Source: Bacteroidia bacterium
Lineage (GTDB): Bacteria > Bacteroidota > Bacteroidia > J057
Length of the DNA: 64,000 nucleotides
Direction of reading: 5' to 3'
NCBI GenBank assembly: GCA_019695295.1
Contig: JAIBAH010000015.1
Coordinates: 1-64,000, forward strand
In this document: positions 1 through 64,000 of the stretch, in pieces
Position numbering within the stretch: the first letter of the stretch is position 1
Layout: the number at the start of each line of letters is the position of its first letter
Position numbers and translations under genes: made by a program
The notes under the pieces: model-generated
The model's input: only the letters and a program-made list of their open reading frames with translations
Databases searched by the model: none
Told to the model about the DNA's origin: nothing

Positions 1-405
1 TCAGGAAATTAAAAACAATTACTAAAAAAATACACTTAAAACTTTCATCCTTAAAAACCCGTATAAAATAAAAAACCATAAATATTTCAGAAAAAAAGCC
101 ATAAACTTCCTGAAAATAACCATAAAAACACACAAATAACTGATTATCAACCCTATTAACCCACTCATTAGCTCCGCTGAATCTTACGATTTCAGAAAGA
201 ATCTTAGCCCCCCGGATAAACAATCCCACCTAAAATTCCTATGGAATGACCGGAAGGCGAAGGTACTCCCGGACAACAGAAAAAGAACGCCTTCCCTTAA
301 ATCATTCTGAAATAAGCGAAGGCGTTCTTTGATTTTATAATCATTATACCTTACCGGTAAACTCCTGCAGAGAACCGGAATATATTTTCAACCAGGATAT
401 TTCCA
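1..405. other. Intergenic left edge
   Basis: AT-rich sequence. Apart from the terminator hairpin at 282-330 I see no convincing gene, repeat or RNA here. A gene ending left of the window cannot be judged. Confidence 0.6.
282..330 (-). terminator. Rho-independent terminator
   Basis: A 12-bp perfect stem (282-293 with 319-330) encloses a 25-nt loop. Read on the minus strand it is followed by a T-run, so it fits termination of the leftward gene ending at 406. Confidence 0.75.
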
Positions 406-1749
406 CTACTCATTTCCCAGAATTATCAATTCAGAAATACAGGTCCGGTCAAACCGGAGTCCGGGATGTACATCCAGAATAGTGAGCCTGATTTTTCTGA
501 CTTTCGTGTGAATGTTTCCATAATCGGCAAGTACCGTTACATACCTCGAAAAATTGGAAGCATTTACTTTATGATAACTTTCGTATTGAATATCACAGAT
601 TCGCTCATCTCTCCTGATGCAATTTCCAGCATCAATGTATTCCCTTTCGATTTTCACTTTTGCCACCCTGCAATTTTCCGAAAAATCATCTTCTGATTTT
701 GTAAACCCGTTCATAATCACAATTCCGCAAACCGGATAATCATCCAGAGTAATGTCGAGATACTCTCCTGACCCCTGATGCGGTGCTCCTTCCGCCCATA
801 CTGTACCGAAATTAAAATCGAAAAGGTTTTCGGGTCCGGTATAAATATCGGCATTGGAAGAAGGCCTTGTGCGAAAAACCCGCTCATCCGGACAACGGAA
901 AGTGGTAAGAAACTCATTGAAAGCAGCCACATTATAATCATACTCAAGGTGAAGAATCGAGTATTTATTGATAGGCATATCCGTCTGATTCATCATATAA
1001 TATCCATCCATCCATTTCAGATTAGTAAAACCGACACCTGAAGCATGAATGAAATCTTTGGGGATATCTCCTCCGTTAATCGTCAGCGAAAAGTCCCGGA
1101 TAGTACCTTTTCCCCAGCTGATTGCAGGGGTAAAATCATATTGAAGCAACCTCGCAGAATATTTGGGGATAAAGGTTTTGGCATTTTTGGTATCTTTAAA
1201 ATAGCTTTTTACTTTATATTCTATATTTACCGTTTTACTGGTAAGCTGAGGCATTTTAAAAGAAATGAGGTACATTCTTCGTTTCGTTCTCACAGAAGTT
1301 TTAGAACCACTCGAAACCAGACTGTCATTCCATACAGGGTCATCCATCCTGTCCGTCACCGTTAATAACTGACCATCCTCAAAAGTAGCTTTAAAATCTT
1401 TTACATAATCCGAATCCCACTCAAATCTATCCTCTCCCAGCGTATTTGAGATAATATAAAAGGGAATTCCCGCCTGTAAGTCAAAGGAACTTTCAGTATT
1501 ATTCCAAAACTCATAGCTAACTTTTACCCTGCAATAATCCCCTTCCACATTTATTTGAACGCGCTCAGAAAAAATACCCACGTCCGACTTGGTAATCAGT
1601 CTCATACTGGAAACCTTAAAAATATTGGACTGATCTGCATTCTCTTCCGCATAAACACCGAGAGGAAGCAGAATGAGCAAAAAGACTCCCAAAGCGCGAC
1701 AAAACCGAAACAAATTCATCATATTTATAAGATTCAGATTAGTTATCAT
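406..1749 (-). CDS. Exported protein with NADase-type glycan-binding-like domain
   Basis: Begins with a signal peptide (hydrophobic run LGVFLLILLPLG, cleavage near VYA-EE), so the product is likely periplasmic or outer-membrane associated. The middle, about residues 40-280, is beta-rich and unassigned. The last ~160 residues look like the discoidin-like domain found attached to bacterial NADases and other exported proteins: SSNADIYTGPENLFDFN, then a W and a GEYLDI segment typical of the galactose-binding fold. No catalytic domain is visible, so binding rather than catalysis is inferred. In-frame ATGs at residues 10 and 11 would give a more standard signal peptide (start about 1719-1722). It is monocistronic, ending at the hairpin at 282-330. 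The domain name is from memory of the family pattern. Confidence 0.6.
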   Translation of the reverse strand: MITNLNLINMMNLFRFCRALGVFLLILLPLGVYAEENADQSNIFKVSSMRLITKSDVGIFSERVQINVEGDYCRVKVSYEFWNNTESSFDLQAGIPFYIISNTLGEDRFEWDSDYVKDFKATFEDGQLLTVTDRMDDPVWNDSLVSSGSKTSVRTKRRMYLISFKMPQLTSKTVNIEYKVKSYFKDTKNAKTFIPKYSARLLQYDFTPAISWGKGTIRDFSLTINGGDIPKDFIHASGVGFTNLKWMDGYYMMNQTDMPINKYSILHLEYDYNVAAFNEFLTTFRCPDERVFRTRPSSNADIYTGPENLFDFNFGTVWAEGAPHQGSGEYLDITLDDYPVCGIVIMNGFTKSEDDFSENCRVAKVKIEREYIDAGNCIRRDERICDIQYESYHKVNASNFSRYVTVLADYGNIHTKVRKIRLTILDVHPGLRFDRTCISELIILGNE

Positions 1750-1958
1750 TTAGGTTAAAGAGAAACAGGGATGAGAGATTTGTCTTAGCACTCAGACAGG
1801 TTAATCCCAATCAAAAATACGATTCACCCGAATTTCACGCCGGCAAAGTTACGCTTTTATTAAAATAATACAGCACCTTTTATCATAGTAATTCACAAAA
1901 ACCCTCAAATAAAGTAACCTTTTTGGTATTTTTGGGTTTAAACAGGAAATTAACAGGC

Positions 1959-3755
1959 ATGAAATCGCTTTCCTCACTTAATAAATACTTCTGGAAATAT
2001 AAATTTTACCTGATATGGGGAATCATCACGGTAATTGCTTCCAATCTTTTTACTATTTATCCGGCTCAGATTATTCGTACTGCACTGGACATGATCGGGG
2101 AGCTGTTGAGTATTCGTGAGCTTACCAAAGGGTTTGAAATACAGGCAGGCCTGATGCAAACCATCAACCGCTCTCTTTTGCTGTTTGGAGGCCTCATGGT
2201 AGGAATTGCAATTCTGAGCGGCGTATTTCTTTTCTTTACCCGTCAGACGATTATCTACATGTCCAGACTTATTGAATATGATTTAAGAAATGATATATTT
2301 ATTCATTATCAGGAACTTTCCACCCGTTTTTACCGCAAAAACCGGACAGGAGACCTGATGTCGAGAATCACGGAAGACGTAAACAAAGTAAGGATGTATC
2401 TGGGCCCGGCAGTCATGTACACCCTCAATACTTTTACCCGGTTTGTACTCGTAATCACGGCGATGTTTTCCATCAATCCCAAACTCGCCATTTTTTCCCT
2501 GCTTCCGCTCCCGGTACTGAGCTTCATGATTTACCTTGTACAATCGGTCATCGAAAAAAGAAGTCGTAAAATTCAGGAGCAGCTGGCTACAATGAATACC
2601 TTTACTCAGGAAATTTATTCGGGAATACGGGTGGTAAAAGCATATGTAAAAGAAAAAGAAATTTTGCAGCGCTTTGAGACAGAGACAGAAACCTACCGAA
2701 AACGAACCCTTCACTCCGCAAAGGTAGATGCAGTCTTTTTTCCGGCTGTCACTTTTCTCGTTGGGTTAAGCGGTATTTTCCTGATATGGATTGGAAGCGA
2801 ACAAGTTATTGAGGGTACACTCACAATCGGAAATATTGCCGAATTTACCCTCTATGTAGGACTGCTTGCCTGGCCCATTATTTCATTGGGATGGGTTACA
2901 ACGCTGATTCAGCAGGCAGCAGCAAGTCAGAAGCGTATCAACGAAATCTTAAACGAAGGCTCTGACGTACAGTTTCCAGATTCAGATTATGTCATCGAAA
3001 AACCTTCTGTTCAGTGGAAATCCGTTACTTTTACCTATCCGGATACAGGAATTACTGCGCTGAAGAATGTTTCCTTTACCCTCAGTCCTGGTCAGAAACT
3101 CGGAATCGTCGGACCTGCCGGCTCCGGGAAATCCACGATCTGCCAATTGACGCTCCGGATGTTTGATATTACTTCCGGTGAAATTCTGATTGACGGAAGA
3201 CCCATTCAGCAGTACAGCAAAACGGCATTAAGGAGTATTTCCGGATATGCCCCTCAGGATGTATTTCTTTTTTCGGATTCGGTAAGCGAAAATATCGCTT
3301 TCGGGCTTCCGGAAGCAACTCAAAGTCAGGTGGAAGAAGCCGCTAAATTTGCGTCAGTGTATGAAAATATTTCTGGATTTCCTCAGGGTTTTGATACCGT
3401 AATCGGAGAAAGGGGCGTTATGCTTTCCGGAGGACAAAAACAACGATTATCCATTGCCCGTGCCTGTATCCGTAAACCCAAAATACTCATCCTTGATGAT
3501 GTGCTTTCGGCTGTAGATACTGAAACAGAAGAAACCCTTCTGAGAAATATCCAGCAATTCCGGAAAGAGCAGCCGGACTCCATCGTCATACAGATTGCCC
3601 ACAGGCTCTCCTGCGTTCAGGACTCTGATTATATCCTCGCACTGGATAATGGAGTGGTGATAGAAGAAGGCACTCACGAATCTCTCCTGCGTAAAAAAGG
3701 ATATTATGCAGGAATTTACGAAAAACAACTCTCTGAAACACTCGCTGAAGTATAA
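1959..3755 (+). CDS. ABC exporter half-transporter (degenerate Walker B)
   Basis: Type IV (MsbA/LmrA-like) half-transporter: about six membrane helices in residues 1-320, then a nucleotide-binding domain. Visible motifs are Walker A GPAGSGKST, Q-loop APQDVF, canonical signature LSGGQKQR, Walker B ILILDD and H-loop IAHRLS. The residue after Walker B, normally the catalytic Glu, is Asp (LDDVLSAVD), as in the non-catalytic site of heterodimeric exporters such as TM287/288. The complementary partner may be the gene at 18888-20690. The reading frame opens at a TTG at 1923, but a -7 element TATTTTTG at 1927-1934 lies inside that extension, so ATG 1959 is preferred (598 residues). Substrate unknown. 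Confidence 0.9.
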   Translation: MKSLSSLNKYFWKYKFYLIWGIITVIASNLFTIYPAQIIRTALDMIGELLSIRELTKGFEIQAGLMQTINRSLLLFGGLMVGIAILSGVFLFFTRQTIIYMSRLIEYDLRNDIFIHYQELSTRFYRKNRTGDLMSRITEDVNKVRMYLGPAVMYTLNTFTRFVLVITAMFSINPKLAIFSLLPLPVLSFMIYLVQSVIEKRSRKIQEQLATMNTFTQEIYSGIRVVKAYVKEKEILQRFETETETYRKRTLHSAKVDAVFFPAVTFLVGLSGIFLIWIGSEQVIEGTLTIGNIAEFTLYVGLLAWPIISLGWVTTLIQQAAASQKRINEILNEGSDVQFPDSDYVIEKPSVQWKSVTFTYPDTGITALKNVSFTLSPGQKLGIVGPAGSGKSTICQLTLRMFDITSGEILIDGRPIQQYSKTALRSISGYAPQDVFLFSDSVSENIAFGLPEATQSQVEEAAKFASVYENISGFPQGFDTVIGERGVMLSGGQKQRLSIARACIRKPKILILDDVLSAVDTETEETLLRNIQQFRKEQPDSIVIQIAHRLSCVQDSDYILALDNGVVIEEGTHESLLRKKGYYAGIYEKQLSETLAEV

Positions 3756-3789
3756 TAAATCCCCCCGATAAAGGCCGAATCCAACCGGA

Positions 3790-4497
3790 TTATTTCCCGT
3801 ACAGATAATTATAATCTCTCAGTACATATTCCAGGAAAACCTCTTCCTTCATCTCTGCCTTAATTCCTGTAACGGATTTCACCTTATCAGATAGCCTTTT
3901 GAGAATTTCAGGATTATTGCTTTTTAATCCTGCGTCGAGCACTTCTTTGAGGATAGACATATCCTTATCGGAAAGCATGGCAATCTGCGGAAACTTCATT
4001 TCATATCCTTCATCTAAGTTCCTGAAAATCGTATCATCAAAATCCGCCACGAGTTTCTGTTTAATGACAGTGGTTCCCGCTGCCAAATCTCCCAGCCTCT
4101 GCCCTTTTTTATTAATACTGATGGTAAATACCGCCACGACTCCGTACATCGTATAAATATCAACCAGACGAAGCAGCCATCTCAGAAAAAAATCACCCAG
4201 CGAAGGCGCTGAGCCGTCAAACCGGATTACCCTCAGGTTTCTCACTCTTTTTCCGATTGTTTGCCCGTTGAGTGCAATCTCTGAAACGATAGTGTAAAGT
4301 GCCACCGGTAGAAAAATAATAATAGACCAACCGGTAGAAGGGCGGGCATGAAACTCCTCCAAAAACATATAAACCAAAATCAGATAGCCTATCTGAATCA
4401 GAAAATCAATAAAAAATGCGGCGATTCTGTCTCCGATGTCAGCAACAGGATACTCTAATTCAACATTTTGTGTGGTAGGAATTACGATAGTTTTCAT
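3790..4497 (-). CDS. RDD family membrane protein
   Basis: Small integral membrane protein with the RDD pattern: an Arg-Asp pair at the start of the first helix (DIGDRIAAFFIDF), then further helices and the conserved GQTIGKRVRNLRVIR segment between helices. The C-terminal ~80 residues are soluble and helical. The family is of uncertain transport or stress role; one member has been linked to Na+/H+ exchange, which cannot be transferred here. It is divergent from a SpoIIM-family gene, a pairing common in Bacteroidota, often together with MoxR ATPase and DUF58 genes that are not seen here. The open frame reaches 4530, but MKTIVIP at 4497 is the natural start, and a -7-like TAATTTTG lies at 4528-4535 on the minus strand. 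Confidence 0.85.
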   Translation of the reverse strand: MKTIVIPTTQNVELEYPVADIGDRIAAFFIDFLIQIGYLILVYMFLEEFHARPSTGWSIIIFLPVALYTIVSEIALNGQTIGKRVRNLRVIRFDGSAPSLGDFFLRWLLRLVDIYTMYGVVAVFTISINKKGQRLGDLAAGTTVIKQKLVADFDDTIFRNLDEGYEMKFPQIAMLSDKDMSILKEVLDAGLKSNNPEILKRLSDKVKSVTGIKAEMKEEVFLEYVLRDYNYLYGK

Positions 4498-4586
4498 TCC
4501 GGCGAAAAAAAAATTTGTTTCAAAAACCAAAATTACATAATTTAGCGCAAATAATTGTCAGAAATTTAAAAATATCCTCATTCAAA

Positions 4587-5579
4587 ATGCGTGAGCCTTT
4601 ATTTCTAAAACAAAACCGCCCCAAATGGGAAGAATACGAAGACCTTTTATTTGGGGAAAACTCCGGCGAAGAAAACCCTGACCGGCTTGCTGACCTGTAT
4701 ATCCAACTGACGGATGACCTCGGTTATGCCCGTACTTTTTACCCCCGCTCCAAAGTAATCAAATACCTCAATGGCCTTGCCGCACGGACTCACCTGCTGA
4801 TTTATCAGAATAAAAAAGAAAAATCCAACCGGATACTCACCTTTTTTACCAATGAATTGCCAATGACCTACTACAATAACCGGAAATACCTCTATTATTC
4901 TTTTATTGTATTTATCCTGAGTGCCGGATTAGGCTGGCTGTCAACGGTAAAAGATGTCGAAATTCCCAATCTTGTACTGGGAGATGATTACGTAAACATG
5001 ACAATCGAAAATATCAAGAAAGGAAACCCTACCGGGGTTTATCAGGAAAGCGGTTCCTTTGATATGTTTTTTCAGATAGCCTTCAACAATATTGCTGTGG
5101 CATTCCGGTGCTTTGCATCAGGCATTGTCTTTGGTATCGGTACATTGTTTATGCTTTTTTACAATGGATTTATGGTAGGTACATTTCTCGGGCTTTTCTA
5201 TAATCATAACGAGTTTTCCGAGGCTTTCCCGGTAATCATGATACACGGCACGCTCGAGCTGAGTGCGATTGTCATTGCAGGGGGAGCCGGGTTTTGCCTC
5301 GGGAGCGGATTCATGTTCCCCGGAACCTATAAAAGGATTTTGTCCTTTCAGACAGCAGCAAAAGACAGTGTGAAAATTATTGTAGGACTTGTCCCGGTTT
5401 TCACAATTGCCGCTTTTTTTGAAAGTTATGTAACGAGATACGCAAAAATGCCACTAATCATAAAATTATTAATCATCATTTTATCATTTACGTACATTGT
5501 CTGGTATTATTTTATCTTTCCGGCAATTGTACATCATCAGTTAAAAACAGAATTATATGGAAAAAATTCGTCTTTTTAG
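4587..5579 (+). CDS. Stage II sporulation protein M family membrane protein
   Basis: SpoIIM/DUF95-type integral membrane protein of 330 residues. It begins with a soluble segment (REPLFLKQNRPKWEEYEDLL, typical of these proteins), then helices with NNIAVAFRCFASGIVFGIGT and a MIHGTLELSAIVIAGGAGF segment carrying the conserved HGxxE motif. Outside spore-formers the function is not known; the name does not imply sporulation. The start at ATG 4587 is chosen because the family begins directly with the REPLF segment; the longer frame from 4515 overlaps the divergent promoter region. The next gene overlaps its end by 23 bp, so translation of the two is probably coupled. Confidence 0.85.
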   Translation: MREPLFLKQNRPKWEEYEDLLFGENSGEENPDRLADLYIQLTDDLGYARTFYPRSKVIKYLNGLAARTHLLIYQNKKEKSNRILTFFTNELPMTYYNNRKYLYYSFIVFILSAGLGWLSTVKDVEIPNLVLGDDYVNMTIENIKKGNPTGVYQESGSFDMFFQIAFNNIAVAFRCFASGIVFGIGTLFMLFYNGFMVGTFLGLFYNHNEFSEAFPVIMIHGTLELSAIVIAGGAGFCLGSGFMFPGTYKRILSFQTAAKDSVKIIVGLVPVFTIAAFFESYVTRYAKMPLIIKLLIIILSFTYIVWYYFIFPAIVHHQLKTELYGKNSSF

Positions 5580-6513
5580 GGTCAGAGATATCGGAGACAC
5601 CATCAAAGACGCCTTTGCTTTACTCAAAGAACAGGCTGCTCCTCTCTGGAAAAATATTTTTCTCATTGTTCTTCCGGCCTACCTGTTAATTGCTGTAGGG
5701 CTTGTGGTAACGATGAAAGACCTTCTCCTGCTCGCTCAGGAAATGCAGGGTGGAAATCCGGAGGACGCAAGGGATTCTCTGGACTCACTTAAGGATATGA
5801 TTATCTCCCCCGTTTTCTGGATTGGAATAATTACCGTTATGGTAGTTTCTCTTCTTGTACAGGCTTTTATGAATAGTACTACCTTTAACTTCATTGATGC
5901 TTACCATAAGGACGAGGAGGCAGCCAAAAATCCCGAAACACTCAGGTCTATCAGTATTGGGGATATGGGGTGGTACATTGGCTATTCCCTTCTGATCGGC
6001 CTTATTTTTATGGTAATCTTTATGGTTCCGCTCGGTGGAGCAGTGGCAATGGAATCCATAGCATTTACTTTATTAATCAGTATCGGACTGCTGGTCTTTA
6101 TCTTTGTACTTCTGCCCACACTCATTTTATTTTTCCCCGTCGCTTTTATCGAAAAAACCGGATTCCGTGAAACCTGGGACAGAGCCCGCTTTCTGACCAA
6201 AGGAGAATGGGGAGCTACTTTTGGCCTTACAATCATCGTAGGCTTACTGGGAGGAATCGCTTCTTCTGTCGTTTCCAATATCCTCGGATTAGTAGGAACA
6301 GTATTTGGAGAGTTCGGAAAACTACTTTTCACTCAGGTAGGTCAGCTGGGGATGAGTTCATTAATCGGAGTGATATCCGGAACCTGCTATGCATTACACT
6401 ACGGCTCACTCAGGGCAAAAAAAGAAGGAGCGAGTGACGGCTTTTTAGGAGAGCAGCTGATAGAGGAAATTGGGAAGCAGGAGGAAGACGATAATACGAC
6501 TCAAACCTGGTAA
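5557..6513 (+). CDS. Multi-pass membrane protein, SpoIIM partner
   Basis: A 318-residue protein with a short cytoplasmic N-terminus (RVRDIGDTIKDAFALL) followed by about six hydrophobic segments, and an acidic hydrophilic C-terminus. The pattern resembles membrane domains of the glycerophosphodiester phosphodiesterase / DUF975 type, but I recognise no catalytic residues. It overlaps the SpoIIM-family gene by 23 bp and is followed by a terminator, so the two form a transcription unit. Function unknown; a role in membrane organisation is only guilt by association. Confidence 0.7.
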   Translation: MEKIRLFRVRDIGDTIKDAFALLKEQAAPLWKNIFLIVLPAYLLIAVGLVVTMKDLLLLAQEMQGGNPEDARDSLDSLKDMIISPVFWIGIITVMVVSLLVQAFMNSTTFNFIDAYHKDEEAAKNPETLRSISIGDMGWYIGYSLLIGLIFMVIFMVPLGGAVAMESIAFTLLISIGLLVFIFVLLPTLILFFPVAFIEKTGFRETWDRARFLTKGEWGATFGLTIIVGLLGGIASSVVSNILGLVGTVFGEFGKLLFTQVGQLGMSSLIGVISGTCYALHYGSLRAKKEGASDGFLGEQLIEEIGKQEEDDNTTQTW

Positions 6514-6572
6514 GAATTACCCTTCGGAAAACGCATTTTCAGAAATAATTTTCGAACATATTATAAAACAGA

Positions 6573-6600
6573 AAAACGGGATTCAACTTCCCGTTTTTTT
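6573..6600. terminator. Bidirectional terminator
   Basis: An 8-bp stem (6573-6580 with 6590-6597) is flanked by A-run and T-run, between the convergent membrane-protein gene and PAP2 gene. It can serve both. Confidence 0.8.
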
Positions 6601-6616
6601 TTGAGTTATATTTTAG

Positions 6617-7342
6617 TTACCGGATTTTGTGCAAATGCGGAATCAGATACCCGGCAGCGGCCCCTATCAGATACCCCGTAATGACATCCGTAGGAAAATG
6701 CTTTCCGGCTCTTACCCTAAGATACGCCGTAGCCGCAGGCAGTGCAAATGCCCCTCCCCACACAAAAGGAAGTGCTTTACTGTCCGGATGATGGTCAGAA
6801 TACACTTTGGCGGTAAAAAAAGCGAAATTCGCTACCGTTGAGGTATGTCCCGAGAAAAAGGAGTAGCGGGCGTCTTTTTCTAATTTATACTCCATCGGAA
6901 CATCAGGATTATATACATAAGGCCTTGTTCTTTTGATTACACTCTTGGAAAGATTCGTCAGAGCTATCGTAGTAGCAAATGATTCCAGCCCAAGAATCCC
7001 CGTATTTTTCCAGTCTTCCCTGATATTACCGGAAGCAAATAACACCAGCGGCAAGGCGAATGAACCGTAAAGTGCTGCATCACTTACCTTTGCCGCCTGC
7101 GGATGCCACTGCCGGGTGGTAAATCTGTCCATGGGCAGTATCTTACTCACAGACAAGGATTGAATTTCCGGTTCGGTTAGCGGAGCCGTCTTTTTCATCA
7201 TATATAAATCGAAGGCATTGATACTTACAAGGCCTAATCCGAAGCCAATGTCTTTGGTATAATTGAGCCTGTAAGGAGAATGCTGACTATATGCAGTAGC
7301 CAAAACCCCAAAAAGAAAACATAAAAGAAAATTTTTTTTCAT
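6617..7342 (-). CDS. PAP2 superfamily phosphatase
   Basis: Acid phosphatase / lipid phosphatase of the PAP2 type, 241 residues. All three motifs are present: KSVIKRTRP (motif 1), FFSGHTS (motif 2, with the His) and LRVRAGKHFPTDV (motif 3, Arg, His and Asp). An N-terminal signal or anchor (MKKNFLLCFLFGVLA, cleavage near YSQ) puts the active site in the periplasm. The likely substrate class is undecaprenyl pyrophosphate or another phospholipid phosphate, but this cannot be told from sequence. The open frame extends to 7519 and would overlap the divergent MCE gene; MKKNFLL at 7342 is chosen because it starts the signal peptide. Confidence 0.88.
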   Translation of the reverse strand: MKKNFLLCFLFGVLATAYSQHSPYRLNYTKDIGFGLGLVSINAFDLYMMKKTAPLTEPEIQSLSVSKILPMDRFTTRQWHPQAAKVSDAALYGSFALPLVLFASGNIREDWKNTGILGLESFATTIALTNLSKSVIKRTRPYVYNPDVPMEYKLEKDARYSFFSGHTSTVANFAFFTAKVYSDHHPDSKALPFVWGGAFALPAATAYLRVRAGKHFPTDVITGYLIGAAAGYLIPHLHKIR

Positions 7343-7469
7343 TTTTTTTCCGTTTAAAATTATAGTAAGTTTGAAAAAAGTACGTAATTTGCCATTCAAT
7401 TCAAATAATACACAAAGAAAGCAACAATTATTAAATTGTAGTATCTGAGTAAAAAAAATAATTTCCTTT

Positions 7470-8516
7470 ATGAAAATAAGTAAAGAACTGAAAGTAGGAA
7501 TTTTAGGGTTACTGGCCATAACCTTATTTATACTCGGAATGAATTATCTTAAAGGGCTCTCTGTTTTTAGTAAAAACAAGGTCTATTACACCTATTTTGA
7601 TGACACGAAAGGATTACTCAGAGGAGGAAATCTCTATTTTAACGGTTTTGCTATCGGGAAAGTAACCAATATGGAACTCGATATGAAAACCAAAAAAATC
7701 AAGGTGGAAATTACCGTAAAAGAAAAACTGGACATCCCCAAAGACTCCAAGGTAATTATTTTCAGTGAAGGCGTTATGGGACCGACTTCCATGAAACTCG
7801 CACTCGGAAAATCCGCAAACCTGCTCGAAGAAGAGGGAGTTATTGCCTCTGAGCTCGAAGGCACACTGATGGAAAACATGCAGACTCAGATTGACCCTAT
7901 CAAAATGCAGGTGGAATTGCTCTCCAAACAGCTCAATCAAATTGCCCACTGGGCCAATTATACGCTGGACTCTACCGGTAGCCGGAGCACGATTATCAGT
8001 ATCCTGGATAATGCAAATGCTTCTGTTGCGAATGTAAAAGTAGTGAGTGACCAGCTTGATGACGTCATCACCAAAATCAACAACGCCGTAGCATCTATCG
8101 ATCAGCTGGCCGCTTCTGCGAATCGGGTAGTCGTCAATGTGGATGAAAATAAATCCAATATCAACGGAACAATGAGCAGTATTAACGGTGCAATGGAAAA
8201 TGTAAAATATATCTCTGACTCCCTTGCTACTGCCACCAATGAAATCCGGAAACTCGTAACCGAAGTTCAGGGCTCTCTGGAAAATGTCAAGAAAATTACC
8301 AACGGGATTCAGAATGGAGAAGGAAGCGCAGGAAAACTCCTCAAGGATGAAGGGCTTTATACCAATGCTACCGGTGCTGTTGATAAACTCAACATGGCCG
8401 TTACTGACATTGATTCTCTTATTAATGAAATCAAGGCAAACCCAAAAAAATACCTGAATGTAAAAGTGGTAGTGTTTGAAAGAAGGCCCAGAAAAGGAGA
8501 AGAAATTAAAGAATAA
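7470..8516 (+). CDS. MlaD-type MCE family protein
   Basis: Periplasmic lipid-transport subunit: one N-terminal membrane helix (VGILGLLAITLFILGM), then a single MCE domain at about residues 35-115, with the typical segment FDDTKGLLRGGNLYFNGFAIGKV. A long helical C-terminal half with coiled-coil character follows (about 140-330), rich in SINGAM- and DQLAASAN-like heptads. Such proteins form hexameric tunnels moving phospholipids between membranes, with an MlaE permease and MlaF ATPase; neither is in this window. It is followed after 3 nt by xseA, so probably co-transcribed. Confidence 0.9.
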   Translation: MKISKELKVGILGLLAITLFILGMNYLKGLSVFSKNKVYYTYFDDTKGLLRGGNLYFNGFAIGKVTNMELDMKTKKIKVEITVKEKLDIPKDSKVIIFSEGVMGPTSMKLALGKSANLLEEEGVIASELEGTLMENMQTQIDPIKMQVELLSKQLNQIAHWANYTLDSTGSRSTIISILDNANASVANVKVVSDQLDDVITKINNAVASIDQLAASANRVVVNVDENKSNINGTMSSINGAMENVKYISDSLATATNEIRKLVTEVQGSLENVKKITNGIQNGEGSAGKLLKDEGLYTNATGAVDKLNMAVTDIDSLINEIKANPKKYLNVKVVVFERRPRKGEEIKE

Positions 8517-8519
8517 TTT

Positions 8520-9833
8520 ATGCACAACGCCATTCTTTCTGTTACGGAGCTTACCTTCATCGTAAAAAATGCAGTAGAAGGCAACCCAAAACTCAACAAC
8601 GCTACTGTGTCAGGAGAGATTTCCAATCTGAACTATCACAGTTCCGGGCATGTATATTTTACCATCAAGGACAATTCGTCTCAGCTTTCCTGTACGATGT
8701 GGAAATCTGTGGCAGAAAAAATGCCTAAGCTCAAAGACGGTCAAAAAGCAGAGATAACCGGAAGTGTGGAAGTCTATATACCTCATGGTAAGTATCAGTT
8801 TAATGTAAAAAAAGTCATTACAGGAGGGAAAGGAAATCTGTATGAACAATTTCTTTTACTCAAAGAAAAACTCCGGGAGGAAGGATTGTTTGACACAAAA
8901 TTCAAAAAAAACATCCCGCCTTTTCCCGTAAAAATCGGGATTCTCACTTCGCCCACAGGGTCAGTACTTCATGATATGCTTCAGATTATCCGCAAAAGAT
9001 ACCCAGTAGTAAAAGTACTGATTTTCCCGACCGCTGTTCAGGGTACTGCCGCCAAAAATTCCATTACCGAAAACCTCGCAAAAGCCGATACGTTCGGGCT
9101 TGATTTGCTGATTCTGGCAAGAGGAGGCGGGAGTATTGAAGACCTCTGGAGTTTTAATGAAGAAGCAGTCGCAAGGGCTGTTTTTCACTGTAAAACCCCC
9201 GTCATTACCGGAATCGGGCACGAAACCGATACGACTATCGCTGACTTTGTAGCGGATGTGAGGGCAGAAACCCCAACCGCCGCCGCTATGAGGGCTGTAC
9301 CCGACCGGGAAGCACTGCTCGAAACACTGGATGTGCAGAAGCACCGAGCCCTGAAGAGCATGTTGTATTACATCGAAATCAAAAAACAAACCCTGGATAA
9401 TTATGAGCAGCGCCTTACCGGAGCGTTGAAGCTCAATCTCCAGAAACAAAAAAATACGATTGAACAGCTTCAGTCTAAATTATTCAGAATTCTGCCTGAC
9501 ATTATAGAAGATTATCAGTATGACCTCGACCGGCAGGAACTCCATCTGCAACAGGCGATGCTTCAGGCCATTCAAAACCGAAAAACGCAACTGAGTGACC
9601 TTAACAATATAACAAAAACACTCCTCGCCGATTCCCTGAACTATCAGAAAAACGCTCTGGGTTTACTGGAAACCCGTCTTCAGGGACTGGACATCATGCA
9701 ACTGCTCAAGCAGGGATATACCCTAACCCTGAAGAATGGCAAAGTGGTAAACAGCATCAGTGAGTTGAAAAAAAATGACATAATCGCTACTTTATTTTCG
9801 GACGGGTCTGTAAGTTCAAAGGTTGAAAAATGA
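8520..9833 (+). CDS. xseA: Exodeoxyribonuclease VII large subunit
   Basis: Catalytic subunit of the single-strand-specific exonuclease VII. An N-terminal OB-fold (about 10-100, SGEISNLNYHSSGHVYFTIKD) is followed by the catalytic domain, with SPTGSVLHDML, LARGGGSIEDLWSFN and GIGHETDTTIADFVAD, then a coiled-coil region and a C-terminal segment (LKQGYTLTLKNGKVV). Full length at 437 residues. It sits 3 nt after the MCE gene and overlaps the next gene by 4 nt (ATGA), so it is inside an operon. The usual small-subunit gene xseB does not follow; a glycosyltransferase takes that place. Confidence 0.96.
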   Translation: MHNAILSVTELTFIVKNAVEGNPKLNNATVSGEISNLNYHSSGHVYFTIKDNSSQLSCTMWKSVAEKMPKLKDGQKAEITGSVEVYIPHGKYQFNVKKVITGGKGNLYEQFLLLKEKLREEGLFDTKFKKNIPPFPVKIGILTSPTGSVLHDMLQIIRKRYPVVKVLIFPTAVQGTAAKNSITENLAKADTFGLDLLILARGGGSIEDLWSFNEEAVARAVFHCKTPVITGIGHETDTTIADFVADVRAETPTAAAMRAVPDREALLETLDVQKHRALKSMLYYIEIKKQTLDNYEQRLTGALKLNLQKQKNTIEQLQSKLFRILPDIIEDYQYDLDRQELHLQQAMLQAIQNRKTQLSDLNNITKTLLADSLNYQKNALGLLETRLQGLDIMQLLKQGYTLTLKNGKVVNSISELKKNDIIATLFSDGSVSSKVEK

Positions 9834-10960
9834 TAAGAATCGGATTTGACGCGAAAAGAGCATTTTTCAATACTACCGGACTCGGAAATTACAGCCGGAC
9901 CGTGATTGAGACTATCATAAAGTATGGAAAACACAATGAGTATTTTGCTTACTCTCCTGTACCTGACAGGCACGAAGTTTTTGACCTCCCCTTTCATGAA
10001 TATCCTCACCTTCACCTCCGTTTTCCTTCTTTCTCCTCCGGACCGTGGTCTGCTTACTGGAGAAGCTGGGGCATAGCCCGAGATATAAAACGGGATAAGC
10101 TGGATATTTTTCACGGACTCAGCAACGAAATGCCTTTTTCACTCGCCGGGATGAAAATCCGGAAAGTAGTAACCCTTCATGACCTGATTTTTCTGAGATA
10201 CCCCGAATCCTATCCTTTCTGGGACAGAAATATCCATTATCATAAAGCCCGTTTTGTGTGCAGACATGCCGATGTCATTATCACGATGAGCAAGCAAAGT
10301 GAAGAAGACATCCATCATTTTTTCCCGGAGTCTAAGGGAAAAGTACAGGTAATTCCCCCCATTGCTCCCCGGTCTTTCCGGGAATTTCGCTTTGACTCCG
10401 GCATTTCAGACCAGATAAACCAAAAATACAACCTCCCCGAAAGGTATATCCTCTACGTTGGAAGCATTGCCCTCCGCAAAAATGTTTCTTCCCTGATACA
10501 GGCCATGAAACTCCTGCCTGAAAATATCCCCCTGATTATCGCCGGAAACGGAAACCTGAAAAAAGAGGTACAAAAACAAATCCGGGAGCTAAATCTTCAG
10601 AGCCGGGTACGGATTATTTCAGGAGTAACTCAGGCAGAAATTCCGTATTTTTACCGGAAAGCATCCGTATTTGTCTATCCGTCGGTATTCGAAGGTTTTG
10701 GATTGCCCATTCAGGAAGCACTGCTTTCAGGCGTTCCCGTCATTGCAGGCAACAATAGCTGTTTTCAGGAGGCCGGAGGCGAAGGCGGACTCTATGTACA
10801 TCAGACAAATCCCGGAGAAATCGCCGCTGCAATCCTCGATATTCTCCACAATCCCACACTCGCCGCTTCCCTTATCGAAAAAGGAAAACGCCACCTGAAT
10901 CATTTCACCGAAGAAAAAATCACAGCAGAATATCTGAAATTGTATGATTCCCTGAGATGA
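9830..10960 (+). CDS. Glycosyltransferase family 4 protein
   Basis: GT-B fold, GT4 retaining glycosyltransferase of 376 residues. The N-terminal domain carries GLGNYSR and LDIFHGLSNE; the C-terminal donor-binding domain shows YVGSIALRKN, VSGVTQ-like spacing, and the EX7E signature in SVFEGFGLPIQEAL. It probably transfers a sugar from a nucleotide-sugar donor onto a surface glycan or lipid acceptor, which is not identifiable here. Start overlaps the xseA stop by 4 nt, a strong sign of translational coupling despite unrelated roles. No further polysaccharide genes surround it. Confidence 0.9.
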   Translation: MIRIGFDAKRAFFNTTGLGNYSRTVIETIIKYGKHNEYFAYSPVPDRHEVFDLPFHEYPHLHLRFPSFSSGPWSAYWRSWGIARDIKRDKLDIFHGLSNEMPFSLAGMKIRKVVTLHDLIFLRYPESYPFWDRNIHYHKARFVCRHADVIITMSKQSEEDIHHFFPESKGKVQVIPPIAPRSFREFRFDSGISDQINQKYNLPERYILYVGSIALRKNVSSLIQAMKLLPENIPLIIAGNGNLKKEVQKQIRELNLQSRVRIISGVTQAEIPYFYRKASVFVYPSVFEGFGLPIQEALLSGVPVIAGNNSCFQEAGGEGGLYVHQTNPGEIAAAILDILHNPTLAASLIEKGKRHLNHFTEEKITAEYLKLYDSLR

Positions 10961-11296
10961 TGGCTTTGGGTTTTTGGCTTTTCTGTGTCATAAAAAGAAA
11001 ATCGAGGGGTATTTTTTGACTTATATCCCATAAAAAGTAATTTACAGGCTCCCTGACTTCAAAGCCTGAATAATTTCCAAAAAAATTTGGTCTTTTTACA
11101 AAAAGTGATTACTTTTGTGTTTTAGAAAAACCAACCTACATAAACGAGTAGTAAATTTTAGCAAAAATAGATAGAAAAGAGGTTGTTTTCATCATATTGA
11201 ATAACTAAGTTTCCTGAAATAATTTTTTTGGTAAAAGAATTGCTGTAAATCGAATCATTGAGTTTTAACCGAATAACTGCCAGTGTTTATTTAAAT
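10961..11296. other. Intergenic region with long leader
   Basis: 336 bp holding the promoter at 11086-11118. If that promoter is used, the transglycosylase mRNA has a leader of about 170 nt. I found no recognised riboswitch or small gene in it. Confidence 0.5.
11086..11118 (+). promoter_or_regulatory. Bacteroidota-type promoter
   Basis: TTTG at 11086-11089, then 21 nt, then TACTTTTG at 11111-11118, matching TTTG/TAnnTTTG. It points to the lytic transglycosylase gene. Confidence 0.6.
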
Positions 11297-12442
11297 ATGA
11301 AAAAAAGATATTTTGTAATTGTATGGCTTTGTGTGATTTTCATTTCCTTTGAAGGGATTGTATTGGCTCAGAGTTCCGGCTCTACTTCCCCCAAAGACCT
11401 TCCTTTCTCTTTTTCCAAGCCAAAGTCAGCAAAAGCGGCCCCGGATTCTGTAAAGAAAAAAGCGGAAAAGATGGATTATGCCCAGATGAAAAAGGAAAAG
11501 GCCAAAAAAGACAGTATCAAACAAGCAAAATCATTAGTGGCGCAGGTCGCAGCCAAATTCCCCGGATTACCGAAAAATGCCGCTTTTTGTGGCGAGAAAG
11601 TACCGGTGGACAATCTTGCGATTGCCGAGAAATTCAATCAGATTTTTCAGCGATATGCAAATGCCAAAGGCTTGCTAAGCTATTATATGAGTATCGGAAA
11701 CCGGTATAAAAAAGAATTTCAGGCTTCCATGCGCCGGAATGGGATTCCTGCCGATTTGTATTACATCGTATGTGCAGAAAGCGGCTTTGCCAATCTTACT
11801 TCCAGCAAGGGAGCAAAAGGATTTTTTCAGTTTATGGAAGAAACTGCAAGAGACTATGACCTCGAGGTTTCATACACCGTAGATGAAAGATTGCACCCCG
11901 TAAAATCGGCTGAAGCCGCAAGCCGGTATCTCAGAAATCTCCGGAGTGCTTTGGGTAGCTGGACGCTTGCCGCTGCGGCTTACAATATGGGCGTTGGGGC
12001 GGTTGAGGCGACGGCTTCCTCTCAGGGTACAAGGTCTTATTATCATATGAACCTGAATCCCGAAACCGGAGAATATGTGTACAGAATTCTTTCGATGAAA
12101 ATTCTCATGGAAAATGCCCGGAGCTACGGAATCGGAAGAAACAGTAATTATCAGCCCATTCCCCACGTTGTAGAAAAAGTAAAAAACCATATTCCTGATT
12201 TAAAAGAATACGCCAGTGACTGTAATGTGGATTATGCTACACTGAAAATCATGAATCCATGGCTGATTTCGGATAAATTATGGGTAAAGGAAGGGAAAAC
12301 CTACGAGATTCAACTTCCGAAATATTCTTATCAGAAAATCAGTGCAGACGAGTTAATTCCTCTTCCTTATGTGGACCCGGATGGCTCCACTACTACCGAT
12401 CAGATCAGGGAAAGTATCAAAATGGAACTAAGTCAGTTATAA
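11297..12442 (+). CDS. Exported lytic murein transglycosylase
   Basis: MltD-like soluble lytic transglycosylase of 381 residues that cleaves peptidoglycan glycan strands in the periplasm. Signal peptide MKKRYFVIVWLCVIF... ends near VLAQ. A Lys/Ala-rich linker precedes the SLT domain at about 120-260: catalytic Glu in CAESGF, then SSKGAKGFFQFMEETA and AAAAYNMGVGAV. The C-terminal part (DLKEYASDCNVDYATLKIMNPWL) resembles a degenerate LysM. ATG 11297 is taken over the TTG at 11258 because it starts the signal peptide. It is followed by a terminator, so it is monocistronic. Confidence 0.9.
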   Translation: MKKRYFVIVWLCVIFISFEGIVLAQSSGSTSPKDLPFSFSKPKSAKAAPDSVKKKAEKMDYAQMKKEKAKKDSIKQAKSLVAQVAAKFPGLPKNAAFCGEKVPVDNLAIAEKFNQIFQRYANAKGLLSYYMSIGNRYKKEFQASMRRNGIPADLYYIVCAESGFANLTSSKGAKGFFQFMEETARDYDLEVSYTVDERLHPVKSAEAASRYLRNLRSALGSWTLAAAAYNMGVGAVEATASSQGTRSYYHMNLNPETGEYVYRILSMKILMENARSYGIGRNSNYQPIPHVVEKVKNHIPDLKEYASDCNVDYATLKIMNPWLISDKLWVKEGKTYEIQLPKYSYQKISADELIPLPYVDPDGSTTTDQIRESIKMELSQL

Positions 12443-12446
12443 AAAC

Positions 12447-12480
12447 AAAAAAGGAGGGAGTAAAATTCCTCCTTTTTTTA
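12447..12480 (+). terminator. Rho-independent terminator
   Basis: Stem AAAAGGAGG (12449-12457) with CCTCCTTTT (12468-12476) and a following T-run, 5 nt after the transglycosylase stop. Confidence 0.85.
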
Positions 12481-12508
12481 TCCTTTTCAATCGGTAACTA
12501 TTTCGTTT

Positions 12509-13249
12509 TTATTCCTTTATTTTCTGAATAAAGCCTAAGGTCGCAGCAATTACAGCCGCTGTAGGCGCAAGAATAAATCCCAGAAACGGAATCATCAGCA
12601 AAAGGATAAATCCGGAGCCGATACCGGTTACAAAAACTTTATTGGAACGAATCAGTGCAATCCCTTCTTTCGCGCCGAACCCTCTTCTTTCAAGAATAAA
12701 ATCCATATAGTTGGCGCCTGCATAATAGGACTGAATGGCAAAAATCAAAATCGTGGCGGCAATACTGCCAATTCCGGGAATGAAGTTCAGCGGCAGGCAC
12801 AATAAAGTAAAAAGTATCTCCCTTAAAGAACTCCATATACTAAACCGGATTGTACGCTGAATCTGACGGGGAATAGAACCCGATAAATCTTCGGCTCTGC
12901 CGGTGACACTTTGATCTACTTTCGCAGAAAGAAAAGACAAAATGGGTCCGCTGACAATCAATACAATATTTTTATACATTACAAATGCAATCAGCAGCAT
13001 CAGAAAAAGGGGTAATATCTCTTTCATCATCAGCCCGGCCTTGCTGAGTATGCCCTCTGATTGCCCCCATTTGGTGTAAATATCTTGATAGGCATCCCAA
13101 CCGGTGTACCCTACCCCACCGACCAGAACCAAACCCAGAAGCAACCCTATGATTCCGACATAAACAAAATAACGTACAAAACGGCGGTCAAAGGCCAAGG
13201 GAATACTCTGCGAATAATAACCGATACCCTGAAAATAGTTTTCTATCAT
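12509..13249 (-). CDS. EI24 domain (CysZ-like) membrane protein
   Basis: Integral membrane protein of 246 residues with the EI24/CysZ layout: amphipathic start (GIGYYSQSIPLAF), a long hydrophobic hairpin, the conserved LPLNFIPGIGSIAATILIF segment, and YYAGANYMDFILERRGF before a final hydrophobic pair (FGSGFILLLMIPFLGFILAPTAAV-like). In E. coli CysZ is a sulfate channel; in Bacteroidota the substrate of this branch is unknown and no cysteine-synthesis genes flank it. It lies between a convergent transglycosylase gene and an ABC-2 permease read in the same direction 112 bp upstream. Confidence 0.85.
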   Translation of the reverse strand: MIENYFQGIGYYSQSIPLAFDRRFVRYFVYVGIIGLLLGLVLVGGVGYTGWDAYQDIYTKWGQSEGILSKAGLMMKEILPLFLMLLIAFVMYKNIVLIVSGPILSFLSAKVDQSVTGRAEDLSGSIPRQIQRTIRFSIWSSLREILFTLLCLPLNFIPGIGSIAATILIFAIQSYYAGANYMDFILERRGFGAKEGIALIRSNKVFVTGIGSGFILLLMIPFLGFILAPTAAVIAATLGFIQKIKE

Positions 13250-13361
13250 AATGAAATAATCGAACTGTGATAGTTTTTATACTGATTTTATCCAAAATGG
13301 TTCTGAATAATCTTCGTTTTTTTAAAGTAGCGGATGCAAAAAAACGTTCTTTTGGGGCTCA

Positions 13362-14672
13362 TCAATAGCGTATCCAGCGAAGCATTTCTTTAAAAGAAGC
13401 TTTCTTTCCATACATCAGAATTCCGGTTCTGTATATTTTCCCTGCAATCCACACACTCAGCACAAAGCTAACGATCAGAGAAGCCACGGACACAATAATC
13501 TGATACAACGGAACATCCGTAAGTGATAGTCTTGCCATCATTACCATAGGAGAAAAGAATGGAAAAATGGACGCAAAAACGGCGAATGTACTGTTGGGGT
13601 TTTGAAGAATATTGCTGATAAAAAGCATTGGCAAAACCGATATAAAAGTAAGGGGTAAAGCAAACTGTTGTCCGTCCTGTACATTATCCACTGCGGAACC
13701 AAGCGCTGCGTACAGGGAACCCATCAGCAAAAAGCCACCCAGAAAATATACCGGAAAAAGCCACAGAATATTCCAGTTGAAGTTCTGAAGGCCAGCAACA
13801 AGCTCTCTTGCAAGAGCTTCCTGCTCAGCGGTATTCACTCCGGGAGCCTGAGCATTAACGGCAATTTCTTCGGGATTGATGGTAATCCCCATGACAATTC
13901 CTGCCACTACCGTAACGACTCCGGAAAGCAGTATCCAAAGCACAAACTGAGTAAGACCGGCTAACGCAACTGCGAGGATTTTGCCCATCAGTAATTTAAA
14001 AGGCTCTATCGAGGAAAGAATAATTTCTACAATCCGGTTATTTTTCTCCTCGATTACGCTTTGCATCATGATAGAACCATACATTACCACAAGCATATAC
14101 ATCAGGATATTCATCAGAAAACCCAGGCCGTATGCCATAGCAGTGCTCGATTGCTGATTGCCTTCTTTGGTCACCCTTTGCGTATTGGCGTCGAGATTAA
14201 ATTTCAGCTGATCCAGCTGTTCCTGTGAAAATCCCAGCCTGTCCCGTTTATAGGCATAGACTGCGTCTTTCATCTGTTTTTTCAATTCTCTCAGCACCGA
14301 TTCACTTACACTCCCCGTTCCGTGATACACAGGAAATGAAATCTCCTTTTTGGTCAGCAGCAGAGAATCCGGAAACTGTATGGCAATATCCGATTTATTA
14401 ATCTCAATCATGGATTTGAGCGAATCAATCGGAAGGTTGGTAAACTTATAGCGGATACCGTCGCCGGACACAAGATTGGGCTGAAGCGGAGAAGTCCCGT
14501 TGCCGGAGACCCAGACGGTTGTATCGGAAGTAGTAACAGACATCATCGAAACAACCTGAATACCAATCACTAACAGCATTCCTAATGGAAGCAGAAGGGT
14601 CGTCAGCCAAAAAGCTTTTTTCTTTACTATATTAAAGTATTCTCTTTCAAAAACCGTCCAGAAATGTTGCAT
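13362..14672 (-). CDS. ABC-2 type permease (NatB-like)
   Basis: 436-residue membrane subunit of an ABC-2 exporter. The start FWTVFEREYFNIVKKKAFW leads into the first helix, a ~150-residue extracytoplasmic region follows, then about five helices in the C-terminal half including GSIMMQSVIEEKNNRIVEIILSS, which is the conserved cytoplasmic loop of NatB-type permeases. Its ATPase (NatA-like) is usually encoded next to it but is not here: upstream lies a divergent PBP gene and downstream an EI24 gene. A promoter with both elements sits 39 nt upstream, so it is independently transcribed. Substrate unknown. Confidence 0.88.
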   Translation of the reverse strand: MQHFWTVFEREYFNIVKKKAFWLTTLLLPLGMLLVIGIQVVSMMSVTTSDTTVWVSGNGTSPLQPNLVSGDGIRYKFTNLPIDSLKSMIEINKSDIAIQFPDSLLLTKKEISFPVYHGTGSVSESVLRELKKQMKDAVYAYKRDRLGFSQEQLDQLKFNLDANTQRVTKEGNQQSSTAMAYGLGFLMNILMYMLVVMYGSIMMQSVIEEKNNRIVEIILSSIEPFKLLMGKILAVALAGLTQFVLWILLSGVVTVVAGIVMGITINPEEIAVNAQAPGVNTAEQEALARELVAGLQNFNWNILWLFPVYFLGGFLLMGSLYAALGSAVDNVQDGQQFALPLTFISVLPMLFISNILQNPNSTFAVFASIFPFFSPMVMMARLSLTDVPLYQIIVSVASLIVSFVLSVWIAGKIYRTGILMYGKKASFKEMLRWIRY

Positions 14673-15004
14673 ATAAATTTTATATCCGTTGAGTCTTTTA
14701 TCTTAATCAGCAAACTTACCTGTTTTTGTCGTATTTCCGGCAAAAATATTACATTTTTTTAAATTTCAGCAACCTCCTGCAATCATTGCTGCTTTACTTC
14801 CTGAGTGGATTTCACCGGTAGTCTGGACACACAATCAAGACAAAAAATCCGTTTTCATTGTATTTATTTTTCCTTGTATCAACCTTTTCTGGCAATTTTA
14901 AAAAAATAAAAAGAGGGATTATTAAAAATATGCTGCTCTGTGCCGGTTTTTGCACAATTCTTGTTAAATTTGTACCGTTAAAAATAAACGCTCAATTTAA
15001 AATT
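14673..15004. other. Divergent intergenic region
   Basis: Holds the leftward promoter at 14711-14744 and a rightward -7-like TAAATTTG at 14965-14972, 33 nt before the PBP start. An in-frame TTG extension of the PBP frame crosses it but is probably untranslated. Confidence 0.5.
14711..14744 (-). promoter_or_regulatory. Bacteroidota-type promoter
   Basis: On the minus strand TTTG (14744-14741), 22 nt, then TAAGTTTG (14718-14711), 39 nt before the start of the ABC-2 permease. Confidence 0.6.
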
Positions 15005-17341
15005 ATGGACAATCATAATATTACAGAAAACAATCCAGTTCAAAAGCCGGTCGTAACGCCTCCGGAAACGCCCAAAAAGAACAATAACAAAATTTTATAC
15101 TGGATACCAAGGCTACTTTTCTGGGGAGCTGCATTCGCTCCTTTTCTGTATTTATTCTCTTTATACGTCAATGTAAGCGGAACTTTACCTTCTCTTGAAG
15201 AGATAGAAAGACCCAAACCCATCATTTCTTCGGAAATGTATTCCGCAGATGGGAAAATTCTGGGATACATTCACAAAGGAGAAAACCGGATTACCGTAGA
15301 TCTCGACCAGATTTCTCCTCACGTTATCAACGCCCTGATTGTAACCGAGGATCAGCGTTTTTATGAGCATTCGGGACTCGACGGATGGTCTTATCCTGCA
15401 ATTCTTTATAACTGGATTACAGGCGGTGAAATCCGGGGAGCAAGTACCATCACGATGCAGCTTGCCCGTAACCTATATAAGAATATTGGAAGAGAAATCA
15501 AGCTCAGCCGGAAACTGAAAGAAGCGATGGTGGCTATGCTGCTGGAGAAGAAATTCACAAAACAGGAAATCATCCGTGCTTATCTCAATACCGTTAATAT
15601 CTATGGGAACACTTACGGGATTCAGACTGCCTCCAAAAGACTTTTCAAAAAAGATGCAAAAGACCTCAATGAAGCAGAAGCCGCTTTGATTGTGGGAATG
15701 CTGAAAGGTCAGGGAGTATATAATCCCTTCAAGGACAGGGACAAAGAAACAAGCGAAGCCAAAAAGCGGAGAAATATTGTCATGGATTTGATGGCTAATA
15801 ACAATATGATTCCCAAAGAAAGGCTGGACAGCCTGAAAAACGCCCGTATTCTCCTTGCGGATGAACTCCCCGATGTGGAAGTGGACCTGGCTCCTTACCT
15901 GAAAGAAAGAGTCCGCCTTTTTATGGAAGAATGGGGACCGATGAACGGTGGATATGATGTATATAAAGACGGTCTGAAAATTTATACTACGATTGACACC
16001 CGGATTCAGGGCTATGCCGAACAGGCTGTAAAAGAACATCTCTCCTCCCTTCAGGTTGCTTTTGAGGGAAATGTAAGAGGAAGAGAGCCCTGGAAAAGTG
16101 ACCCGGACATGCTCAAAAGGCTGATGAAACAATCAGAAAGATGGAGAAACGGTATCGCTGCCAAAAAGAGTGAGTCTGAAATTGCTGCTGAGTTTGAAAA
16201 ACCCATAAAAATGCAGATTTTTTCCTGGAAAGGAGAAGTTGATACTACTATGACCCCCATGGATTCTATCAGGCATCACAGCCGCTATCTGGAGTCCGGA
16301 ATGTGTGCAATGGACCCCAAGACCGGCCAAATCAAAGCATGGGTCGGTGGAATCAACTATAAACATTTCAAATATGACCATGTGGATTTAGGAAAACGTC
16401 AGGTGGGTTCTACCTTTAAGCCTTTCGTTTATTGTGCTGCGGTAGATAATGGAAAAGGCCCCTGCGAAAGGGAACTCAATCAGGCAGTTTATTTTTATGA
16501 TAAAAACGGAAGAGTATTCTGGAAACCGGACAATGCCGGCGATGATTTTGGTGGATATATCACCCTGAAAAAAGCACTGGAATACTCCCTTAACGTGGTT
16601 ACGGCAAGGCTTACAAAACAGTTTGGGATTCACGTAATACTGGACTATGCCCACCTCCTCGGAATCAAATCGGAAATTGAGGCACATCCCGCCGCCTGTT
16701 TGGGTACCGCCGACCTCAGTGTAAAAGAAATGACCGGTGCTTATGCTACCTTTGCCAATAAAGGGGTGTTTACAGAACCGATGTATATTTCCCGTATTGA
16801 AGACAAAGACGGAAACATCATCGCAGAATTTGCCCCGGACCGCCGCCCCGCAATCTCTGAGCAAACCGCTTATGTAATGGTCAGTATGCTCAAAGGAGTA
16901 ATCGAAGACTTCTACGGAACGGGGGCCGCCCTGAAACCTCAGTATGGCCTTTCCGGAGAAATCGGAGGAAAAACCGGTACTACTCAGGATCAGTCTGACG
17001 GTTGGTTTATGGGGGTTACTTCTGACCTCGTAGTAGGAACGTGGGTAGGCTGTGCCGAAAGAAAAATGCGCTTTACCAGTATGCAGTACGGTCAGGGTGC
17101 CAAAATGGCAATGCCTATTTTTGGTAAGTTCTATAAAAAAATACAGTCAGACAGATCATTGGGAATTCCGATTTCTTCTTTCCCAAAGCCCTCAGGATTT
17201 ATTCCTTATCTGGATTGCGATTTCGAAACGCCATTTACCGCAACTTCCGACGGAAAAATGTCGAGCGGTGCAGCTTCTGAAATCAAAAAAGACAATACCG
17301 GAAAAACCGTTCAGGGTAACGAAACTCAGGGTTGGGAATAA
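15005..17341 (+). CDS. Class A penicillin-binding protein (PBP1a-like)
   Basis: Bifunctional peptidoglycan glycosyltransferase/transpeptidase of 778 residues. A cytoplasmic tail and one membrane anchor (about 40-60) precede the GT51 domain (VTEDQRFYEHSG with catalytic Glu, GASTITMQLARNLY, KKFTKQEI). The transpeptidase domain has the serine motif GSTFKPF (SxxK), SLN in YSLNVV (SxN) and KTGTT (KTG). It polymerises and cross-links the wall on the periplasmic side. ATG 15005 is preferred over the 14858 TTG because TAAATTTG at 14965-14972 looks like its -7 element and the sequence between lacks protein-like character. Terminator follows. Confidence 0.95.
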   Translation: MDNHNITENNPVQKPVVTPPETPKKNNNKILYWIPRLLFWGAAFAPFLYLFSLYVNVSGTLPSLEEIERPKPIISSEMYSADGKILGYIHKGENRITVDLDQISPHVINALIVTEDQRFYEHSGLDGWSYPAILYNWITGGEIRGASTITMQLARNLYKNIGREIKLSRKLKEAMVAMLLEKKFTKQEIIRAYLNTVNIYGNTYGIQTASKRLFKKDAKDLNEAEAALIVGMLKGQGVYNPFKDRDKETSEAKKRRNIVMDLMANNNMIPKERLDSLKNARILLADELPDVEVDLAPYLKERVRLFMEEWGPMNGGYDVYKDGLKIYTTIDTRIQGYAEQAVKEHLSSLQVAFEGNVRGREPWKSDPDMLKRLMKQSERWRNGIAAKKSESEIAAEFEKPIKMQIFSWKGEVDTTMTPMDSIRHHSRYLESGMCAMDPKTGQIKAWVGGINYKHFKYDHVDLGKRQVGSTFKPFVYCAAVDNGKGPCERELNQAVYFYDKNGRVFWKPDNAGDDFGGYITLKKALEYSLNVVTARLTKQFGIHVILDYAHLLGIKSEIEAHPAACLGTADLSVKEMTGAYATFANKGVFTEPMYISRIEDKDGNIIAEFAPDRRPAISEQTAYVMVSMLKGVIEDFYGTGAALKPQYGLSGEIGGKTGTTQDQSDGWFMGVTSDLVVGTWVGCAERKMRFTSMQYGQGAKMAMPIFGKFYKKIQSDRSLGIPISSFPKPSGFIPYLDCDFETPFTATSDGKMSSGAASEIKKDNTGKTVQGNETQGWE

Positions 17342-17356
17342 GCGAAAAATCACACG

Positions 17357-17393
17357 CCCCGAAAAACAGAAACTGCTGATTTTCGGGGGGTTT
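17357..17393 (+). terminator. Terminator after PBP gene
   Basis: Stem CCCCGAAAA (17357-17365) with TTTTCGGGG (17380-17388), then GGTTTATT; 15 nt after the stop. Confidence 0.7.
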
Positions 17394-17409
17394 ATTCGTA
17401 TTCAATCGT

Positions 17410-17853
17410 ATGCTTCACAGTAAACCACTTTCCGGAGACGACAGCAGCGGCTTTGAATTTGTGCAGGAAACCCTGAAGGGCGACCCGACCTGCGCCATAA
17501 ATTTTGACCGCCTGCAATTTCATCCTGTACAGGGATACATCATTTTTGAGTTTTTGCTCTGCGAAGAAAGTCAGAGTGTAACGCCTTATACTTCTCACCC
17601 CAATCGTTACTGGCACAAAAACAGTCAGAAATTTATCGCTTTATTCAAAGCGGCTCAGGCACTCAATGCAAAATTATACCTCGTGAACTATGCACGGAAA
17701 GGCACCCGACACGAAAACGAAGTGCTGATTATTGAAGTATTTGCCGTTACCAAAGAGGGAATCACGACAGAAAAAACCTATAAAACCGACCGCCTGAAAT
17801 TCTCGGAGTGGTTCCGGAAACTGAATAAGGAGTGCTGTGAAGCTACAGAATAA
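17410..17853 (+). CDS. Hypothetical protein
   Basis: 147 residues, no signal peptide or membrane segment, so cytoplasmic. I do not recognise the family. Residues 25-60 form an alternating hydrophobic/acidic strand pattern (VQGYIIFEFLLCEE), followed by a helix and strand (FKAAQALNAKLYLVNYA) and a second acidic strand (ENEVLIIEVFAV). That alternation with buried Glu residues is reminiscent of small nuclease-like folds, but no diagnostic motif is complete, so no function is offered. It stands alone after the PBP terminator. Confidence 0.6.
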   Translation: MLHSKPLSGDDSSGFEFVQETLKGDPTCAINFDRLQFHPVQGYIIFEFLLCEESQSVTPYTSHPNRYWHKNSQKFIALFKAAQALNAKLYLVNYARKGTRHENEVLIIEVFAVTKEGITTEKTYKTDRLKFSEWFRKLNKECCEATE

Positions 17854-17941
17854 ATCTGCACTTTCCGCTAATCAGGAGTCACAAACAGTCCGGTTTTTTC
17901 TGTAAGTATGCTGGTATTTTTGGCCTCGTACTGAAACCCGA

Positions 17942-18196
17942 TTATTTCAGATTCCGTTCTTTTAACAGTGCCTCCAGCTCTTCCTTTCTTTTATTCCTTG
18001 GGTCATTTATCATTCTGTAAATAAAATACAGCGGGATTAAAGTGAACATCACCCAACTGTTTTTAATTACACTGTAAAATACAATCCCGCCCAGGAACCC
18101 AATGAATAAAGCATTGGTAATGGAAAAGGTCTTCAACTTTTTCGCTTCGGCCAGTAATTCCTCGTTGGTTAATTCTGAAAGGTCTTTGTTTGTCAT
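17942..18196 (-). CDS. Small two-helix membrane protein
   Basis: 84 residues: an acidic helical start (LSELTNEELLAEAKKLKTF), two hydrophobic segments around residues 27-62, and a charged helical tail (NKRKEELEALLKERN). Small proteins of this layout recur in Bacteroidota without known function. Clean ATG start and compact length support a real gene. No operon partner. Confidence 0.65.
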   Translation of the reverse strand: MTNKDLSELTNEELLAEAKKLKTFSITNALFIGFLGGIVFYSVIKNSWVMFTLIPLYFIYRMINDPRNKRKEELEALLKERNLK

Positions 18197-18487
18197 TGTT
18201 TTTGAAGCAATAAAATGAATTGAGTGGTTCTCAAACGTCCCGATGATTTACGTTCCGTTTTGTTGTCAAAAATATAAAAACCTCCTGAATAGATAATAAA
18301 AATTTGCAAAAAATTTTATTCTCAAACTGGTTGGGGGTTGGGATTTATTTTCGATTCTTCAGGTCTTACAGACAACCGCATGATGACTATAAAAATCAAG
18401 CCGGCAGTTTTTTATATTTTCCGGAGGACGAGACTTTCCTGAGTTTTTCCCAAAAAAGAACAATCGTCCTCCCCAAAAACACCGGTA

Positions 18488-18883
18488 TTAACTCAGAAAG
18501 CGGGCTCTTTCTTCCGGTTTGGGTAAACGGCAGGATTCCTTTTTGCCGAACCAGTTATAGCGGTTTTTGGCGATAAAATCATAGATAATATCCCTGATAA
18601 AAGCCGGTATGATGATAAATCCGTACAATAAATTCCATGGGAAAGACATTTGACGGGCAACCCTGAGGGCCGCGGTGGACTTGCTGTAGATTTTGCCGTT
18701 TTCATACAGAAAAAAAGTAGAGATATTCAATACATCTACATTATGCTCCTTCAATATCTTCTGACCGGCTTCATTTTGATTGGCGGTAAAAAGAAATTTT
18801 GCTTCAGGATCTCTTTTCATGATAAAGTTCACCGAAGAATTGCAGAAATTACATACTCCGTCAAAAATAATTACACTTTTCAT
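18488..18883 (-). CDS. DCC family thiol-disulfide oxidoreductase-like protein
   Basis: 131-residue DUF393/DCC protein. The family signature is at the N-terminus: an FDGVCNFCN stretch giving D-x-x-C-x-x-C, with the two Cys spaced as in thioredoxin-fold oxidoreductases. Family members are predicted to exchange thiols and disulfides; substrates are not known. It is encoded 4 nt after the ABC exporter gene on the same strand, so the two are probably one operon. Complete, with usual length for the family. Confidence 0.88.
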   Translation of the reverse strand: MKSVIIFDGVCNFCNSSVNFIMKRDPEAKFLFTANQNEAGQKILKEHNVDVLNISTFFLYENGKIYSKSTAALRVARQMSFPWNLLYGFIIIPAFIRDIIYDFIAKNRYNWFGKKESCRLPKPEERARFLS

Positions 18884-18887
18884 ATCT

Positions 18888-20690
18888 TTAGACCTTTACT
18901 TTTTCATTCAAAGGATTGGCGGCAAACTGAATCTGTGAAAGCTGATAGTATTTACCCTGCTGCTCCAGCAAAGACTGATGCGTGCCACTTTCTATGATTT
19001 CTCCCTTTTCGAGTACGATGATTTTATCTGCTTTCTGAATAGTGGACAAACGGTGGGCAATGATAAAACACGTTCTTCCGGCCATGATTGTATCTATTGC
19101 ACGCTGAATCACCTGCTCTGATTCCGTATCAATGTTTGCCGTAGCTTCATCGAGAATCAAAATCATCGGGTTGTATATCCATACCCTTGCAAAGGAAATC
19201 AACTGCCGCTGCCCGAGAGAAAGGGTTGCGCCTCTCTCCTGTACAATATAATCATATTTTCCGGGAAGCTGCTGAATGAATCCATCCGCCCCTACATGTC
19301 TTGCGGCTTCTTCTACCTTACGGAGGGGAATATCCGGATTATTGAGCGTGATATTTTCAGCAACCGTACCTGAAAACAAAAATACATCCTGCAAAACCAC
19401 ACCCATCAGTTTCCTTAAATCCGGAAGAGAATATTGGCGGATATCCTTTCCATTCAGGAGAATTTCTCCTTTCTGGATTTCATAGAACCGGCCTAATAAA
19501 CTAATGATTGTTGATTTTCCGGACCCTGTCGCCCCCACAAAAGCGACTTTTTCTCCCTGAGTTACCTTAAAACTCACCCCTTTTAAAATCCAGTCCGGCT
19601 CATTGTACGCAAACCAAACCGATTTGAATTCAATCGTAAATAATTCATTATCCAGTATTTCAGGCTTATCCGTTCCGGTTTGGGGAATATACTCATCCGT
19701 ATCTATCAGTTTAAACACCCTTTCTGCACTCACCATGCCAAGCTGAAGCGTATTAATCTGATCGGCGAGCATACGAATCGGACGAAAAAACATCTGAATG
19801 AGGGAAATAAAAGCGACAACCTCCCCAAATAACATTTTTTCTTTTATTACACTTCCGGCTCCGTACCACACAATTAAGGCGAGTGCAAGAGAAATAATCA
19901 ACTCAATGACCGGAAAAAAAATACTATAATACAAAACCGAATCTACATTGGCTTTCAGTAACTTATTGTTGATATCATTAAATCTTTTCAGTTCTGTTTT
20001 CTCACGGTTAAACACCTGAACGATGCTCATTCCTGTAATATGCTCCTGAAGAAAACTATTCATCGCTGCGACTTCTTTCCTTACGCTTTGAAAGGAGGAT
20101 TTGATTTTTTTCTGAAAAATACGGGTAGAAACAATCATCAGCGGTACAGTAAGGCACACGACAAGGGTAAGCTCCCAATTCAGGTATAGCATAATCCCAA
20201 AAATCACAATCAACTGTAGTAAATCTCCTGCGATTTTCACAAATCCGGAAGTAAACACCTCATTGATAGATTCTACATCGCTGATAGTACGGGTTTGTAA
20301 TTGTCCTATCGGGGTTTTATCATAAAATGCTGAGCGAAGATGAAGGATATGCCTGAAAACCTGATTGCGCATATCCCGGATAATACTTTGTCCCAGCCAA
20401 TTGGTAAGAATGGTATTGGTATAGGCAAGAATCGTTTCAAAAATCAGTATCAGAAAAGTCAGAAAAACAAACAACCGAACCCCTTTGATATCCAGTCTTA
20501 CGACAAAATTATCAATGATGTACTGATACATTATCGGGCGCACGGGAGCAACCAGAGCTGTAAGAATTGTAAAAAAAACGCCCAGAAAAAACCATTTTCT
20601 ATAAGGCCGGGTGTAGGAAAAAAGCCGGGCAAAAGCCTTTTTGTCAAAAATATTACCTGCTTTTTTATCAGCTTCAGGGGTTGCTTGCAT
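18888..20690 (-). CDS. ABC exporter half-transporter (degenerate signature)
   Basis: 600-residue MsbA/LmrA-like half-transporter: six membrane helices (about 30-330) and a nucleotide-binding domain with Walker A GATGSGKST, Q-loop VLQDVF, Walker B ILILDEATANID with the catalytic Glu, and H-loop IAHRLS. The signature is LSLGQRQL instead of LSGGQ, the form seen in TM288-type subunits of heterodimeric exporters. Together with the gene at 1959-3755, which has the matching degenerate Walker B and an intact signature, it could make one catalytic and one degenerate site. It is followed at 4 nt by the DCC gene. Likely exports lipid or hydrophobic compounds, but the substrate is unknown. Confidence 0.93.
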   Translation of the reverse strand: MQATPEADKKAGNIFDKKAFARLFSYTRPYRKWFFLGVFFTILTALVAPVRPIMYQYIIDNFVVRLDIKGVRLFVFLTFLILIFETILAYTNTILTNWLGQSIIRDMRNQVFRHILHLRSAFYDKTPIGQLQTRTISDVESINEVFTSGFVKIAGDLLQLIVIFGIMLYLNWELTLVVCLTVPLMIVSTRIFQKKIKSSFQSVRKEVAAMNSFLQEHITGMSIVQVFNREKTELKRFNDINNKLLKANVDSVLYYSIFFPVIELIISLALALIVWYGAGSVIKEKMLFGEVVAFISLIQMFFRPIRMLADQINTLQLGMVSAERVFKLIDTDEYIPQTGTDKPEILDNELFTIEFKSVWFAYNEPDWILKGVSFKVTQGEKVAFVGATGSGKSTIISLLGRFYEIQKGEILLNGKDIRQYSLPDLRKLMGVVLQDVFLFSGTVAENITLNNPDIPLRKVEEAARHVGADGFIQQLPGKYDYIVQERGATLSLGQRQLISFARVWIYNPMILILDEATANIDTESEQVIQRAIDTIMAGRTCFIIAHRLSTIQKADKIIVLEKGEIIESGTHQSLLEQQGKYYQLSQIQFAANPLNEKVKV

Positions 20691-20832
20691 GTACTTTTCT
20701 AAGTGATATTATCCCTTTTAACGAAATAAGAAAAGAATATGTTTAAACATTAAAGAAAATTTACGGGAATATCTTTTTTTCGAAACCAATTTCCCCACAA
20801 AACGTTCTATCCAGAATAAAAAATTGAATATC

Positions 20833-21285
20833 ATGACAACGAAAAAATCAATATTAGTAAGCCTTCTTCTGCCCCTGTTTTGCCTGATTTTCCTGGATAT
20901 AAAAGCACAAACCTGTGAAATTCAGTTAGAAATCACAAATTTCAGAAATAATAAAGGTACCGCCAATATTGTAGTCTTTGACTCTCCGGAAGGATATTAT
21001 GATGACAGGAGCAAATCGTTTACCTTCAAAGCAATTCCTATCAGGAACCAGAAAGCGACTTTTACGTGTACCGGACTGACTCCGGGCAAAGGATATGCAT
21101 TCGTAGTACTGCATGATGAAAACGGCGATGCCAAAATGAATACCAATATGCTGGGAATGCCCGCAGAAGGATTTGGAGTGTCCCGGAATGCGGTAGGGGC
21201 TTTCTGGCAGATTAAACCCTTCAGCGAAGCCTGTATCATCCCTCAGAAAGCAAAGGAAACCGCCACGATGAAGATTATCTATTGA
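20833..21285 (+). CDS. Exported DUF2141 protein
   Basis: 150 residues with a clear signal peptide (SILVSLLLPLFCLIFL, cleavage near IKAQ). The mature part has the DUF2141 pattern: FRNNKGTANIVVFDSPEGY near the start and FVVLHDENGDAKMNTNMLG-type segment in the middle, ending in an Ig-like beta sheet. The family is exported in many Proteobacteria and Bacteroidota and has no established role. Start: ATG 20833 rather than the in-frame TTG at 20824. Confidence 0.88.
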   Translation: MTTKKSILVSLLLPLFCLIFLDIKAQTCEIQLEITNFRNNKGTANIVVFDSPEGYYDDRSKSFTFKAIPIRNQKATFTCTGLTPGKGYAFVVLHDENGDAKMNTNMLGMPAEGFGVSRNAVGAFWQIKPFSEACIIPQKAKETATMKIIY

Positions 21286-21295
21286 AAAACAGGTA

Positions 21296-21703
21296 TCATA
21301 CAAAACAATTATCCAGTTGGCGGATAATCTCAAATGCACAATCCAGATACACTCTGCTACTCTCCCCGAAAGGGTCCTCTACATTCAGCGCGATAATCTC
21401 AGCACCTGATTTGGCTGCATTCTTAAGGTCAGCCACTACACTGAAATCGACTGCCACCAGAATATCAAATTTTTTAACATCCACATCGTTCAGATTTCTT
21501 GAAACAAATCCGGAAGTATTGATGAAAAAATGGGTAGCCAGAACTTCAGAAGCATTGAGTGCCATTTCTCCCCCGGTTTTAGCATAGATTCCGGCACTTT
21601 CAAAATGATACTGACCGGGATCAAAACGTCTTCTTGCCAAATATTCCGCCATCGGGCTTCGGCAGGTATTCCCTAAACAGACAAAAAGTACTTTCTTTTT
21701 CAT
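21296..21703 (-). CDS. Low-molecular-weight protein tyrosine phosphatase
   Basis: 135-residue LMW-PTP fold protein. The P-loop VCLGNTCRSP matches CX5R-S with nucleophile Cys and catalytic Arg, and the general-acid Asp is in VEDPFG near the C-terminus. It would dephosphorylate phosphotyrosine or arsenate-like substrates in the cytoplasm; no arsenic genes or tyrosine kinase flank it. Its stop is 10 nt from that of the convergent DUF2141 gene. A minus-strand -7-like TATTTTTG at 21719-21712 lies just upstream. Confidence 0.88.
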   Translation of the reverse strand: MKKKVLFVCLGNTCRSPMAEYLARRRFDPGQYHFESAGIYAKTGGEMALNASEVLATHFFINTSGFVSRNLNDVDVKKFDILVAVDFSVVADLKNAAKSGAEIIALNVEDPFGESSRVYLDCAFEIIRQLDNCFV

Positions 21704-21720
21704 ATTGATGACAAAAATAT

Positions 21721-21751
21721 AAAAACTCCGTCCTTTCGGAACGGAGTTTTT
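21721..21751. terminator. Terminator after rplY
   Basis: An 11-bp perfect stem (21721-21731 with 21741-21751) with a 9-nt loop and T-runs on both sides. It lies downstream of rplY read leftward. Confidence 0.85.
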
Positions 21752-21792
21752 AATTTTTTTTAAAATTTTGGAGGTATTGTAAAAGAAAAAAA

Positions 21793-22368
21793 TTATTTTC
21801 CTTTCATTGCACTTCTCAAGCTTCTTGGGATTTCGACGCTCGCAACCGCTGAGGTAGGAGGAGAAGTAACCTCAATTTCATCAAATACTACGTCTTTGAT
21901 AAGGATAGTACCGCCCAAATCAAGAGAGGAGATATTGACTTCAACTTCAGAAGGAAGCTTATCTACAAAACCTTTCACTTTAATTTTTCTTAACTTCAGC
22001 ATTAATTTCCCCCCTTTTGTTACCCCTACAGCATTGCCGGTAAGTTTAACGGGTAAAGAAACTTCCACTTTTCTGTCATTGGATACCTGAATAAACTCGA
22101 CATGGAGTACCTTGTCGGTAACGGGATGGAAATCCGCATGCTTGGTCACAACCTGAGCGATTTGTCCGTCAATATTTAAATTGATCAGATACGTTTCAGG
22201 AGTGTTAAGGATGCGTTTAATGTCCTTGGTGGAAATTTTTACGGGAGTAGCTACGCTGTTGAAATACACAACGCAGGGAACCGTATCGCTTTTGCGGATG
22301 GCTTTACTACCCGTTTTCCCCAATTCTGCATCATTTCTTCTGTTTGCTTGAATCTCAATAGTTTTCAT
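21793..22368 (-). CDS. rplY: 50S ribosomal protein L25 (general stress protein Ctc form)
   Basis: 191 residues, the long Ctc-type L25 with two domains: the N-terminal 5S-rRNA-binding domain (about 1-95; NRRNDAELGKTGSKAIRK, LINLNIDG, HADFHPVTDKVLHVEF) and a C-terminal beta domain (about 100-180; VEVSLPVKLTGNAVGVTKGG). It binds 5S rRNA in the large subunit. It follows prs by 14 nt, a frequent gene pair, and is closed by the terminator at 21721-21751. Confidence 0.95.
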   Translation of the reverse strand: MKTIEIQANRRNDAELGKTGSKAIRKSDTVPCVVYFNSVATPVKISTKDIKRILNTPETYLINLNIDGQIAQVVTKHADFHPVTDKVLHVEFIQVSNDRKVEVSLPVKLTGNAVGVTKGGKLMLKLRKIKVKGFVDKLPSEVEVNISSLDLGGTILIKDVVFDEIEVTSPPTSAVASVEIPRSLRSAMKGK

Positions 22369-22382
22369 TTCGTTGTGATATA

Positions 22383-23315
22383 TTAAATAAATAATGAACT
22401 GACTGATTCCAGATTATGGATTTTAAAGATGGCCTGAGCGAGCAAAGTAGCAACGGTCAGTACCTTAATTTTTTCAGCGGGCTGTTTAATCGGAATAGTA
22501 TCCGTAACTACAAGTTCCTCTAATTTGGATTTGGCAATCGTTTCGTATGCTGAGCCGGAAAGTACAGCATGTGTACAAACTGCTCTTACTGAAATTGCAC
22601 CTTCGTCGAGCAAAACCTCTGCGGCCTTGGTCAAGGTACCGGCTGTATCCACAAGGTCATCCACCAAAACAACATTTTTTCCCTGTACATTTCCGATTAC
22701 CTTCATAGAAGAAACCACATTGGCTTTTTCTCTGTGTTTATCAATCACGGCGAGGTCAGCGGAGTCCAGAAATCTTGCATACTTTCTCGCTCTGGGTGAG
22801 CCCCCCATATCCGGAGAAGCGATACACAGATTATCTAATTTAAGGCTTTTTAAGTAGGGGATAAAAATACTTGACGCGTCAAGGTGGTCCAGCGGGATAT
22901 CAAAAAATCCCTGAATCTGACCTGCGTGCAAATCCATGGTAACCACCCGGTCGGCACCGGAAGCCGTAAGAATATTGGCGATGAGTTTTGCGCCCAAAGA
23001 AACCCTTGATGCTACCTTTCTGTCCTGGCGGGCATATCCAAAGTAAGGAGTTACGACAATAACCTGGTTGGCAGAAGCGCGTTTTGCGGCATCAATCATC
23101 AGGAGAAGTTCTATGATATTGTCCCCGGGAGTAAATGTGGATTGTACTATAAAAACATTGCAGCCCCTGACTGATTCGTCAAATGAGGGCTGCATTTCTC
23201 CGTCGCTGAACCGATGGATAGTAGATTTACCCAAAGGCATGCCATAATGACTCGCTATTTTTTTTGCCAAATATTGCGAAGATGTTCCTGAAAAAATTTT
23301 TACCTGCGTATTCAT
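22383..23315 (-). CDS. prs: Ribose-phosphate pyrophosphokinase
   Basis: Makes PRPP from ribose 5-phosphate and ATP for nucleotide, His and Trp synthesis. 310 residues, full length. Visible: KIFSGTSSQYLAKKIA start, RFSDGE, catalytic flexible loop after TPYFGYARQDRK, and the PRPP-binding signature VVLVDDLVDTAGTL. It lies between tRNA-Gln and rplY on the same strand, 14 nt from rplY; no promoter is obvious between the tRNA and prs, so all three probably start from the promoter at 23438-23468. Confidence 0.96.
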   Translation of the reverse strand: MNTQVKIFSGTSSQYLAKKIASHYGMPLGKSTIHRFSDGEMQPSFDESVRGCNVFIVQSTFTPGDNIIELLLMIDAAKRASANQVIVVTPYFGYARQDRKVASRVSLGAKLIANILTASGADRVVTMDLHAGQIQGFFDIPLDHLDASSIFIPYLKSLKLDNLCIASPDMGGSPRARKYARFLDSADLAVIDKHREKANVVSSMKVIGNVQGKNVVLVDDLVDTAGTLTKAAEVLLDEGAISVRAVCTHAVLSGSAYETIAKSKLEELVVTDTIPIKQPAEKIKVLTVATLLAQAIFKIHNLESVSSLFI

Positions 23316-23329
23316 TTGGCGATTATTTG

Positions 23330-23400
23330 TTGGTCTATAAGGACTCGAACCTTAAATGACTGAACCAAAATCAGTAGTGTTACCATTACACCATAGACCA
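23330..23400 (-). tRNA. tRNA-Gln (anticodon TTG)
   Basis: On the minus strand the acceptor stem TGGTCTA pairs fully with TAGACCA. The anticodon arm is CTGA-TTTTGGT-TCAG, giving anticodon TTG, and the T-loop is GGTTCGAGTCC. Discriminator base A at 23330; the CCA end is not encoded. Length 71 nt. Confidence 0.95.
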
Positions 23401-23437
23401 ATTTCTGTTTTCCTTTATCTTTTTCTGAAAGACGCTG

Positions 23438-23468
23438 CAAAGGTATAGCTTTTTTTAAAATCAGCAAA
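23438..23468 (-). promoter_or_regulatory. Bacteroidota-type promoter for tRNA-Gln/prs/rplY
   Basis: On the minus strand TTTG (23468-23465), 19 nt, then TACCTTTG (23445-23438). The start point would fall about 30 nt before the tRNA. Confidence 0.75.
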
Positions 23469-23579
23469 ATTTTTCTTAACTTTTTTTTAACTTTTTTAAA
23501 AAAAATTTCCGGATTCGATTTTTGATTTATTCCTGCCTTTCCTCAGGGAAACCCTAACCCATTAGTATTTCCCTGACAA

Positions 23580-24092
23580 TCAGGTCATATAGAGATAAGG
23601 TTTCCAGTCTTCGGTAATATTTCCCGAAAAATTACTGAGAAACATTACAAAGCTGGGACGGAAAGGAATCTGACGAAGTGGCATTTCTGCTTCTTCCGGG
23701 GTTCTGTTTCCCTTTTTGGAGTTGCAGGTCTGACAGGCGGTAGCCAGATTTTCCCATGAGTCTTTGCCTCCCATGGCTTTGGGTACTACGTGGTCTATCG
23801 TCAGGTTTTTATGACTATTGCAATAGAGGCAGCGGTTATTATCTCTTCTGAAAATATTCAGGCGAGTAAGCTGCACTTTTTTATAGGGCATGGAAATAAA
23901 TCTGCGCAAACGGATAATGGACGGGTAGCAGTAGCTACTCGTTGGGGTTCTCAGGCGTAAGGAAGGATGCTCTTTCAGTAATTCTGCTTTATTAAGGTAA
24001 ACCAATACAAACGCTCTTTCCGCTGAACAAATCCCGATAGCCTGATAATCCTGATTTAACACAAGTACTTTACTTCTGCTTAAAGGACCCAT
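23580..24092 (-). CDS. HNH endonuclease family protein
   Basis: 170-residue cytoplasmic protein. The C-terminal half is an HNH domain of about residues 75-130: zinc-binding CxxC (CLYCNS), the HH/DH core TIDHVVPKAMGG, ENLATACQTCNSKKGN with the second CxxC and N. The N-terminal half (VLVLNQDYQAIGICSAERAFVLV) is shared by a widely conserved bacterial group whose physiological target is unknown; these are not obvious restriction or mobile enzymes. The start codon overlaps the stop of the peptidase gene, so the two genes are translationally coupled. Confidence 0.9.
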   Translation of the reverse strand: MGPLSRSKVLVLNQDYQAIGICSAERAFVLVYLNKAELLKEHPSLRLRTPTSSYCYPSIIRLRRFISMPYKKVQLTRLNIFRRDNNRCLYCNSHKNLTIDHVVPKAMGGKDSWENLATACQTCNSKKGNRTPEEAEMPLRQIPFRPSFVMFLSNFSGNITEDWKPYLYMT

Positions 24093-24874
24093 TAGAAATA
24101 TCTTTTTATCAAAACGATAGAATGGCTATGTTTTTGATACTCATACGAGTAAATTCCGTTTTTGTTTAAGTTTTCTATTTTTACTTTTCCGGAGCAATGA
24201 ATTATATCATCAGGAGAAAGCAAAAAGCCAACATGCGTAATTTTATCCGGCTTTTCGGGTTTACTAAAAAAAGCCAGATCTCCGGCCCGTCGCTCTTCAA
24301 AGGCTACTTCTGTACCTTCTTTTGCCTGTTGTGACGCGTCTCTCATTATTAAAATCCCATGCATTCTGAAAAGCATTTGGGTGAAGCCGGAACAGTCCAT
24401 CCCGAAAGAAGATTTTCCTCCCCATAAATAAGGAGTATTCAAAAATTTTCTGGCAGTCACATGGAGCAGTTCAACCGGTAAAACCCTGAAGGTACCATTG
24501 TTTCTCAATTGCCATTTCCGGCCGCTGATTTCTATCATTTTTCCGATTTCGTTCTCGTCCCTGTTAAAAACCGGAATCCGGGAGCCTAATGGCAAAAACA
24601 TCAAAGAGCCATTTTCCAGTTCCAGACAGGTATCATAAGAATGTACATACTGCCAGCTTCTGATAGAAAACACTTCCTCTTCACTGATTGGGATTACCAT
24701 GTATGAGGTCACCCAGCCCTTGTATCCGTCTTCTACATTCCGTACATAATACCAGTTTTCTTTTTCTTCCAGCAATTCTGCGATATCTCCAAAGAGCAGT
24801 TGCGTAACCATTTCAGATGCCTCAGAGGCTTCTTTTCTTACAGGAATTACGGATTCTGAGCCAAAAATATACAT
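24092..24874 (-). CDS. NlpC/P60 (C40) cell-wall peptidase with SH3 domains
   Basis: 260 residues. Two SH3b-like domains (about 1-60, with VRNVEDGYKGWVTSYMV, and 65-115) precede the NlpC/P60 domain with catalytic Cys in GMDCSGFTQ, His in ITHVGFLL and a third polar residue near IHCSGKV. It would cleave gamma-D-Glu to diamino-acid bonds in stem peptides. No signal peptide is evident at the N-terminus, so it may act on recycled muropeptides in the cytoplasm, or the start may be misjudged. Overlaps the HNH gene by one base. Confidence 0.9.
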   Translation of the reverse strand: MYIFGSESVIPVRKEASEASEMVTQLLFGDIAELLEEKENWYYVRNVEDGYKGWVTSYMVIPISEEEVFSIRSWQYVHSYDTCLELENGSLMFLPLGSRIPVFNRDENEIGKMIEISGRKWQLRNNGTFRVLPVELLHVTARKFLNTPYLWGGKSSFGMDCSGFTQMLFRMHGILIMRDASQQAKEGTEVAFEERRAGDLAFFSKPEKPDKITHVGFLLSPDDIIHCSGKVKIENLNKNGIYSYEYQKHSHSIVLIKRYF

Positions 24875-24943
24875 ATCTATAAACTAAAGGATTTTGAAAT
24901 TATCCGCTTTAAAATGAGGTTTGCTGCTTGCAAAGTGCAATTC

Positions 24944-25636
24944 TCAGGCTTCATTCATGAGTTTGTCCACCACAGCTACCACTCCTGTCGTTGCTTTTTC
25001 TGTAATGAATGAAAGATTCCTACGGGAATGCACTCCCGGTTTATTGGGGTCTATGATATAAATCGTTGCATTCTTAGGGGCAAAATCTATCAGGCCGGCG
25101 GCTGGATAAACCACCATGGAAGTGCCGATAATCAGTACAATGTCTGCGTCCTGAATTAAATCATAAGCCTGTGATATCAGCGGAACCTCCTCCCCGAACC
25201 ATACAATATGCGGCCTGAGCTGAGCACCGTCTCCGGCTTTATCTCCGGGATTAATGTCTCCGTCAATCTCATATATCAGGCCGGTATCCTTTTCACTTCT
25301 TGCTTTTTTTAGTTCTCCGTGTAAATGAATAATACGGGAAGAGCCGGCCCGCTCATGTAAATCATCTACATTTTGGGTAACGATATACACCTCATATTTT
25401 TCTTCCAGTTTTTTCAGGGCAAAATGTGCAGCATTCGGTTCCACTTCTTTGAGCTGAGCCCTTCGCTGATTGTAAAATTTCAGGACCAGCTCCGGATTTT
25501 TTTTCCACCCCAAAGGAGAAGCAACCTCCTGAATATCGTGATTTTCCCATAATCCATTGGCATCCCTGAAAGTAGAAATACCGCTTTCCTGACTTATTCC
25601 TGCCCCGGTCAGTACTATCACTTTTTTCTTATTCAT
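24944..25636 (-). CDS. cobB: NAD-dependent protein deacylase (class III sirtuin)
   Basis: 230-residue sirtuin. NAD-binding TGAGISQESGISTFR, QNVDDLHERAGS and catalytic His in HLHGEL are present. The Tyr and Arg of class III sirtuins are in FYNQRRAQ (YxxR), which suggests desuccinylase/demalonylase activity rather than only deacetylation. The Cys-rich zinc module is absent, as in several short bacterial members. It removes acyl groups from lysines using NAD+. Not clearly in an operon: 69 bp separate it from the peptidase gene downstream. Confidence 0.9.
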   Translation of the reverse strand: MNKKKVIVLTGAGISQESGISTFRDANGLWENHDIQEVASPLGWKKNPELVLKFYNQRRAQLKEVEPNAAHFALKKLEEKYEVYIVTQNVDDLHERAGSSRIIHLHGELKKARSEKDTGLIYEIDGDINPGDKAGDGAQLRPHIVWFGEEVPLISQAYDLIQDADIVLIIGTSMVVYPAAGLIDFAPKNATIYIIDPNKPGVHSRRNLSFITEKATTGVVAVVDKLMNEA

Positions 25637-25728
25637 AAAAATATTAATCCCTTTTAGTACCTGTAATGTATCCCTTTTGCTTCTGTTTTTTATGTGCTTT
25701 TATTTATAATGTATCACACGCAAAAAAA

Positions 25729-26559
25729 TCACAAATGTTCCTTAATCCATGTTTTTATCATATCCAGCACCTGAGCTTTTTCCGGCTCATTATGGGATTC
25801 ATGAAAAAAGCCCTGAAAGGATTTCCATGTGACATCCCCTTTTACCATAAATCCAAATTCTTTGCTTGCTTCGTAATTGGTTAGGCGGTCTTCGGTTCCG
25901 TGAAAAATCAGTAAAGGATATTTGAAATTTTCGGCATTGTCGAGCGCGAACTGCCCTGCAAGATGACAGCCTAAAAACATGGAAGCAGATATTTTATCGT
26001 GCACAAGCGGGTCATTTTCATATTTTTTTACTACTTCCGGATCGCGGGAGATAGCTTTAGTATCCAGTTTGGTACGCTGAGAAAAAGACGGGAAAATTTT
26101 TATCATCATTTTGGCAAGGAAAATATCTACCTTTGAAGGCTGAAAGGCAAGCCGGAGCCAGGGCGCTGAGGCGATTACGCCTTTTATATCCGGAGACCTT
26201 CTCAATGCAAAATTCAGTACTACATTGCCCCCCATACTATGTCCGTACAAAAATACCGGCACTCCGGAGAAAGAAGCTTTAGTCTCTTCCAGGGCCATTC
26301 CCACATCATTCAGCAAGGCGTCATAGGAGGGAGAATGTCCCTTTTTGCCCCCTGATTTTCCGTGCCCGCGATGATCAAAGCTGAATACACCAATCTGATT
26401 TTTACAAAGATACTCTGCTACATGTTCATAGCGGGAAGAGTGCTCTCCCATTCCGTGAATCAGGCATACCGCAGCAATAGCCGGACCTTCCGGTTTCCAG
26501 CTTTGTCCAAATATCTCTACTCCGTCTTTGGAATTCCAGGTAAAAGTGCTGTGCATCAT
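25729..26559 (-). CDS. Alpha/beta hydrolase, monoacylglycerol lipase-like
   Basis: 276 residues with the lysophospholipase/monoglyceride lipase pattern: oxyanion region LIHGMGEHSSRYEHVA, DHRGHGKSGG, nucleophile elbow YGHSMGGN, acid in FHGTEDRLTN and His in FFHESHNE. No signal peptide, so cytoplasmic. It would hydrolyse monoacylglycerol or a lysophospholipid. There are two adjacent ATG codons at the start; the upstream one is given. No operon partner is evident. Confidence 0.88.
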   Translation of the reverse strand: MMHSTFTWNSKDGVEIFGQSWKPEGPAIAAVCLIHGMGEHSSRYEHVAEYLCKNQIGVFSFDHRGHGKSGGKKGHSPSYDALLNDVGMALEETKASFSGVPVFLYGHSMGGNVVLNFALRRSPDIKGVIASAPWLRLAFQPSKVDIFLAKMMIKIFPSFSQRTKLDTKAISRDPEVVKKYENDPLVHDKISASMFLGCHLAGQFALDNAENFKYPLLIFHGTEDRLTNYEASKEFGFMVKGDVTWKSFQGFFHESHNEPEKAQVLDMIKTWIKEHL

Positions 26560-26888
26560 ATTATTGATTATTTATTAATTTATTTAATATTTGTGCGTAA
26601 ATATAGTTGATTTTGTTTAAAATACCACTTTTTAACGATTTTTTTATCTATTTATCCGGTAAAAAAAACCAAATTCAGTTACCGGAACGGGGCCAAAAAA
26701 ATTATAGTTAAAAACCTGAAAATAAAACACTTAATCCCAATCTATAGTCGGTAGTCCTTCAATAATAAACAGTGTTTTCCATTTACCAAACCCGTTTTTT
26801 TTTCCATCCACCCCTCAAAAAATACCCTGACCTTTGTACCATCAAAATTTATCAATCACTAAGTATCATCAAATAATTAATCAAAAAA
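26560..26888. other. Divergent intergenic region
   Basis: AT-rich. A near-consensus -7 element GACCTTTG at 26829-26836 points toward the RecQ-like gene, without a clear -33. No helicase remnant is readable in either strand upstream of that gene. Confidence 0.4.
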
Positions 26889-27833
26889 ATGGAAACGAAA
26901 ACTTTTTACTACAACATGAACATCAAACCCGTAGCGGTTGCAGTTTTTAAAACTATCACATTACTGAAAAGGAATTATGGTATCAACTACATTACCCGTA
27001 TTGTAAAAGGAGATAACCGGTTTGAATGGAAAGAGGAAATTCATACGCAGTTGGAAACCTTTGGAGTCCTGAGAAACTTTCCGGATTATAAAATCAAGAA
27101 TATCATTAACTGGCTGATGATGAACCACTACCTTTGCACAACGAATCTGGAGTACGGTACATTAGGGCTATCAGAAAAAGCACATCAGACAATGGAAACA
27201 GAAGACGCTTTATGGGTTTCCAACTGGGAACTTTCCATGCATACCGAAAGAAGAATTACCCTTGATTCACTCAAAGCACTGCGCAAGTCCCTTTCCGTTT
27301 CGGAGAAAAAACCGGTTTTTCAGGTTTTTACCGATTACACGCTTCAAATGCTGCTCAATACTATGCCTGAGACAATGACAGACCTGAAATCCATACAGGG
27401 AATGAATGAGGGATTGTGCGACAAATACGGACATCTCATTCTGAGAACGATTACCAATGCCAAAAAGCAGGCAGAAATGGAAATCCGTGAAAAAAGAATT
27501 GAAAAAGTCAAGGGCGTTGATTATCAGTCTGTAAAAGAATTGATTAATGAGGAGAAAAAAATTGAGCGGGTAATAGAAAAAACCGGATTCAGTAAAGACA
27601 GAATCCTCAAAATCATGAAAGATCTCCATGAAACCGGAGAAATGGATGTAAAGCCTTTCATTGAAAAAAATATTAAACCAAAGGATTTACACAAGGCCAC
27701 AGAGTTTTTCCGTCAAACCAATAATCCAAAGCTAAAAACAGCTTATGAAACGTTAGGTCTTGATTATGAAACGCTTCGTATGTGCAGACTGTATATTTCT
27801 GATGTAAAATCGGATATCGTAGCAATTGCATAA
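26889..27833 (+). CDS. RecQ C-terminal-like protein (RQC-HRDC, no helicase)
   Basis: 314 residues matching the C-terminal half of Bacteroidota RecQ helicases but with no ATPase domain. Residues 14-103 look like an RQC winged helix (AVFKTITLLKRNYG, GLSEKAH near its end); 122-192 an HRDC domain (LDSLKALRKSLS, VFTDYTLQMLL, MTDLKSIQGMNEGLCDKYG); 212-305 the helical tail of RecQ (DYQSVKELI, IEKNIKPKDLHKATEFF, LDYETLRMCRLYI). All three would bind nucleic acid or partners, not unwind it. It begins with its own ATG, is open throughout, and is followed after 57 nt by a PUR-family gene on the same strand. It may be a regulator or competitor of RecQ-type enzymes; that is inference. Confidence 0.75.
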   Translation: METKTFYYNMNIKPVAVAVFKTITLLKRNYGINYITRIVKGDNRFEWKEEIHTQLETFGVLRNFPDYKIKNIINWLMMNHYLCTTNLEYGTLGLSEKAHQTMETEDALWVSNWELSMHTERRITLDSLKALRKSLSVSEKKPVFQVFTDYTLQMLLNTMPETMTDLKSIQGMNEGLCDKYGHLILRTITNAKKQAEMEIREKRIEKVKGVDYQSVKELINEEKKIERVIEKTGFSKDRILKIMKDLHETGEMDVKPFIEKNIKPKDLHKATEFFRQTNNPKLKTAYETLGLDYETLRMCRLYISDVKSDIVAIA

Positions 27834-27890
27834 TTCAATTTACTCTTTACTATCATTCAATTTGTAACAATTTAACTTTTGATAAAAGAA

Positions 27891-28133
27891 ATGGAAAATT
27901 CAACAACAACAACAACTCCCACATTATTCAGCAAAAAGATTTCAGCCAAAGGGAAAACCTACTACACTACTGTAAAGGTTGCCAAAAATGGCAACAAGTA
28001 CATGACAATTACTGAAAGTGGCTTACAGGATGGAAACGCTACCCGTCGTTGGGTCATGGTATTCGAAGAAAACATGGATGAGTTTGCGAAAGCTATTCAT
28101 GAAGCAGCTCAGTTTGTATTGAATAAAAATTAA
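27891..28133 (+). CDS. PUR family nucleic-acid-binding protein (DUF3276)
   Basis: 80 residues with the PUR-alpha-type repeat: FSKKISAKGKTYYTTVKVAKNG, KYMTITESG and WVMVFEENMDEFAKAIHEAA, one beta-sheet and helix half-whirly fold. Known small PUR proteins of Bacteroidetes and spirochaetes dimerise and bind single-stranded or purine-rich DNA and RNA. ATG 27891 is preferred over the TTG at 27879. It follows the RecQ C-terminal-like gene at 57 nt and ends at the terminator 28159-28191, so these two likely share a transcript. Confidence 0.88.
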   Translation: MENSTTTTTPTLFSKKISAKGKTYYTTVKVAKNGNKYMTITESGLQDGNATRRWVMVFEENMDEFAKAIHEAAQFVLNKN

Positions 28134-28158
28134 TGACCGTTTAATTTCATTCGTTAAG

Positions 28159-28191
28159 GCCGTTGGGAAGTGATTTCCAGCGGCGTTTTTT
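28159..28191 (+). terminator. Rho-independent terminator
   Basis: An 11-bp stem with G-U pairs (28159-28169 with 28174-28184), GTGA loop and a T-run, 25 nt after the PUR gene. Confidence 0.8.
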
Positions 28192-28244
28192 ATGATAAAA
28201 CCATTGCTCTTTTCCGGTAATGAAAAGCAGCTGGCAATTTTTAT

Positions 28245-28275
28245 TTTGTAAAACCCTGCAATTTTGTTAATTTTG
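28245..28275 (+). promoter_or_regulatory. Bacteroidota-type promoter for the xerD-type gene
   Basis: TTTG at 28245-28248, 19 nt, then TAATTTTG at 28268-28275. The start codon is 15 nt further, giving a very short leader. Confidence 0.7.
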
Positions 28276-28289
28276 GGCATAAAAATACC

Positions 28290-29207
28290 ATGAACGAAGT
28301 AAAAATCAACTGGGAGCAGGCATTAAAGGAGTTTGATATGTTTCTTAGAATGGAAAGGGCTTTGGCGTCTCATTCCCTTTCTGCCTATATACACGACGTT
28401 GAACGGCACGCGGAATACTGCAGCAAGACACTGGAGATAATGTTCCCCGATGAGGTAACTCAGGAGCATATTCTCCGGTTCATGGTATTTCTTTCAGACG
28501 ATTGTTTTTTATCGGAAAGAAGTATCGCCCGCAATATTTCCTCCGTCAAAGCCTTTTATGATTTTCTAACTCAGGAACAATATCTCGCATACAGTCCGGC
28601 TGCCGAAACGGGCACTCCCCGGTTTTTGTCTTATTTGCCGGTAGTTTTATCGACAGAAGAAATTGAGGCTGTATTTGAGATTATCCCGCTGAAGAAGGAT
28701 ACGGGAATCCGGAACAGGGCAATGCTTGAGTTATTGTATTCTTCAGGACTCAGGGTATCAGAACTTACGCAACTTACCTATTCTCAGATTTATTTTAAAG
28801 AAGAATTTCTGAGGATTACCGGAAAAGGAAATAAGGAGCGGTACGTACCGGTAGGCGAACCCGCACTGGAATTTTTGCAACAATACTGGACAGAAGTCAG
28901 GGTAAAAAAAACACCGAAACCCGGTTATGAGTCTTTTGTATTTCTGAATCCTTCCGGCAAGTCTTTATCCCGGATTGCGGTTTTTAAAATCGTAAAAAAA
29001 CTCTGTGCGCTCGCAGGCATTACCAAAAACGTAAGCCCGCATACATTCCGACATTCATTTGCTACGCATTTGGTAGAAGGCGGGGCAGACCTGAGAGCGG
29101 TGCAGGAAATGCTGGGGCACGAATCCATTATTACGACTGAGATTTATACTCATCTGGATACAAACTATCTCCGGGAGATAATCAGTATTTATCATCCACG
29201 GAGATAG
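28290..29207 (+). CDS. xerD: XerD-type tyrosine recombinase
   Basis: 305-residue site-specific recombinase. N-terminal SAM-like DNA-binding domain (about 1-105) and catalytic domain with all residues visible: Arg155 (SSGLRVSE), Lys179 (GKGNKER), His251 and Arg254 (HTFRHSF), His277 (LGHES) and Tyr286 (IYTHLD). Length and the C-terminal HLDTNYLREI fit XerC/D for chromosome dimer resolution rather than an integrase. It has its own promoter and no mobile-element context. Whether it is the XerC or XerD partner is not certain from sequence alone. Confidence 0.92.
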   Translation: MNEVKINWEQALKEFDMFLRMERALASHSLSAYIHDVERHAEYCSKTLEIMFPDEVTQEHILRFMVFLSDDCFLSERSIARNISSVKAFYDFLTQEQYLAYSPAAETGTPRFLSYLPVVLSTEEIEAVFEIIPLKKDTGIRNRAMLELLYSSGLRVSELTQLTYSQIYFKEEFLRITGKGNKERYVPVGEPALEFLQQYWTEVRVKKTPKPGYESFVFLNPSGKSLSRIAVFKIVKKLCALAGITKNVSPHTFRHSFATHLVEGGADLRAVQEMLGHESIITTEIYTHLDTNYLREIISIYHPRR

Positions 29208-29330
29208 TTTTACGGCACATTCTTTCTTCAGGAAATTGCCAGTATATATATATTGGGGGGATTACAATCCTTTTCATGCAAGTTGCTTCTTATTTGCAAA
29301 ACATACGCATGAGCCGGTTATTAAAACCAC

Positions 29331-30437
29331 TTATTTTTCAATCGTTGCCTGTCCGAAATTCATTAAAGAATCATATTTCTGGGGATTGTACACATAGATT
29401 ACGCCGTTCCCGAAAAAGTTAATGGGCATGGTTGCATTTTGAGAATAATTACTGGCTTCTGCAACATAATTAGAAACGTAAGCCCCCAGTTCCGGGAGAG
29501 AAATTGCGCCATTGTCGTAACGGGAGTCTGCTTCTCCTTTTTTACATCCGTCCAGTACAGACTGAGTAAAAATCCCGTGGTCAAAACGGCTGGATTCTTT
29601 ACTGAACTCATTACTCGAAGCTCCTACCAGAATGGCAAGATTACGGGTAAAATTGGAGCCGAGGAAGTTAATTGCATCCACAATATTAAATGCAGCTGCT
29701 TCGGCAAAACAAACATCCAATGCGAGAATTTTAGGACAAGGAGCTCTCTCGAGCGTTCTCAGGAAGTCCGCTACCACAATTGCATTATTGGTTTCCAGCA
29801 TATCAAAGTCCTTGGGGATCAGGCAAAGCATATTGTTATCATCCACTACCGCATGAGAAGAACAAAAAACCATAATGACATCATTGGTATCCGCAAGAAA
29901 AGAGATATTGTTGATATTCCGGATAATGGTATCCCTGATGGGATTATTGGTAATTTCATAGGTGAATACCTGTTTGTAGAGTACTCCTTCCTGAGCCTTA
30001 AAGGTCTTGCAAATATCTTTTGCGTCATTTTTTGTGTACCTCAGGGTAGGGATATTTTTGTCATAATGCTCCGAAACACCAATCGCTATACAGTAAAGAT
30101 TCCCTTTAAGTGCTTTACTTTTAAGGGGTGCGCCCTGCCCTCTCAATCCGGATAACTCCCCGTTCATTTCCGAAGAGTTGGGTTTTTGATGTACCTTGAG
30201 TCTTTCTCCTACAATTACAGTATTATTTTTCATATGATTCCATTTTTTCAGACTATCTGCCTGAATACCATATTTAAGAGAAATACTGTAAAGGGTTTCG
30301 CCTTTTTGAATGAGATGACTTGTATAAGCACTTTGAGCACTTAAAGACGAGAAAGAAAACATAATAAAGAAAACCATCAGATATTCCTGTATGAATACTG
30401 ACTTTTTTTTGTGATTTGTAAAACATTGATTATCCAT
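29331..30437 (-). CDS. Exported LysM-caspase-fold protein
   Basis: 368 residues. An N-terminal hydrophobic signal (MVFFIMFSFSSLSAQ, residues 21-35; M21 at 30377 is an alternative start) is followed by a LysM domain at about 41-84 (HLIQKGETLYSISLKYGI, VIVGERLKV), then a caspase-like domain from about 112 (YCIAIGVSEHYDKNI). Catalytic His is His195 in FCSSHAV and Cys is Cys243 in ALDVCFAEA, so the dyad is kept although the usual GHG and DAC contexts are altered. It is likely periplasmic and tethered to peptidoglycan by LysM. No protease substrate, partner or toxin can be named. No gene is co-directional within 100 bp; the 123 bp to XerD is convergent. Confidence 0.8.
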   Translation of the reverse strand: MDNQCFTNHKKKSVFIQEYLMVFFIMFSFSSLSAQSAYTSHLIQKGETLYSISLKYGIQADSLKKWNHMKNNTVIVGERLKVHQKPNSSEMNGELSGLRGQGAPLKSKALKGNLYCIAIGVSEHYDKNIPTLRYTKNDAKDICKTFKAQEGVLYKQVFTYEITNNPIRDTIIRNINNISFLADTNDVIMVFCSSHAVVDDNNMLCLIPKDFDMLETNNAIVVADFLRTLERAPCPKILALDVCFAEAAAFNIVDAINFLGSNFTRNLAILVGASSNEFSKESSRFDHGIFTQSVLDGCKKGEADSRYDNGAISLPELGAYVSNYVAEASNYSQNATMPINFFGNGVIYVYNPQKYDSLMNFGQATIEK

Positions 30438-31227
30438 GAAACCTGTATAAATTATTTAACCGAAGAAATTTATTTTTAAAGAAATTTTTTAAATTACAGA
30501 ATCTGTATTTCATTTTGTATATTAATATAAACAATAGTGTTTACATTAATATACATTTTTTTTATTTATTTATTTTCAATAATATGTCTTTATGTCATTT
30601 TAACGATTATTCTTACATATTAAGCTATATTCAGTAATTCTTTCCTTTCACCTTCAATAATCCTCTGTTCCGTATAAATGAGGATATTGCAAATTTCAGT
30701 CCCATTCAAACTACATTAAAAACATCATACTTTTTATACTTTCTTACATAAAAAAATATTATACGTTAATTGAAAATATAAAGATATTCTTTTTTTTAAC
30801 CCTAAGCAAAATTTATAGCATTTTAATACATAAAAATACAGGAAACCTGTATAAATCCAATTTATTACAAATCAGAAATTATTAATAATGAAAAGTATTC
30901 ACATATCTATTTTCGTAAAATCCCAAAATAAACCCAGGAATTAATTCTTATAAATCAATTCTTAAGTAAATTATTATATATGAAGTGGTTTTATACCCAA
31001 AGTCACTTGATTTAAAAACCATCATTATAATCGTTAAAAACCGCTAAATGTTTCAAAAAACACCAAAAACAGGAAGAGAAAACATGTTAGTTCAAAAAAT
31101 AATAAAGACCAAAAGTGAACTTAACATCTAAATTATTCCCAAAACAGGAATATTTGCTTCTGTAAGAAAATGAGTGAAATTGTAAATATTATTTTCTTTT
31201 TTCATTATAAAAATCTATCTTTGTAGA
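30438..31227. other. Long AT-rich intergenic region
   Basis: 790 bp, very AT-rich, with no open frame that looks protein-like. It contains a 15-nt direct repeat (30438-30452 and 30842-30856) and ends with a -7-like TATCTTTG at 31216-31223. No RNA family recognised. Confidence 0.6.
31216..31223 (+). promoter_or_regulatory. -7-like element abutting the start codon
   Basis: TATCTTTG ends 4 nt before the ATG at 31228, so transcription from it would start at or near the start codon. No -33 TTTG is seen at the right distance. Confidence 0.35.
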
Positions 31228-31908
31228 ATGAAAAGCAAAGAATATCTGTTCCGTTCGGGAATAATTATTTTATTATTTTTTATTTCTAAAAATTTATATA
31301 CCCAAACTTCCGGATATTTGGGGATGAGAAATCATATCTACGGAAATGTATTTTTCATGCCTTCCCTGAGAGATTCAAACAGCACTATCAATCTTGTATT
31401 AATCGGTGGATTTTCTCATATATGGTCACGAAATTTCAGCACAGGCATCACCTATCAGCAATTTTCGACTCAGTTCGGATACAAAAGTGAGTTAACTCAA
31501 CGCTTCGGAAGAGGATTAATCAACGGATGGGGAGCAGGAATTAATGCCAGGTGGTATTATTTCTTTAGCTGGGGTACAATTGCTCCGATAGGTTCCTATC
31601 AGGAGATTCAGGTATCCTATCAGCATGCCACTATTTATGATAAATACGGAAGATATTATCCCAAGCCCAATGATATTCCCAATTACAGAATCGGCGATCA
31701 GGGAGGAATCGCAATTGGTACTTCTATCGGTGAGCAAAGAGCTATTTATAAATCCATTATTCTTTCCTATGGAATGAACTTCCGGTATGTATTTCCTGAG
31801 ATTCACAAAAGCTATCATGACGAATACCTCAGCCCCATCATAGCACGCAGAATCAGAGGTTTTCAGGCAATCTCTTTTTCTTTGGGTATAGGCGCACTGA
31901 TTTTCTGA
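31228..31908 (+). CDS. Probable outer-membrane beta-barrel protein
   Basis: 226 residues. A signal peptide (SGIIILLFFISKNLY, cleavage near YTQ) is followed by alternating polar/hydrophobic, aromatic-rich strands with glycines (FSHIWSRNFSTGITYQQFS, GWGAGINARWYYFF, ILSYGMNFRYVF) and a terminal strand GIGALIF ending in Phe, a sign of BAM-assembled barrels. About eight strands. No family recognised and no enzyme motif. It stands alone; the neighbour cca gene is convergent. Confidence 0.6.
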   Translation: MKSKEYLFRSGIIILLFFISKNLYTQTSGYLGMRNHIYGNVFFMPSLRDSNSTINLVLIGGFSHIWSRNFSTGITYQQFSTQFGYKSELTQRFGRGLINGWGAGINARWYYFFSWGTIAPIGSYQEIQVSYQHATIYDKYGRYYPKPNDIPNYRIGDQGGIAIGTSIGEQRAIYKSIILSYGMNFRYVFPEIHKSYHDEYLSPIIARRIRGFQAISFSLGIGALIF

Positions 31909-31948
31909 CGATTTATGGGGACACAATTCGGGTAAAGTGTACCGGATT

Positions 31949-33355
31949 TTATTGATTCAAAATTTCTTTGCTCACTTTCAGCATATATTCATACGCAGGT
32001 TCGTATTCGTTGGGGATAATCCCGTCAAGAATCGCTTCCCTTACTTTATTCTTGATTTCTCCCACTAATTTTCCCGGCTTGATTCCAAGAGACTGCATGA
32101 TTACTTCTCCGGACACAGGCGGTTGCCAGTTTTTAAGATTATCTCTTGACTCAATAAAGATAATCCGCTCTTGCAATAAAGTATAATTTCTGATGTATTG
32201 TTTCACTTTCTCCTCATTGCGGGAGGTAATATCACATTTGCAAAACAAAAGTAAATCGTTAAGGTCCTCTCCTGCATCTACGACAATCCGGCGGATAGCA
32301 CTATCAGATACCTCAGTATTTACCAGTGCGATGGGTCTTTGATGAAGGGCAACGAGTTTTTTTACATACTGCATTTTGTCATGCAAAGGAAGCTTGAGTC
32401 TCGAAAAAATAGCCGGAACCATCTTTGAACCTCTGTCTTCATGCCCGTGAAACGTCCAGCCAATCCCTTCTTCGAACCGTCTGGTCAGCGGCTTTGCTAT
32501 ATCATGCAGAATAGCCACCCACCGTAACCAAATATTATCCGAAAGTGCGGCAACGTTGTCCAGCACCTTCAGTGTATGATAAAAATTATCCTTGTGTGCG
32601 ATTCCGTTATGTACACTTACTCCCTGCATTGCAGCAAGTTCCGGTAAAATTATGTGTAAAAGTCCGGTCTTAAACAAATGAAGAAATGCCTGGGAAGGAA
32701 CAGGAAGCATAATCATTTTATTAAGTTCGTCGCTGATTCTTTCCGGGCTGACAATCGATATTCTTTGCCTTGTCGCTGAAATCGCTTTATAGGTTTTCTC
32801 TTCAATCGTAAACCCAAACCGGGTAGCAAACCTGACTGCTCTCAGCATTCTGAGCGGGTCATCCGAAAAAGTAATTTCCGGGTCCAGAGGCGTTCTGATA
32901 ATTTTATTCTCCAGATCATTCAGCCCTCCAAAGGGGTCAAATAATGTACCCCAGTCATCGGAGTTTAAAGAGACCGAAAGAGCGTTGATGGTAAAATCTC
33001 TTCTAAGCTGATCGTCCTCCAGTGTTCCGTCCTCTACTTTCGGTTTACGGGAATGTCTTTCGTAGTTTTCTTTTCTCGCCCCTACAAATTCTACCTCTAA
33101 GTCTTTTGTTTTGACAAGGGCAGTACCAAACCCTTCATACACCGTTATTTCTTTACTGTTTACTGCCTTTGCAAAGGCTTCTGCCAAAGTAGTTCCTTTG
33201 CCTAATACGACAATATCTATATCTTTACTTTTTTTATTCATCAGAAAATCTCTGACATACCCGCCAATAACGTACGTTCTTAACCCGAGTTTTTCCCCGC
33301 ACTTTCCTATTATCCGGAATACCTCCTCCTTATCTATCGCTTTCGCTACATTCAT
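31949..33355 (-). CDS. cca: CCA tRNA nucleotidyltransferase / poly(A) polymerase family, with HD domain
   Basis: 468 residues. The class II nucleotidyltransferase head has YVIGGYVRDFL, the carboxylate pair KSKDIDIVVLG, and LRRDFTINAL plus DPLRMLRAVRFATRFGF for template-free nucleotide selection. An HD phosphohydrolase-like domain follows (NFYHTLKVLDNV, AILHDIAKP, FHGHEDRG). It would add or repair the 3' CCA of tRNAs; CCA is not encoded on the tRNA-Gln here, which fits the need for it. ATG 33355 is chosen because a promoter with both elements (33381-33412) sits 25 nt upstream; the longer frame to 33439 overlaps coaX. Confidence 0.9.
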   Translation of the reverse strand: MNVAKAIDKEEVFRIIGKCGEKLGLRTYVIGGYVRDFLMNKKSKDIDIVVLGKGTTLAEAFAKAVNSKEITVYEGFGTALVKTKDLEVEFVGARKENYERHSRKPKVEDGTLEDDQLRRDFTINALSVSLNSDDWGTLFDPFGGLNDLENKIIRTPLDPEITFSDDPLRMLRAVRFATRFGFTIEEKTYKAISATRQRISIVSPERISDELNKMIMLPVPSQAFLHLFKTGLLHIILPELAAMQGVSVHNGIAHKDNFYHTLKVLDNVAALSDNIWLRWVAILHDIAKPLTRRFEEGIGWTFHGHEDRGSKMVPAIFSRLKLPLHDKMQYVKKLVALHQRPIALVNTEVSDSAIRRIVVDAGEDLNDLLLFCKCDITSRNEEKVKQYIRNYTLLQERIIFIESRDNLKNWQPPVSGEVIMQSLGIKPGKLVGEIKNKVREAILDGIIPNEYEPAYEYMLKVSKEILNQ

Positions 33356-33380
33356 TTTATTAATTCTTACTATGACAATA

Positions 33381-33412
33381 CAAAGGTAACGATTTCTTCT
33401 TAAAGCAGCAAA
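33381..33412 (-). promoter_or_regulatory. Bacteroidota-type promoter for cca
   Basis: On the minus strand TTTG (33412-33409), 20 nt, then TACCTTTG (33388-33381), overlapping the 3' end of coaX. Confidence 0.7.
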
Positions 33413-34182
33413 ACAGCAATCCCTTTCAGTACCAGACACTCATCCATAACATGCTCTTCAGGTAGTTTTTCACTTATAAATACAGCGTCCCCTCCGGTCA
33501 GAAATACCCGTACTTCCTCCCCGAATTTTTGCCTGTACTGCCTGATTATTCCCCCTATTTCGGCGATTGTACCATTAATCACTCCGGACATCATGCTGTT
33601 CAGGGTGCTGTCCCCGATAAGTGGAGTGTGGCGGGCTTCTTCTATCAGCGGAAGACGGGCTGTAAACTCATGCAAAGCCCTGAAACGCATCCGGATTCCC
33701 GCCGAAATGCCTCCCCCAAGGTATTCAGACCGTGAGGTAGCAAAATCGTAAGTGATGGCAGTCCCGGCATCTACTACGAGTACAGGGGTGTTGTGTACCT
33801 GAGTGAGTGCACCGGTAATCGCTACAATTCTGTCTGTCCCCAGAGTGTGAGGGGTTGTATATCGGTTATTAAGCGGAAAAGGAGTCAGTGAATGAATTCT
33901 GTGAAAAACGGGAGGTTCCTCAAAGCGGTTCCAGCATTGCATTTCTTCCGGATTTATCACCCTTGAAGTACTGATATATCCGACCGATAAAACGGAAGAG
34001 GGGGCAAAATGACTGAGCGTCTCTGCCAGAGATTCTTCCAGCGTATCCGTAAAAAAAAACCAGAATTGCTGCGGCTTACTGTTGGAAAGAATAGATTCAC
34101 GGCTATCAAAATACGCTACTTTGGTACGGGTATTTCCAATATCAACCGCCAGATAAATACGGGTTTCTATGGGTAGAATCAT
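33400..34182 (-). CDS. coaX: Type III pantothenate kinase
   Basis: First step of coenzyme A synthesis, phosphorylating pantothenate with ATP and K+. 260 residues with ASKHA-fold motifs: phosphate 1 loop AVDIGNTRTKVAYFD, GTDRIVAITGA, phosphate 2 loop VVDAGTAITYD and GGGISAGIRMR. Length fits the family. It starts 3 nt after sbcD on the same strand, so they share a transcript with no functional link. The downstream cca gene has its own promoter inside its last codons. Confidence 0.95.
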   Translation of the reverse strand: MILPIETRIYLAVDIGNTRTKVAYFDSRESILSNSKPQQFWFFFTDTLEESLAETLSHFAPSSVLSVGYISTSRVINPEEMQCWNRFEEPPVFHRIHSLTPFPLNNRYTTPHTLGTDRIVAITGALTQVHNTPVLVVDAGTAITYDFATSRSEYLGGGISAGIRMRFRALHEFTARLPLIEEARHTPLIGDSTLNSMMSGVINGTIAEIGGIIRQYRQKFGEEVRVFLTGGDAVFISEKLPEEHVMDECLVLKGIAVLLL

Positions 34183-34185
34183 GGA

Positions 34186-35415
34186 TTATTCTTCATTTTC
34201 GGTGGAGTGCAGTACTTCCATAAACAGAGACATTAATTCAGAAGCAGGCTGTTGCTGATATTTATACTGATAATATTCGCGAAACAGTTCTTCCATAGAT
34301 TTATCGAGGGTGTAGATACTCTCTCTTTGATTGGCAGCAGCAGCCGCAGACCTGAGTTCCAGCCTTAAAAAAATGGCCGGATTGGCCTGATAGAGTTTTT
34401 TGCGCTGCGCCGGTGTCAATGCGGTATCTGTTATGATGGTCACTTCAACAATAGAGTCCGGATTTTCGAGCAGCCACGTTTCAGCTTCTTCAACAGAGGT
34501 GAAAGATTTTTTATAGAGTTTTTTTCCTGCATTAAGCGGGAAAAACCGGTAGAGTGTTTCACTTTCAGGCGATGCTTCTATGATTACTACATTTTTTTGC
34601 TGACCGGATTCTGCCATACTGTATGCAATCGGGCTGCCGCTGTAAACAATCGGGCAGGGGATTTTGGAAATCGTCTGAGGACGGTGAATATGCCCGAGGG
34701 CTACATAATGGATGTGAGTCGGGAAATTATCCGAATAGAATTCCTGCGCTCCTCCTACCGTAAGTACAGAGCGCTCCTCGTCTCCCTCTTCAGGACGGGC
34801 TTCTCCTTTTTTCATCACAAACAAATGAGTCACCAGAAGATTTACCCCTTTATTGTCAGAGCAGTATTTTTCCGAAAGATTTCTCCATTTCTCCTCCATC
34901 AGCACCCGGAGATTTTCCTCTTCTTTCTCCTTGGATAAATACGTTTTTAATCGGGATTCATTTGCGTAGGGAGTCAGAATTACCCGTAAAGGCTCATCAC
35001 AACCCGGCAACCGAAGGCTGATAAATCCAGGCTCACTGTGTGTAACGGCAAGTCCGGTATCGAGGGTAAAGGGAGTAACGACTGAATCCGGATACCCCGT
35101 AAGGATAATGCCACATTCCCTGGCAAGCGGGTCAGGGGCTTCGATTCTGTCCGGCGAGTCATGATTTCCTGCGATACCAATCACGGCACACTTTCCGTTA
35201 CGGGTCAGTCTTTTGGCGGTTTTATAAAAAAGCTCGAGGGCTTCTATCGGCGGATTGGGTGTATCAAAAATATCCCCCGCAATAATTACGGCATTGGGTT
35301 CTTCTTTCCCCGATAGCTGACAAATTTCCTCCAGCACCGCCCTTTGTTCTTCCAGCCTTGAAAGCATGTCCAGTTTCTTTCCTAAATGCCAATCGGCAGT
35401 ATGCAGAATTTTCAT
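34186..35415 (-). CDS. sbcD: Exonuclease SbcCD subunit D
   Basis: Mre11-type nuclease subunit of the DNA hairpin-cleaving SbcCD complex, 409 residues. Metal-binding motifs: HTADWHLGK, IIAGDIFDT, IAGNHDSPDR, LLVTHLFV and ALGHIHRPQ. A C-terminal capping domain follows. The SbcC ATPase gene, usually adjacent, is not in this window; coaX follows instead after 3 nt. On the minus strand a -7-like TATCTTTG (35437-35430) lies 15 nt upstream of the ATG. Confidence 0.93.
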   Translation of the reverse strand: MKILHTADWHLGKKLDMLSRLEEQRAVLEEICQLSGKEEPNAVIIAGDIFDTPNPPIEALELFYKTAKRLTRNGKCAVIGIAGNHDSPDRIEAPDPLARECGIILTGYPDSVVTPFTLDTGLAVTHSEPGFISLRLPGCDEPLRVILTPYANESRLKTYLSKEKEEENLRVLMEEKWRNLSEKYCSDNKGVNLLVTHLFVMKKGEARPEEGDEERSVLTVGGAQEFYSDNFPTHIHYVALGHIHRPQTISKIPCPIVYSGSPIAYSMAESGQQKNVVIIEASPESETLYRFFPLNAGKKLYKKSFTSVEEAETWLLENPDSIVEVTIITDTALTPAQRKKLYQANPAIFLRLELRSAAAAANQRESIYTLDKSMEELFREYYQYKYQQQPASELMSLFMEVLHSTENEE

Positions 35416-35547
35416 TTTTGTTTTTTTTACAAAGATAGGAGAAATCCGGAAAATTGTAAAGCGAATTTACCCGGATATGAAAAGATTTTGTGGCATATAA
35501 CACCAAAAAGCGGTACCTTTACTGCTTTTATGAATCCTCTTCAAATA

Positions 35548-35581
35548 AAAATCCCCTGAACGACTGGATTCAGGGGATTTT
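35548..35581 (-). terminator. Rho-independent terminator
   Basis: A 13-bp stem (35548-35560 with 35569-35581) with an 8-nt loop and flanking A/T-runs, 24 nt after the T9SS gene end. Confidence 0.85.
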
Positions 35582-35604
35582 TTATGACTTTTTTGATAAA
35601 AAGA

Positions 35605-37962
35605 CTATTCTCTGATGAGTTTGATTGCTTTTACCACTTTATTGTCCAGTTTCAGGTAACCTGTATAGATTCCCTGTGGCAAATCCAGTGAGTAATTACG
35701 CTGCCCTTCAAAAACCGGAATCGATTTCAATTGTTTTCCCTGAATATCATATACCGACAGTTCCGCTTTGTCAAAATCTGCACTTCCCAGAGAAAGTGTC
35801 AGGGAGTGGGTAAAGGGATTCGGATACACAGCAAAGGAAACATTCTGCGCAAAATCTGTAATGTCCACGCTGTTTTGATTGGGTGCTCCTTTTACAAAGA
35901 AATAGTCAAAAGCCCCTTCGGTAATATGTCCGGGAGTAGCGTCTTCTACTTTCAAAATCATTTTCATACTGGCAGAAGGCGTAATAAAATTAGATACGAC
36001 AATACTGTCATAATTCCATGAATTGTGTACCCCCGAATAATCCTTGACCTGTACCGTTTGAGTACCGTCCGTAAGGGATAGAATAAAATGATCGTTAATC
36101 GCTCCCTGATTGGCCAGGTCTGCATTAAAGAACCACCAGGAATAAGTGATAACGGGATTATTGTAAGCAGTAAGATCAAACTCAGGGGAAGTGAGTTCTG
36201 TATAGCCATTATCCACATCATCATCTCCGACATTTCCTCCGCCGTTACCCGTTACAAAGGCATTCACGCCAATGTCGTTTGCAGCATCATCATCCGGGTT
36301 GGAAGCACTGCCATTTTGAAGAGAAGTTCCTGCCGGTTCTCCTCTTTCCCAGTTGCCACGGGGAGCAGTTCCGCTTTCAGTCCACCCAAAATCGAAATAG
36401 GCGTCATCATAATATCCCTGATCCAGATAAATCGTATCATTCAGGCCGGTAATAGCACTTACATTAATTTTTTGGGTGATATATCCCCATTTTCCAACCA
36501 CAAGGTCATAATTTCCGGCAACGATTGAGCCCGCAACGGTACCGTTGGCAGCAGTAGAATAATTGTAATCAAGGCCGTTATTGTCTGTCATAAATACAGT
36601 AGCAGCAGATACCGGATTGTAAGGATACCAGGATTCTACCACATTTACCGAAGCACTGACAACGCCGGCCGGCACCAACTGAATATTCTGAGTGGTAGTA
36701 ACTCCGTTGGAAAGATTTACGGTAATCGTCTGAGAAATATATCCTGGTTTGGAGTAAGTAACCTGATAACTGCCTGCGGTAGCGGTTCCGGTAGCATAAT
36801 TTCCGTTTGTAAGAGAATTATCGGATGCTAAAGAAGCGAGGGCGATAGTCGCTCCGGAAATCGGGGCTGAAGTATTGGCGTCAGTTATCAGCCCTTCAAG
36901 GTAACACCCTCTGATATAATTGGGTCTTAATACAAAAAGGCCTTCTTCCATATCAGATACGATGATATTGCCGGACGGGAAATAATTGAATACCCCCCAT
37001 GCGCCATTAAATCCGCCTCCGCTCATAGGGCTTGTATCATAATATCCCACCTCAATCATATTGTTGGGGTGAGCTACGTCAAAAATCACTACTCCATCCC
37101 TGTAATAACTTGTAACGCCATAATCATTGATTACGTGAATATTATGCGGAATAGAAGCCCCTGCACTCAGGCTTGAGCGGATTTTGTCGAGTTCCTGAAT
37201 ATTCATTGGGTCAGTGATATCCCACGCATACACATAGGCTGCATTTTTCTCATCTGTAGTGAAACAGGCAGTGCTTGCGTCATTTAACCATGCATTGTGT
37301 GTAAAGGAATTGATATAGGAATGTGTATTTACATCCACCGGCGCATTTTTATTGGTCACATCGATAATGGCGAGCAATCCGTCATTAATCTGTCCGGCGT
37401 ACATGGTATTTCCTCTTACATAACAGTCATGTACATAACGGGTTGTATATTCCCCGATGTATTCCGGTCTCCAGGGGTCATTGTGAAGGTCCAGCACCTG
37501 AAATCCTCCGTTTCCTACATTGGTTCCGTTCAGATAAAGGTATCCGTCCGTTTCAGAAACAGTGTGGATTGTTTCGTTGCCGTGAATAATCGTATCCTTG
37601 TAAGGTGCACTTCCGGGTAAGCCTGATAAATCCACAATCCTCAAACCATCTCCGCCTTCATTGCCGATATAAGCATAATCTCCATAAACTTTTACTTCTC
37701 TCCAGATTGTTTGAATACCGGGTAAAAATTGAACTTCCACAGGGTTGGCAGGGTTGGCAAGACTCACAATAGATACGCCATTTTCAGTACCCACCACTGC
37801 GTATTCGGTGCCATCAGGTGCCACGTACCCCCAAAGATTGGATAGCTGATTACCGGGATAGGACACCTGCCCCAAGAAAGTAACATTGAGGGAACCGGAG
37901 GTTTGCGCCTGAATGCCAAAAATAGAAACAATAAAAAACAGAAATAGTAATTTTCTTGTCAT
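35605..37962 (-). CDS. Choice-of-anchor B family T9SS-secreted protein
   Basis: 785 residues. Signal peptide (LLFLFFIVSIFGI, cleavage near QAQ). Residues about 20-350 are a beta-propeller of LVIP-like repeats (YAVVGTENGVSIVSLANPANP, AYIGNEGGDGLRIVDLSG), the choice-of-anchor B domain. Two carboxypeptidase-regulatory-like domains follow (about 355-510; GLITDANTSAPISGATI), then a jelly-roll-like segment (520-690), and a T9SS type A sorting domain at the end (YPNPFTHSLTLSL, IYTGYLKL). It is secreted and surface-attached or released; likely adhesive or binding, with no catalytic residues seen. A minus-strand -7-like TATATTTG is at 38010-38003. Confidence 0.85.
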   Translation of the reverse strand: MTRKLLFLFFIVSIFGIQAQTSGSLNVTFLGQVSYPGNQLSNLWGYVAPDGTEYAVVGTENGVSIVSLANPANPVEVQFLPGIQTIWREVKVYGDYAYIGNEGGDGLRIVDLSGLPGSAPYKDTIIHGNETIHTVSETDGYLYLNGTNVGNGGFQVLDLHNDPWRPEYIGEYTTRYVHDCYVRGNTMYAGQINDGLLAIIDVTNKNAPVDVNTHSYINSFTHNAWLNDASTACFTTDEKNAAYVYAWDITDPMNIQELDKIRSSLSAGASIPHNIHVINDYGVTSYYRDGVVIFDVAHPNNMIEVGYYDTSPMSGGGFNGAWGVFNYFPSGNIIVSDMEEGLFVLRPNYIRGCYLEGLITDANTSAPISGATIALASLASDNSLTNGNYATGTATAGSYQVTYSKPGYISQTITVNLSNGVTTTQNIQLVPAGVVSASVNVVESWYPYNPVSAATVFMTDNNGLDYNYSTAANGTVAGSIVAGNYDLVVGKWGYITQKINVSAITGLNDTIYLDQGYYDDAYFDFGWTESGTAPRGNWERGEPAGTSLQNGSASNPDDDAANDIGVNAFVTGNGGGNVGDDDVDNGYTELTSPEFDLTAYNNPVITYSWWFFNADLANQGAINDHFILSLTDGTQTVQVKDYSGVHNSWNYDSIVVSNFITPSASMKMILKVEDATPGHITEGAFDYFFVKGAPNQNSVDITDFAQNVSFAVYPNPFTHSLTLSLGSADFDKAELSVYDIQGKQLKSIPVFEGQRNYSLDLPQGIYTGYLKLDNKVVKAIKLIRE

Positions 37963-38073
37963 TTTACTTGATTTTGAATTATTAAATATAATATAGAGTC
38001 TGCAAATATACAGATATTTAAAAGAATACCCCTTCTAACGAAATAATTATAATAAAGTAGCTGCACTTCAGAA

Positions 38074-39060
38074 TTATTTTTTCAGTAAATAGATAAAAAA
38101 TGGCACTCCCAGAAGGGCTGTAATTATCCCTATTGGCATTCCTGCAGGAGGCAGCAATACTCTCGTAAAGCTATCGCACAAAACGAGATAAACAGCCCCT
38201 GTCAAATAGGAAGGAAGAATCAGATTTGCGTGAAGTGCTCCTGAAAACCGGCGGCATACATGAGGAATTATCATCCCGACAAACCCAATCGGACCTGTAA
38301 AAGCCACAAGCCCGCCGATTGCGCAAGATACTACGAGAAATATTCCGGTTTTCCATTTTTTTACGGATAGCCCTAAAGACTGAGCAGTAACTTCCCCCAT
38401 CAGCAGCAAATCCATTCTGCCGGAAAAAACCCAGCAAAAAACAATCAGAAAAACCGATAAAAATCCGGTTATATATATGCTTTCCGGAGTAGCCTTTTCA
38501 AAACTCCCGAAGGTCCAGAAAATCAGTTTATGTATTTTATCCTGCTCAGCAAACCGGTAGATAAAAAAACCGGTAAGTGCAGTACAGATTGCACTTGTAG
38601 CTACTCCTGCCATCAAAAAATGTTCTTTGTCGGATTGCAGCGTGTAGTAACTGAGGAGTAAAACCAAAACCAGGCTCATCATGGCTCCAATCCATGCAAA
38701 AACCGGCAGGGTAAAGTAGGAAAACAGGGTTACAGGAATCAGACCAAACAATAATATATTCACCCCTAGCCCCGCTCCGGCCGTTATTCCCATAATGTAA
38801 GGGTCGGCGAGCGGATTCCGCACGAGGGTTTGCATACATAATCCGGAGAGACTGAGAATTCCCCCCGCAGTAAGGGCAAGTAAAGCCCTTGGCAGGCGAA
38901 TGTCTGTAATAATATCTCTATGCGGATGCGGATTGCCCGCCAAAACAGAAAGTACCTCGCGGAAAGAAATCTGCATGCTTCCAATGGATAGATTCCAGGC
39001 AAGCGCAAGGAGGAGCAATACACTCAGAATCATGCAAATCATGAAAACCTTTCGTTTCAT
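38074..39060 (-). CDS. FecCD-type iron/cobalamin ABC permease
   Basis: 328 residues, about ten membrane helices, BtuC/FhuB family. Conserved segments: DIRLPRALLALTAGGILSLSG, QTLVRNPLADPYIMGITAGAGLG, and GPIGFVGMIIPHVCRR near the C-terminus. It forms the channel for a siderophore, haem or cobalamin complex. It overlaps the binding-lipoprotein gene by 4 nt, so the two are translated together. The ATPase subunit and a TonB receptor are not in the window. Confidence 0.93.
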   Translation of the reverse strand: MKRKVFMICMILSVLLLLALAWNLSIGSMQISFREVLSVLAGNPHPHRDIITDIRLPRALLALTAGGILSLSGLCMQTLVRNPLADPYIMGITAGAGLGVNILLFGLIPVTLFSYFTLPVFAWIGAMMSLVLVLLLSYYTLQSDKEHFLMAGVATSAICTALTGFFIYRFAEQDKIHKLIFWTFGSFEKATPESIYITGFLSVFLIVFCWVFSGRMDLLLMGEVTAQSLGLSVKKWKTGIFLVVSCAIGGLVAFTGPIGFVGMIIPHVCRRFSGALHANLILPSYLTGAVYLVLCDSFTRVLLPPAGMPIGIITALLGVPFFIYLLKK

Positions 39061-39998
39061 TTTTCGGTAGTGAACTTATCCGGAGTAAGCTGTGAATGTA
39101 AAATATGGGTTAAATCCAGCAAAGCCATTGTCGTGCGGGGCCCGGGTCTGTAATACACATCCGGGTCCGTAATAAAAATGTGTTTTTGCATATCAGCAAC
39201 CGTATTGTACAAAGGAGGATATTTCATAATCAGCTTGGTATAGGCCTCCGTATCATTGGTGGGAATAATGATATACTCAGGCTGAAGGCTCATGATTTCC
39301 TCTACGGTGGTAGTAGGATAGGGGTCATTTTTATCTTTAAATATATTGGTTCCTCCGGACTTTACAATGAGTTCATTGAGGTAACCGGTTCCTCCGATTA
39401 CTTTCAGGGGTTCGTCGCTGACGAGAATCATCGTACGGTATTTGGCGAGATTTTGTGTCATAGACCAGACCTTCTTCTCAATATTTTCCAGAGAGTCCGC
39501 TGCTTTTATTGCATTTGCTTCACAATCGAGCAGTTTACCGGTTTCTTTCATACACCGGTAAATGTCTTTCATATTACTGTAAGACTGCTGATAAACCTTG
39601 ATATTTTGTTTTTCCAGCAAAGCAATGGCATCCGGGGAAAATATTTCGTTTGTAGTAATTACAATATCGGGATTCAGGGATTTTAGTTTTTCGACATCCA
39701 AAGCAGGAAAAGTAGTGATTACCGGTAAAGCATTTGCTTTTTCGGGGTAGTTACAGGCCTGAGACCGGGCTATCAGTTTCTTCTCTCCTCCGATGGCAAA
39801 AATCATTTCCGTTACGCTCGGAGCCAGCGAAACGGCTTTTTGAACGGCATGATCAAGTTTAATTTCTTTTCCGGTATCATCTTTCCACTGATTGGTAACA
39901 GGAGGTGCATTTTTTACCAGTTCTTTTTTATCCCCATTACAGGCAAACAAAAAAAATACAGCCATAAAGGCAATTCCCTGAAAAAAAGATTTCTTCAT
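39057..39998 (-). CDS. ABC transporter substrate-binding lipoprotein (BtuF-like)
   Basis: 313 residues. Lipoprotein signal with lipobox FLFAC (Cys about residue 20), so anchored to a membrane facing the periplasm. Two lobes of the helical-backbone class III fold: VQKAVSLAPSVTEMIFAIGG and LKSLNPDIVITTNEIFSPD. It would capture a metal chelate or cobalamin for the overlapping FecCD-type permease. I checked upstream for a B12 riboswitch and did not find its conserved box; regulation is unknown. Confidence 0.9.
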   Translation of the reverse strand: MKKSFFQGIAFMAVFFLFACNGDKKELVKNAPPVTNQWKDDTGKEIKLDHAVQKAVSLAPSVTEMIFAIGGEKKLIARSQACNYPEKANALPVITTFPALDVEKLKSLNPDIVITTNEIFSPDAIALLEKQNIKVYQQSYSNMKDIYRCMKETGKLLDCEANAIKAADSLENIEKKVWSMTQNLAKYRTMILVSDEPLKVIGGTGYLNELIVKSGGTNIFKDKNDPYPTTTVEEIMSLQPEYIIIPTNDTEAYTKLIMKYPPLYNTVADMQKHIFITDPDVYYRPGPRTTMALLDLTHILHSQLTPDKFTTEK

Positions 39999-40159
39999 AT
40001 ATTTACGAATAGCAGTTTATTTAAAAATATCACTCCAATATAAACTGCAAAATAAGGAATTTTATTTGACGCTTCCAAAAGGGAAAAATTACTGCCCTGT
40101 CCGACTTACTGATTGCCTCTTCAGGCTTTACGGGATGATTTACCTCAGCATATAAATAA

Positions 40160-40193
40160 AATTCCCCCCGACCTGATTAAGCCAGAGGGAATT
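40160..40193 (-). terminator. Terminator after caspase-fold gene
   Basis: Stem AATTCCCCC (about 40160-40168) with the GAGGGAATT arm (40185-40193), allowing G-U pairs; on the minus strand followed by TTTATTTATA. Confidence 0.6.
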
Positions 40194-40211
40194 ACTCAAA
40201 TATTTTTTAAA

Positions 40212-41981
40212 TTACTTTTTTCTTTTGAACACAAAAACGCCTCCTTCATCTCCTACATCCCTTAAAGCAGTTCCCTGAGGATGTTGGTCGGCATTGTTGA
40301 GCATTTTGGATTTGATTGTCTGAAAAAGCGCGTCAGCTCTTACTGCAGAAGTTTTATTTTCAGTTAATCCTTCTGAAAGTGCTTTGGCAAACGGGCTGTT
40401 TTTACCGGGGATACCGTCTTCCACATTTTCAAAGTCACCCGAAGTAATTACCCATCTTGATTTTTTATTTTCCAGAGGCTCATATCCTGAACGTACCAGC
40501 AGTGAACCCGCAAAGCAGGCGTCTGCAATCAGCAGTGTATGAAAAGAAGGAATAAAACGTACCATATCTCTCACGGTAGAGTTAGGGATATAGCTTGAGA
40601 TATCGCCTTTTTCAGCATCCGAAGGAATCCAGTAGCCGATTTCAGAAAGTTCGTCATAATATCCGTGTCCGGCATAATAAACGACAAGGTTATCGTCCGG
40701 AGTAAGGCTTCTTGCAAGACTATCGAGTTTTTTCAGAATATTTCTGCGGGTCGCTTTTTCATCGAAGAGAAACATCATATTACTGAAATCAAACTGATAA
40801 TTTTCTGCCAGTGTTTTTCCTACGAGTTTACAATCGACCGTAGGGTTTGACAAATCAGGCCAGAAATCATATTTATTGATACCGATAAAGAAAACATAGT
40901 TTTTCCCGCCTCTTTCATTCAGCCCGGAGCCTTTCATGGAAGCAGAGGGAGTAAAATTAGCGGAAGCCACCACAGCTGAAACCGGTTCCTGCTTTCCGAG
41001 ATAAACGATATCCAGAATAGTCTGGGAAATATTTTCATTATTATCAGTTGCCTCTATCAACACCCGGGTAGTATCCTTCAGTAAAACGGTTTTATAATTC
41101 AGCAGTCCGGCCTGCAGGGTCACGATTTCATTATTAACCCTTACTTCTCTCACGCCAAAAGCATCACCCACTTTGGAACTGATTTGCAGTTCTCTCTGTT
41201 TGGAATGGAACATAAAGTGGTCACCGCTGTAGGAACGGGATTCAGATACAGAAATCAACTCTTTGGTATCCGGCTTAACGAAAGAAATCAGCGGGCTTTG
41301 GTTATCATTTGCTTTCAACTCGTACAAATCAAGAGAAGGGGAAATAAACATCGCCTTATTACTGAAATTATAGCCAATCTGAGTACCGCGTATTGCTCTG
41401 GCCTCACATTCATACACATTCACTCCGTTAATAAAGAAGTACCACTTATTCCCTGCCTGACGAAAGGTAAGTTTATTGTGGCTTCCGGTCATGATGCTGC
41501 TGGAGTTGGTATTAAACAGAAGGAATTTCTCAACTCCCTGCTCAACCTGTGTAATGGAGAAGTTCTGGTCCAGAGAAATCCAGAGAGCATAATAATTATT
41601 ATTATCTTTTGCACCGAAGCACATTCCGATTTTACCACTGCTTCTTACCCATTTTACAGAGGTTTCCAGTTCGAAAGATTTTCTGGTATCAAAACTTACA
41701 GGATACAACTTTGTAAACGAATTACTGTTTTCTGCATTCAGCTTTACCAGTAAAACGTGCTGCTGATCGGAAATAAGCGTCTGGAAATTTTGATTTTTTT
41801 CTTCCCAGTGATTATGGTTATCTTCAAACCTCTCAGAAAAAATCGTTTTTTTGCCTTCCGCAGCAATTCCGTCATAAAGCTGAGGTTTCCATAAGCCCTG
41901 TGCTGAAACAGAACTCAATGCCCCTGTAATAAACAAGGCAGCTACCCCAATGATTATTTTTTGTATTACACTTCTATTCAT
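40212..41981 (-). CDS. Exported caspase-fold protein with lectin-like N-terminus
   Basis: 589 residues. Signal peptide (IIIGVAALFITGAL, cleavage near VSAQ). Residues about 45-225 look like a concanavalin/laminin-G-type beta sandwich (FSERFEDNHNHWEE, KIGMCFGAKDNNNYYALWI). A second beta domain, about 230-330, is Ig-like. The caspase (C14) domain spans 360-589: FFIGINKYDFWPDL, catalytic His439 in VYYAGHGY, Cys489 in IADACFAGS. All elements for cysteine peptidase activity are there. A minus-strand -7-like TATCTTTG (42144-42137) would give a ~150-nt leader. It resembles exported caspase family proteins of Bacteroidota with unknown substrates. Confidence 0.85.
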   Translation of the reverse strand: MNRSVIQKIIIGVAALFITGALSSVSAQGLWKPQLYDGIAAEGKKTIFSERFEDNHNHWEEKNQNFQTLISDQQHVLLVKLNAENSNSFTKLYPVSFDTRKSFELETSVKWVRSSGKIGMCFGAKDNNNYYALWISLDQNFSITQVEQGVEKFLLFNTNSSSIMTGSHNKLTFRQAGNKWYFFINGVNVYECEARAIRGTQIGYNFSNKAMFISPSLDLYELKANDNQSPLISFVKPDTKELISVSESRSYSGDHFMFHSKQRELQISSKVGDAFGVREVRVNNEIVTLQAGLLNYKTVLLKDTTRVLIEATDNNENISQTILDIVYLGKQEPVSAVVASANFTPSASMKGSGLNERGGKNYVFFIGINKYDFWPDLSNPTVDCKLVGKTLAENYQFDFSNMMFLFDEKATRRNILKKLDSLARSLTPDDNLVVYYAGHGYYDELSEIGYWIPSDAEKGDISSYIPNSTVRDMVRFIPSFHTLLIADACFAGSLLVRSGYEPLENKKSRWVITSGDFENVEDGIPGKNSPFAKALSEGLTENKTSAVRADALFQTIKSKMLNNADQHPQGTALRDVGDEGGVFVFKRKK

Positions 41982-42710
41982 ACGGGAAAAAATTATTACT
42001 CCATTAACCCATTAATATTAAACTTATACAGAACCTTCGCAAAAACCATACCTGAATGTAAGTTTTTAAAAAAAAATAATATTTTATTGTATAATTTTTT
42101 GCTTTTGCATTTTAAATTAAACCCTGTTCGAAGTGACAAAGATACGAAAAAATATAATTATCATCATAAAAATAAAAAAAATTACAGCATTCGTCTTTTC
42201 AGAAGAACTCATAAAGTATTTGTACACATGAAGCAATTAAAGAATAATTATCCGGATAACTTTATGATTCCGCATTTTTCTGAGGGTAAACAGGGCTAAT
42301 AATCAGCGTTTCACCGAATTATTCGGGTATTATTTTTTCCGAACTGTAAATTTTCATGGACTTTTTTCTTTAAAATTGTACAAACTATTCTGTTTTATTG
42401 CTTAGTATTTTATCCATGCTCTCTGACAAAATCCATCAATTACGATTCATGTAAGTTTATTGAAAATAATCATCCGAAAAATAAATTTAATGTATTTAAA
42501 AAACGATAAACTTATTTGAGGTTTTTTCGTTATGTATAGTCTTGCAGAATCCTTGTTTTTTGGGGGGATTGAAAAAACAAAAGATTCTGCTTTGTAAAGC
42601 CTATAATTCCGACTTGAAATGATTGCAACCGGGGATTATTCCGGACAATTTCACAGACAGGTTAAATTATATAAAATAAATAAATCATAAGTCAGCAGAT
42701 TAATTACCAC
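41982..42710. other. Divergent intergenic region
   Basis: 729 bp, AT-rich, between the leftward caspase-fold gene and the rightward acyltransferase-like gene. It holds a -7-like element at 42137-42144 (minus) and a long hairpin at 42544-42590. A 112-codon frame at 41961-42299 looks non-coding. Confidence 0.5.
42544..42590. repeat. Long imperfect hairpin
   Basis: GCAGAATC (42544-42551) pairs with GATTCTGC (42583-42590), extended inward by T-run/A-run pairing with one mismatch and one bulge; the loop is G-rich. No T-run follows, so a simple terminator is unlikely. Confidence 0.55.
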
Positions 42711-44003
42711 ATGAATGCTTCGGTTTGTTCTGTACAACAGGTTTTAGGGAAAAGAGGGCTCAGCAGCTCCGGTGCTCTGGTTCTGGACTCAATCCAAACA
42801 CATATATATAATACAATCGGAGAAATTCCGGCCGATGCCTGGGATAGCCTTCTTCAGGCCTCTCATTATTACCTGAACCGGAATTATCTGAAAGCACTGG
42901 AAACATGCGCAAAAGAAGATCAGCAGTTCCGGTATATACTGATTACCCAAAAGGAACAGCCGCTGATTGCAGCTTATTGCCAGATTATTCCATTTGATGT
43001 AGGCAAAACCGGTAATTACACACAATCCTCCACCGAAAACCCCGGTTTTAGCTTTAAATCTTTCGCCTCCGGGATTTTTAACAGAATTATGTCCAACATG
43101 GAAGTTAATCTTCTGGTTTGTGGCAATGTATATCTCTCCGGGGAGTATGGTTTTGCGGTTCACCCTGCAATTTCTGAGAAAAAAGCCTATCAATACCTAC
43201 TGGAAGCAATGCAAACCCTCATAAAACAGGACCATAAAAAAGTATCTGCTATTCTGATTAAAGATTTTTATACGGAAAGTGAACATCCTGTGGAGATTTT
43301 TGATCAGGATGGGTTTCATCTGTTCCATGCCGACCCGATTATGCTGATGGATATTCCCAAAGAATGGAATACGTTTGAAGATTACTCCAATCTTTTGTCT
43401 TCGAAATACCGTCAGAGACTCAAGGGTGCCTACAAAAAAAGCCAGCATCTGACGACAAGAGAACTCTCACTGGAAGACGTAATTGCCCTCAACAATCAGT
43501 TATTTCCTTTATTTGAAAATGTAGTCCGCAAATCTTCCTTTAATCTGAAGGATACTCCCAGGGAATATTTTATTGCGCTCAAAAAGCACCTGAAAGAGGA
43601 TATTAAAATCACTGCCTATTTTGACAAGGAAGAACTTGTTGGATTTATGACGGTAATCCGTGCCGGAAATCATCTGGAAGCCCATTTTCTCGGATATGAT
43701 GAAAACCAGAATCATCAGTGTAAAATGTATATGAGAATGCTTTATGACATGATTAAAACCGGTATCGAGGAAAATTTCTCCCGTATTTCCTTTGGGAGAA
43801 CTGCAATGGAAATCAAAACCACAGTGGGTGCAGTACCCAATCCGGCCAATCTGTACCTTAAACTCACGAATCCTGTATTTAATTTTCTGGGTGGCCCCGT
43901 AATCCGAAATATCCGTCAGGAGGTTTTTGTGCCCCGCCATCCGTTCAAAGGTCAGGAAGAACTCGAAGGCAAACAAGCCGAAAAAGACAATCCGGGAAGC
44001 TGA
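42711..44003 (+). CDS. GNAT/FemAB-like N-acyltransferase family protein
   Basis: 430 residues, cytoplasmic, no signal. The pattern matches the peptidoglycan-biosynthesis/GNAT-like family: IYNTIGEIPADAWDSLL near the start, RNYLKALETC, YILITQKEQPLIAAYCQII, SKYRQRLKGAYKKS in the middle and LVGFMTVIRAGNHLEAHFLGYD, then ISFGRTAMEIKTTVGA toward the end, which resembles the acyl-CoA binding half of GNAT domains. Substrate is not known; FemAB relatives move amino acids to lipid II, others acylate small molecules. Monocistronic, no nearby pathway genes. Confidence 0.7.
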   Translation: MNASVCSVQQVLGKRGLSSSGALVLDSIQTHIYNTIGEIPADAWDSLLQASHYYLNRNYLKALETCAKEDQQFRYILITQKEQPLIAAYCQIIPFDVGKTGNYTQSSTENPGFSFKSFASGIFNRIMSNMEVNLLVCGNVYLSGEYGFAVHPAISEKKAYQYLLEAMQTLIKQDHKKVSAILIKDFYTESEHPVEIFDQDGFHLFHADPIMLMDIPKEWNTFEDYSNLLSSKYRQRLKGAYKKSQHLTTRELSLEDVIALNNQLFPLFENVVRKSSFNLKDTPREYFIALKKHLKEDIKITAYFDKEELVGFMTVIRAGNHLEAHFLGYDENQNHQCKMYMRMLYDMIKTGIEENFSRISFGRTAMEIKTTVGAVPNPANLYLKLTNPVFNFLGGPVIRNIRQEVFVPRHPFKGQEELEGKQAEKDNPGS

Positions 44004-44248
44004 TTATGGTTATTTTCAACTTTTTTGTAACTCAGGGAAAAGTGGCTTTTTTACATAAAATAACAAGATAAAAACACCGGTTTATTTTCCTGAAAAAAGT
44101 TTGAAAAAGATTTAAAAATACATCATAAAATACTGATATTCAATTTATTAAATTTTAATATTTTTTCATTTTTTTTCAAAAAAACGCAACGAAGCTGCTT
44201 TTTTTACGTATAATTATATATATTCAAAACACCAAAATCATTAAACGT

Positions 44249-44563
44249 ATGAAAGCAGTAATGAAGAATGTGTTGCAGGCTGCCGTGACGCATCAGGCAG
44301 TGTGTAATGTAAAACTGAAGCATGAACCGGCGACCCGTCGTTTGCATCCGTATGGGTTACTGAAAAATCCGGCTGGAAAACAAATGCTGATTTGCTGGCA
44401 GGAAGAAGGTCATTCAGCGAGTAAAAAAGTTCCGAATTTCAGAACGTTGCCTATTGACGATGTTTCCAATCTGGAAATCACAACAGACAGTTTTGATATT
44501 CACCAGAAATTCAATCCAACAAGCAAAATGTACAAAGGCTGGGAGTTTCATCTGAACAAATAA
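44249..44563 (+). CDS. Small stand-alone WYL-like domain protein
   Basis: 104 residues. The region 28-100 fits a WYL-type Sm-like beta barrel: RRLHPYGLLKNPAGKQMLICWQ gives the R-x-x-PYGL core and the strand after it, then PNFRTLPIDDVSNLEI matches the ...FRLDRI.. segment, and FNPTSKMYKGWEF ends it. WYL domains sense ligands or nucleic acids in transcription regulators and Cas-linked proteins, but here there is no HTH. I am moderately sure of the fold only. Closed by a terminator at 44619-44642; no co-directional neighbour. Confidence 0.55.
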   Translation: MKAVMKNVLQAAVTHQAVCNVKLKHEPATRRLHPYGLLKNPAGKQMLICWQEEGHSASKKVPNFRTLPIDDVSNLEITTDSFDIHQKFNPTSKMYKGWEFHLNK

Positions 44564-44618
44564 AAATATAGTTTTTTTCATTGCCTGAAATATCACAGGT
44601 TCTCACAATAAGAATCAT

Positions 44619-44650
44619 GCCGGACACCACCCAAAGTCCGGCTTTTTTTA
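44619..44650 (+). terminator. Rho-independent terminator
   Basis: GCCGGAC (44619-44625) pairs with GTCCGGC (44636-44642), followed by seven T. Confidence 0.85.
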
Positions 44651-44652
44651 TT

Positions 44653-45228
44653 TTAGAATCCGGGCAGATATCGGTAAAACGCTGCAATTTCTCTCGGAAT
44701 GCTGTATAAATCCCGCCACTCTGTATATTTTGCTCCGGCTCCGGCTACCTCCTTAAAACCCTGCTGCCGGAAAAGCATCTTGGTCCGGGTGATGTGAAAA
44801 TACTGGGAAATCACCATCACCGAGTGAATCTGGAGACTGTCTGCGATTTTCTTTGCGTTGATGGCGGTCAGCTGGGTGGTATATCCCTCATTGTCGGTGA
44901 AAATATCTTCCGGTTTTACGCCTTTGGCAATCAGAAATTCCTGCATTTTGGTTCCCTCCCAATGCCCTTCTTTACCTAGGCCTCCGCTTACCATGAGTTT
45001 CCCGACCTGATGATTCTGATACCGTTTCAGCCCTTCTTCCAGTCTTTTTTGTAATCGGGGAGAAAGGCTTCCGTCCGGAAATACAGTGCTTCCGGGTATC
45101 ACTCCCAACTGCGCATTCCCCTCAGGCTCCCGGGTGCCGTCATAGATTATCCAGGCTGTATTACAAACCATAAAAATAATAAAAAACAAAAATAAACGCA
45201 GTACGTATATTTTGATTTTTCGAAACAT
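44653..45228 (-). CDS. SanA/YdcF (DUF218) family protein
   Basis: 191 residues. One N-terminal membrane anchor (YVLRLFLFFIIFMVCNTAWII) then the DUF218 Rossmann-like domain: LGVIPGSTVFPDGSLSPRLQKRL, LMVSGGLGKEG, the acidic segment DIFTDNEGYTT and VISQYFHITRTKMLF. E. coli SanA and ElyC of this family affect envelope integrity and lipid-carrier or enterobacterial antigen metabolism. The precise reaction is unknown. It faces the WYL-like gene with a shared terminator between. Confidence 0.85.
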   Translation of the reverse strand: MFRKIKIYVLRLFLFFIIFMVCNTAWIIYDGTREPEGNAQLGVIPGSTVFPDGSLSPRLQKRLEEGLKRYQNHQVGKLMVSGGLGKEGHWEGTKMQEFLIAKGVKPEDIFTDNEGYTTQLTAINAKKIADSLQIHSVMVISQYFHITRTKMLFRQQGFKEVAGAGAKYTEWRDLYSIPREIAAFYRYLPGF

Positions 45229-45417
45229 AATTCCTCTCAGGTTTTGAAAACAAAAATCCGTTAAAATATCCCGGTTTATACCGCAAATAAAAAATCCTCA
45301 GGTCTTTTTTGGCCTTCCGGAAGTTTTTTGAAAATTCTGAACAAATATAATATAAAATACGTTTAGACTGAAATTTCTTTTAATGCCGGCCAAAGGCACA
45401 ACTTAAAATCAATACTT

Positions 45418-46137
45418 ATGGCAGTAACTCCTTATAATAAAGAAGAATCAAAGAAAAAGCAGGTAACGGAAATGTTTGATAATATTGCTCCGACCTATGA
45501 CAGGCTCAACCGGATTATGACGGCGGGCATTGATATTACATGGAGAAGAAAAGCCATTGATATGCTGAAGAAATACAATCCGAAAATTGTGGCAGATATT
45601 GCTACTGGAACAGGAGATTTTGCAATCGAAGCGCTCCGGTTGAATCCGGAAAAAGTAATCGGCATTGATATTTCTCCGGGTATGCTGGAAGTGGGCAGAA
45701 AAAAAATGGAGAAACTAAAAGTTGACCATATTATTGAAATGCGTTTGGGTGACTCTGAGCATCTCGTTCTGGAGGATAATTCGGTGGATGTGATTACCAT
45801 TGGTTTCGGGGTCCGGAATTTTGAAAACCTGAAAAAGGGAATGGGCGAAATCCTGAGAGTATTGCGTCCGGGAGGAGCCGCTTTGGTACTGGAACCTTCT
45901 TTTCCTACTCAGTTTCCCCTCAAGCAACTTTTCAACCTTCATTTTAAAGTACTGACTCCCTTTTTTGGTAAAATTATTTCCGGAGACAACGCTGCGTATA
46001 AATACCTTCCTGAATCGGTCGGTGCTTTTCCAAACGGTCAGGAGTTTCTGGATATCTGTAAATCGGTAGGGTTTAAGAACGGGGTGTATAAACCCCTCAC
46101 TTTCGGCACCTGCTCACTTTATCTGATTGAGAAATAA
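45418..46137 (+). CDS. ubiE: Demethylmenaquinone methyltransferase
   Basis: 239-residue class I SAM methyltransferase, UbiE/MenG. Motifs: MFDNIAPTYDRLNRIMTAG at the start, SAM-binding DIATGTGDFAIEA, GIDISPGMLEVG, GDSEHLVLEDNSVDVITIGFGVRN and VLRPGGAALVLEPS. It makes menaquinone from demethylmenaquinone using SAM; Bacteroidota have no ubiquinone, so MenG is the expected function. Monocistronic, closed by the hairpin at 46180-46211. Confidence 0.95.
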   Translation: MAVTPYNKEESKKKQVTEMFDNIAPTYDRLNRIMTAGIDITWRRKAIDMLKKYNPKIVADIATGTGDFAIEALRLNPEKVIGIDISPGMLEVGRKKMEKLKVDHIIEMRLGDSEHLVLEDNSVDVITIGFGVRNFENLKKGMGEILRVLRPGGAALVLEPSFPTQFPLKQLFNLHFKVLTPFFGKIISGDNAAYKYLPESVGAFPNGQEFLDICKSVGFKNGVYKPLTFGTCSLYLIEK

Positions 46138-46179
46138 AAATCTCTGAAAAAAGGAGAAAACAAAAAACCTTAAAAAATA

Positions 46180-46215
46180 AAAGGGATGGATTTTGAGTAA
46201 TCCATTCCTTTTTTT
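46180..46215 (+). terminator. Rho-independent terminator
   Basis: A 13-bp stem with one G-U pair (46180-46192 with 46199-46211) and a T-run, 42 nt after ubiE. Confidence 0.8.
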
Positions 46216-46412
46216 ATTCCGGATATTTATCAGCTCCAAAAGCCTGTATAAATGTTTTTTTTTAAATTATTCATGCTGCTTTTTCCGGAAATACCCCAAA
46301 ATTTGCCCAAAAAATATGTAATAGAATACTATTTTCCCTCCGGCAGTCGCTCATTATCATAGTAAATTGCATTCATAATCTTAAATGTATCATTTTTAAC
46401 AATCGATTTACT

Positions 46413-49346
46413 ATGAAGAAATTATTTATTTTACTATGGCTGTCTTTTTATTTTAGTACATCTTTTATGCTGGCTCAGTCAGCAGAAAAAAAAGTATTCA
46501 AAGGAAATCTGAAACATTACGTACCGGAAAACAAACGGGAAGAGCCGGTTTACAGTAATGCAAGAACGGGGCCTTCGCTTTCCACAGGAGGAATTGAGGA
46601 GGTTACTGTACTATCAGAGCAGATTCTTGTACTCCCAAACGCTTTTGGGTACATGCTGAACTCTCTGCAAAAACAACTTGCTTCTTATCCTTCCCTCAAT
46701 GCGGTTACCTTTATTAACCGACAGGACCCTGCCACTTATGGAGGAGGAAACAGCGGTCACTTACGGTATTCTATCTCTACAGACAAAGGGATAAGCTGGA
46801 CAAAAGGACTGGGCGTTACCAATGCAGATGCTCAGACACTGGGGCAGGCGAGGTACCCGGAATCCTACCTTTTCGCCAACGGAGGCAATACGCTGAATGA
46901 TTTAAAACTTACTGCGGTATGCCCGGTTCTGGATGCAAGCGGAGTAAACTGGAATGGGCATTTGTATAATTCCATCACCAGTGACCTGACGAATACCAAT
47001 TTTATCGTTACACAGGAAGACTATGTAAATCAGTCATCGGGGTTATTCTCTACCCTGGGAATCACTGAGCAAGGCAATCGTTCGGGCGTTTTCTGGAGGA
47101 TAGACAATAGCCTGAATGATGATAATTATTATGTATTCAAAGGCTCATTTAATGGCGGCACACAGAAAACAGACTGGGTACAGCATTCTGTCCTTTCCGC
47201 AAACTGGAATGAAGACTCCAATGGAGATGCACAAAAAATCGGGGCGGTTGCGGCATTCAGTCCTGATGGAAATACGGGCTACATTGTTGCTCTTGGAGAT
47301 ATTGCCGGAGGTCACGACTCCATTTTTCAGCCGGTGGTGTGGGAATATAATCTGGCTACTGATTCGTGGGGAAATGCGTCAGAGATTGATATCAATGTTT
47401 TCCCTCAGCTTTCGGATTATCTTCAGCAATGGGTAGATACTGCCGGAGTACCCATAAGCAACGGGCTTGCCACTACCGGTTTTTCTTTTGATGTAACCGT
47501 TGACGTGAACGGGAATCCACACATCATCACACTTGTAGGAGCAGCGTCGGTCGGAACGGGTAGTCCACAGGCTTATGCTATTTCTACGGGTTTTGGTATG
47601 CAGATGATGGATATCAGCAAAGATGAATGGGGAGACTGGAATATGATTACCATCAGCCCGATGATGGATTTTGCCGGTATGTTTGGAACCGGGACAAATG
47701 TTGCTCAGGTAGAAGTAAGTACTCAAATTTCAAGAACAGAAGATGGAAAATTTATTTTTTATACCTGGACAGATTCAGACACTACTGGAAATTCGGGTTT
47801 TACTCCTGACTTATGGGGCTCTTTCTATGATGTAGAAAATGATATGATTTCCCCCGCCATCAACTGGACTACGAATGACCCTGTCTGGACAACCAGAGTT
47901 TTAATGGCAAAAACAGCTCAGTGGGTTTTTGAAACCCCTGAAACTTCTCCATGTCAGAGAAATTTTACTGTACCGGTAGTAACGATAGACCCTATTGTTC
48001 CCAACGATATTACAGTTCCTCACAATATTCATTATTTCAAGGATATCGCCTATTCCTGCGCAAGTTCCACTTTAACGGCTCCCTGGTTTCATAACTGTAA
48101 ATCCAATCCGCTTTCAATTTCGGTAACCAATACGGAGCCGGGCTGCGGTGCTTCCAATGGAATGATAGATTTACAGATAAGCGGAGGCACAGGACCTGTG
48201 AGTGTAACGGTATCAGATATAAACGGTAATAACTTTCCCGTAAATAACAATCTCATTACCGGGCTTGCGGCAGGAATTTATGAAATTACCCTTCAGGACA
48301 GCATGGGCTGCACCCTTAATTTCACCAATTATTTAATCAATAATAACGGAGCGGTTGTTTTCCCTGATGCTACAAACCCTACCTGCGGGCTGTGTAATGG
48401 GGAAGTAATCATCTCCAGCCCGCCTACCGGCAGTTCTATCGTATGGTATCCTTCGGGCAGTACCTCCTTTAATCAGACACAACTTTGTCCGGGGAATTAT
48501 ACTTATCTGCTTACAGATGCAAATCAGTGCGTTACCCCCGGCAACCTGACGCTAACGGGAGTTGCTCCTTTAGCAATTACAGCCAGTATTACTCCGGTAT
48601 CCTGTAACGGTGGTAATGATGGAGAAATATGTGTCTCTTTTACCGGTGGAACTCCCCTATACTCCTACTCAGGGCTTCCCGCCTTCCCCTGCTCGGAGAA
48701 CCTTACCGCCGGAATCTATTTATGTATCCTGACCGATGCTTTAGGATGCGAGATATCAGATACACTCACCGTAACAGAGCCTCCTGCTATTACGGCAACT
48801 ACCTCTTCTACTCCCAACAGTTCACTTACTCCTCCGTGGACAGGAACCTGCACAGTGAATGCTTCCGGGGGTACCAATGGTTTATTGTATTCATGGGCGA
48901 TGACCTCCGGCTCAGTCAGTGTACCATTCGCCAATAATCCCGGAGGGGCATCATTTCAGGGGGGAATTCCCTGCGGAGTGGTTACGATTGTGATATCAGA
49001 CAGCAATCAGTGCAGTATTTCGGTTCAGGAAATCGTGGAAAATATCTGGCCCGGGGTTGAGTGTCTTACTTCCATTACCAATCCTCTGCTTTCGGTAAAA
49101 GATATCAGAATGTATCCCAATCCGGCATACGATTACTGGAATACTGAAATTCAACTGCTGAAACCGGAAAAAATCATGGTAAAACTAACCGATATTCATG
49201 GAAAGGAAATTTTATCTCAGGCATCTTCCGCTCCCACCGAAATCCATCATTTCCTGTGGGATGTACGGAATCAGGCTGCGGGAATGTACCTGATGATGGT
49301 TTATACAGAAGCAGGAACCCTGGTAAAGCAATGGATAAAGCAGTAG
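46413..49346 (+). CDS. T9SS-secreted surface protein with SprB-like repeats
   Basis: 977 residues. Signal peptide (LFILLWLSFYFSTSFML, cleavage near AQS). About residues 70-530 form a beta-propeller/sialidase-like region (SGHLRYSISTDKGISWTKG is a typical Asp-box-like turn). About 560-850 contains SprB-type repeats: CGASNGMIDLQISGGTGP, CGLCNGEVIISS, CNGGNDGEICVSFTGGTPLYSYS. A T9SS type A sorting domain closes it (IRMYPNPAYDYWN, AAGMYLMMVY). SprB repeats belong to gliding/adhesion proteins; function here is inferred as surface adhesion or binding. No PorU/V or gliding genes flank it. Confidence 0.82.
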   Translation: MKKLFILLWLSFYFSTSFMLAQSAEKKVFKGNLKHYVPENKREEPVYSNARTGPSLSTGGIEEVTVLSEQILVLPNAFGYMLNSLQKQLASYPSLNAVTFINRQDPATYGGGNSGHLRYSISTDKGISWTKGLGVTNADAQTLGQARYPESYLFANGGNTLNDLKLTAVCPVLDASGVNWNGHLYNSITSDLTNTNFIVTQEDYVNQSSGLFSTLGITEQGNRSGVFWRIDNSLNDDNYYVFKGSFNGGTQKTDWVQHSVLSANWNEDSNGDAQKIGAVAAFSPDGNTGYIVALGDIAGGHDSIFQPVVWEYNLATDSWGNASEIDINVFPQLSDYLQQWVDTAGVPISNGLATTGFSFDVTVDVNGNPHIITLVGAASVGTGSPQAYAISTGFGMQMMDISKDEWGDWNMITISPMMDFAGMFGTGTNVAQVEVSTQISRTEDGKFIFYTWTDSDTTGNSGFTPDLWGSFYDVENDMISPAINWTTNDPVWTTRVLMAKTAQWVFETPETSPCQRNFTVPVVTIDPIVPNDITVPHNIHYFKDIAYSCASSTLTAPWFHNCKSNPLSISVTNTEPGCGASNGMIDLQISGGTGPVSVTVSDINGNNFPVNNNLITGLAAGIYEITLQDSMGCTLNFTNYLINNNGAVVFPDATNPTCGLCNGEVIISSPPTGSSIVWYPSGSTSFNQTQLCPGNYTYLLTDANQCVTPGNLTLTGVAPLAITASITPVSCNGGNDGEICVSFTGGTPLYSYSGLPAFPCSENLTAGIYLCILTDALGCEISDTLTVTEPPAITATTSSTPNSSLTPPWTGTCTVNASGGTNGLLYSWAMTSGSVSVPFANNPGGASFQGGIPCGVVTIVISDSNQCSISVQEIVENIWPGVECLTSITNPLLSVKDIRMYPNPAYDYWNTEIQLLKPEKIMVKLTDIHGKEILSQASSAPTEIHHFLWDVRNQAAGMYLMMVYTEAGTLVKQWIKQ

Positions 49347-49375
49347 GTTTTCAATAGATATGATTTGAATGTGAG

Positions 49376-49409
49376 CGGAGAAGGGATTGTTATCTTTTCT
49401 CCGTTTTTT
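49376..49409. terminator. Bidirectional terminator
   Basis: CGGAGAA (49376-49382) pairs with TTCTCCG (49397-49403), followed by T-run, between two convergent genes. Confidence 0.65.
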
Positions 49410-50337
49410 ATTTTTCTCCCTGCATTAAAAACAGTAAGGGAATTTTCAACCTTTTGTTCCAGGCTTTTTCTGAATGTTCTTCTCCCGGGAAAACCCGTGT
49501 CTGCCAGTTTTTATTTTTTTTGAATCCTTTTTTTCTCAGGATTTTATCCACTTTTTTCTGAAAAGGTGCATACATTGCGTCAAGCGTTGCAGTACCATGA
49601 TCAAAATACAGGCGGTGATTTTGGGGAGAAGGAAGATTTTGTCTGAGGTATTTCATCATAGCATCCGGATAAGGATTGTTTTCCTTACGAAAAACCAGGG
49701 GCCAATGGGTTGAAATGCAGGCTGCCCCGCCAAAAACTTCCGGGTATTCGCAGATTGCATACAGGGAAATCAATCCTCCCATACTCGAACCGGCAATCCA
49801 TGTACGGGAAGGGCGGTTATCCACCGAATAATGCGTTTCGATATAAGGTTTTAGTTCTGTAACGATAAATTTCAGGTAAGAATCAGACTGTACTGAGGCC
49901 GAAAATACAATCTGACCATTGGAACGGGTTGCCCTGAATAAAGTATCCTGTTCAGCAGGGCTTAAGGATTCAAAAGGCTTTTGGGGACAATATTCGCTGT
50001 GGCGAACAATTCCGCCATTCCATATTCCCACGACAATAAAAGGCTCCGTTTCTCCATTTGCAATCAGGGTTGTCGCCGTTTCATCCACTGCCCACTCCTG
50101 ATGATTCCAGGTAATACCACCGTCAAAAAGCATTTGGCCATCCTGCATATACAATACCGGATACCGATGCTCCGGATTATAGCCCTCGGGTAACCAGATA
50201 TCTATATTCCGGGCTTGTACGTACCGGGAGGAAAAATCAGGAATATGCACTATTTTTCCCGAAGAAACTACCGGGGTCTGTGCCAGTAATAAGCCGGGTA
50301 ATAACGATAAAAACAATAATATGACCTTATATTTCAT
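49408..50337 (-). CDS. Exported alpha/beta hydrolase (esterase D/Fes-like)
   Basis: 309 residues with a signal peptide (VILLFLSLLPGLLL, cleavage after LAQ). Putative esterase family (PF00756-type): DIWLPEGYNPEHRYPVLYMQDGQ at the start, nucleophile elbow IAGSSMGGL, His in FPGEEHSEKAW. Such periplasmic esterases cleave feruloyl or acetyl esters or trilactone siderophores. The nearest transport genes are 9 kb away, so substrate remains open. It is separated by 25 bp from a pseudogene remnant on the same strand. Confidence 0.85.
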   Translation of the reverse strand: MKYKVILLFLSLLPGLLLAQTPVVSSGKIVHIPDFSSRYVQARNIDIWLPEGYNPEHRYPVLYMQDGQMLFDGGITWNHQEWAVDETATTLIANGETEPFIVVGIWNGGIVRHSEYCPQKPFESLSPAEQDTLFRATRSNGQIVFSASVQSDSYLKFIVTELKPYIETHYSVDNRPSRTWIAGSSMGGLISLYAICEYPEVFGGAACISTHWPLVFRKENNPYPDAMMKYLRQNLPSPQNHRLYFDHGTATLDAMYAPFQKKVDKILRKKGFKKNKNWQTRVFPGEEHSEKAWNKRLKIPLLFLMQGEK

Positions 50338-50362
50338 TCCTTTTCTATCTTATTTTTTCCAA

Positions 50363-51092
50363 TCATCCTCTTTTATATAAACCAGAATCTTTTGCTATGG
50401 CGTTGCCGTGACAATAGTCAAACTCTTTCGGATTGAATTTGTATTCCGGGATAAAATCATCCGGAGAAAGAAAATCGTTACTATCCCACTGAAATACAAT
50501 CTCTTTTTTTTTCATTGAACTCCTGAATCATGTATCCTGCTGTTTTGAAAGTCGTTTTTGAGTCGGAAAGATTTTGAGTAAAAACATGATTCAGGGTATC
50601 ATAGGTTTTTATACTTTTTCCGCCAATAAGGAAATGTCCGTCTTCTGATACGCTGAACTCATGAGCATCGACAAAGACTCCGGGTGGATTGGTGATGGTA
50701 TCGAATATTTCCAACTTGCTGTTCATGAGGATATAGTTTGTTCTTTCCTCATTCAGTCTGTTTATCCACCCAAACTGATTTTTATTTTCAAAATACTTAA
50801 AATCGGTATTTAATTTTCCTGTAGCACCGGGGAAATACCAAACCACAAATCCATTTTCATCCAGAATTATGGGTTTGGGTACTACAAAGTCCGGGGAGCC
50901 CGGTTTATCTTCCAGTTTGAAGGGAGAAATAAAATAATAAAGACGGGAGGTATCTTCTTTGAGCTTTTTTTCGAATTTATATCTAAAAACCCCGGTCGGA
51001 TAAGGCCAATTCGTTACAGTTTTCTGGGAGAAAGCCCCCTGACTCAATCCGGAAAGAATAAAGAGAGCCACTATTTTTTGAATTATAGACAT
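50363..51092 (-). pseudogene. Arylsulfotransferase-like gene, frameshifted and truncated
   Basis: The intact part (50481-51092) encodes a signal peptide (VALFILSGLSQGAFSQ) and the N-terminal half of an ASST-like beta-propeller: NGFVVWYFPG, WINRLNEERTNYILMN and GVFVDAHEFSVSEDGHFLIG. The frame then meets a run of nine A (minus strand, about 50504-50512), after which the encoded protein ends at codon 204. If one A is skipped, the family pattern continues (KEIVFQWDSNDF...FDYCHGNAIAKDSG) to a stop at 50363, still only about half of an ASST. So there are two losses: a homopolymer frameshift and a missing C-terminal half. A sequencing error at the A-run or slippage could restore the first only. Confidence 0.7.
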
Positions 51093-51149
51093 AAATAGAA
51101 TTTACATTTTTCAAAGATAGGTAAAAAACCGGAAAAAGTAAGCGTTCCT

Positions 51150-51190
51150 CAAAAAAATGGCCGGCTTTCCGTTTTCAGAAAAGCCGGCCG
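51150..51190 (-). terminator. Rho-independent terminator
   Basis: A 10-bp GC-rich stem (51159-51168 with 51180-51189), on the minus strand followed by A-TTTTTTT, 28 nt after the T9SS gene. Confidence 0.85.
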
Positions 51191-51217
51191 CCAGTTATAA
51201 TATTTTATCCGCTCCTG

Positions 51218-51982
51218 TTACTGAATTACCAGTTTTTGCTGGAGCATTTTTTTACCGTCAGAAAGATTGAGGAGGTAAATTCCGGGCTGAATTCCGCTTA
51301 GGTTAAGTATAAAAGAATTAATCCCTGCAAAAGTGCGGATATTTTCTGTTTTAATAGTTCTTCCAGCCATATCCAGCACAGAAAGCGCCAGTTGAGTATT
51401 GGAAGGATAGCTGAAATTCAGCATAGTCATTCCGGATGCAGGTGAAGGCTTACAAGCGGCAAAGCGGAATGCGTTCTCGTTCAATTGATCTTCGATTGCA
51501 TTCGCCTCTAACACTTTTAGGGTATAGGTAAATGGAACAGGAGTTGTAGGCAATGAAATACCCGGTGCCGGGTCAGCAATTGTGGTAGAGATGTTGCAAG
51601 CTAATGCAAACACTCCGGGCTGGTCAGGCGTTCCTGTTATTTTCCAGCAGCCTGCGTCTCCTCCCCCCCAAACACAACCTGCGTTATTACAGGAGTAGGT
51701 AAACCCATTGGGCATCCCGTCAATACTTATAAGCTGTTGTTTGATAATGTTCAGGGTGTATAGCCCACCGGGGAAGAAAGGAGGTACTGCAGGAACATTC
51801 ACCGTAGTATCTGCCGGAACATTGATAGTAATCGTTTGGGTAAAAGGCACATTAACATATCCAATCAAAGTATCCACCGGTGTTGGATTAAGTGGCAGGA
51901 ATGCGAGTGGGTCAGGGGTACACTGTGCCTGAGAACCTGCCCATGCAACGAAAAGGCCTAATAGTAAACTTATTTTTCTCAT
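51218..51982 (-). CDS. T9SS-secreted protein of unknown function
   Basis: 254 residues. Signal peptide MRKISLLLGLFVAW... cleaved near SQAQ. The mature protein has a Pro/Thr-rich middle with VPFTQTITINVPADTTV and a Cys-containing segment (SCNNAGCVWGGGDAGCW), an Ig-like putative-domain pattern often next to proteins with Por secretion tails. The C-terminus is a T9SS sorting domain (LNFSYPSNTQLALSVLDMAG, IYLLNLSDGKK). No catalytic motif. ATG 51982 starts the signal peptide; the frame upstream to 52123 is rejected. A minus-strand -7-like TATCTTTG is at 52030-52023. Confidence 0.78.
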   Translation of the reverse strand: MRKISLLLGLFVAWAGSQAQCTPDPLAFLPLNPTPVDTLIGYVNVPFTQTITINVPADTTVNVPAVPPFFPGGLYTLNIIKQQLISIDGMPNGFTYSCNNAGCVWGGGDAGCWKITGTPDQPGVFALACNISTTIADPAPGISLPTTPVPFTYTLKVLEANAIEDQLNENAFRFAACKPSPASGMTMLNFSYPSNTQLALSVLDMAGRTIKTENIRTFAGINSFILNLSGIQPGIYLLNLSDGKKMLQQKLVIQ

Positions 51983-52295
51983 AAAATTTGAAAATAAAAA
52001 ATAGATGAATAAAATTTTTTTACAAAGATAATTAAAGAAATCAATCGAGAAAAAACTTACGCATTTAAGTTTTTCTCTTTTTATAAATGATAACGAATAT
52101 AATCCTAAAAACGCTGCAAACAAGTACTTCGTAAGAATTTCTTTATATTATTTATTTCAACTCCGTAAGAATATAAACCACTGATATTAAATAATTTAAC
52201 TTTTTTGGATTCTTACAGAACGGCTCGTTTTATTTAGAACTAATTTAGATTCAGTACTTTATTTTATGTTAAAGCTATTTTCAAAAAATTACAGA
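51983..52295. other. AT-rich intergenic region
   Basis: 313 bp. Besides the -7-like element at 52023-52030 (minus) it contains two near-direct copies of CGTAAGAAT (about 52133 and 52166) and one inverted ATTCTTAC (about 52208). No gene. Confidence 0.45.
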
Positions 52296-53231
52296 CTAAG
52301 CGATATCCTCAGCATCCATCCAATTACCGGTTTCCATCATCTGATTTTGAATTGCCGTTTTAATCGCATCCAACTTAAAGATAATTGAAGCAAGCATTGG
52401 ATAATAGTTTGTGGCGGTTGCATACCCTGCTGCGGCAATTTCCCTTGCAAAATTATAAGGGTCGTTGTATAAAAACGCTTTTTCATACCGTTTTTTCAAC
52501 AAAAACTGCGTTCTGTCAAAGAAAGAATTGAGGGGAGAATCATACGCTCTGAACCAGTCTTTTACCCGGTATTTATAGAGTTTCAATGCCGGGATATATT
52601 CTATACTGATAATTTCAGGATACTGAATATCTGCGGTAGGGTGATATTCATCGGTTTCCACTAGTACTTTCTGGCCGGTCCAAGTTTTATTTGCTTTTAC
52701 GCCAAACATATTATTGGCAGGTGCTTTTTTGCCCCATCCGGTTTCCAGTGCCGACTGAGCAATCGTAAATAAAGCAGGAACCCTAAACTCCTTTTCGATT
52801 AGGGACGCATAATCGTAGTATTTTTTAAAAAAATCGGTTTCTTTAGAGAAGCGGGTAAGCACATCTACTCCCCAGAATCCTCTTTCACCTGAAGCGTTTT
52901 CTTCGCAATAATATACTCCGTTTACGGGAGACCAGCCCATCCACCCAAACTGAAACTTTTGTTTGACGCCTTTTTTCACTTCTGAGTCTTTGACGGCGTC
53001 ACTTACGGGATATCCCAGTACAGAGTCCTGTTCTCCCATCGATTCGTACTTTTCACGGATAAAACCGCTTACTTCAAAGGCCATTTCGCTATTGGGTGCA
53101 TGATATATCGTCAGCAACTCAAAAGCCTGTTTACTACCGGTATCCGGCAACTCAATGAACTTTCCTTCCCGGCTTCCAAAACGGATTCCCCTGGAGCGCA
53201 ACTCATTGTATTTTATTTCTATTGGATGCAT
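52296..53231 (-). CDS. Glucosaminidase-domain cell-wall hydrolase with LGFP-like repeats
   Basis: 311 residues, no signal peptide at the N-terminus. Residues 45-110 have the LGFP pattern: IREKYESMGEQDSVLGYPVSD, KQKFQFGWMGWSPVNGVYY, which binds sugars or peptidoglycan in other exported proteins. Residues 120-300 are a glucosaminidase domain (FlgJ/LytG-like): FRVPALFTIAQSALETGWG with the catalytic Glu, APANNMFGVKANKTWTG, and AAAGYATATNYYPML. It would cut the GlcNAc-MurNAc bond. Export without a signal peptide is unexplained; a longer start upstream was not found. It reads with mtaB but at 62 bp distance. Confidence 0.85.
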   Translation of the reverse strand: MHPIEIKYNELRSRGIRFGSREGKFIELPDTGSKQAFELLTIYHAPNSEMAFEVSGFIREKYESMGEQDSVLGYPVSDAVKDSEVKKGVKQKFQFGWMGWSPVNGVYYCEENASGERGFWGVDVLTRFSKETDFFKKYYDYASLIEKEFRVPALFTIAQSALETGWGKKAPANNMFGVKANKTWTGQKVLVETDEYHPTADIQYPEIISIEYIPALKLYKYRVKDWFRAYDSPLNSFFDRTQFLLKKRYEKAFLYNDPYNFAREIAAAGYATATNYYPMLASIIFKLDAIKTAIQNQMMETGNWMDAEDIA

Positions 53232-53293
53232 GAATGTAAATATTAAACGATACAGTACAGTAATATTTTTTCCTGACCGGTAAACTGCGGAAT

Positions 53294-54595
53294 TCAGCCC
53301 GCTACAATTTCAGGGGTTACAGTAACCCACCCATCCGCAGTGACTTTATCCAGTACAACTTCCATTGTCTGATTGACCCAGTCTTCCCGATAAGGAGTCA
53401 TTACTTTTATGTAATTCTCTGTAAAGCCAAACATCAGGCTTCCTTCTTTTTCCGCCTCCCAAAGAACCGTTCCGGCTGTATTTTCGAACTTACGGTAAAA
53501 TTCCATTCTTTTTTTATCGGACAAAATCCGCAGCATTTTATTTCTTTCGGCGCGTTCATGACGGGGGACAACGCCTTCCATCTCAGCGGCAGGAGTATTT
53601 TCCCGCTCAGAATAGGGAAACACATGAAGATAAGCGATATCCAGTTCATTCAGAAACTGATAGGTATCCAGAAAATGTGCCTTTGTCTCACCCGGAAATC
53701 CTACGATTACATCTACCCCGATACAGGCATGCGGCATTACTTTTTTTATCATCTCCACTCTTTCTGCATACAAAGCTCTTTTATACCTTCTGCGCATATT
53801 CCCCAGAATTTCGTCATTACCACTTTGAAGGGGGATATGAAAATGGGGCATAAATCGCCGGGATTCTGCAACAAAACGGATAATTTCAGCCGTCAGCAAA
53901 TTGGGTTCGATGGAAGAAATACGAATTCGTTCAATTCCCTCCACCTTGTCCAGTTCACGGATTACGTCCATAAAAGTGTGAGGCTGATCTTTTCCGTAGT
54001 CCCCGATATTCACTCCGGCAATCACGATTTCCTTTATCCCATTTTTCGCAATTTCTTTTGCATTCCGGATAATATTTTCAAGAGAATCGCTTCTGCTTTT
54101 TCCTCTTGCCAGCGGAATCGTACAAAACGTACATTTATAATCACACCCATCCTGAATTTTCAGGTAAGAACGCGTTCGGTCTCCCATCGAAAAAGCGTCC
54201 TTAAACACATTTACTTCCTGGATTCCGGAATTAAAGACACAGGGATTTTCGTGTTTTGTCATGTCTCCAATCAGTTCCACTACCCTGAATTTATCTTTTG
54301 CCCCTACAACCAAATCTACTCCCGGTATTTCTGCGATTTCATAGGGTTTGAGCTGAGCATAGCATCCCATTACCACGATGTAGGCTCCGGGATTACGGCT
54401 CAGTGCATTTCTTACCGTATAGCGGCATTTTTTATTGGCTTCCTCCGTCACAGAGCAGGTATTAATGACATACACATCTGCTTTTTCCTCAAAAGCAACT
54501 TTCTCAAAACCCGCATTCAAAAACTCCCGGCCAATAGTGGAAGTTTCTGAAAAATTGAGTTTACAACCCAATGTATGAAATGCAACAGTATTCAC
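53294..54595 (-). CDS. mtaB: tRNA ms2t6A methylthiotransferase MtaB
   Basis: 433-residue radical-SAM enzyme that adds a methylthio group to t6A37 of tRNAs reading ANN codons. N-terminal UPF0004 domain with three Cys (HTLGCKLN, CSVTEEANKKC, GCYAQLKP), radical SAM CDYKCTFC (CxxxCxxC) with SRS-type following residues, and a C-terminal TRAM-like tail. GTG 54595 is preferred: a promoter with both elements lies 20 nt upstream (54615-54646) and the alternative frame start at 54694 precedes it. Divergent from dnaB with a DnaA-box cluster between. Confidence 0.9.
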   Translation of the reverse strand: MNTVAFHTLGCKLNFSETSTIGREFLNAGFEKVAFEEKADVYVINTCSVTEEANKKCRYTVRNALSRNPGAYIVVMGCYAQLKPYEIAEIPGVDLVVGAKDKFRVVELIGDMTKHENPCVFNSGIQEVNVFKDAFSMGDRTRSYLKIQDGCDYKCTFCTIPLARGKSRSDSLENIIRNAKEIAKNGIKEIVIAGVNIGDYGKDQPHTFMDVIRELDKVEGIERIRISSIEPNLLTAEIIRFVAESRRFMPHFHIPLQSGNDEILGNMRRRYKRALYAERVEMIKKVMPHACIGVDVIVGFPGETKAHFLDTYQFLNELDIAYLHVFPYSERENTPAAEMEGVVPRHERAERNKMLRILSDKKRMEFYRKFENTAGTVLWEAEKEGSLMFGFTENYIKVMTPYREDWVNQTMEVVLDKVTADGWVTVTPEIVAG

Positions 54596-54614
54596 GAATC
54601 CTAAATTTAGACTG

Positions 54615-54646
54615 CAAAAGTAACTATTTCCGGTCTTTTCTGCAAA
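54615..54646 (-). promoter_or_regulatory. Bacteroidota-type promoter for mtaB
   Basis: On the minus strand TTTG (54646-54643), 20 nt, then TACTTTTG (54622-54615). It lies just left of the DnaA boxes. Confidence 0.7.
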
Positions 54647-54720
54647 TTTTTCACAAAATACACGGACTCTCCCCTTTCCGGATTTGAAAACCACTAAAGC
54701 ACTTTTTCAGGTAACGCAAA

Positions 54721-54796
54721 TTATCCACACCGGCATTTGCAGTTATCCACATAGTGTCTGTAAAACGGGTTTCTGCCTATATTCAATTGTGGATAA
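54721..54796. other. Three-DnaA-box cluster (origin candidate)
   Basis: Perfect TTATCCACA at 54721-54729 and 54743-54751 on the plus strand, and TGTGGATAA (the same box inverted) at 54788-54796. The first is flanked by GCAAAT/ATTTGC inverted repeats. AT-rich, unwinding-prone sequence follows up to dnaB. I noticed no other perfect box elsewhere in the window, only single-mismatch copies. Confidence 0.75.
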
Positions 54797-54951
54797 TTTT
54801 TAGTAAAATAAAAAACAGGGAGAAACCGGCAAAAAAGAAAGGTGGCATTTGTCAGGGTGCAGTATTTTTCATAATTTTGATTCCTTTTTTTCGTAAAAGA
54901 AAAAAGAATTTCGTATCTTTCGTCTTCATTGTTTAAAACGTAGTTTATTTT

Positions 54952-56532
54952 ATGGCAGAGCCTCTCAAAAATTTTGGAAATTCCTCCGGTGAAAAAGAAA
55001 AAGCGGGAAGTCTTCTCACGCAGTTAGGGCGAATTCCGCCTCAGGCTTTGGATATGGAGCAAGCCGTTTTGGGAGCTTTGCTCCTCGAAAAAAATGCTTT
55101 ACACCGAATCATGGATGTACTGCGAGCGGACATGTTTTACAAAGAGTCTCATAGAATCATTTTTGAGGCTATCCTCGGACTGTTTCAAAACTCGGCTCCG
55201 GTAGATATGCTTACCGTAAAAGACTATCTTCGAAAGGAAGGTCACCTCGAGAAAACGGGCGGGGCGTTTTACATTGCAGAACTTACTTCGAGAGTAGCCT
55301 CCGCTGCCAATATTGAATATCATGCAAGGGTAATCGCCGAAAAATTCATTTTGAGAGAGTTGATTCGTATTTCGGATAACGTAATCAAAGACGCATTTGA
55401 TGAAACCACGGATGTGTTTGAGTTGCTCGACAAAACAGAGCAAGGACTATTTGAAGTATCTGAAACTCACCTCCGTAAAAACTATCAGGGAATGACTGAA
55501 CTGGTAAAGAAAACGATTGACCGTCTCCAAGAGCTGAAGAATAAAGATGAATCCATTACCGGAATTTCCTCCGGATTTACGGAATTGGATAAACTTACTT
55601 CCGGATGGCAAAAATCGGATCTTGTGATTATTGCAGCAAGACCCGCAATGGGTAAAACCGCTTTTACGCTTACGGTTGCCCGGAATGCAGCACTCGGAAA
55701 AAAATCGCCTGTGGCTTTCTTTTCGCTGGAGATGGCAAGCGTACAGTTGGTACAAAGGTTGATCTGTGCGGAGGCGGAACTCGACGCACAAAGGGTACGT
55801 ACCGGTAAACTGGAAGATTACGAGTGGCAGCAGTTAATTACCAGAATTGGCTCTCTGAGCAATGCTCCTTTATATATAGATGATACACCCGGTATTTCCA
55901 TTATGGATTTACGGGCCAAATGCAGGAGACTGAAAGCAGAGAAAAAAATAGAAATGGTCATCATTGACTACCTGCAGCTGATGACGGGCAGCAGTGCAAA
56001 AGGAGGAAACCGGGAACAGGAAATCGCCGGAATCTCCCGGGCTTTAAAAGAACTGGCCAAGGAACTGGACGTGTGTGTCATTGCCCTCTCTCAGCTTAGC
56101 CGTGCTGTAGAAACAAGGGGAGGAGATAAAAAACCTCAACTTTCAGATTTAAGGGAATCCGGCTCCATTGAGCAGGACGCGGATATGGTAATGGCACTTT
56201 ACCGTCCGGAATATTATGGCTTTGAAACTGACGAAGAAGGAAACTCTACCGCAGGACTTGCCGAGGTAATCATTCTGAAACAAAGAAATGGTCCGACAGG
56301 AACCGCAAGGCTGAACTTTATTGGTAAATATGGTAAGTTTACGGATTTGAACATGTTCAGCGGAGGGAATTTGATCCTTGGAAGTAGCCTGAACAATTCT
56401 GTAACCTCCAATCCTGCGGATTCCTTACAGAATTTCTTCAAAGACTCTGGCTCTCAGAATTCAGGAATCATCACTATACCTTCAAAACTGAATGACGACC
56501 TTGCAGGAGAGGATATAAATGTTCCATTTTAA
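54952..56532 (+). CDS. dnaB: Replicative DNA helicase DnaB
   Basis: 526 residues, hexameric 5'-3' helicase of the replication fork. N-terminal domain (about 25-130: PPQALDMEQAVLGALLLE, which also binds primase), linker helix, and RecA-like C-terminal domain with Walker A ARPAMGKTAF, Walker B VIIDYLQLM, and SQLSRAVETRG, DLRESGSIEQDAD (Arg finger region). Standard length without an intein. A weak TATCTTTCG sits at 54914-54922. The region upstream holds three DnaA boxes, so control by DnaA, or a nearby origin, is plausible. Confidence 0.96.
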   Translation: MAEPLKNFGNSSGEKEKAGSLLTQLGRIPPQALDMEQAVLGALLLEKNALHRIMDVLRADMFYKESHRIIFEAILGLFQNSAPVDMLTVKDYLRKEGHLEKTGGAFYIAELTSRVASAANIEYHARVIAEKFILRELIRISDNVIKDAFDETTDVFELLDKTEQGLFEVSETHLRKNYQGMTELVKKTIDRLQELKNKDESITGISSGFTELDKLTSGWQKSDLVIIAARPAMGKTAFTLTVARNAALGKKSPVAFFSLEMASVQLVQRLICAEAELDAQRVRTGKLEDYEWQQLITRIGSLSNAPLYIDDTPGISIMDLRAKCRRLKAEKKIEMVIIDYLQLMTGSSAKGGNREQEIAGISRALKELAKELDVCVIALSQLSRAVETRGGDKKPQLSDLRESGSIEQDADMVMALYRPEYYGFETDEEGNSTAGLAEVIILKQRNGPTGTARLNFIGKYGKFTDLNMFSGGNLILGSSLNNSVTSNPADSLQNFFKDSGSQNSGIITIPSKLNDDLAGEDINVPF

Positions 56533-56660
56533 TTTTAGGCTACCGAAAAAAGAAATTGATTGCTTAGAAATTCATCCATATTTTTTCCCTTTGTAACTTT
56601 TCTCACACAGAATATATCCGAATAATCCTTACATTTGCAAGAGATTACTTTTAATTGTAT

Positions 56661-57752
56661 ATGGAGAAAAGTACCAAAAATAATAATCCTTCTTCCTATG
56701 ACAAGTGGGTGGCTTATTATATCCTGGGCTTACTTTTATTATTAGTGGTCTTAATTCTACTTTTTAGTATTTTTCTTTTTGTACAAATCTATAAACCTGA
56801 CTTTCATACACAAAAGCGCGAAAAAAAGGAAAACAGAGATTCCTCTTTTTCACAATGGGCAGAGGCGCAAAAAATCAAAAAGGAAATGAATAAATTCTGG
56901 GTAGCGGAATCTATCCTGGATTGTAAAGATTCCGTTTTACAAAAACAGCTTTTATACGGAAAAGAACTGATTACCCATACTTCAAAATATTTAGGTCCAC
57001 GGGGAAGCGTCCTTCGAATTACAAACGGGATGAATTGTCAGAATTGTCATCTGGAAGCCGGAACCAAGGCCTTTGGGAATAATTATGGCTCTGTTTTTTC
57101 TACTTATCCCAAATACAGGGCACGAAGTGGGAAAACGGAAGATATTTTCAAAAGAATCAACGATTGTTTAGAGCGTAGCCTGAACGGGAAATCGCTGCCT
57201 GTTGAAAATAAAGAAATGCAGGCAATGGCAGCTTATATTCAGTATATCGGCAAAAACGTACCTTCAGGAACAAAAGCGAAAGGCTCCGGAATTTTTGATT
57301 TGCCCTTTCCTGATAGTGTGCTCAAGCCTGAAAACGGTAAAATCATTTATCTTACAAAATGCAAAAGTTGTCATCAGGAAAACGGAGAGGGGCAATTGAC
57401 TGAGGACAAGACAGCGTATATTTATCCGCCTTTGTGGGGGAAAAATGCCTATAATTCCGGTGCAGGACTATTCAGGGTCAGTCGCTTTGCCGGTTTTGTC
57501 AGATTTAATATGCCTTTGGGTGCAACCTTTCAAAATCCGCTATTGAGTGAACAAGAAGCTTGGGATCTGGCAGCTTTTGTCAATTCGCAACCCAGGCCTT
57601 CCAAAGACCTCAGTAAAGATTGGCCTAAAATAGAAGAAAAGCCGGCGGATCATCCTTTTGGCCCTTTTGCGGATTCTTTTCCTGAAAAACAACATAAACT
57701 AGGCCCATTTAAGCCCATTACAGATGCAAAATCGAAAAAGAAGCCTAAATAA
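56661..57752 (+). CDS. TsdA-like dihaem c-type cytochrome (thiosulfate dehydrogenase family)
   Basis: 363 residues with an uncleaved N-terminal membrane helix (about 18-42) and a periplasmic dihaem part. First haem motif CQNCH (126-130), second CKSCH (234-238). The conserved Cys169 in RINDCLERSLNG matches the Cys that ligates haem 1 in TsdA, and NMPLG and SEQEAWDLAAFVNSQPRP match the second-haem side. TsdA oxidises thiosulfate to tetrathionate or the reverse. First gene of an apparent operon with a DsrE-like and a SoxB-like gene. ATG 56661 is preferred over TTG 56655; a -7-like TACATTTG at 56630-56637 precedes it. Confidence 0.85.
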   Translation: MEKSTKNNNPSSYDKWVAYYILGLLLLLVVLILLFSIFLFVQIYKPDFHTQKREKKENRDSSFSQWAEAQKIKKEMNKFWVAESILDCKDSVLQKQLLYGKELITHTSKYLGPRGSVLRITNGMNCQNCHLEAGTKAFGNNYGSVFSTYPKYRARSGKTEDIFKRINDCLERSLNGKSLPVENKEMQAMAAYIQYIGKNVPSGTKAKGSGIFDLPFPDSVLKPENGKIIYLTKCKSCHQENGEGQLTEDKTAYIYPPLWGKNAYNSGAGLFRVSRFAGFVRFNMPLGATFQNPLLSEQEAWDLAAFVNSQPRPSKDLSKDWPKIEEKPADHPFGPFADSFPEKQHKLGPFKPITDAKSKKKPK

Positions 57753-57783
57753 TTTTTTTATCTATCAATTTATAAACATTTTT

Positions 57784-58203
57784 ATGAAACAAATTTCCTT
57801 TTTCATTTTCATTCTCCTGATGGTTTTTTCTGTTTCTTCTTTTGCACAAAAGAAAAAGCATAAAATCGTATTTCAGTTTACGAATGCTCAGGACACAATG
57901 CAACAAAAAGCATTTACCAATCAACTTAAAAACATTACGACACACTGGCCTGATGCACAAATTGAGGTGGTAGCTTATAATCATGGGATAGAATACCTCA
58001 TGACTTCCAAATCCAAACATATTGAAGCAATCCGGGAGCTAAAAAGCAAAGGAGTACGTTTTGTCGCCTGCGAAAACACAATGAAGCAAAGAAAAATCAC
58101 CAAAGAGGATTTGATTCCTGAGGCTGAAACCGTTCCGGCAGGCATTGCTGAAATCGTAGAAAAACAAGAAAAGGGCTGGAGTTACATTAAAGGCGGATTT
58201 TAA
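57784..58203 (+). CDS. Exported DsrE-like protein
   Basis: 139 residues. Signal peptide MKQISFFIFILLMVFSVSSFAQ is clear, so the product is periplasmic. The mature part is a DsrE/F-like Rossmann fold: KHKIVFQFTNAQDTMQQKAF, NITTHWPDAQIEVVAYNHGIEYL, then ELKSKGVRFVACENTM, where the Cys of the CxxT-like segment takes the place of the sulfur-carrying Cys of DsrE. Such proteins relay persulfide sulfur. It starts 31 nt after the TsdA-like gene and ends 12 nt before the SoxB-like gene. ATG 57784 begins the signal peptide. Confidence 0.82.
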   Translation: MKQISFFIFILLMVFSVSSFAQKKKHKIVFQFTNAQDTMQQKAFTNQLKNITTHWPDAQIEVVAYNHGIEYLMTSKSKHIEAIRELKSKGVRFVACENTMKQRKITKEDLIPEAETVPAGIAEIVEKQEKGWSYIKGGF

Positions 58204-58215
58204 TTGGTAAATACT

Positions 58216-59910
58216 ATGCAAAACTCAAACCGAAGAAACTTCCTGAAATCAGCGGGACTATTGGGATTAGGCTCTGTCCTCAATCCTTATTCCTTAATGG
58301 CTAAAAAACCAGAAGAGGAGCAGGTTCAATCAGACGATATCGTAAATGAAAATACGGTAACGACGATTAGTATTCTTCAGACAACGGACGTTCACTGCCA
58401 GATACATCCTCACGATGAGCTTTTCTGGGAAGAGGAGAAAATTACTTTTCGTAAAACAGGAGGCTATGCAAATATGGCAGCGATGATGCATCAGCTACGA
58501 AAGAAAAACCCAAATACTTTTGTGATAGATACCGGTGATATGTTTCAGGGAAGTCAGTTAAGTATTAAAACGACCGGTAAGGCTTTTGTCCCGATTTTAA
58601 ATGCACTGAATTATGATTTATTTTTACCCGGAAACTGGGAGGTGATTTATGGGAAAAGAAATATGCAGACGCTGCTCGGTTCGCTCAATGCGCCTAAAAT
58701 CTGTACCAATATGTACCATGATCTGGGTGAGGGTAAGCGAGGGGAGTTGATTTTTCAACCTTATCATATATGGCATATTGCGGGCATAAAAATCGGTTTT
58801 CTGGGTTATACAGATCCGCTCGTTCCGATAAGGCAAAGCCCCAGTTACAGCAAAGGAATTCTGTATGCAAAGCCGGAAGAAAATTTGGCGCATTATGTAG
58901 ATGTGTTGAAAAATCAGGAGCAGTGTGGTTTTATAATTCTCATTGCGCACCTCGGTCTCTCTCAGCAAATTGCGCTGGCAAATATGCCCGAATGTGAGGG
59001 AGTAAATTATATTCTGGGAGGAGATACGCACGAAAGAGTCCGTAAGCCCATTGTCTGCAAATATGCAAAGGTAGTGGAACCGGGTGCATTCGGGTCTTTT
59101 ATCGGAAAACTGGATTTAGTCATTGAAAACGGAAAAATTACCCGTGAAAAATACGAACTGCTGGAAGTAAATAGTTCTAAAACCAGGCCTGATAAAACGA
59201 TACAGGCTTTACTCTCTAAAACGGAGTCAGAGTATCTTTCTCAGATTGGTGAAATTGTGGGGTATAGTACAATACCGCTTTATCGTTATTTTGTAGTAGA
59301 AAATACGATAGATACTATGGTTTTAAATGCACTGCATTTCAAATTCCCTGAGATAGATATCGTTTTGTCCAATGGATTCCGGTTTTGTCCCCCTCGGAGT
59401 ACACCAGATAATACAGGAAATATTCCGATTACAAACGGTTATATTTTTGATATGCTGCCCGTGGACAGCCCTGTTCGCTATGGAAAGGTTACCGGTAAAC
59501 AGTTAAGGGAATGGATGGAAAAAGAACTCAATAATGTATTTTCCAAAGACGCATCCAAACGCTTTGGGGGATGGTTGGTAAAATTTCAGGGGATGGAAGT
59601 CAGTTTCAATGCCTTTGGAGAATCGGGTAGCCGCATAAAAAGCTTCACGGTAAAAGGGAAAGCCATAGAAGACAGTACTTTTTACAGCATTCTGGCTTGC
59701 GAAAGAGACGGAGACCCTGCCGATATGATTTGCAGAATCAGGGAGGTTTCCAACCCAAAATCTTCTCCTTTAACGCTTCATGCAGTTATGAAGGAGTATC
59801 TAACCCTACACTCTCCGGTAACTCCTACTCCTCCCGGAAATGCAAAAATCCTGGACGCACCGGACACTCTCCTGTCTCAGGTAAGCGGCGTAGATTACAT
59901 TTTCCGGTAA
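58216..59910 (+). CDS. SoxB-like Tat-exported metallophosphatase (5'-nucleotidase family)
   Basis: 564 residues. Twin-Arg signal NRRNFLKSAG (5-14) for export as a folded protein. Calcineurin-like metal site: Asp58/His60 in QTTDVHCQ, Asp105/Asp108 in IDTGDMFQG, NWE at 140-142 in PGNWEVIYG, AHLG and GGDTHERV. Where ordinary 5'-nucleotidases have GNHE, the His is replaced by Trp, as in SoxB thiosulfohydrolases (GHWE). The C-terminal 5'-nucleotidase domain follows (NALHFKFPEIDIVLSNG, TNGYIFDMLPVDSPV). It may release sulfate from thiosulfonate-bound sulfur. Third gene of the sulfur operon; no soxAXYZ seen. Confidence 0.85.
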   Translation: MQNSNRRNFLKSAGLLGLGSVLNPYSLMAKKPEEEQVQSDDIVNENTVTTISILQTTDVHCQIHPHDELFWEEEKITFRKTGGYANMAAMMHQLRKKNPNTFVIDTGDMFQGSQLSIKTTGKAFVPILNALNYDLFLPGNWEVIYGKRNMQTLLGSLNAPKICTNMYHDLGEGKRGELIFQPYHIWHIAGIKIGFLGYTDPLVPIRQSPSYSKGILYAKPEENLAHYVDVLKNQEQCGFIILIAHLGLSQQIALANMPECEGVNYILGGDTHERVRKPIVCKYAKVVEPGAFGSFIGKLDLVIENGKITREKYELLEVNSSKTRPDKTIQALLSKTESEYLSQIGEIVGYSTIPLYRYFVVENTIDTMVLNALHFKFPEIDIVLSNGFRFCPPRSTPDNTGNIPITNGYIFDMLPVDSPVRYGKVTGKQLREWMEKELNNVFSKDASKRFGGWLVKFQGMEVSFNAFGESGSRIKSFTVKGKAIEDSTFYSILACERDGDPADMICRIREVSNPKSSPLTLHAVMKEYLTLHSPVTPTPPGNAKILDAPDTLLSQVSGVDYIFR

Positions 59911-60300
59911 TCTTCCAAGGAAGCATTTTTCTCTTTGATTGGGATTCAATCAAAAGAAATCCTGCTTGGATAAAAGCAGGATTATGGTAAAAAGTAAAGG
60001 TAAATAAGGGTAATCTATTTCTTAAATATATGATGAAAAATCAGGATAATCTTTGATTAATTAAACAAGAAATTTTGAGAAAGCGAAAAGGAATAAAAAG
60101 TGAGGTCTTACTTACGCTCTCTGTTAATAAGTATTACCACAAATATTAAAACAAAATACCGAAATCCCAAAAAAAGGCCGTTTTAATACCGTTACAACTG
60201 CGTTACAAAATCGTTATAGTACATAAAAGCCTTATAGTAAATTACTTGCAACCCTACTTTTTTATTCTAAACAGAAAGGGTTGTTTATCCACCAAAAACA
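59911..60300. other. Convergent intergenic region
   Basis: 390 bp between two convergent genes. Two adjacent hairpins at 59934-59954 (8-bp stem) and 59958-59983 (10-bp stem) follow the SoxB-like gene without T-runs. A triple CGTTAnA repeat with 11-bp period is at 60190-60218. Confidence 0.45.
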
Positions 60301-62028
60301 TCAGATGGATTGTACCAGTAATGCGATGCTCTCCTCCTCGTCCTCCACGTTTAGTTTTTTACGGATTCTGTATCGGTATTGCCGAATAGCGGTATCCCCT
60401 ACCCCAAGCATTGCAGACATTTCTTTCCCGGATAACTGTAATTTACAAAGGGCAATATAACGCACTTCTGCCTGACTCAAATCCGGTACTTTCTCCTTCA
60501 GTCTGGCAAAAAAACCAGGATGTACCTTTTCGAATAACTTTCTGAAATTGCTCCAGTCCTCTTCAGTCAAAATCACAGAATCCCTAAGTTTTAGTTTTGC
60601 TTCTTCATCCAACTTTTCACCTAATTGTTGTTCCATTTTTTCAATCAGCTTATTTTTTTCCAGGATTATATCTGTAAACTCCTTTAACTTACTTTCAGAC
60701 CGGAGTATTTCTCTTTTTATTTTGGCCCTATCAGAACGGATAAAAGCCCTCTGACGGATAAAGAGAAAGGAAAAGGTTAGGCCTATCATTAACCCTATAG
60801 CCACAAATAATCCAAGGCGGTAACGATTTCTGTGAATCTCGGTTAAATAAAGATTTTGTCGGATATTGCCTTTTTCAATCTCATACATAAGCTCCGCATT
60901 CACTTGTATATTTTTGTCGGAAAGTGTATTGAGGCTATCTGCCCATAATCTAACGCTATCCGAATACATTAACGCAGTCTTATAATCACCCACAGAGGCA
61001 TGATACTGAGTAAGCATTTTATAGTACTTAAAGAAGTGCTCTTCACTTCCGCTCTTAAAAACCCCGCTTTTTGCTTTGATTAACGCCTCCTTTAGTTTCG
61101 CTAATTCATTCCGTTGATAATAAACAGAAGCCAAAGCCAAGGTAAATCCAGTTCTGTTGCTATAAAGATTGAAAGAATCCGTTACGGATATTCCATTTTG
61201 ATAATAAAGAATGGCTTGCTCCAGTTGATTCATAGCCTGATAGCAAAACCCTTTATTTCCGTTCACAATCCCCCGCCAACCCTTCATTCTGCCCGGACCT
61301 ATTTCCTGAAGTACTTTCATCGTTCCGTCAAAATAGGAAAGTGCGGTATCACTAAACCCGGATTTCAGATAACACATTCCTAATAAGTTTTTATTAAAAA
61401 CAGATACATGTAGTTCTACCTTTTCTTTTTCTACTTCCTTAGCAAGCTGAATGGCTTTAGTATAGTCTCCAAACTCATAAAACAATAAAGCAAGACGATA
61501 GGTGGCATAGCCCGGGTAAAGCTTAAAGGCGGACTGATTCTTTTCATTTCTTTCTTCCAGCCCTTTCATTAGATAATATAACCCTAATCCATTTTTTTTT
61601 ATCTTGATATAATAATTGCCTATGATATTGGTGAGATAGGGTTGAATATCCGGAAAATTTACTTTGTCTGCCTCTATTCTTAAAGAATCTATAATCCTAA
61701 GCATATCTGCTTCCGAATAAGCCTCTGAATTTTGGATTAATGAGTAGCTAAATCGGTAATACCCCGCAAAAAACTTCATTCTTGCGTCATTCTGTTTATT
61801 TGCTTCTTCCAGTATTTCAAGATAGGGGGTTTTTATATCAAAAGAGGGGGTTTGTTGCCAGTGACGCATTCTGATTACGGAATCAATCACAAAAATATTC
61901 CTCGGATAGGGTATTTTAGAAAAATCTATCTCCTTCGAAAGGGTAAAAACCGGAAATAGTAAGAGGAATAAAAGAAAAGGAAAAATCCTGATAACAATAA
62001 AATCAAAAGCATGATTTTTGGTTTTCAT
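60301..62028 (-). CDS. TPR sensor with LuxR-type C-terminal HTH
   Basis: 575 residues. A signal-anchor at the N-terminus (FPFLLFLLLFPVFTL), about eight TPR-like helices (50-370) facing the periplasm, one membrane helix near 405 (GLFVAIGLMIGLTFSFLF), a coiled coil (430-480), then a LuxR-like HTH at the C-terminus (LSQAEVRYIALCKLQLSGKEMSAMLGV, RQYRYRIRKKLNV). This arrangement is the frequent 'tetratricopeptide plus LuxR' one-component membrane regulator of Bacteroidota. Target genes cannot be read from the sequence. Downstream of the SDR gene on the same strand, with a hairpin between. Confidence 0.85.
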   Translation of the reverse strand: MKTKNHAFDFIVIRIFPFLLFLLLFPVFTLSKEIDFSKIPYPRNIFVIDSVIRMRHWQQTPSFDIKTPYLEILEEANKQNDARMKFFAGYYRFSYSLIQNSEAYSEADMLRIIDSLRIEADKVNFPDIQPYLTNIIGNYYIKIKKNGLGLYYLMKGLEERNEKNQSAFKLYPGYATYRLALLFYEFGDYTKAIQLAKEVEKEKVELHVSVFNKNLLGMCYLKSGFSDTALSYFDGTMKVLQEIGPGRMKGWRGIVNGNKGFCYQAMNQLEQAILYYQNGISVTDSFNLYSNRTGFTLALASVYYQRNELAKLKEALIKAKSGVFKSGSEEHFFKYYKMLTQYHASVGDYKTALMYSDSVRLWADSLNTLSDKNIQVNAELMYEIEKGNIRQNLYLTEIHRNRYRLGLFVAIGLMIGLTFSFLFIRQRAFIRSDRAKIKREILRSESKLKEFTDIILEKNKLIEKMEQQLGEKLDEEAKLKLRDSVILTEEDWSNFRKLFEKVHPGFFARLKEKVPDLSQAEVRYIALCKLQLSGKEMSAMLGVGDTAIRQYRYRIRKKLNVEDEEESIALLVQSI

Positions 62029-62099
62029 TTCGTAATAAAAGAAGGAATATGAGGAAAAAAAGTTAAAGATTCGTATTCAATCAAATGATTTCTATCAAT

Positions 62100-62130
62100 C
62101 AGGATTTACACAAAGAATGCGTAAATCCTG
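62100..62130 (-). terminator. Hairpin between SDR and TPR-regulator genes
   Basis: Perfect 10-bp stem (CAGGATTTAC 62100-62109, GTAAATCCTG 62121-62130). A terminator-like structure after the SDR gene, but without a T-run on the minus strand, so function is uncertain. Confidence 0.4.
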
Positions 62131-62140
62131 AGAAAAAATT

Positions 62141-62929
62141 TTAAAGACAGCCCGTCCTTCCTCCGTCAACTGGAAGGTTTATTCCCGTGATATATGCCGC
62201 ACCTGCGGATGCAAGAAACCCAACTGCCTGTGCAATCTCTTCGGGCCTTCCAAATCTTCCGGCCGGAATTTCCGCAATCATTTCTTTGGCTACTTCCTCT
62301 TCGGACTTCCCGGTTTTGATTACTTTTGCGGCTATAATGGCCGTTAATCTTTCGGTTTCTGTGGCTCCCGGCAATACATTATTTACCGTAATACCAAAAG
62401 AAGCAAGCTCATTCGCCATGGTTTTTGCCCAGTTTGCTACGGCAGCCCTGATGGTGTTAGAAACGCCAAGATTGGCAAGAGGTTGCTTTACGGAGGTAGA
62501 GATAATGTTGATGATTCTTCCGTAATTTACCTGCTTCATTCCCGGAATCACCGCCTGAGTGAGTAAGTGATTCACCACCAGATGTTGTTGAAAAGCAGCC
62601 ACAAAAGCATGAGCCTCCGCAGTAGAGACAGGGCCTGCCGCCGGACCGCCGGTATTATTAACGAGTATATGAATGAGATTTCCCCGGGATAAAAAACCAA
62701 GCACAGTATCCGAAACATTCTGAGGGTCTGTAAAATCTGCTATCAGATACTGATGGGATTGACCTTCTTTACAGGGAAGTTCGCTGAGCGTTTCTTTCAG
62801 TTTTGCTTCGCTCCTTGCGAGCAGAATTACATTAGCACCCATTTCAGCCAGTGTTTTAGCGGTTGCCCGGCCTATTCCGGAAGTACTTCCACAGACCAGT
62901 GCATTTTTATTTTCCAGTGAGTAAATCAT
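62141..62929 (-). CDS. Divergent SDR family oxidoreductase
   Basis: 262 residues, Rossmann fold with NAD(P)-binding GSTSGIGRAT, LARSEAKL, NNTGGP and the INIISTS strand. The catalytic YxxxK of short-chain dehydrogenases is replaced: the aligned position reads SNTIR (LGVSNTIRAAV), so Tyr is Ser and Lys is Arg. This divergent branch is often called oxidoreductase but normal catalysis seems unlikely. C-terminal PEEIAQAVGFLASAGAAYITG is standard. It precedes the TPR regulator on the same strand; no pathway partner. Confidence 0.88.
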   Translation of the reverse strand: MIYSLENKNALVCGSTSGIGRATAKTLAEMGANVILLARSEAKLKETLSELPCKEGQSHQYLIADFTDPQNVSDTVLGFLSRGNLIHILVNNTGGPAAGPVSTAEAHAFVAAFQQHLVVNHLLTQAVIPGMKQVNYGRIINIISTSVKQPLANLGVSNTIRAAVANWAKTMANELASFGITVNNVLPGATETERLTAIIAAKVIKTGKSEEEVAKEMIAEIPAGRFGRPEEIAQAVGFLASAGAAYITGINLPVDGGRTGCL

Positions 62930-62952
62930 ATCTGAATAAAATTTCTTTAAAA

Positions 62953-62986
62953 TTTGAGCGAAATTATCAGATATCCCTTACATTTG
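62953..62986 (+). promoter_or_regulatory. Bacteroidota-type promoter for ArsC-TPR gene
   Basis: TTTG at 62953-62956, 22 nt, then TACATTTG at 62979-62986, 34 nt before the start codon. Confidence 0.65.
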
Positions 62987-63020
62987 CAAAAAATGGGGGT
63001 AAAGTTTACAAATAAAAATT

Positions 63021-63698
63021 ATGATTACTCTGTATCATCATTCTGATTGCAGTAAAAGCAAGAAAATTTATAACCTTTTAATACTGAGCGGGAATCAGTT
63101 TAAGGCGGTGGATTACATCAATAACCCGCTGACTGAAAAGGAAATCGGGGAAATCCTGAAGGAGTTACAGATTTCAGCCTCTGAGATTATCCGTAAAAAA
63201 GAGCCTCTGTTTCAGGAGCAATTCGAAGGAAAAAACTTTAGCGAAAATGAATGGATTGCAATTTTATCCCAAAATCCGGTGCTGATAGAAAGGCCTGTAG
63301 TGAGGACTCCTGAAAAAACCCTTATCGTCAGAGGGCATGAAAAAGAAGAGGAACTGCATTGTTTATTATTCGAAAAACTCCATAAGCTATACCTTTTTCT
63401 GAAAATGGACGAAACGGATGCATTTAGCCTGTATTCTATTGCTTATGAATATATGTTGCTAAAAAACAGTGAGTTGGCTATTATTTATTTTGAAAAACTC
63501 AGAAGTATTCATCCGGATTATACGGGTTTATACTTCCATCTGGGGAAAATGTATGAGCAGGCAGGAAATCCCGAAGAAGGGATGAAAATATTTCTGGAAG
63601 GCATAAAGGCGGCGGAACAGAAAAAAGATACACACGCTCTTTCAGAATTAAGAAATCTGGTTCAAAACCGGAATATGGGTATTATGGACGACGATTAA
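63021..63698 (+). CDS. ArsC-family domain fused to TPR-like repeats
   Basis: 225 residues, cytoplasmic. Residues 1-115 are an arsenate-reductase-like (ArsC/YfgD) thioredoxin fold: catalytic-position Cys10 in HSDCSKSK, LTEKEIGEIL and PVLIERPVVRT with the Arg. Residues 120-220 are two to three TPR-like helical hairpins (AFSLYSIAYEYMLLKNSELAIIYFEKL, YTGLYFHLGKMYEQAGNPEEGM). Such a fusion is unusual; the second half on its own resembles small TPR proteins of the phylum. No arsenic operon flanks it. The symporter gene follows after 49 nt. Confidence 0.8.
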   Translation: MITLYHHSDCSKSKKIYNLLILSGNQFKAVDYINNPLTEKEIGEILKELQISASEIIRKKEPLFQEQFEGKNFSENEWIAILSQNPVLIERPVVRTPEKTLIVRGHEKEEELHCLLFEKLHKLYLFLKMDETDAFSLYSIAYEYMLLKNSELAIIYFEKLRSIHPDYTGLYFHLGKMYEQAGNPEEGMKIFLEGIKAAEQKKDTHALSELRNLVQNRNMGIMDDD

Positions 63699-63747
63699 AC
63701 GCATGACAAAATTAACTCATCACTGATATTATTAAACAGAATTTTAT

Positions 63748-64000
63748 ATGCAAACACTCGATTATCTTGTATTTTTTCTGTACTTCATTCTGGTATCCGG
63801 TATAGGATATTCTATTTACCGTAAATCCCAAAAAGGCAGTGCGGCTGACTTTTTCCTTGCAGAAGGTGCCCTTACCTGGTGGGCAATCGGTTCCTCTCTG
63901 ATTGCTTCCAATATCTCAGCCGAACAATTTATCGGGATGTCAGGCTCCGGGTTTGCGCTTGGGCTTGCAATCTCAGCGTATGAATGGATGGCTGCGGCTA
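63748..64000 (+). CDS. Sodium:solute symporter, N-terminal part (cut by window)
   Basis: Only the first 84 codons are in the window. They read as the start of an SSS (SLC5) family transporter: first helix after LDYLVFFLYFILVSG, YRKSQKGSAADFFLAEGALTWWAIGSSLIASNISAEQFIGMSGSGF, which matches the family's first two helices and the conserved NISAEQF of the Na+ and sugar site. It probably moves sugar, myo-inositol or a similar solute with Na+. The rest lies to the right. Confidence 0.9.
   Translation, partial: MQTLDYLVFFLYFILVSGIGYSIYRKSQKGSAADFFLAEGALTWWAIGSSLIASNISAEQFIGMSGSGFALGLAISAYEWMAAA

Follow-up and report, generated by a model that had tools for sequence, protein, structure and literature searches.

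Organization of the mtaB–dnaB intergenic region

The window analysed in this study is a stretch of 64,000 nucleotides that comprises nearly the whole of contig C199 (64,338 bp) of the Bacteroidota assembly G000 (4.9 Mb, 223 contigs). In this window the replicative helicase gene dnaB and the divergently oriented gene mtaB are separated by an intergenic region of 356 bp, in which the three perfect DnaA boxes reported by an earlier sequence-only reading were recovered as exact matches on the +, + and − strands, all lying within 76 bp (Table 1). The G+C content of the intergenic region is 34% and falls to 20–26% near dnaB (50-bp windows).

Table 1. Genes, DnaA boxes and predicted promoters at the mtaB–dnaB locus (window coordinates).
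Feature	Position	Strand	Details
mtaB, tRNA methylthiotransferase, 433 aa	53294..54595	−	TIGR01579, above curated cut-off; start most likely GTG at 54595
Predicted mtaB promoter	54615..54646	−	TTTG N20 TACTTTTG; prediction only; divergent from dnaB promoter
DnaA box 1	54721..54729	+	Exact TTATCCACA; sequence and spacing the same in same-genus G002
DnaA box 2	54743..54751	+	Exact TTATCCACA; start 22 bp from box 1 start
DnaA box 3	54788..54796	−	Exact TTATCCACA; start 45 bp from box 2 start
Predicted primary-sigma (Bacteroidota) promoter of dnaB	54848..54879	+	TTTG (−33) N20 TAATTTTG (−7)
dnaB, replicative DNA helicase, 526 aa	54952..56532	+	TIGR00665, 560 bits (cut-off 385)

One further exact copy of TTATCCACA was found in the window, at 36209 inside a coding ORF, and the genome as a whole contains 90 exact copies, or about 1.2 per 64 kb, so that the density of 0.5 per 64 kb assumed earlier was too low. 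The trio is, as had been claimed, far beyond chance: the box density of the genome predicts about 1e-4 triplets within 80 bp, Markov resampling of the intergenic region yields 0.003 exact boxes compared with the three observed, and an exact box pair at the spacing of the trio occurs only at the dnaB site in this genome.

Using the Bacteroidota promoter consensus (PMC7366714), one promoter was predicted for each gene, with the three boxes situated between both. The trio lies 52–127 bp upstream of the −33 element of the predicted dnaB promoter, which is one of only five matches of the TTTG-N20-TAATTTTG type on the + strand of the 64 kb and the −7 element of which is kept in G002. The DnaA protein encoded by the same genome (contig C12) contains the N-terminal domain (PF11638), the ATPase domain (PF00308) and an intact box-binding domain (PF08299).

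Conservation of the boxes upstream of dnaB

The sequence-only reading had suggested a comparison of the dnaB upstream region among relatives, and this comparison bore out the conservation of the boxes. Within 300 bp upstream of dnaB, 42 exact boxes were found in 27 of 127 Bacteroidota loci, compared with 0.35 boxes for permuted motifs; when one mismatch was allowed, there were 145 boxes in 84 of the 127 loci, compared with 10.8 boxes in 10.2 regions, and none of 150 permuted motifs matched the real count. After similar regions had been collapsed, 75 of 113 upstream regions carried a box (permuted motifs 9.4, maximum 33), related loci persisting after this step so that the counts are not independent events. 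Control regions were box-bearing in 8 of 110 cases at −1300 to −1000 and in 20 of 113 cases inside dnaB. About one third of the 127 loci have no recognisable box with up to one mismatch in the 300 bp upstream.

In the family of the window's genome, all ten tabulated dnaB upstream regions contain between one and five boxes. Within the genus, G002 has the trio at the same spacing, and the box bases of the intergenic region are identical in G000 and G002 (27/27), whereas only 129 of the remaining 305 bases (42%) are shared (Fisher p = 4e-10); no box with up to one mismatch was found upstream of dnaB in a further genome of the genus, G001.

The location of the boxes between two divergent predicted promoters would also fit regulation of mtaB, or of both genes. 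However, mtaB adjoins dnaB in only one of 123 loci, that of the window itself, and the boxes stay upstream of dnaB elsewhere, G002 included: 82 loci without mtaB beside dnaB still carry them. Because the upstream neighbour changes and mtaB has this place in the window alone, the boxes track dnaB and not mtaB, which is a chance neighbour. Regulation directed at mtaB, by itself or jointly with dnaB, is thus very improbable, and joint control could concern the window's genome alone.

The number, orientation and distance of the boxes differ from lineage to lineage. Only 33 of the 127 dnaB upstream regions gave a promoter match under strict or relaxed criteria, and relaxed matches can be due to chance; 30 loci combine such a match with boxes, and all of their boxes begin upstream of the −33 element. 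The commonest box position in Algoriphagus and its relatives is −24 from the −33 element, mostly as a single box. These observations bear on the alternative that the trio is a site for DnaA titration or nucleotide exchange resembling datA or DARS, which usually involve IHF or Fis, placed beside dnaB by chance. Three boxes at a fixed, conserved spacing would suit such a site, and some strong DnaA sites of M. tuberculosis outside oriC have no evident gene-related role (PMC7738170), but the persistence of boxes upstream of dnaB despite the changing neighbour, together with the fixed promoter distance in Algoriphagus and its relatives, where there is often a single box, makes a titration site improbable.

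Position of the trio relative to oriC

The sequence-only reading had also proposed the dnaB site as chromosomal oriC; DnaA would then melt the adjacent AT-rich DNA and load DnaB. Three exact boxes in 76 bp flanking AT-rich DNA are compatible with this proposal, and the cumulative GC skew does have a local minimum near 54–56 kb in the window. However, this minimum coincides with the switch in gene direction from mtaB (−) to dnaB (+), with only 9 kb to its right, and the rise in skew at dnaB was attributed mainly to gene direction.

The own genome is too fragmented for a direct measurement, and GC skew was sampled in 20-kb stretches along the main contigs, not continuously, of four complete or nearly complete relatives: the same-family genomes G005 (7.54 Mb) and G007 (8.16 Mb), the Cytophagaceae genome CP030886.1 (G060, 4.17 Mb) and Persicobacter sp. 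CCB-QB2 (G062, 3.84 Mb). The skew turns from negative to positive at 3.72–3.80 Mb in G005, 6.76–6.90 Mb in G007, 1.8–2.0 Mb in CP030886 and 3.2–3.4 Mb in Persicobacter, the sampled skew being weak in G007 and CP030886. The distance from dnaB to the origin so defined is 2.9, 4.0, 1.9 and 1.3 Mb, respectively, which places dnaB at 66–97% of the path from the origin to its antipode in all four genomes; dnaB is therefore terminus-proximal and the skew minima are remote from it.

In G005 and G007 the skew minimum coincides with DnaA-box clusters upstream of thiL-xth-DUF4175-(anti-sigma-like)-ybeY-mnmG, and the skew also flips locally within the 20-kb stretch. G003, G004, G006, G008, G009, G010 and G012 have comparable clusters, either upstream of thiL or in the corresponding region. 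Persicobacter has a box cluster near mnmG. In CP030886 the DUF4175 gene is at the skew transition, and the stretches read contained no box cluster.

When the surroundings of many exact boxes in the own genome were read, an array was found directly upstream of nadA (C218:19–639), with 14 boxes of up to one mismatch in about 630 bp compared with 0.34 expected. C218 begins with ~268 bp that overlap the start of C92 in reverse orientation (L290:1–811 for C218 and L293:1–350 for C92), and therefore the assembly broke inside the nadA box region. In G002, 12 boxes lie upstream of nadA, and most spacings between neighbours are the same as in G000 or differ by one. The nadA site is thus the best candidate for oriC in both G000 and G002, and probably the origin of the former; since the GC skew around C92 and C218 gave no clear flip in the own genome, this candidate rests on the boxes and their conservation. 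In G001, oriC is probably located at a cluster of 11 exact TTATCCACA copies in 565 bp (C68:7192–7756), on a contig separate from those of its nadA and dnaB.

Other positions in the genus were considered and rejected. The family position upstream of thiL does not apply, as thiL has moved (beside recR in G000) and has no cluster upstream; the DUF4175–ybeY block on C96 has no box cluster; and the box pairs C134:8270/8333 and C135:8295/8664 of the own genome lie inside ORFs, with no further near-consensus boxes.

The dnaB site shares the 9-mer and the AT-rich intergenic setting with both the genus candidate and the family oriC. It contains three exact boxes, whereas the genus candidate extends to 12–14 boxes over about 630 bp (14 at nadA in the own genome) and the family oriC usually has 5–8 boxes within 600 bp, mostly upstream of thiL-xth-DUF4175-ybeY-mnmG. 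The boxes of these origins are mostly degenerate, while those at dnaB are all exact, and the family clusters map to the skew minima in G005 and G007, where dnaB does not. A chromosome is expected to have a single main origin, and the stronger, conserved array lies at nadA in both G000 and G002; G002 separately keeps the boxes at dnaB. With this array in the own genome and with skew minima 1.3–4.0 Mb from dnaB in the relatives, an origin at dnaB is scarcely credible. The more general statement of the sequence-only reading, that oriC in Bacteroidota need not adjoin dnaA, holds here and agrees with a previous report (PMC4755523). Perfect boxes grouped as closely as this trio next to a replication gene therefore do not necessarily mark an origin, and the present results also supply oriC candidates for a genus with fragmented assemblies.

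Several further box clusters were observed in the relatives: a second exact-box trio within 32 bp in Persicobacter (L261:1071–1102), 8.6 kb from the mnmG cluster; a G005 cluster outside oriC that adjoins gcvT and a MaoC-like gene (L163:10131–10530); and clusters, likewise outside oriC, inside ORFs for oligopeptide-binding proteins or at their 5′ ends in G005 (L140:6502–6562) and G007 (L180:9183–9255).

Proposed control of dnaB by DnaA

We consider that the trio serves the dnaB promoter as a regulatory site bound by DnaA and is not an origin, with a probability of about 0.8. DnaA would bind to the trio upstream of the −33 element and the bound protein would alter transcription of dnaB, probably activating it, and the supply of helicase would thereby follow the amount or the nucleotide state of the initiator. 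The boxes and how they are conserved, their association with dnaB and not with mtaB, their place relative to a predicted promoter and an oriC candidate elsewhere are read from the sequence, whereas the binding of DnaA and the sign and timing of the regulation are inferred. The DnaA-controlled dnaB promoter named as the second option of the sequence-only reading has gained support from phylum-wide co-occurrence, comparative footprinting and promoter position, while binding and the effect on expression stand as predictions.

Activation is favoured because the boxes sit upstream of the promoter and not over it. DnaA represses several promoters elsewhere, including its own (reviewed in PMC8203912), and might likewise repress dnaB; this variant appears rather unlikely, as the boxes begin before the −33 element wherever a promoter is recognisable and as weaker DnaA binding in M. 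tuberculosis accompanies lower dnaB expression (PMC7738170).

A regulatory link between DnaA and dnaB has already been reported in Caulobacter and mycobacteria, and the best-supported reading of the present site would extend it to Bacteroidota, for which we found no report of DnaA control of dnaB in the open-licence literature. In M. tuberculosis, the region upstream of dnaB is bound by DnaA, and dnaB is under-expressed in a mutant whose DnaA binds there less (PMC7738170). Both sites lie upstream of the replicative helicase gene and apart from oriC; the likeness, drawn without regard to box arrangement, spans different phyla, and binding was measured there whereas it is predicted here. Expression of dnaB in Caulobacter crescentus is DnaA-dependent, with predicted boxes upstream (Hottes et al., 2005, as reviewed in PMC8203912), and the gene belongs to a G1–S DnaA-dependent set; this operates with an alphaproteobacterial promoter and cell-cycle network, in contrast to the Bacteroidota-type promoter and exact-box trio described here. 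The DnaA-regulated promoters of dnaA, nrdAB and dnaN (reviewed in PMC8203912) similarly have a few boxes upstream of a replication gene, the difference being that the helicase gene would be the target in the present case.

If DnaA does control dnaB here, the link from initiator to helicase would be much more widespread, and a defined promoter would be at hand for studying the coupling of initiation and helicase supply. As a more tentative suggestion, somewhat short of even odds, this control may be an ancestral Bacteroidota circuit that persisted as origins and neighbouring genes changed place, in which case the initiator would set the supply of the helicase that it loads from a dnaB gene that is terminus-proximal in the four genomes with skew data.

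In addition, the DnaB matches are interrupted around residues 186–236 in G001 (C502/C93) and G004 (C69, L221), where the open frames are longer (695 and 861 aa), a pattern that a putative intein in DnaB would produce.
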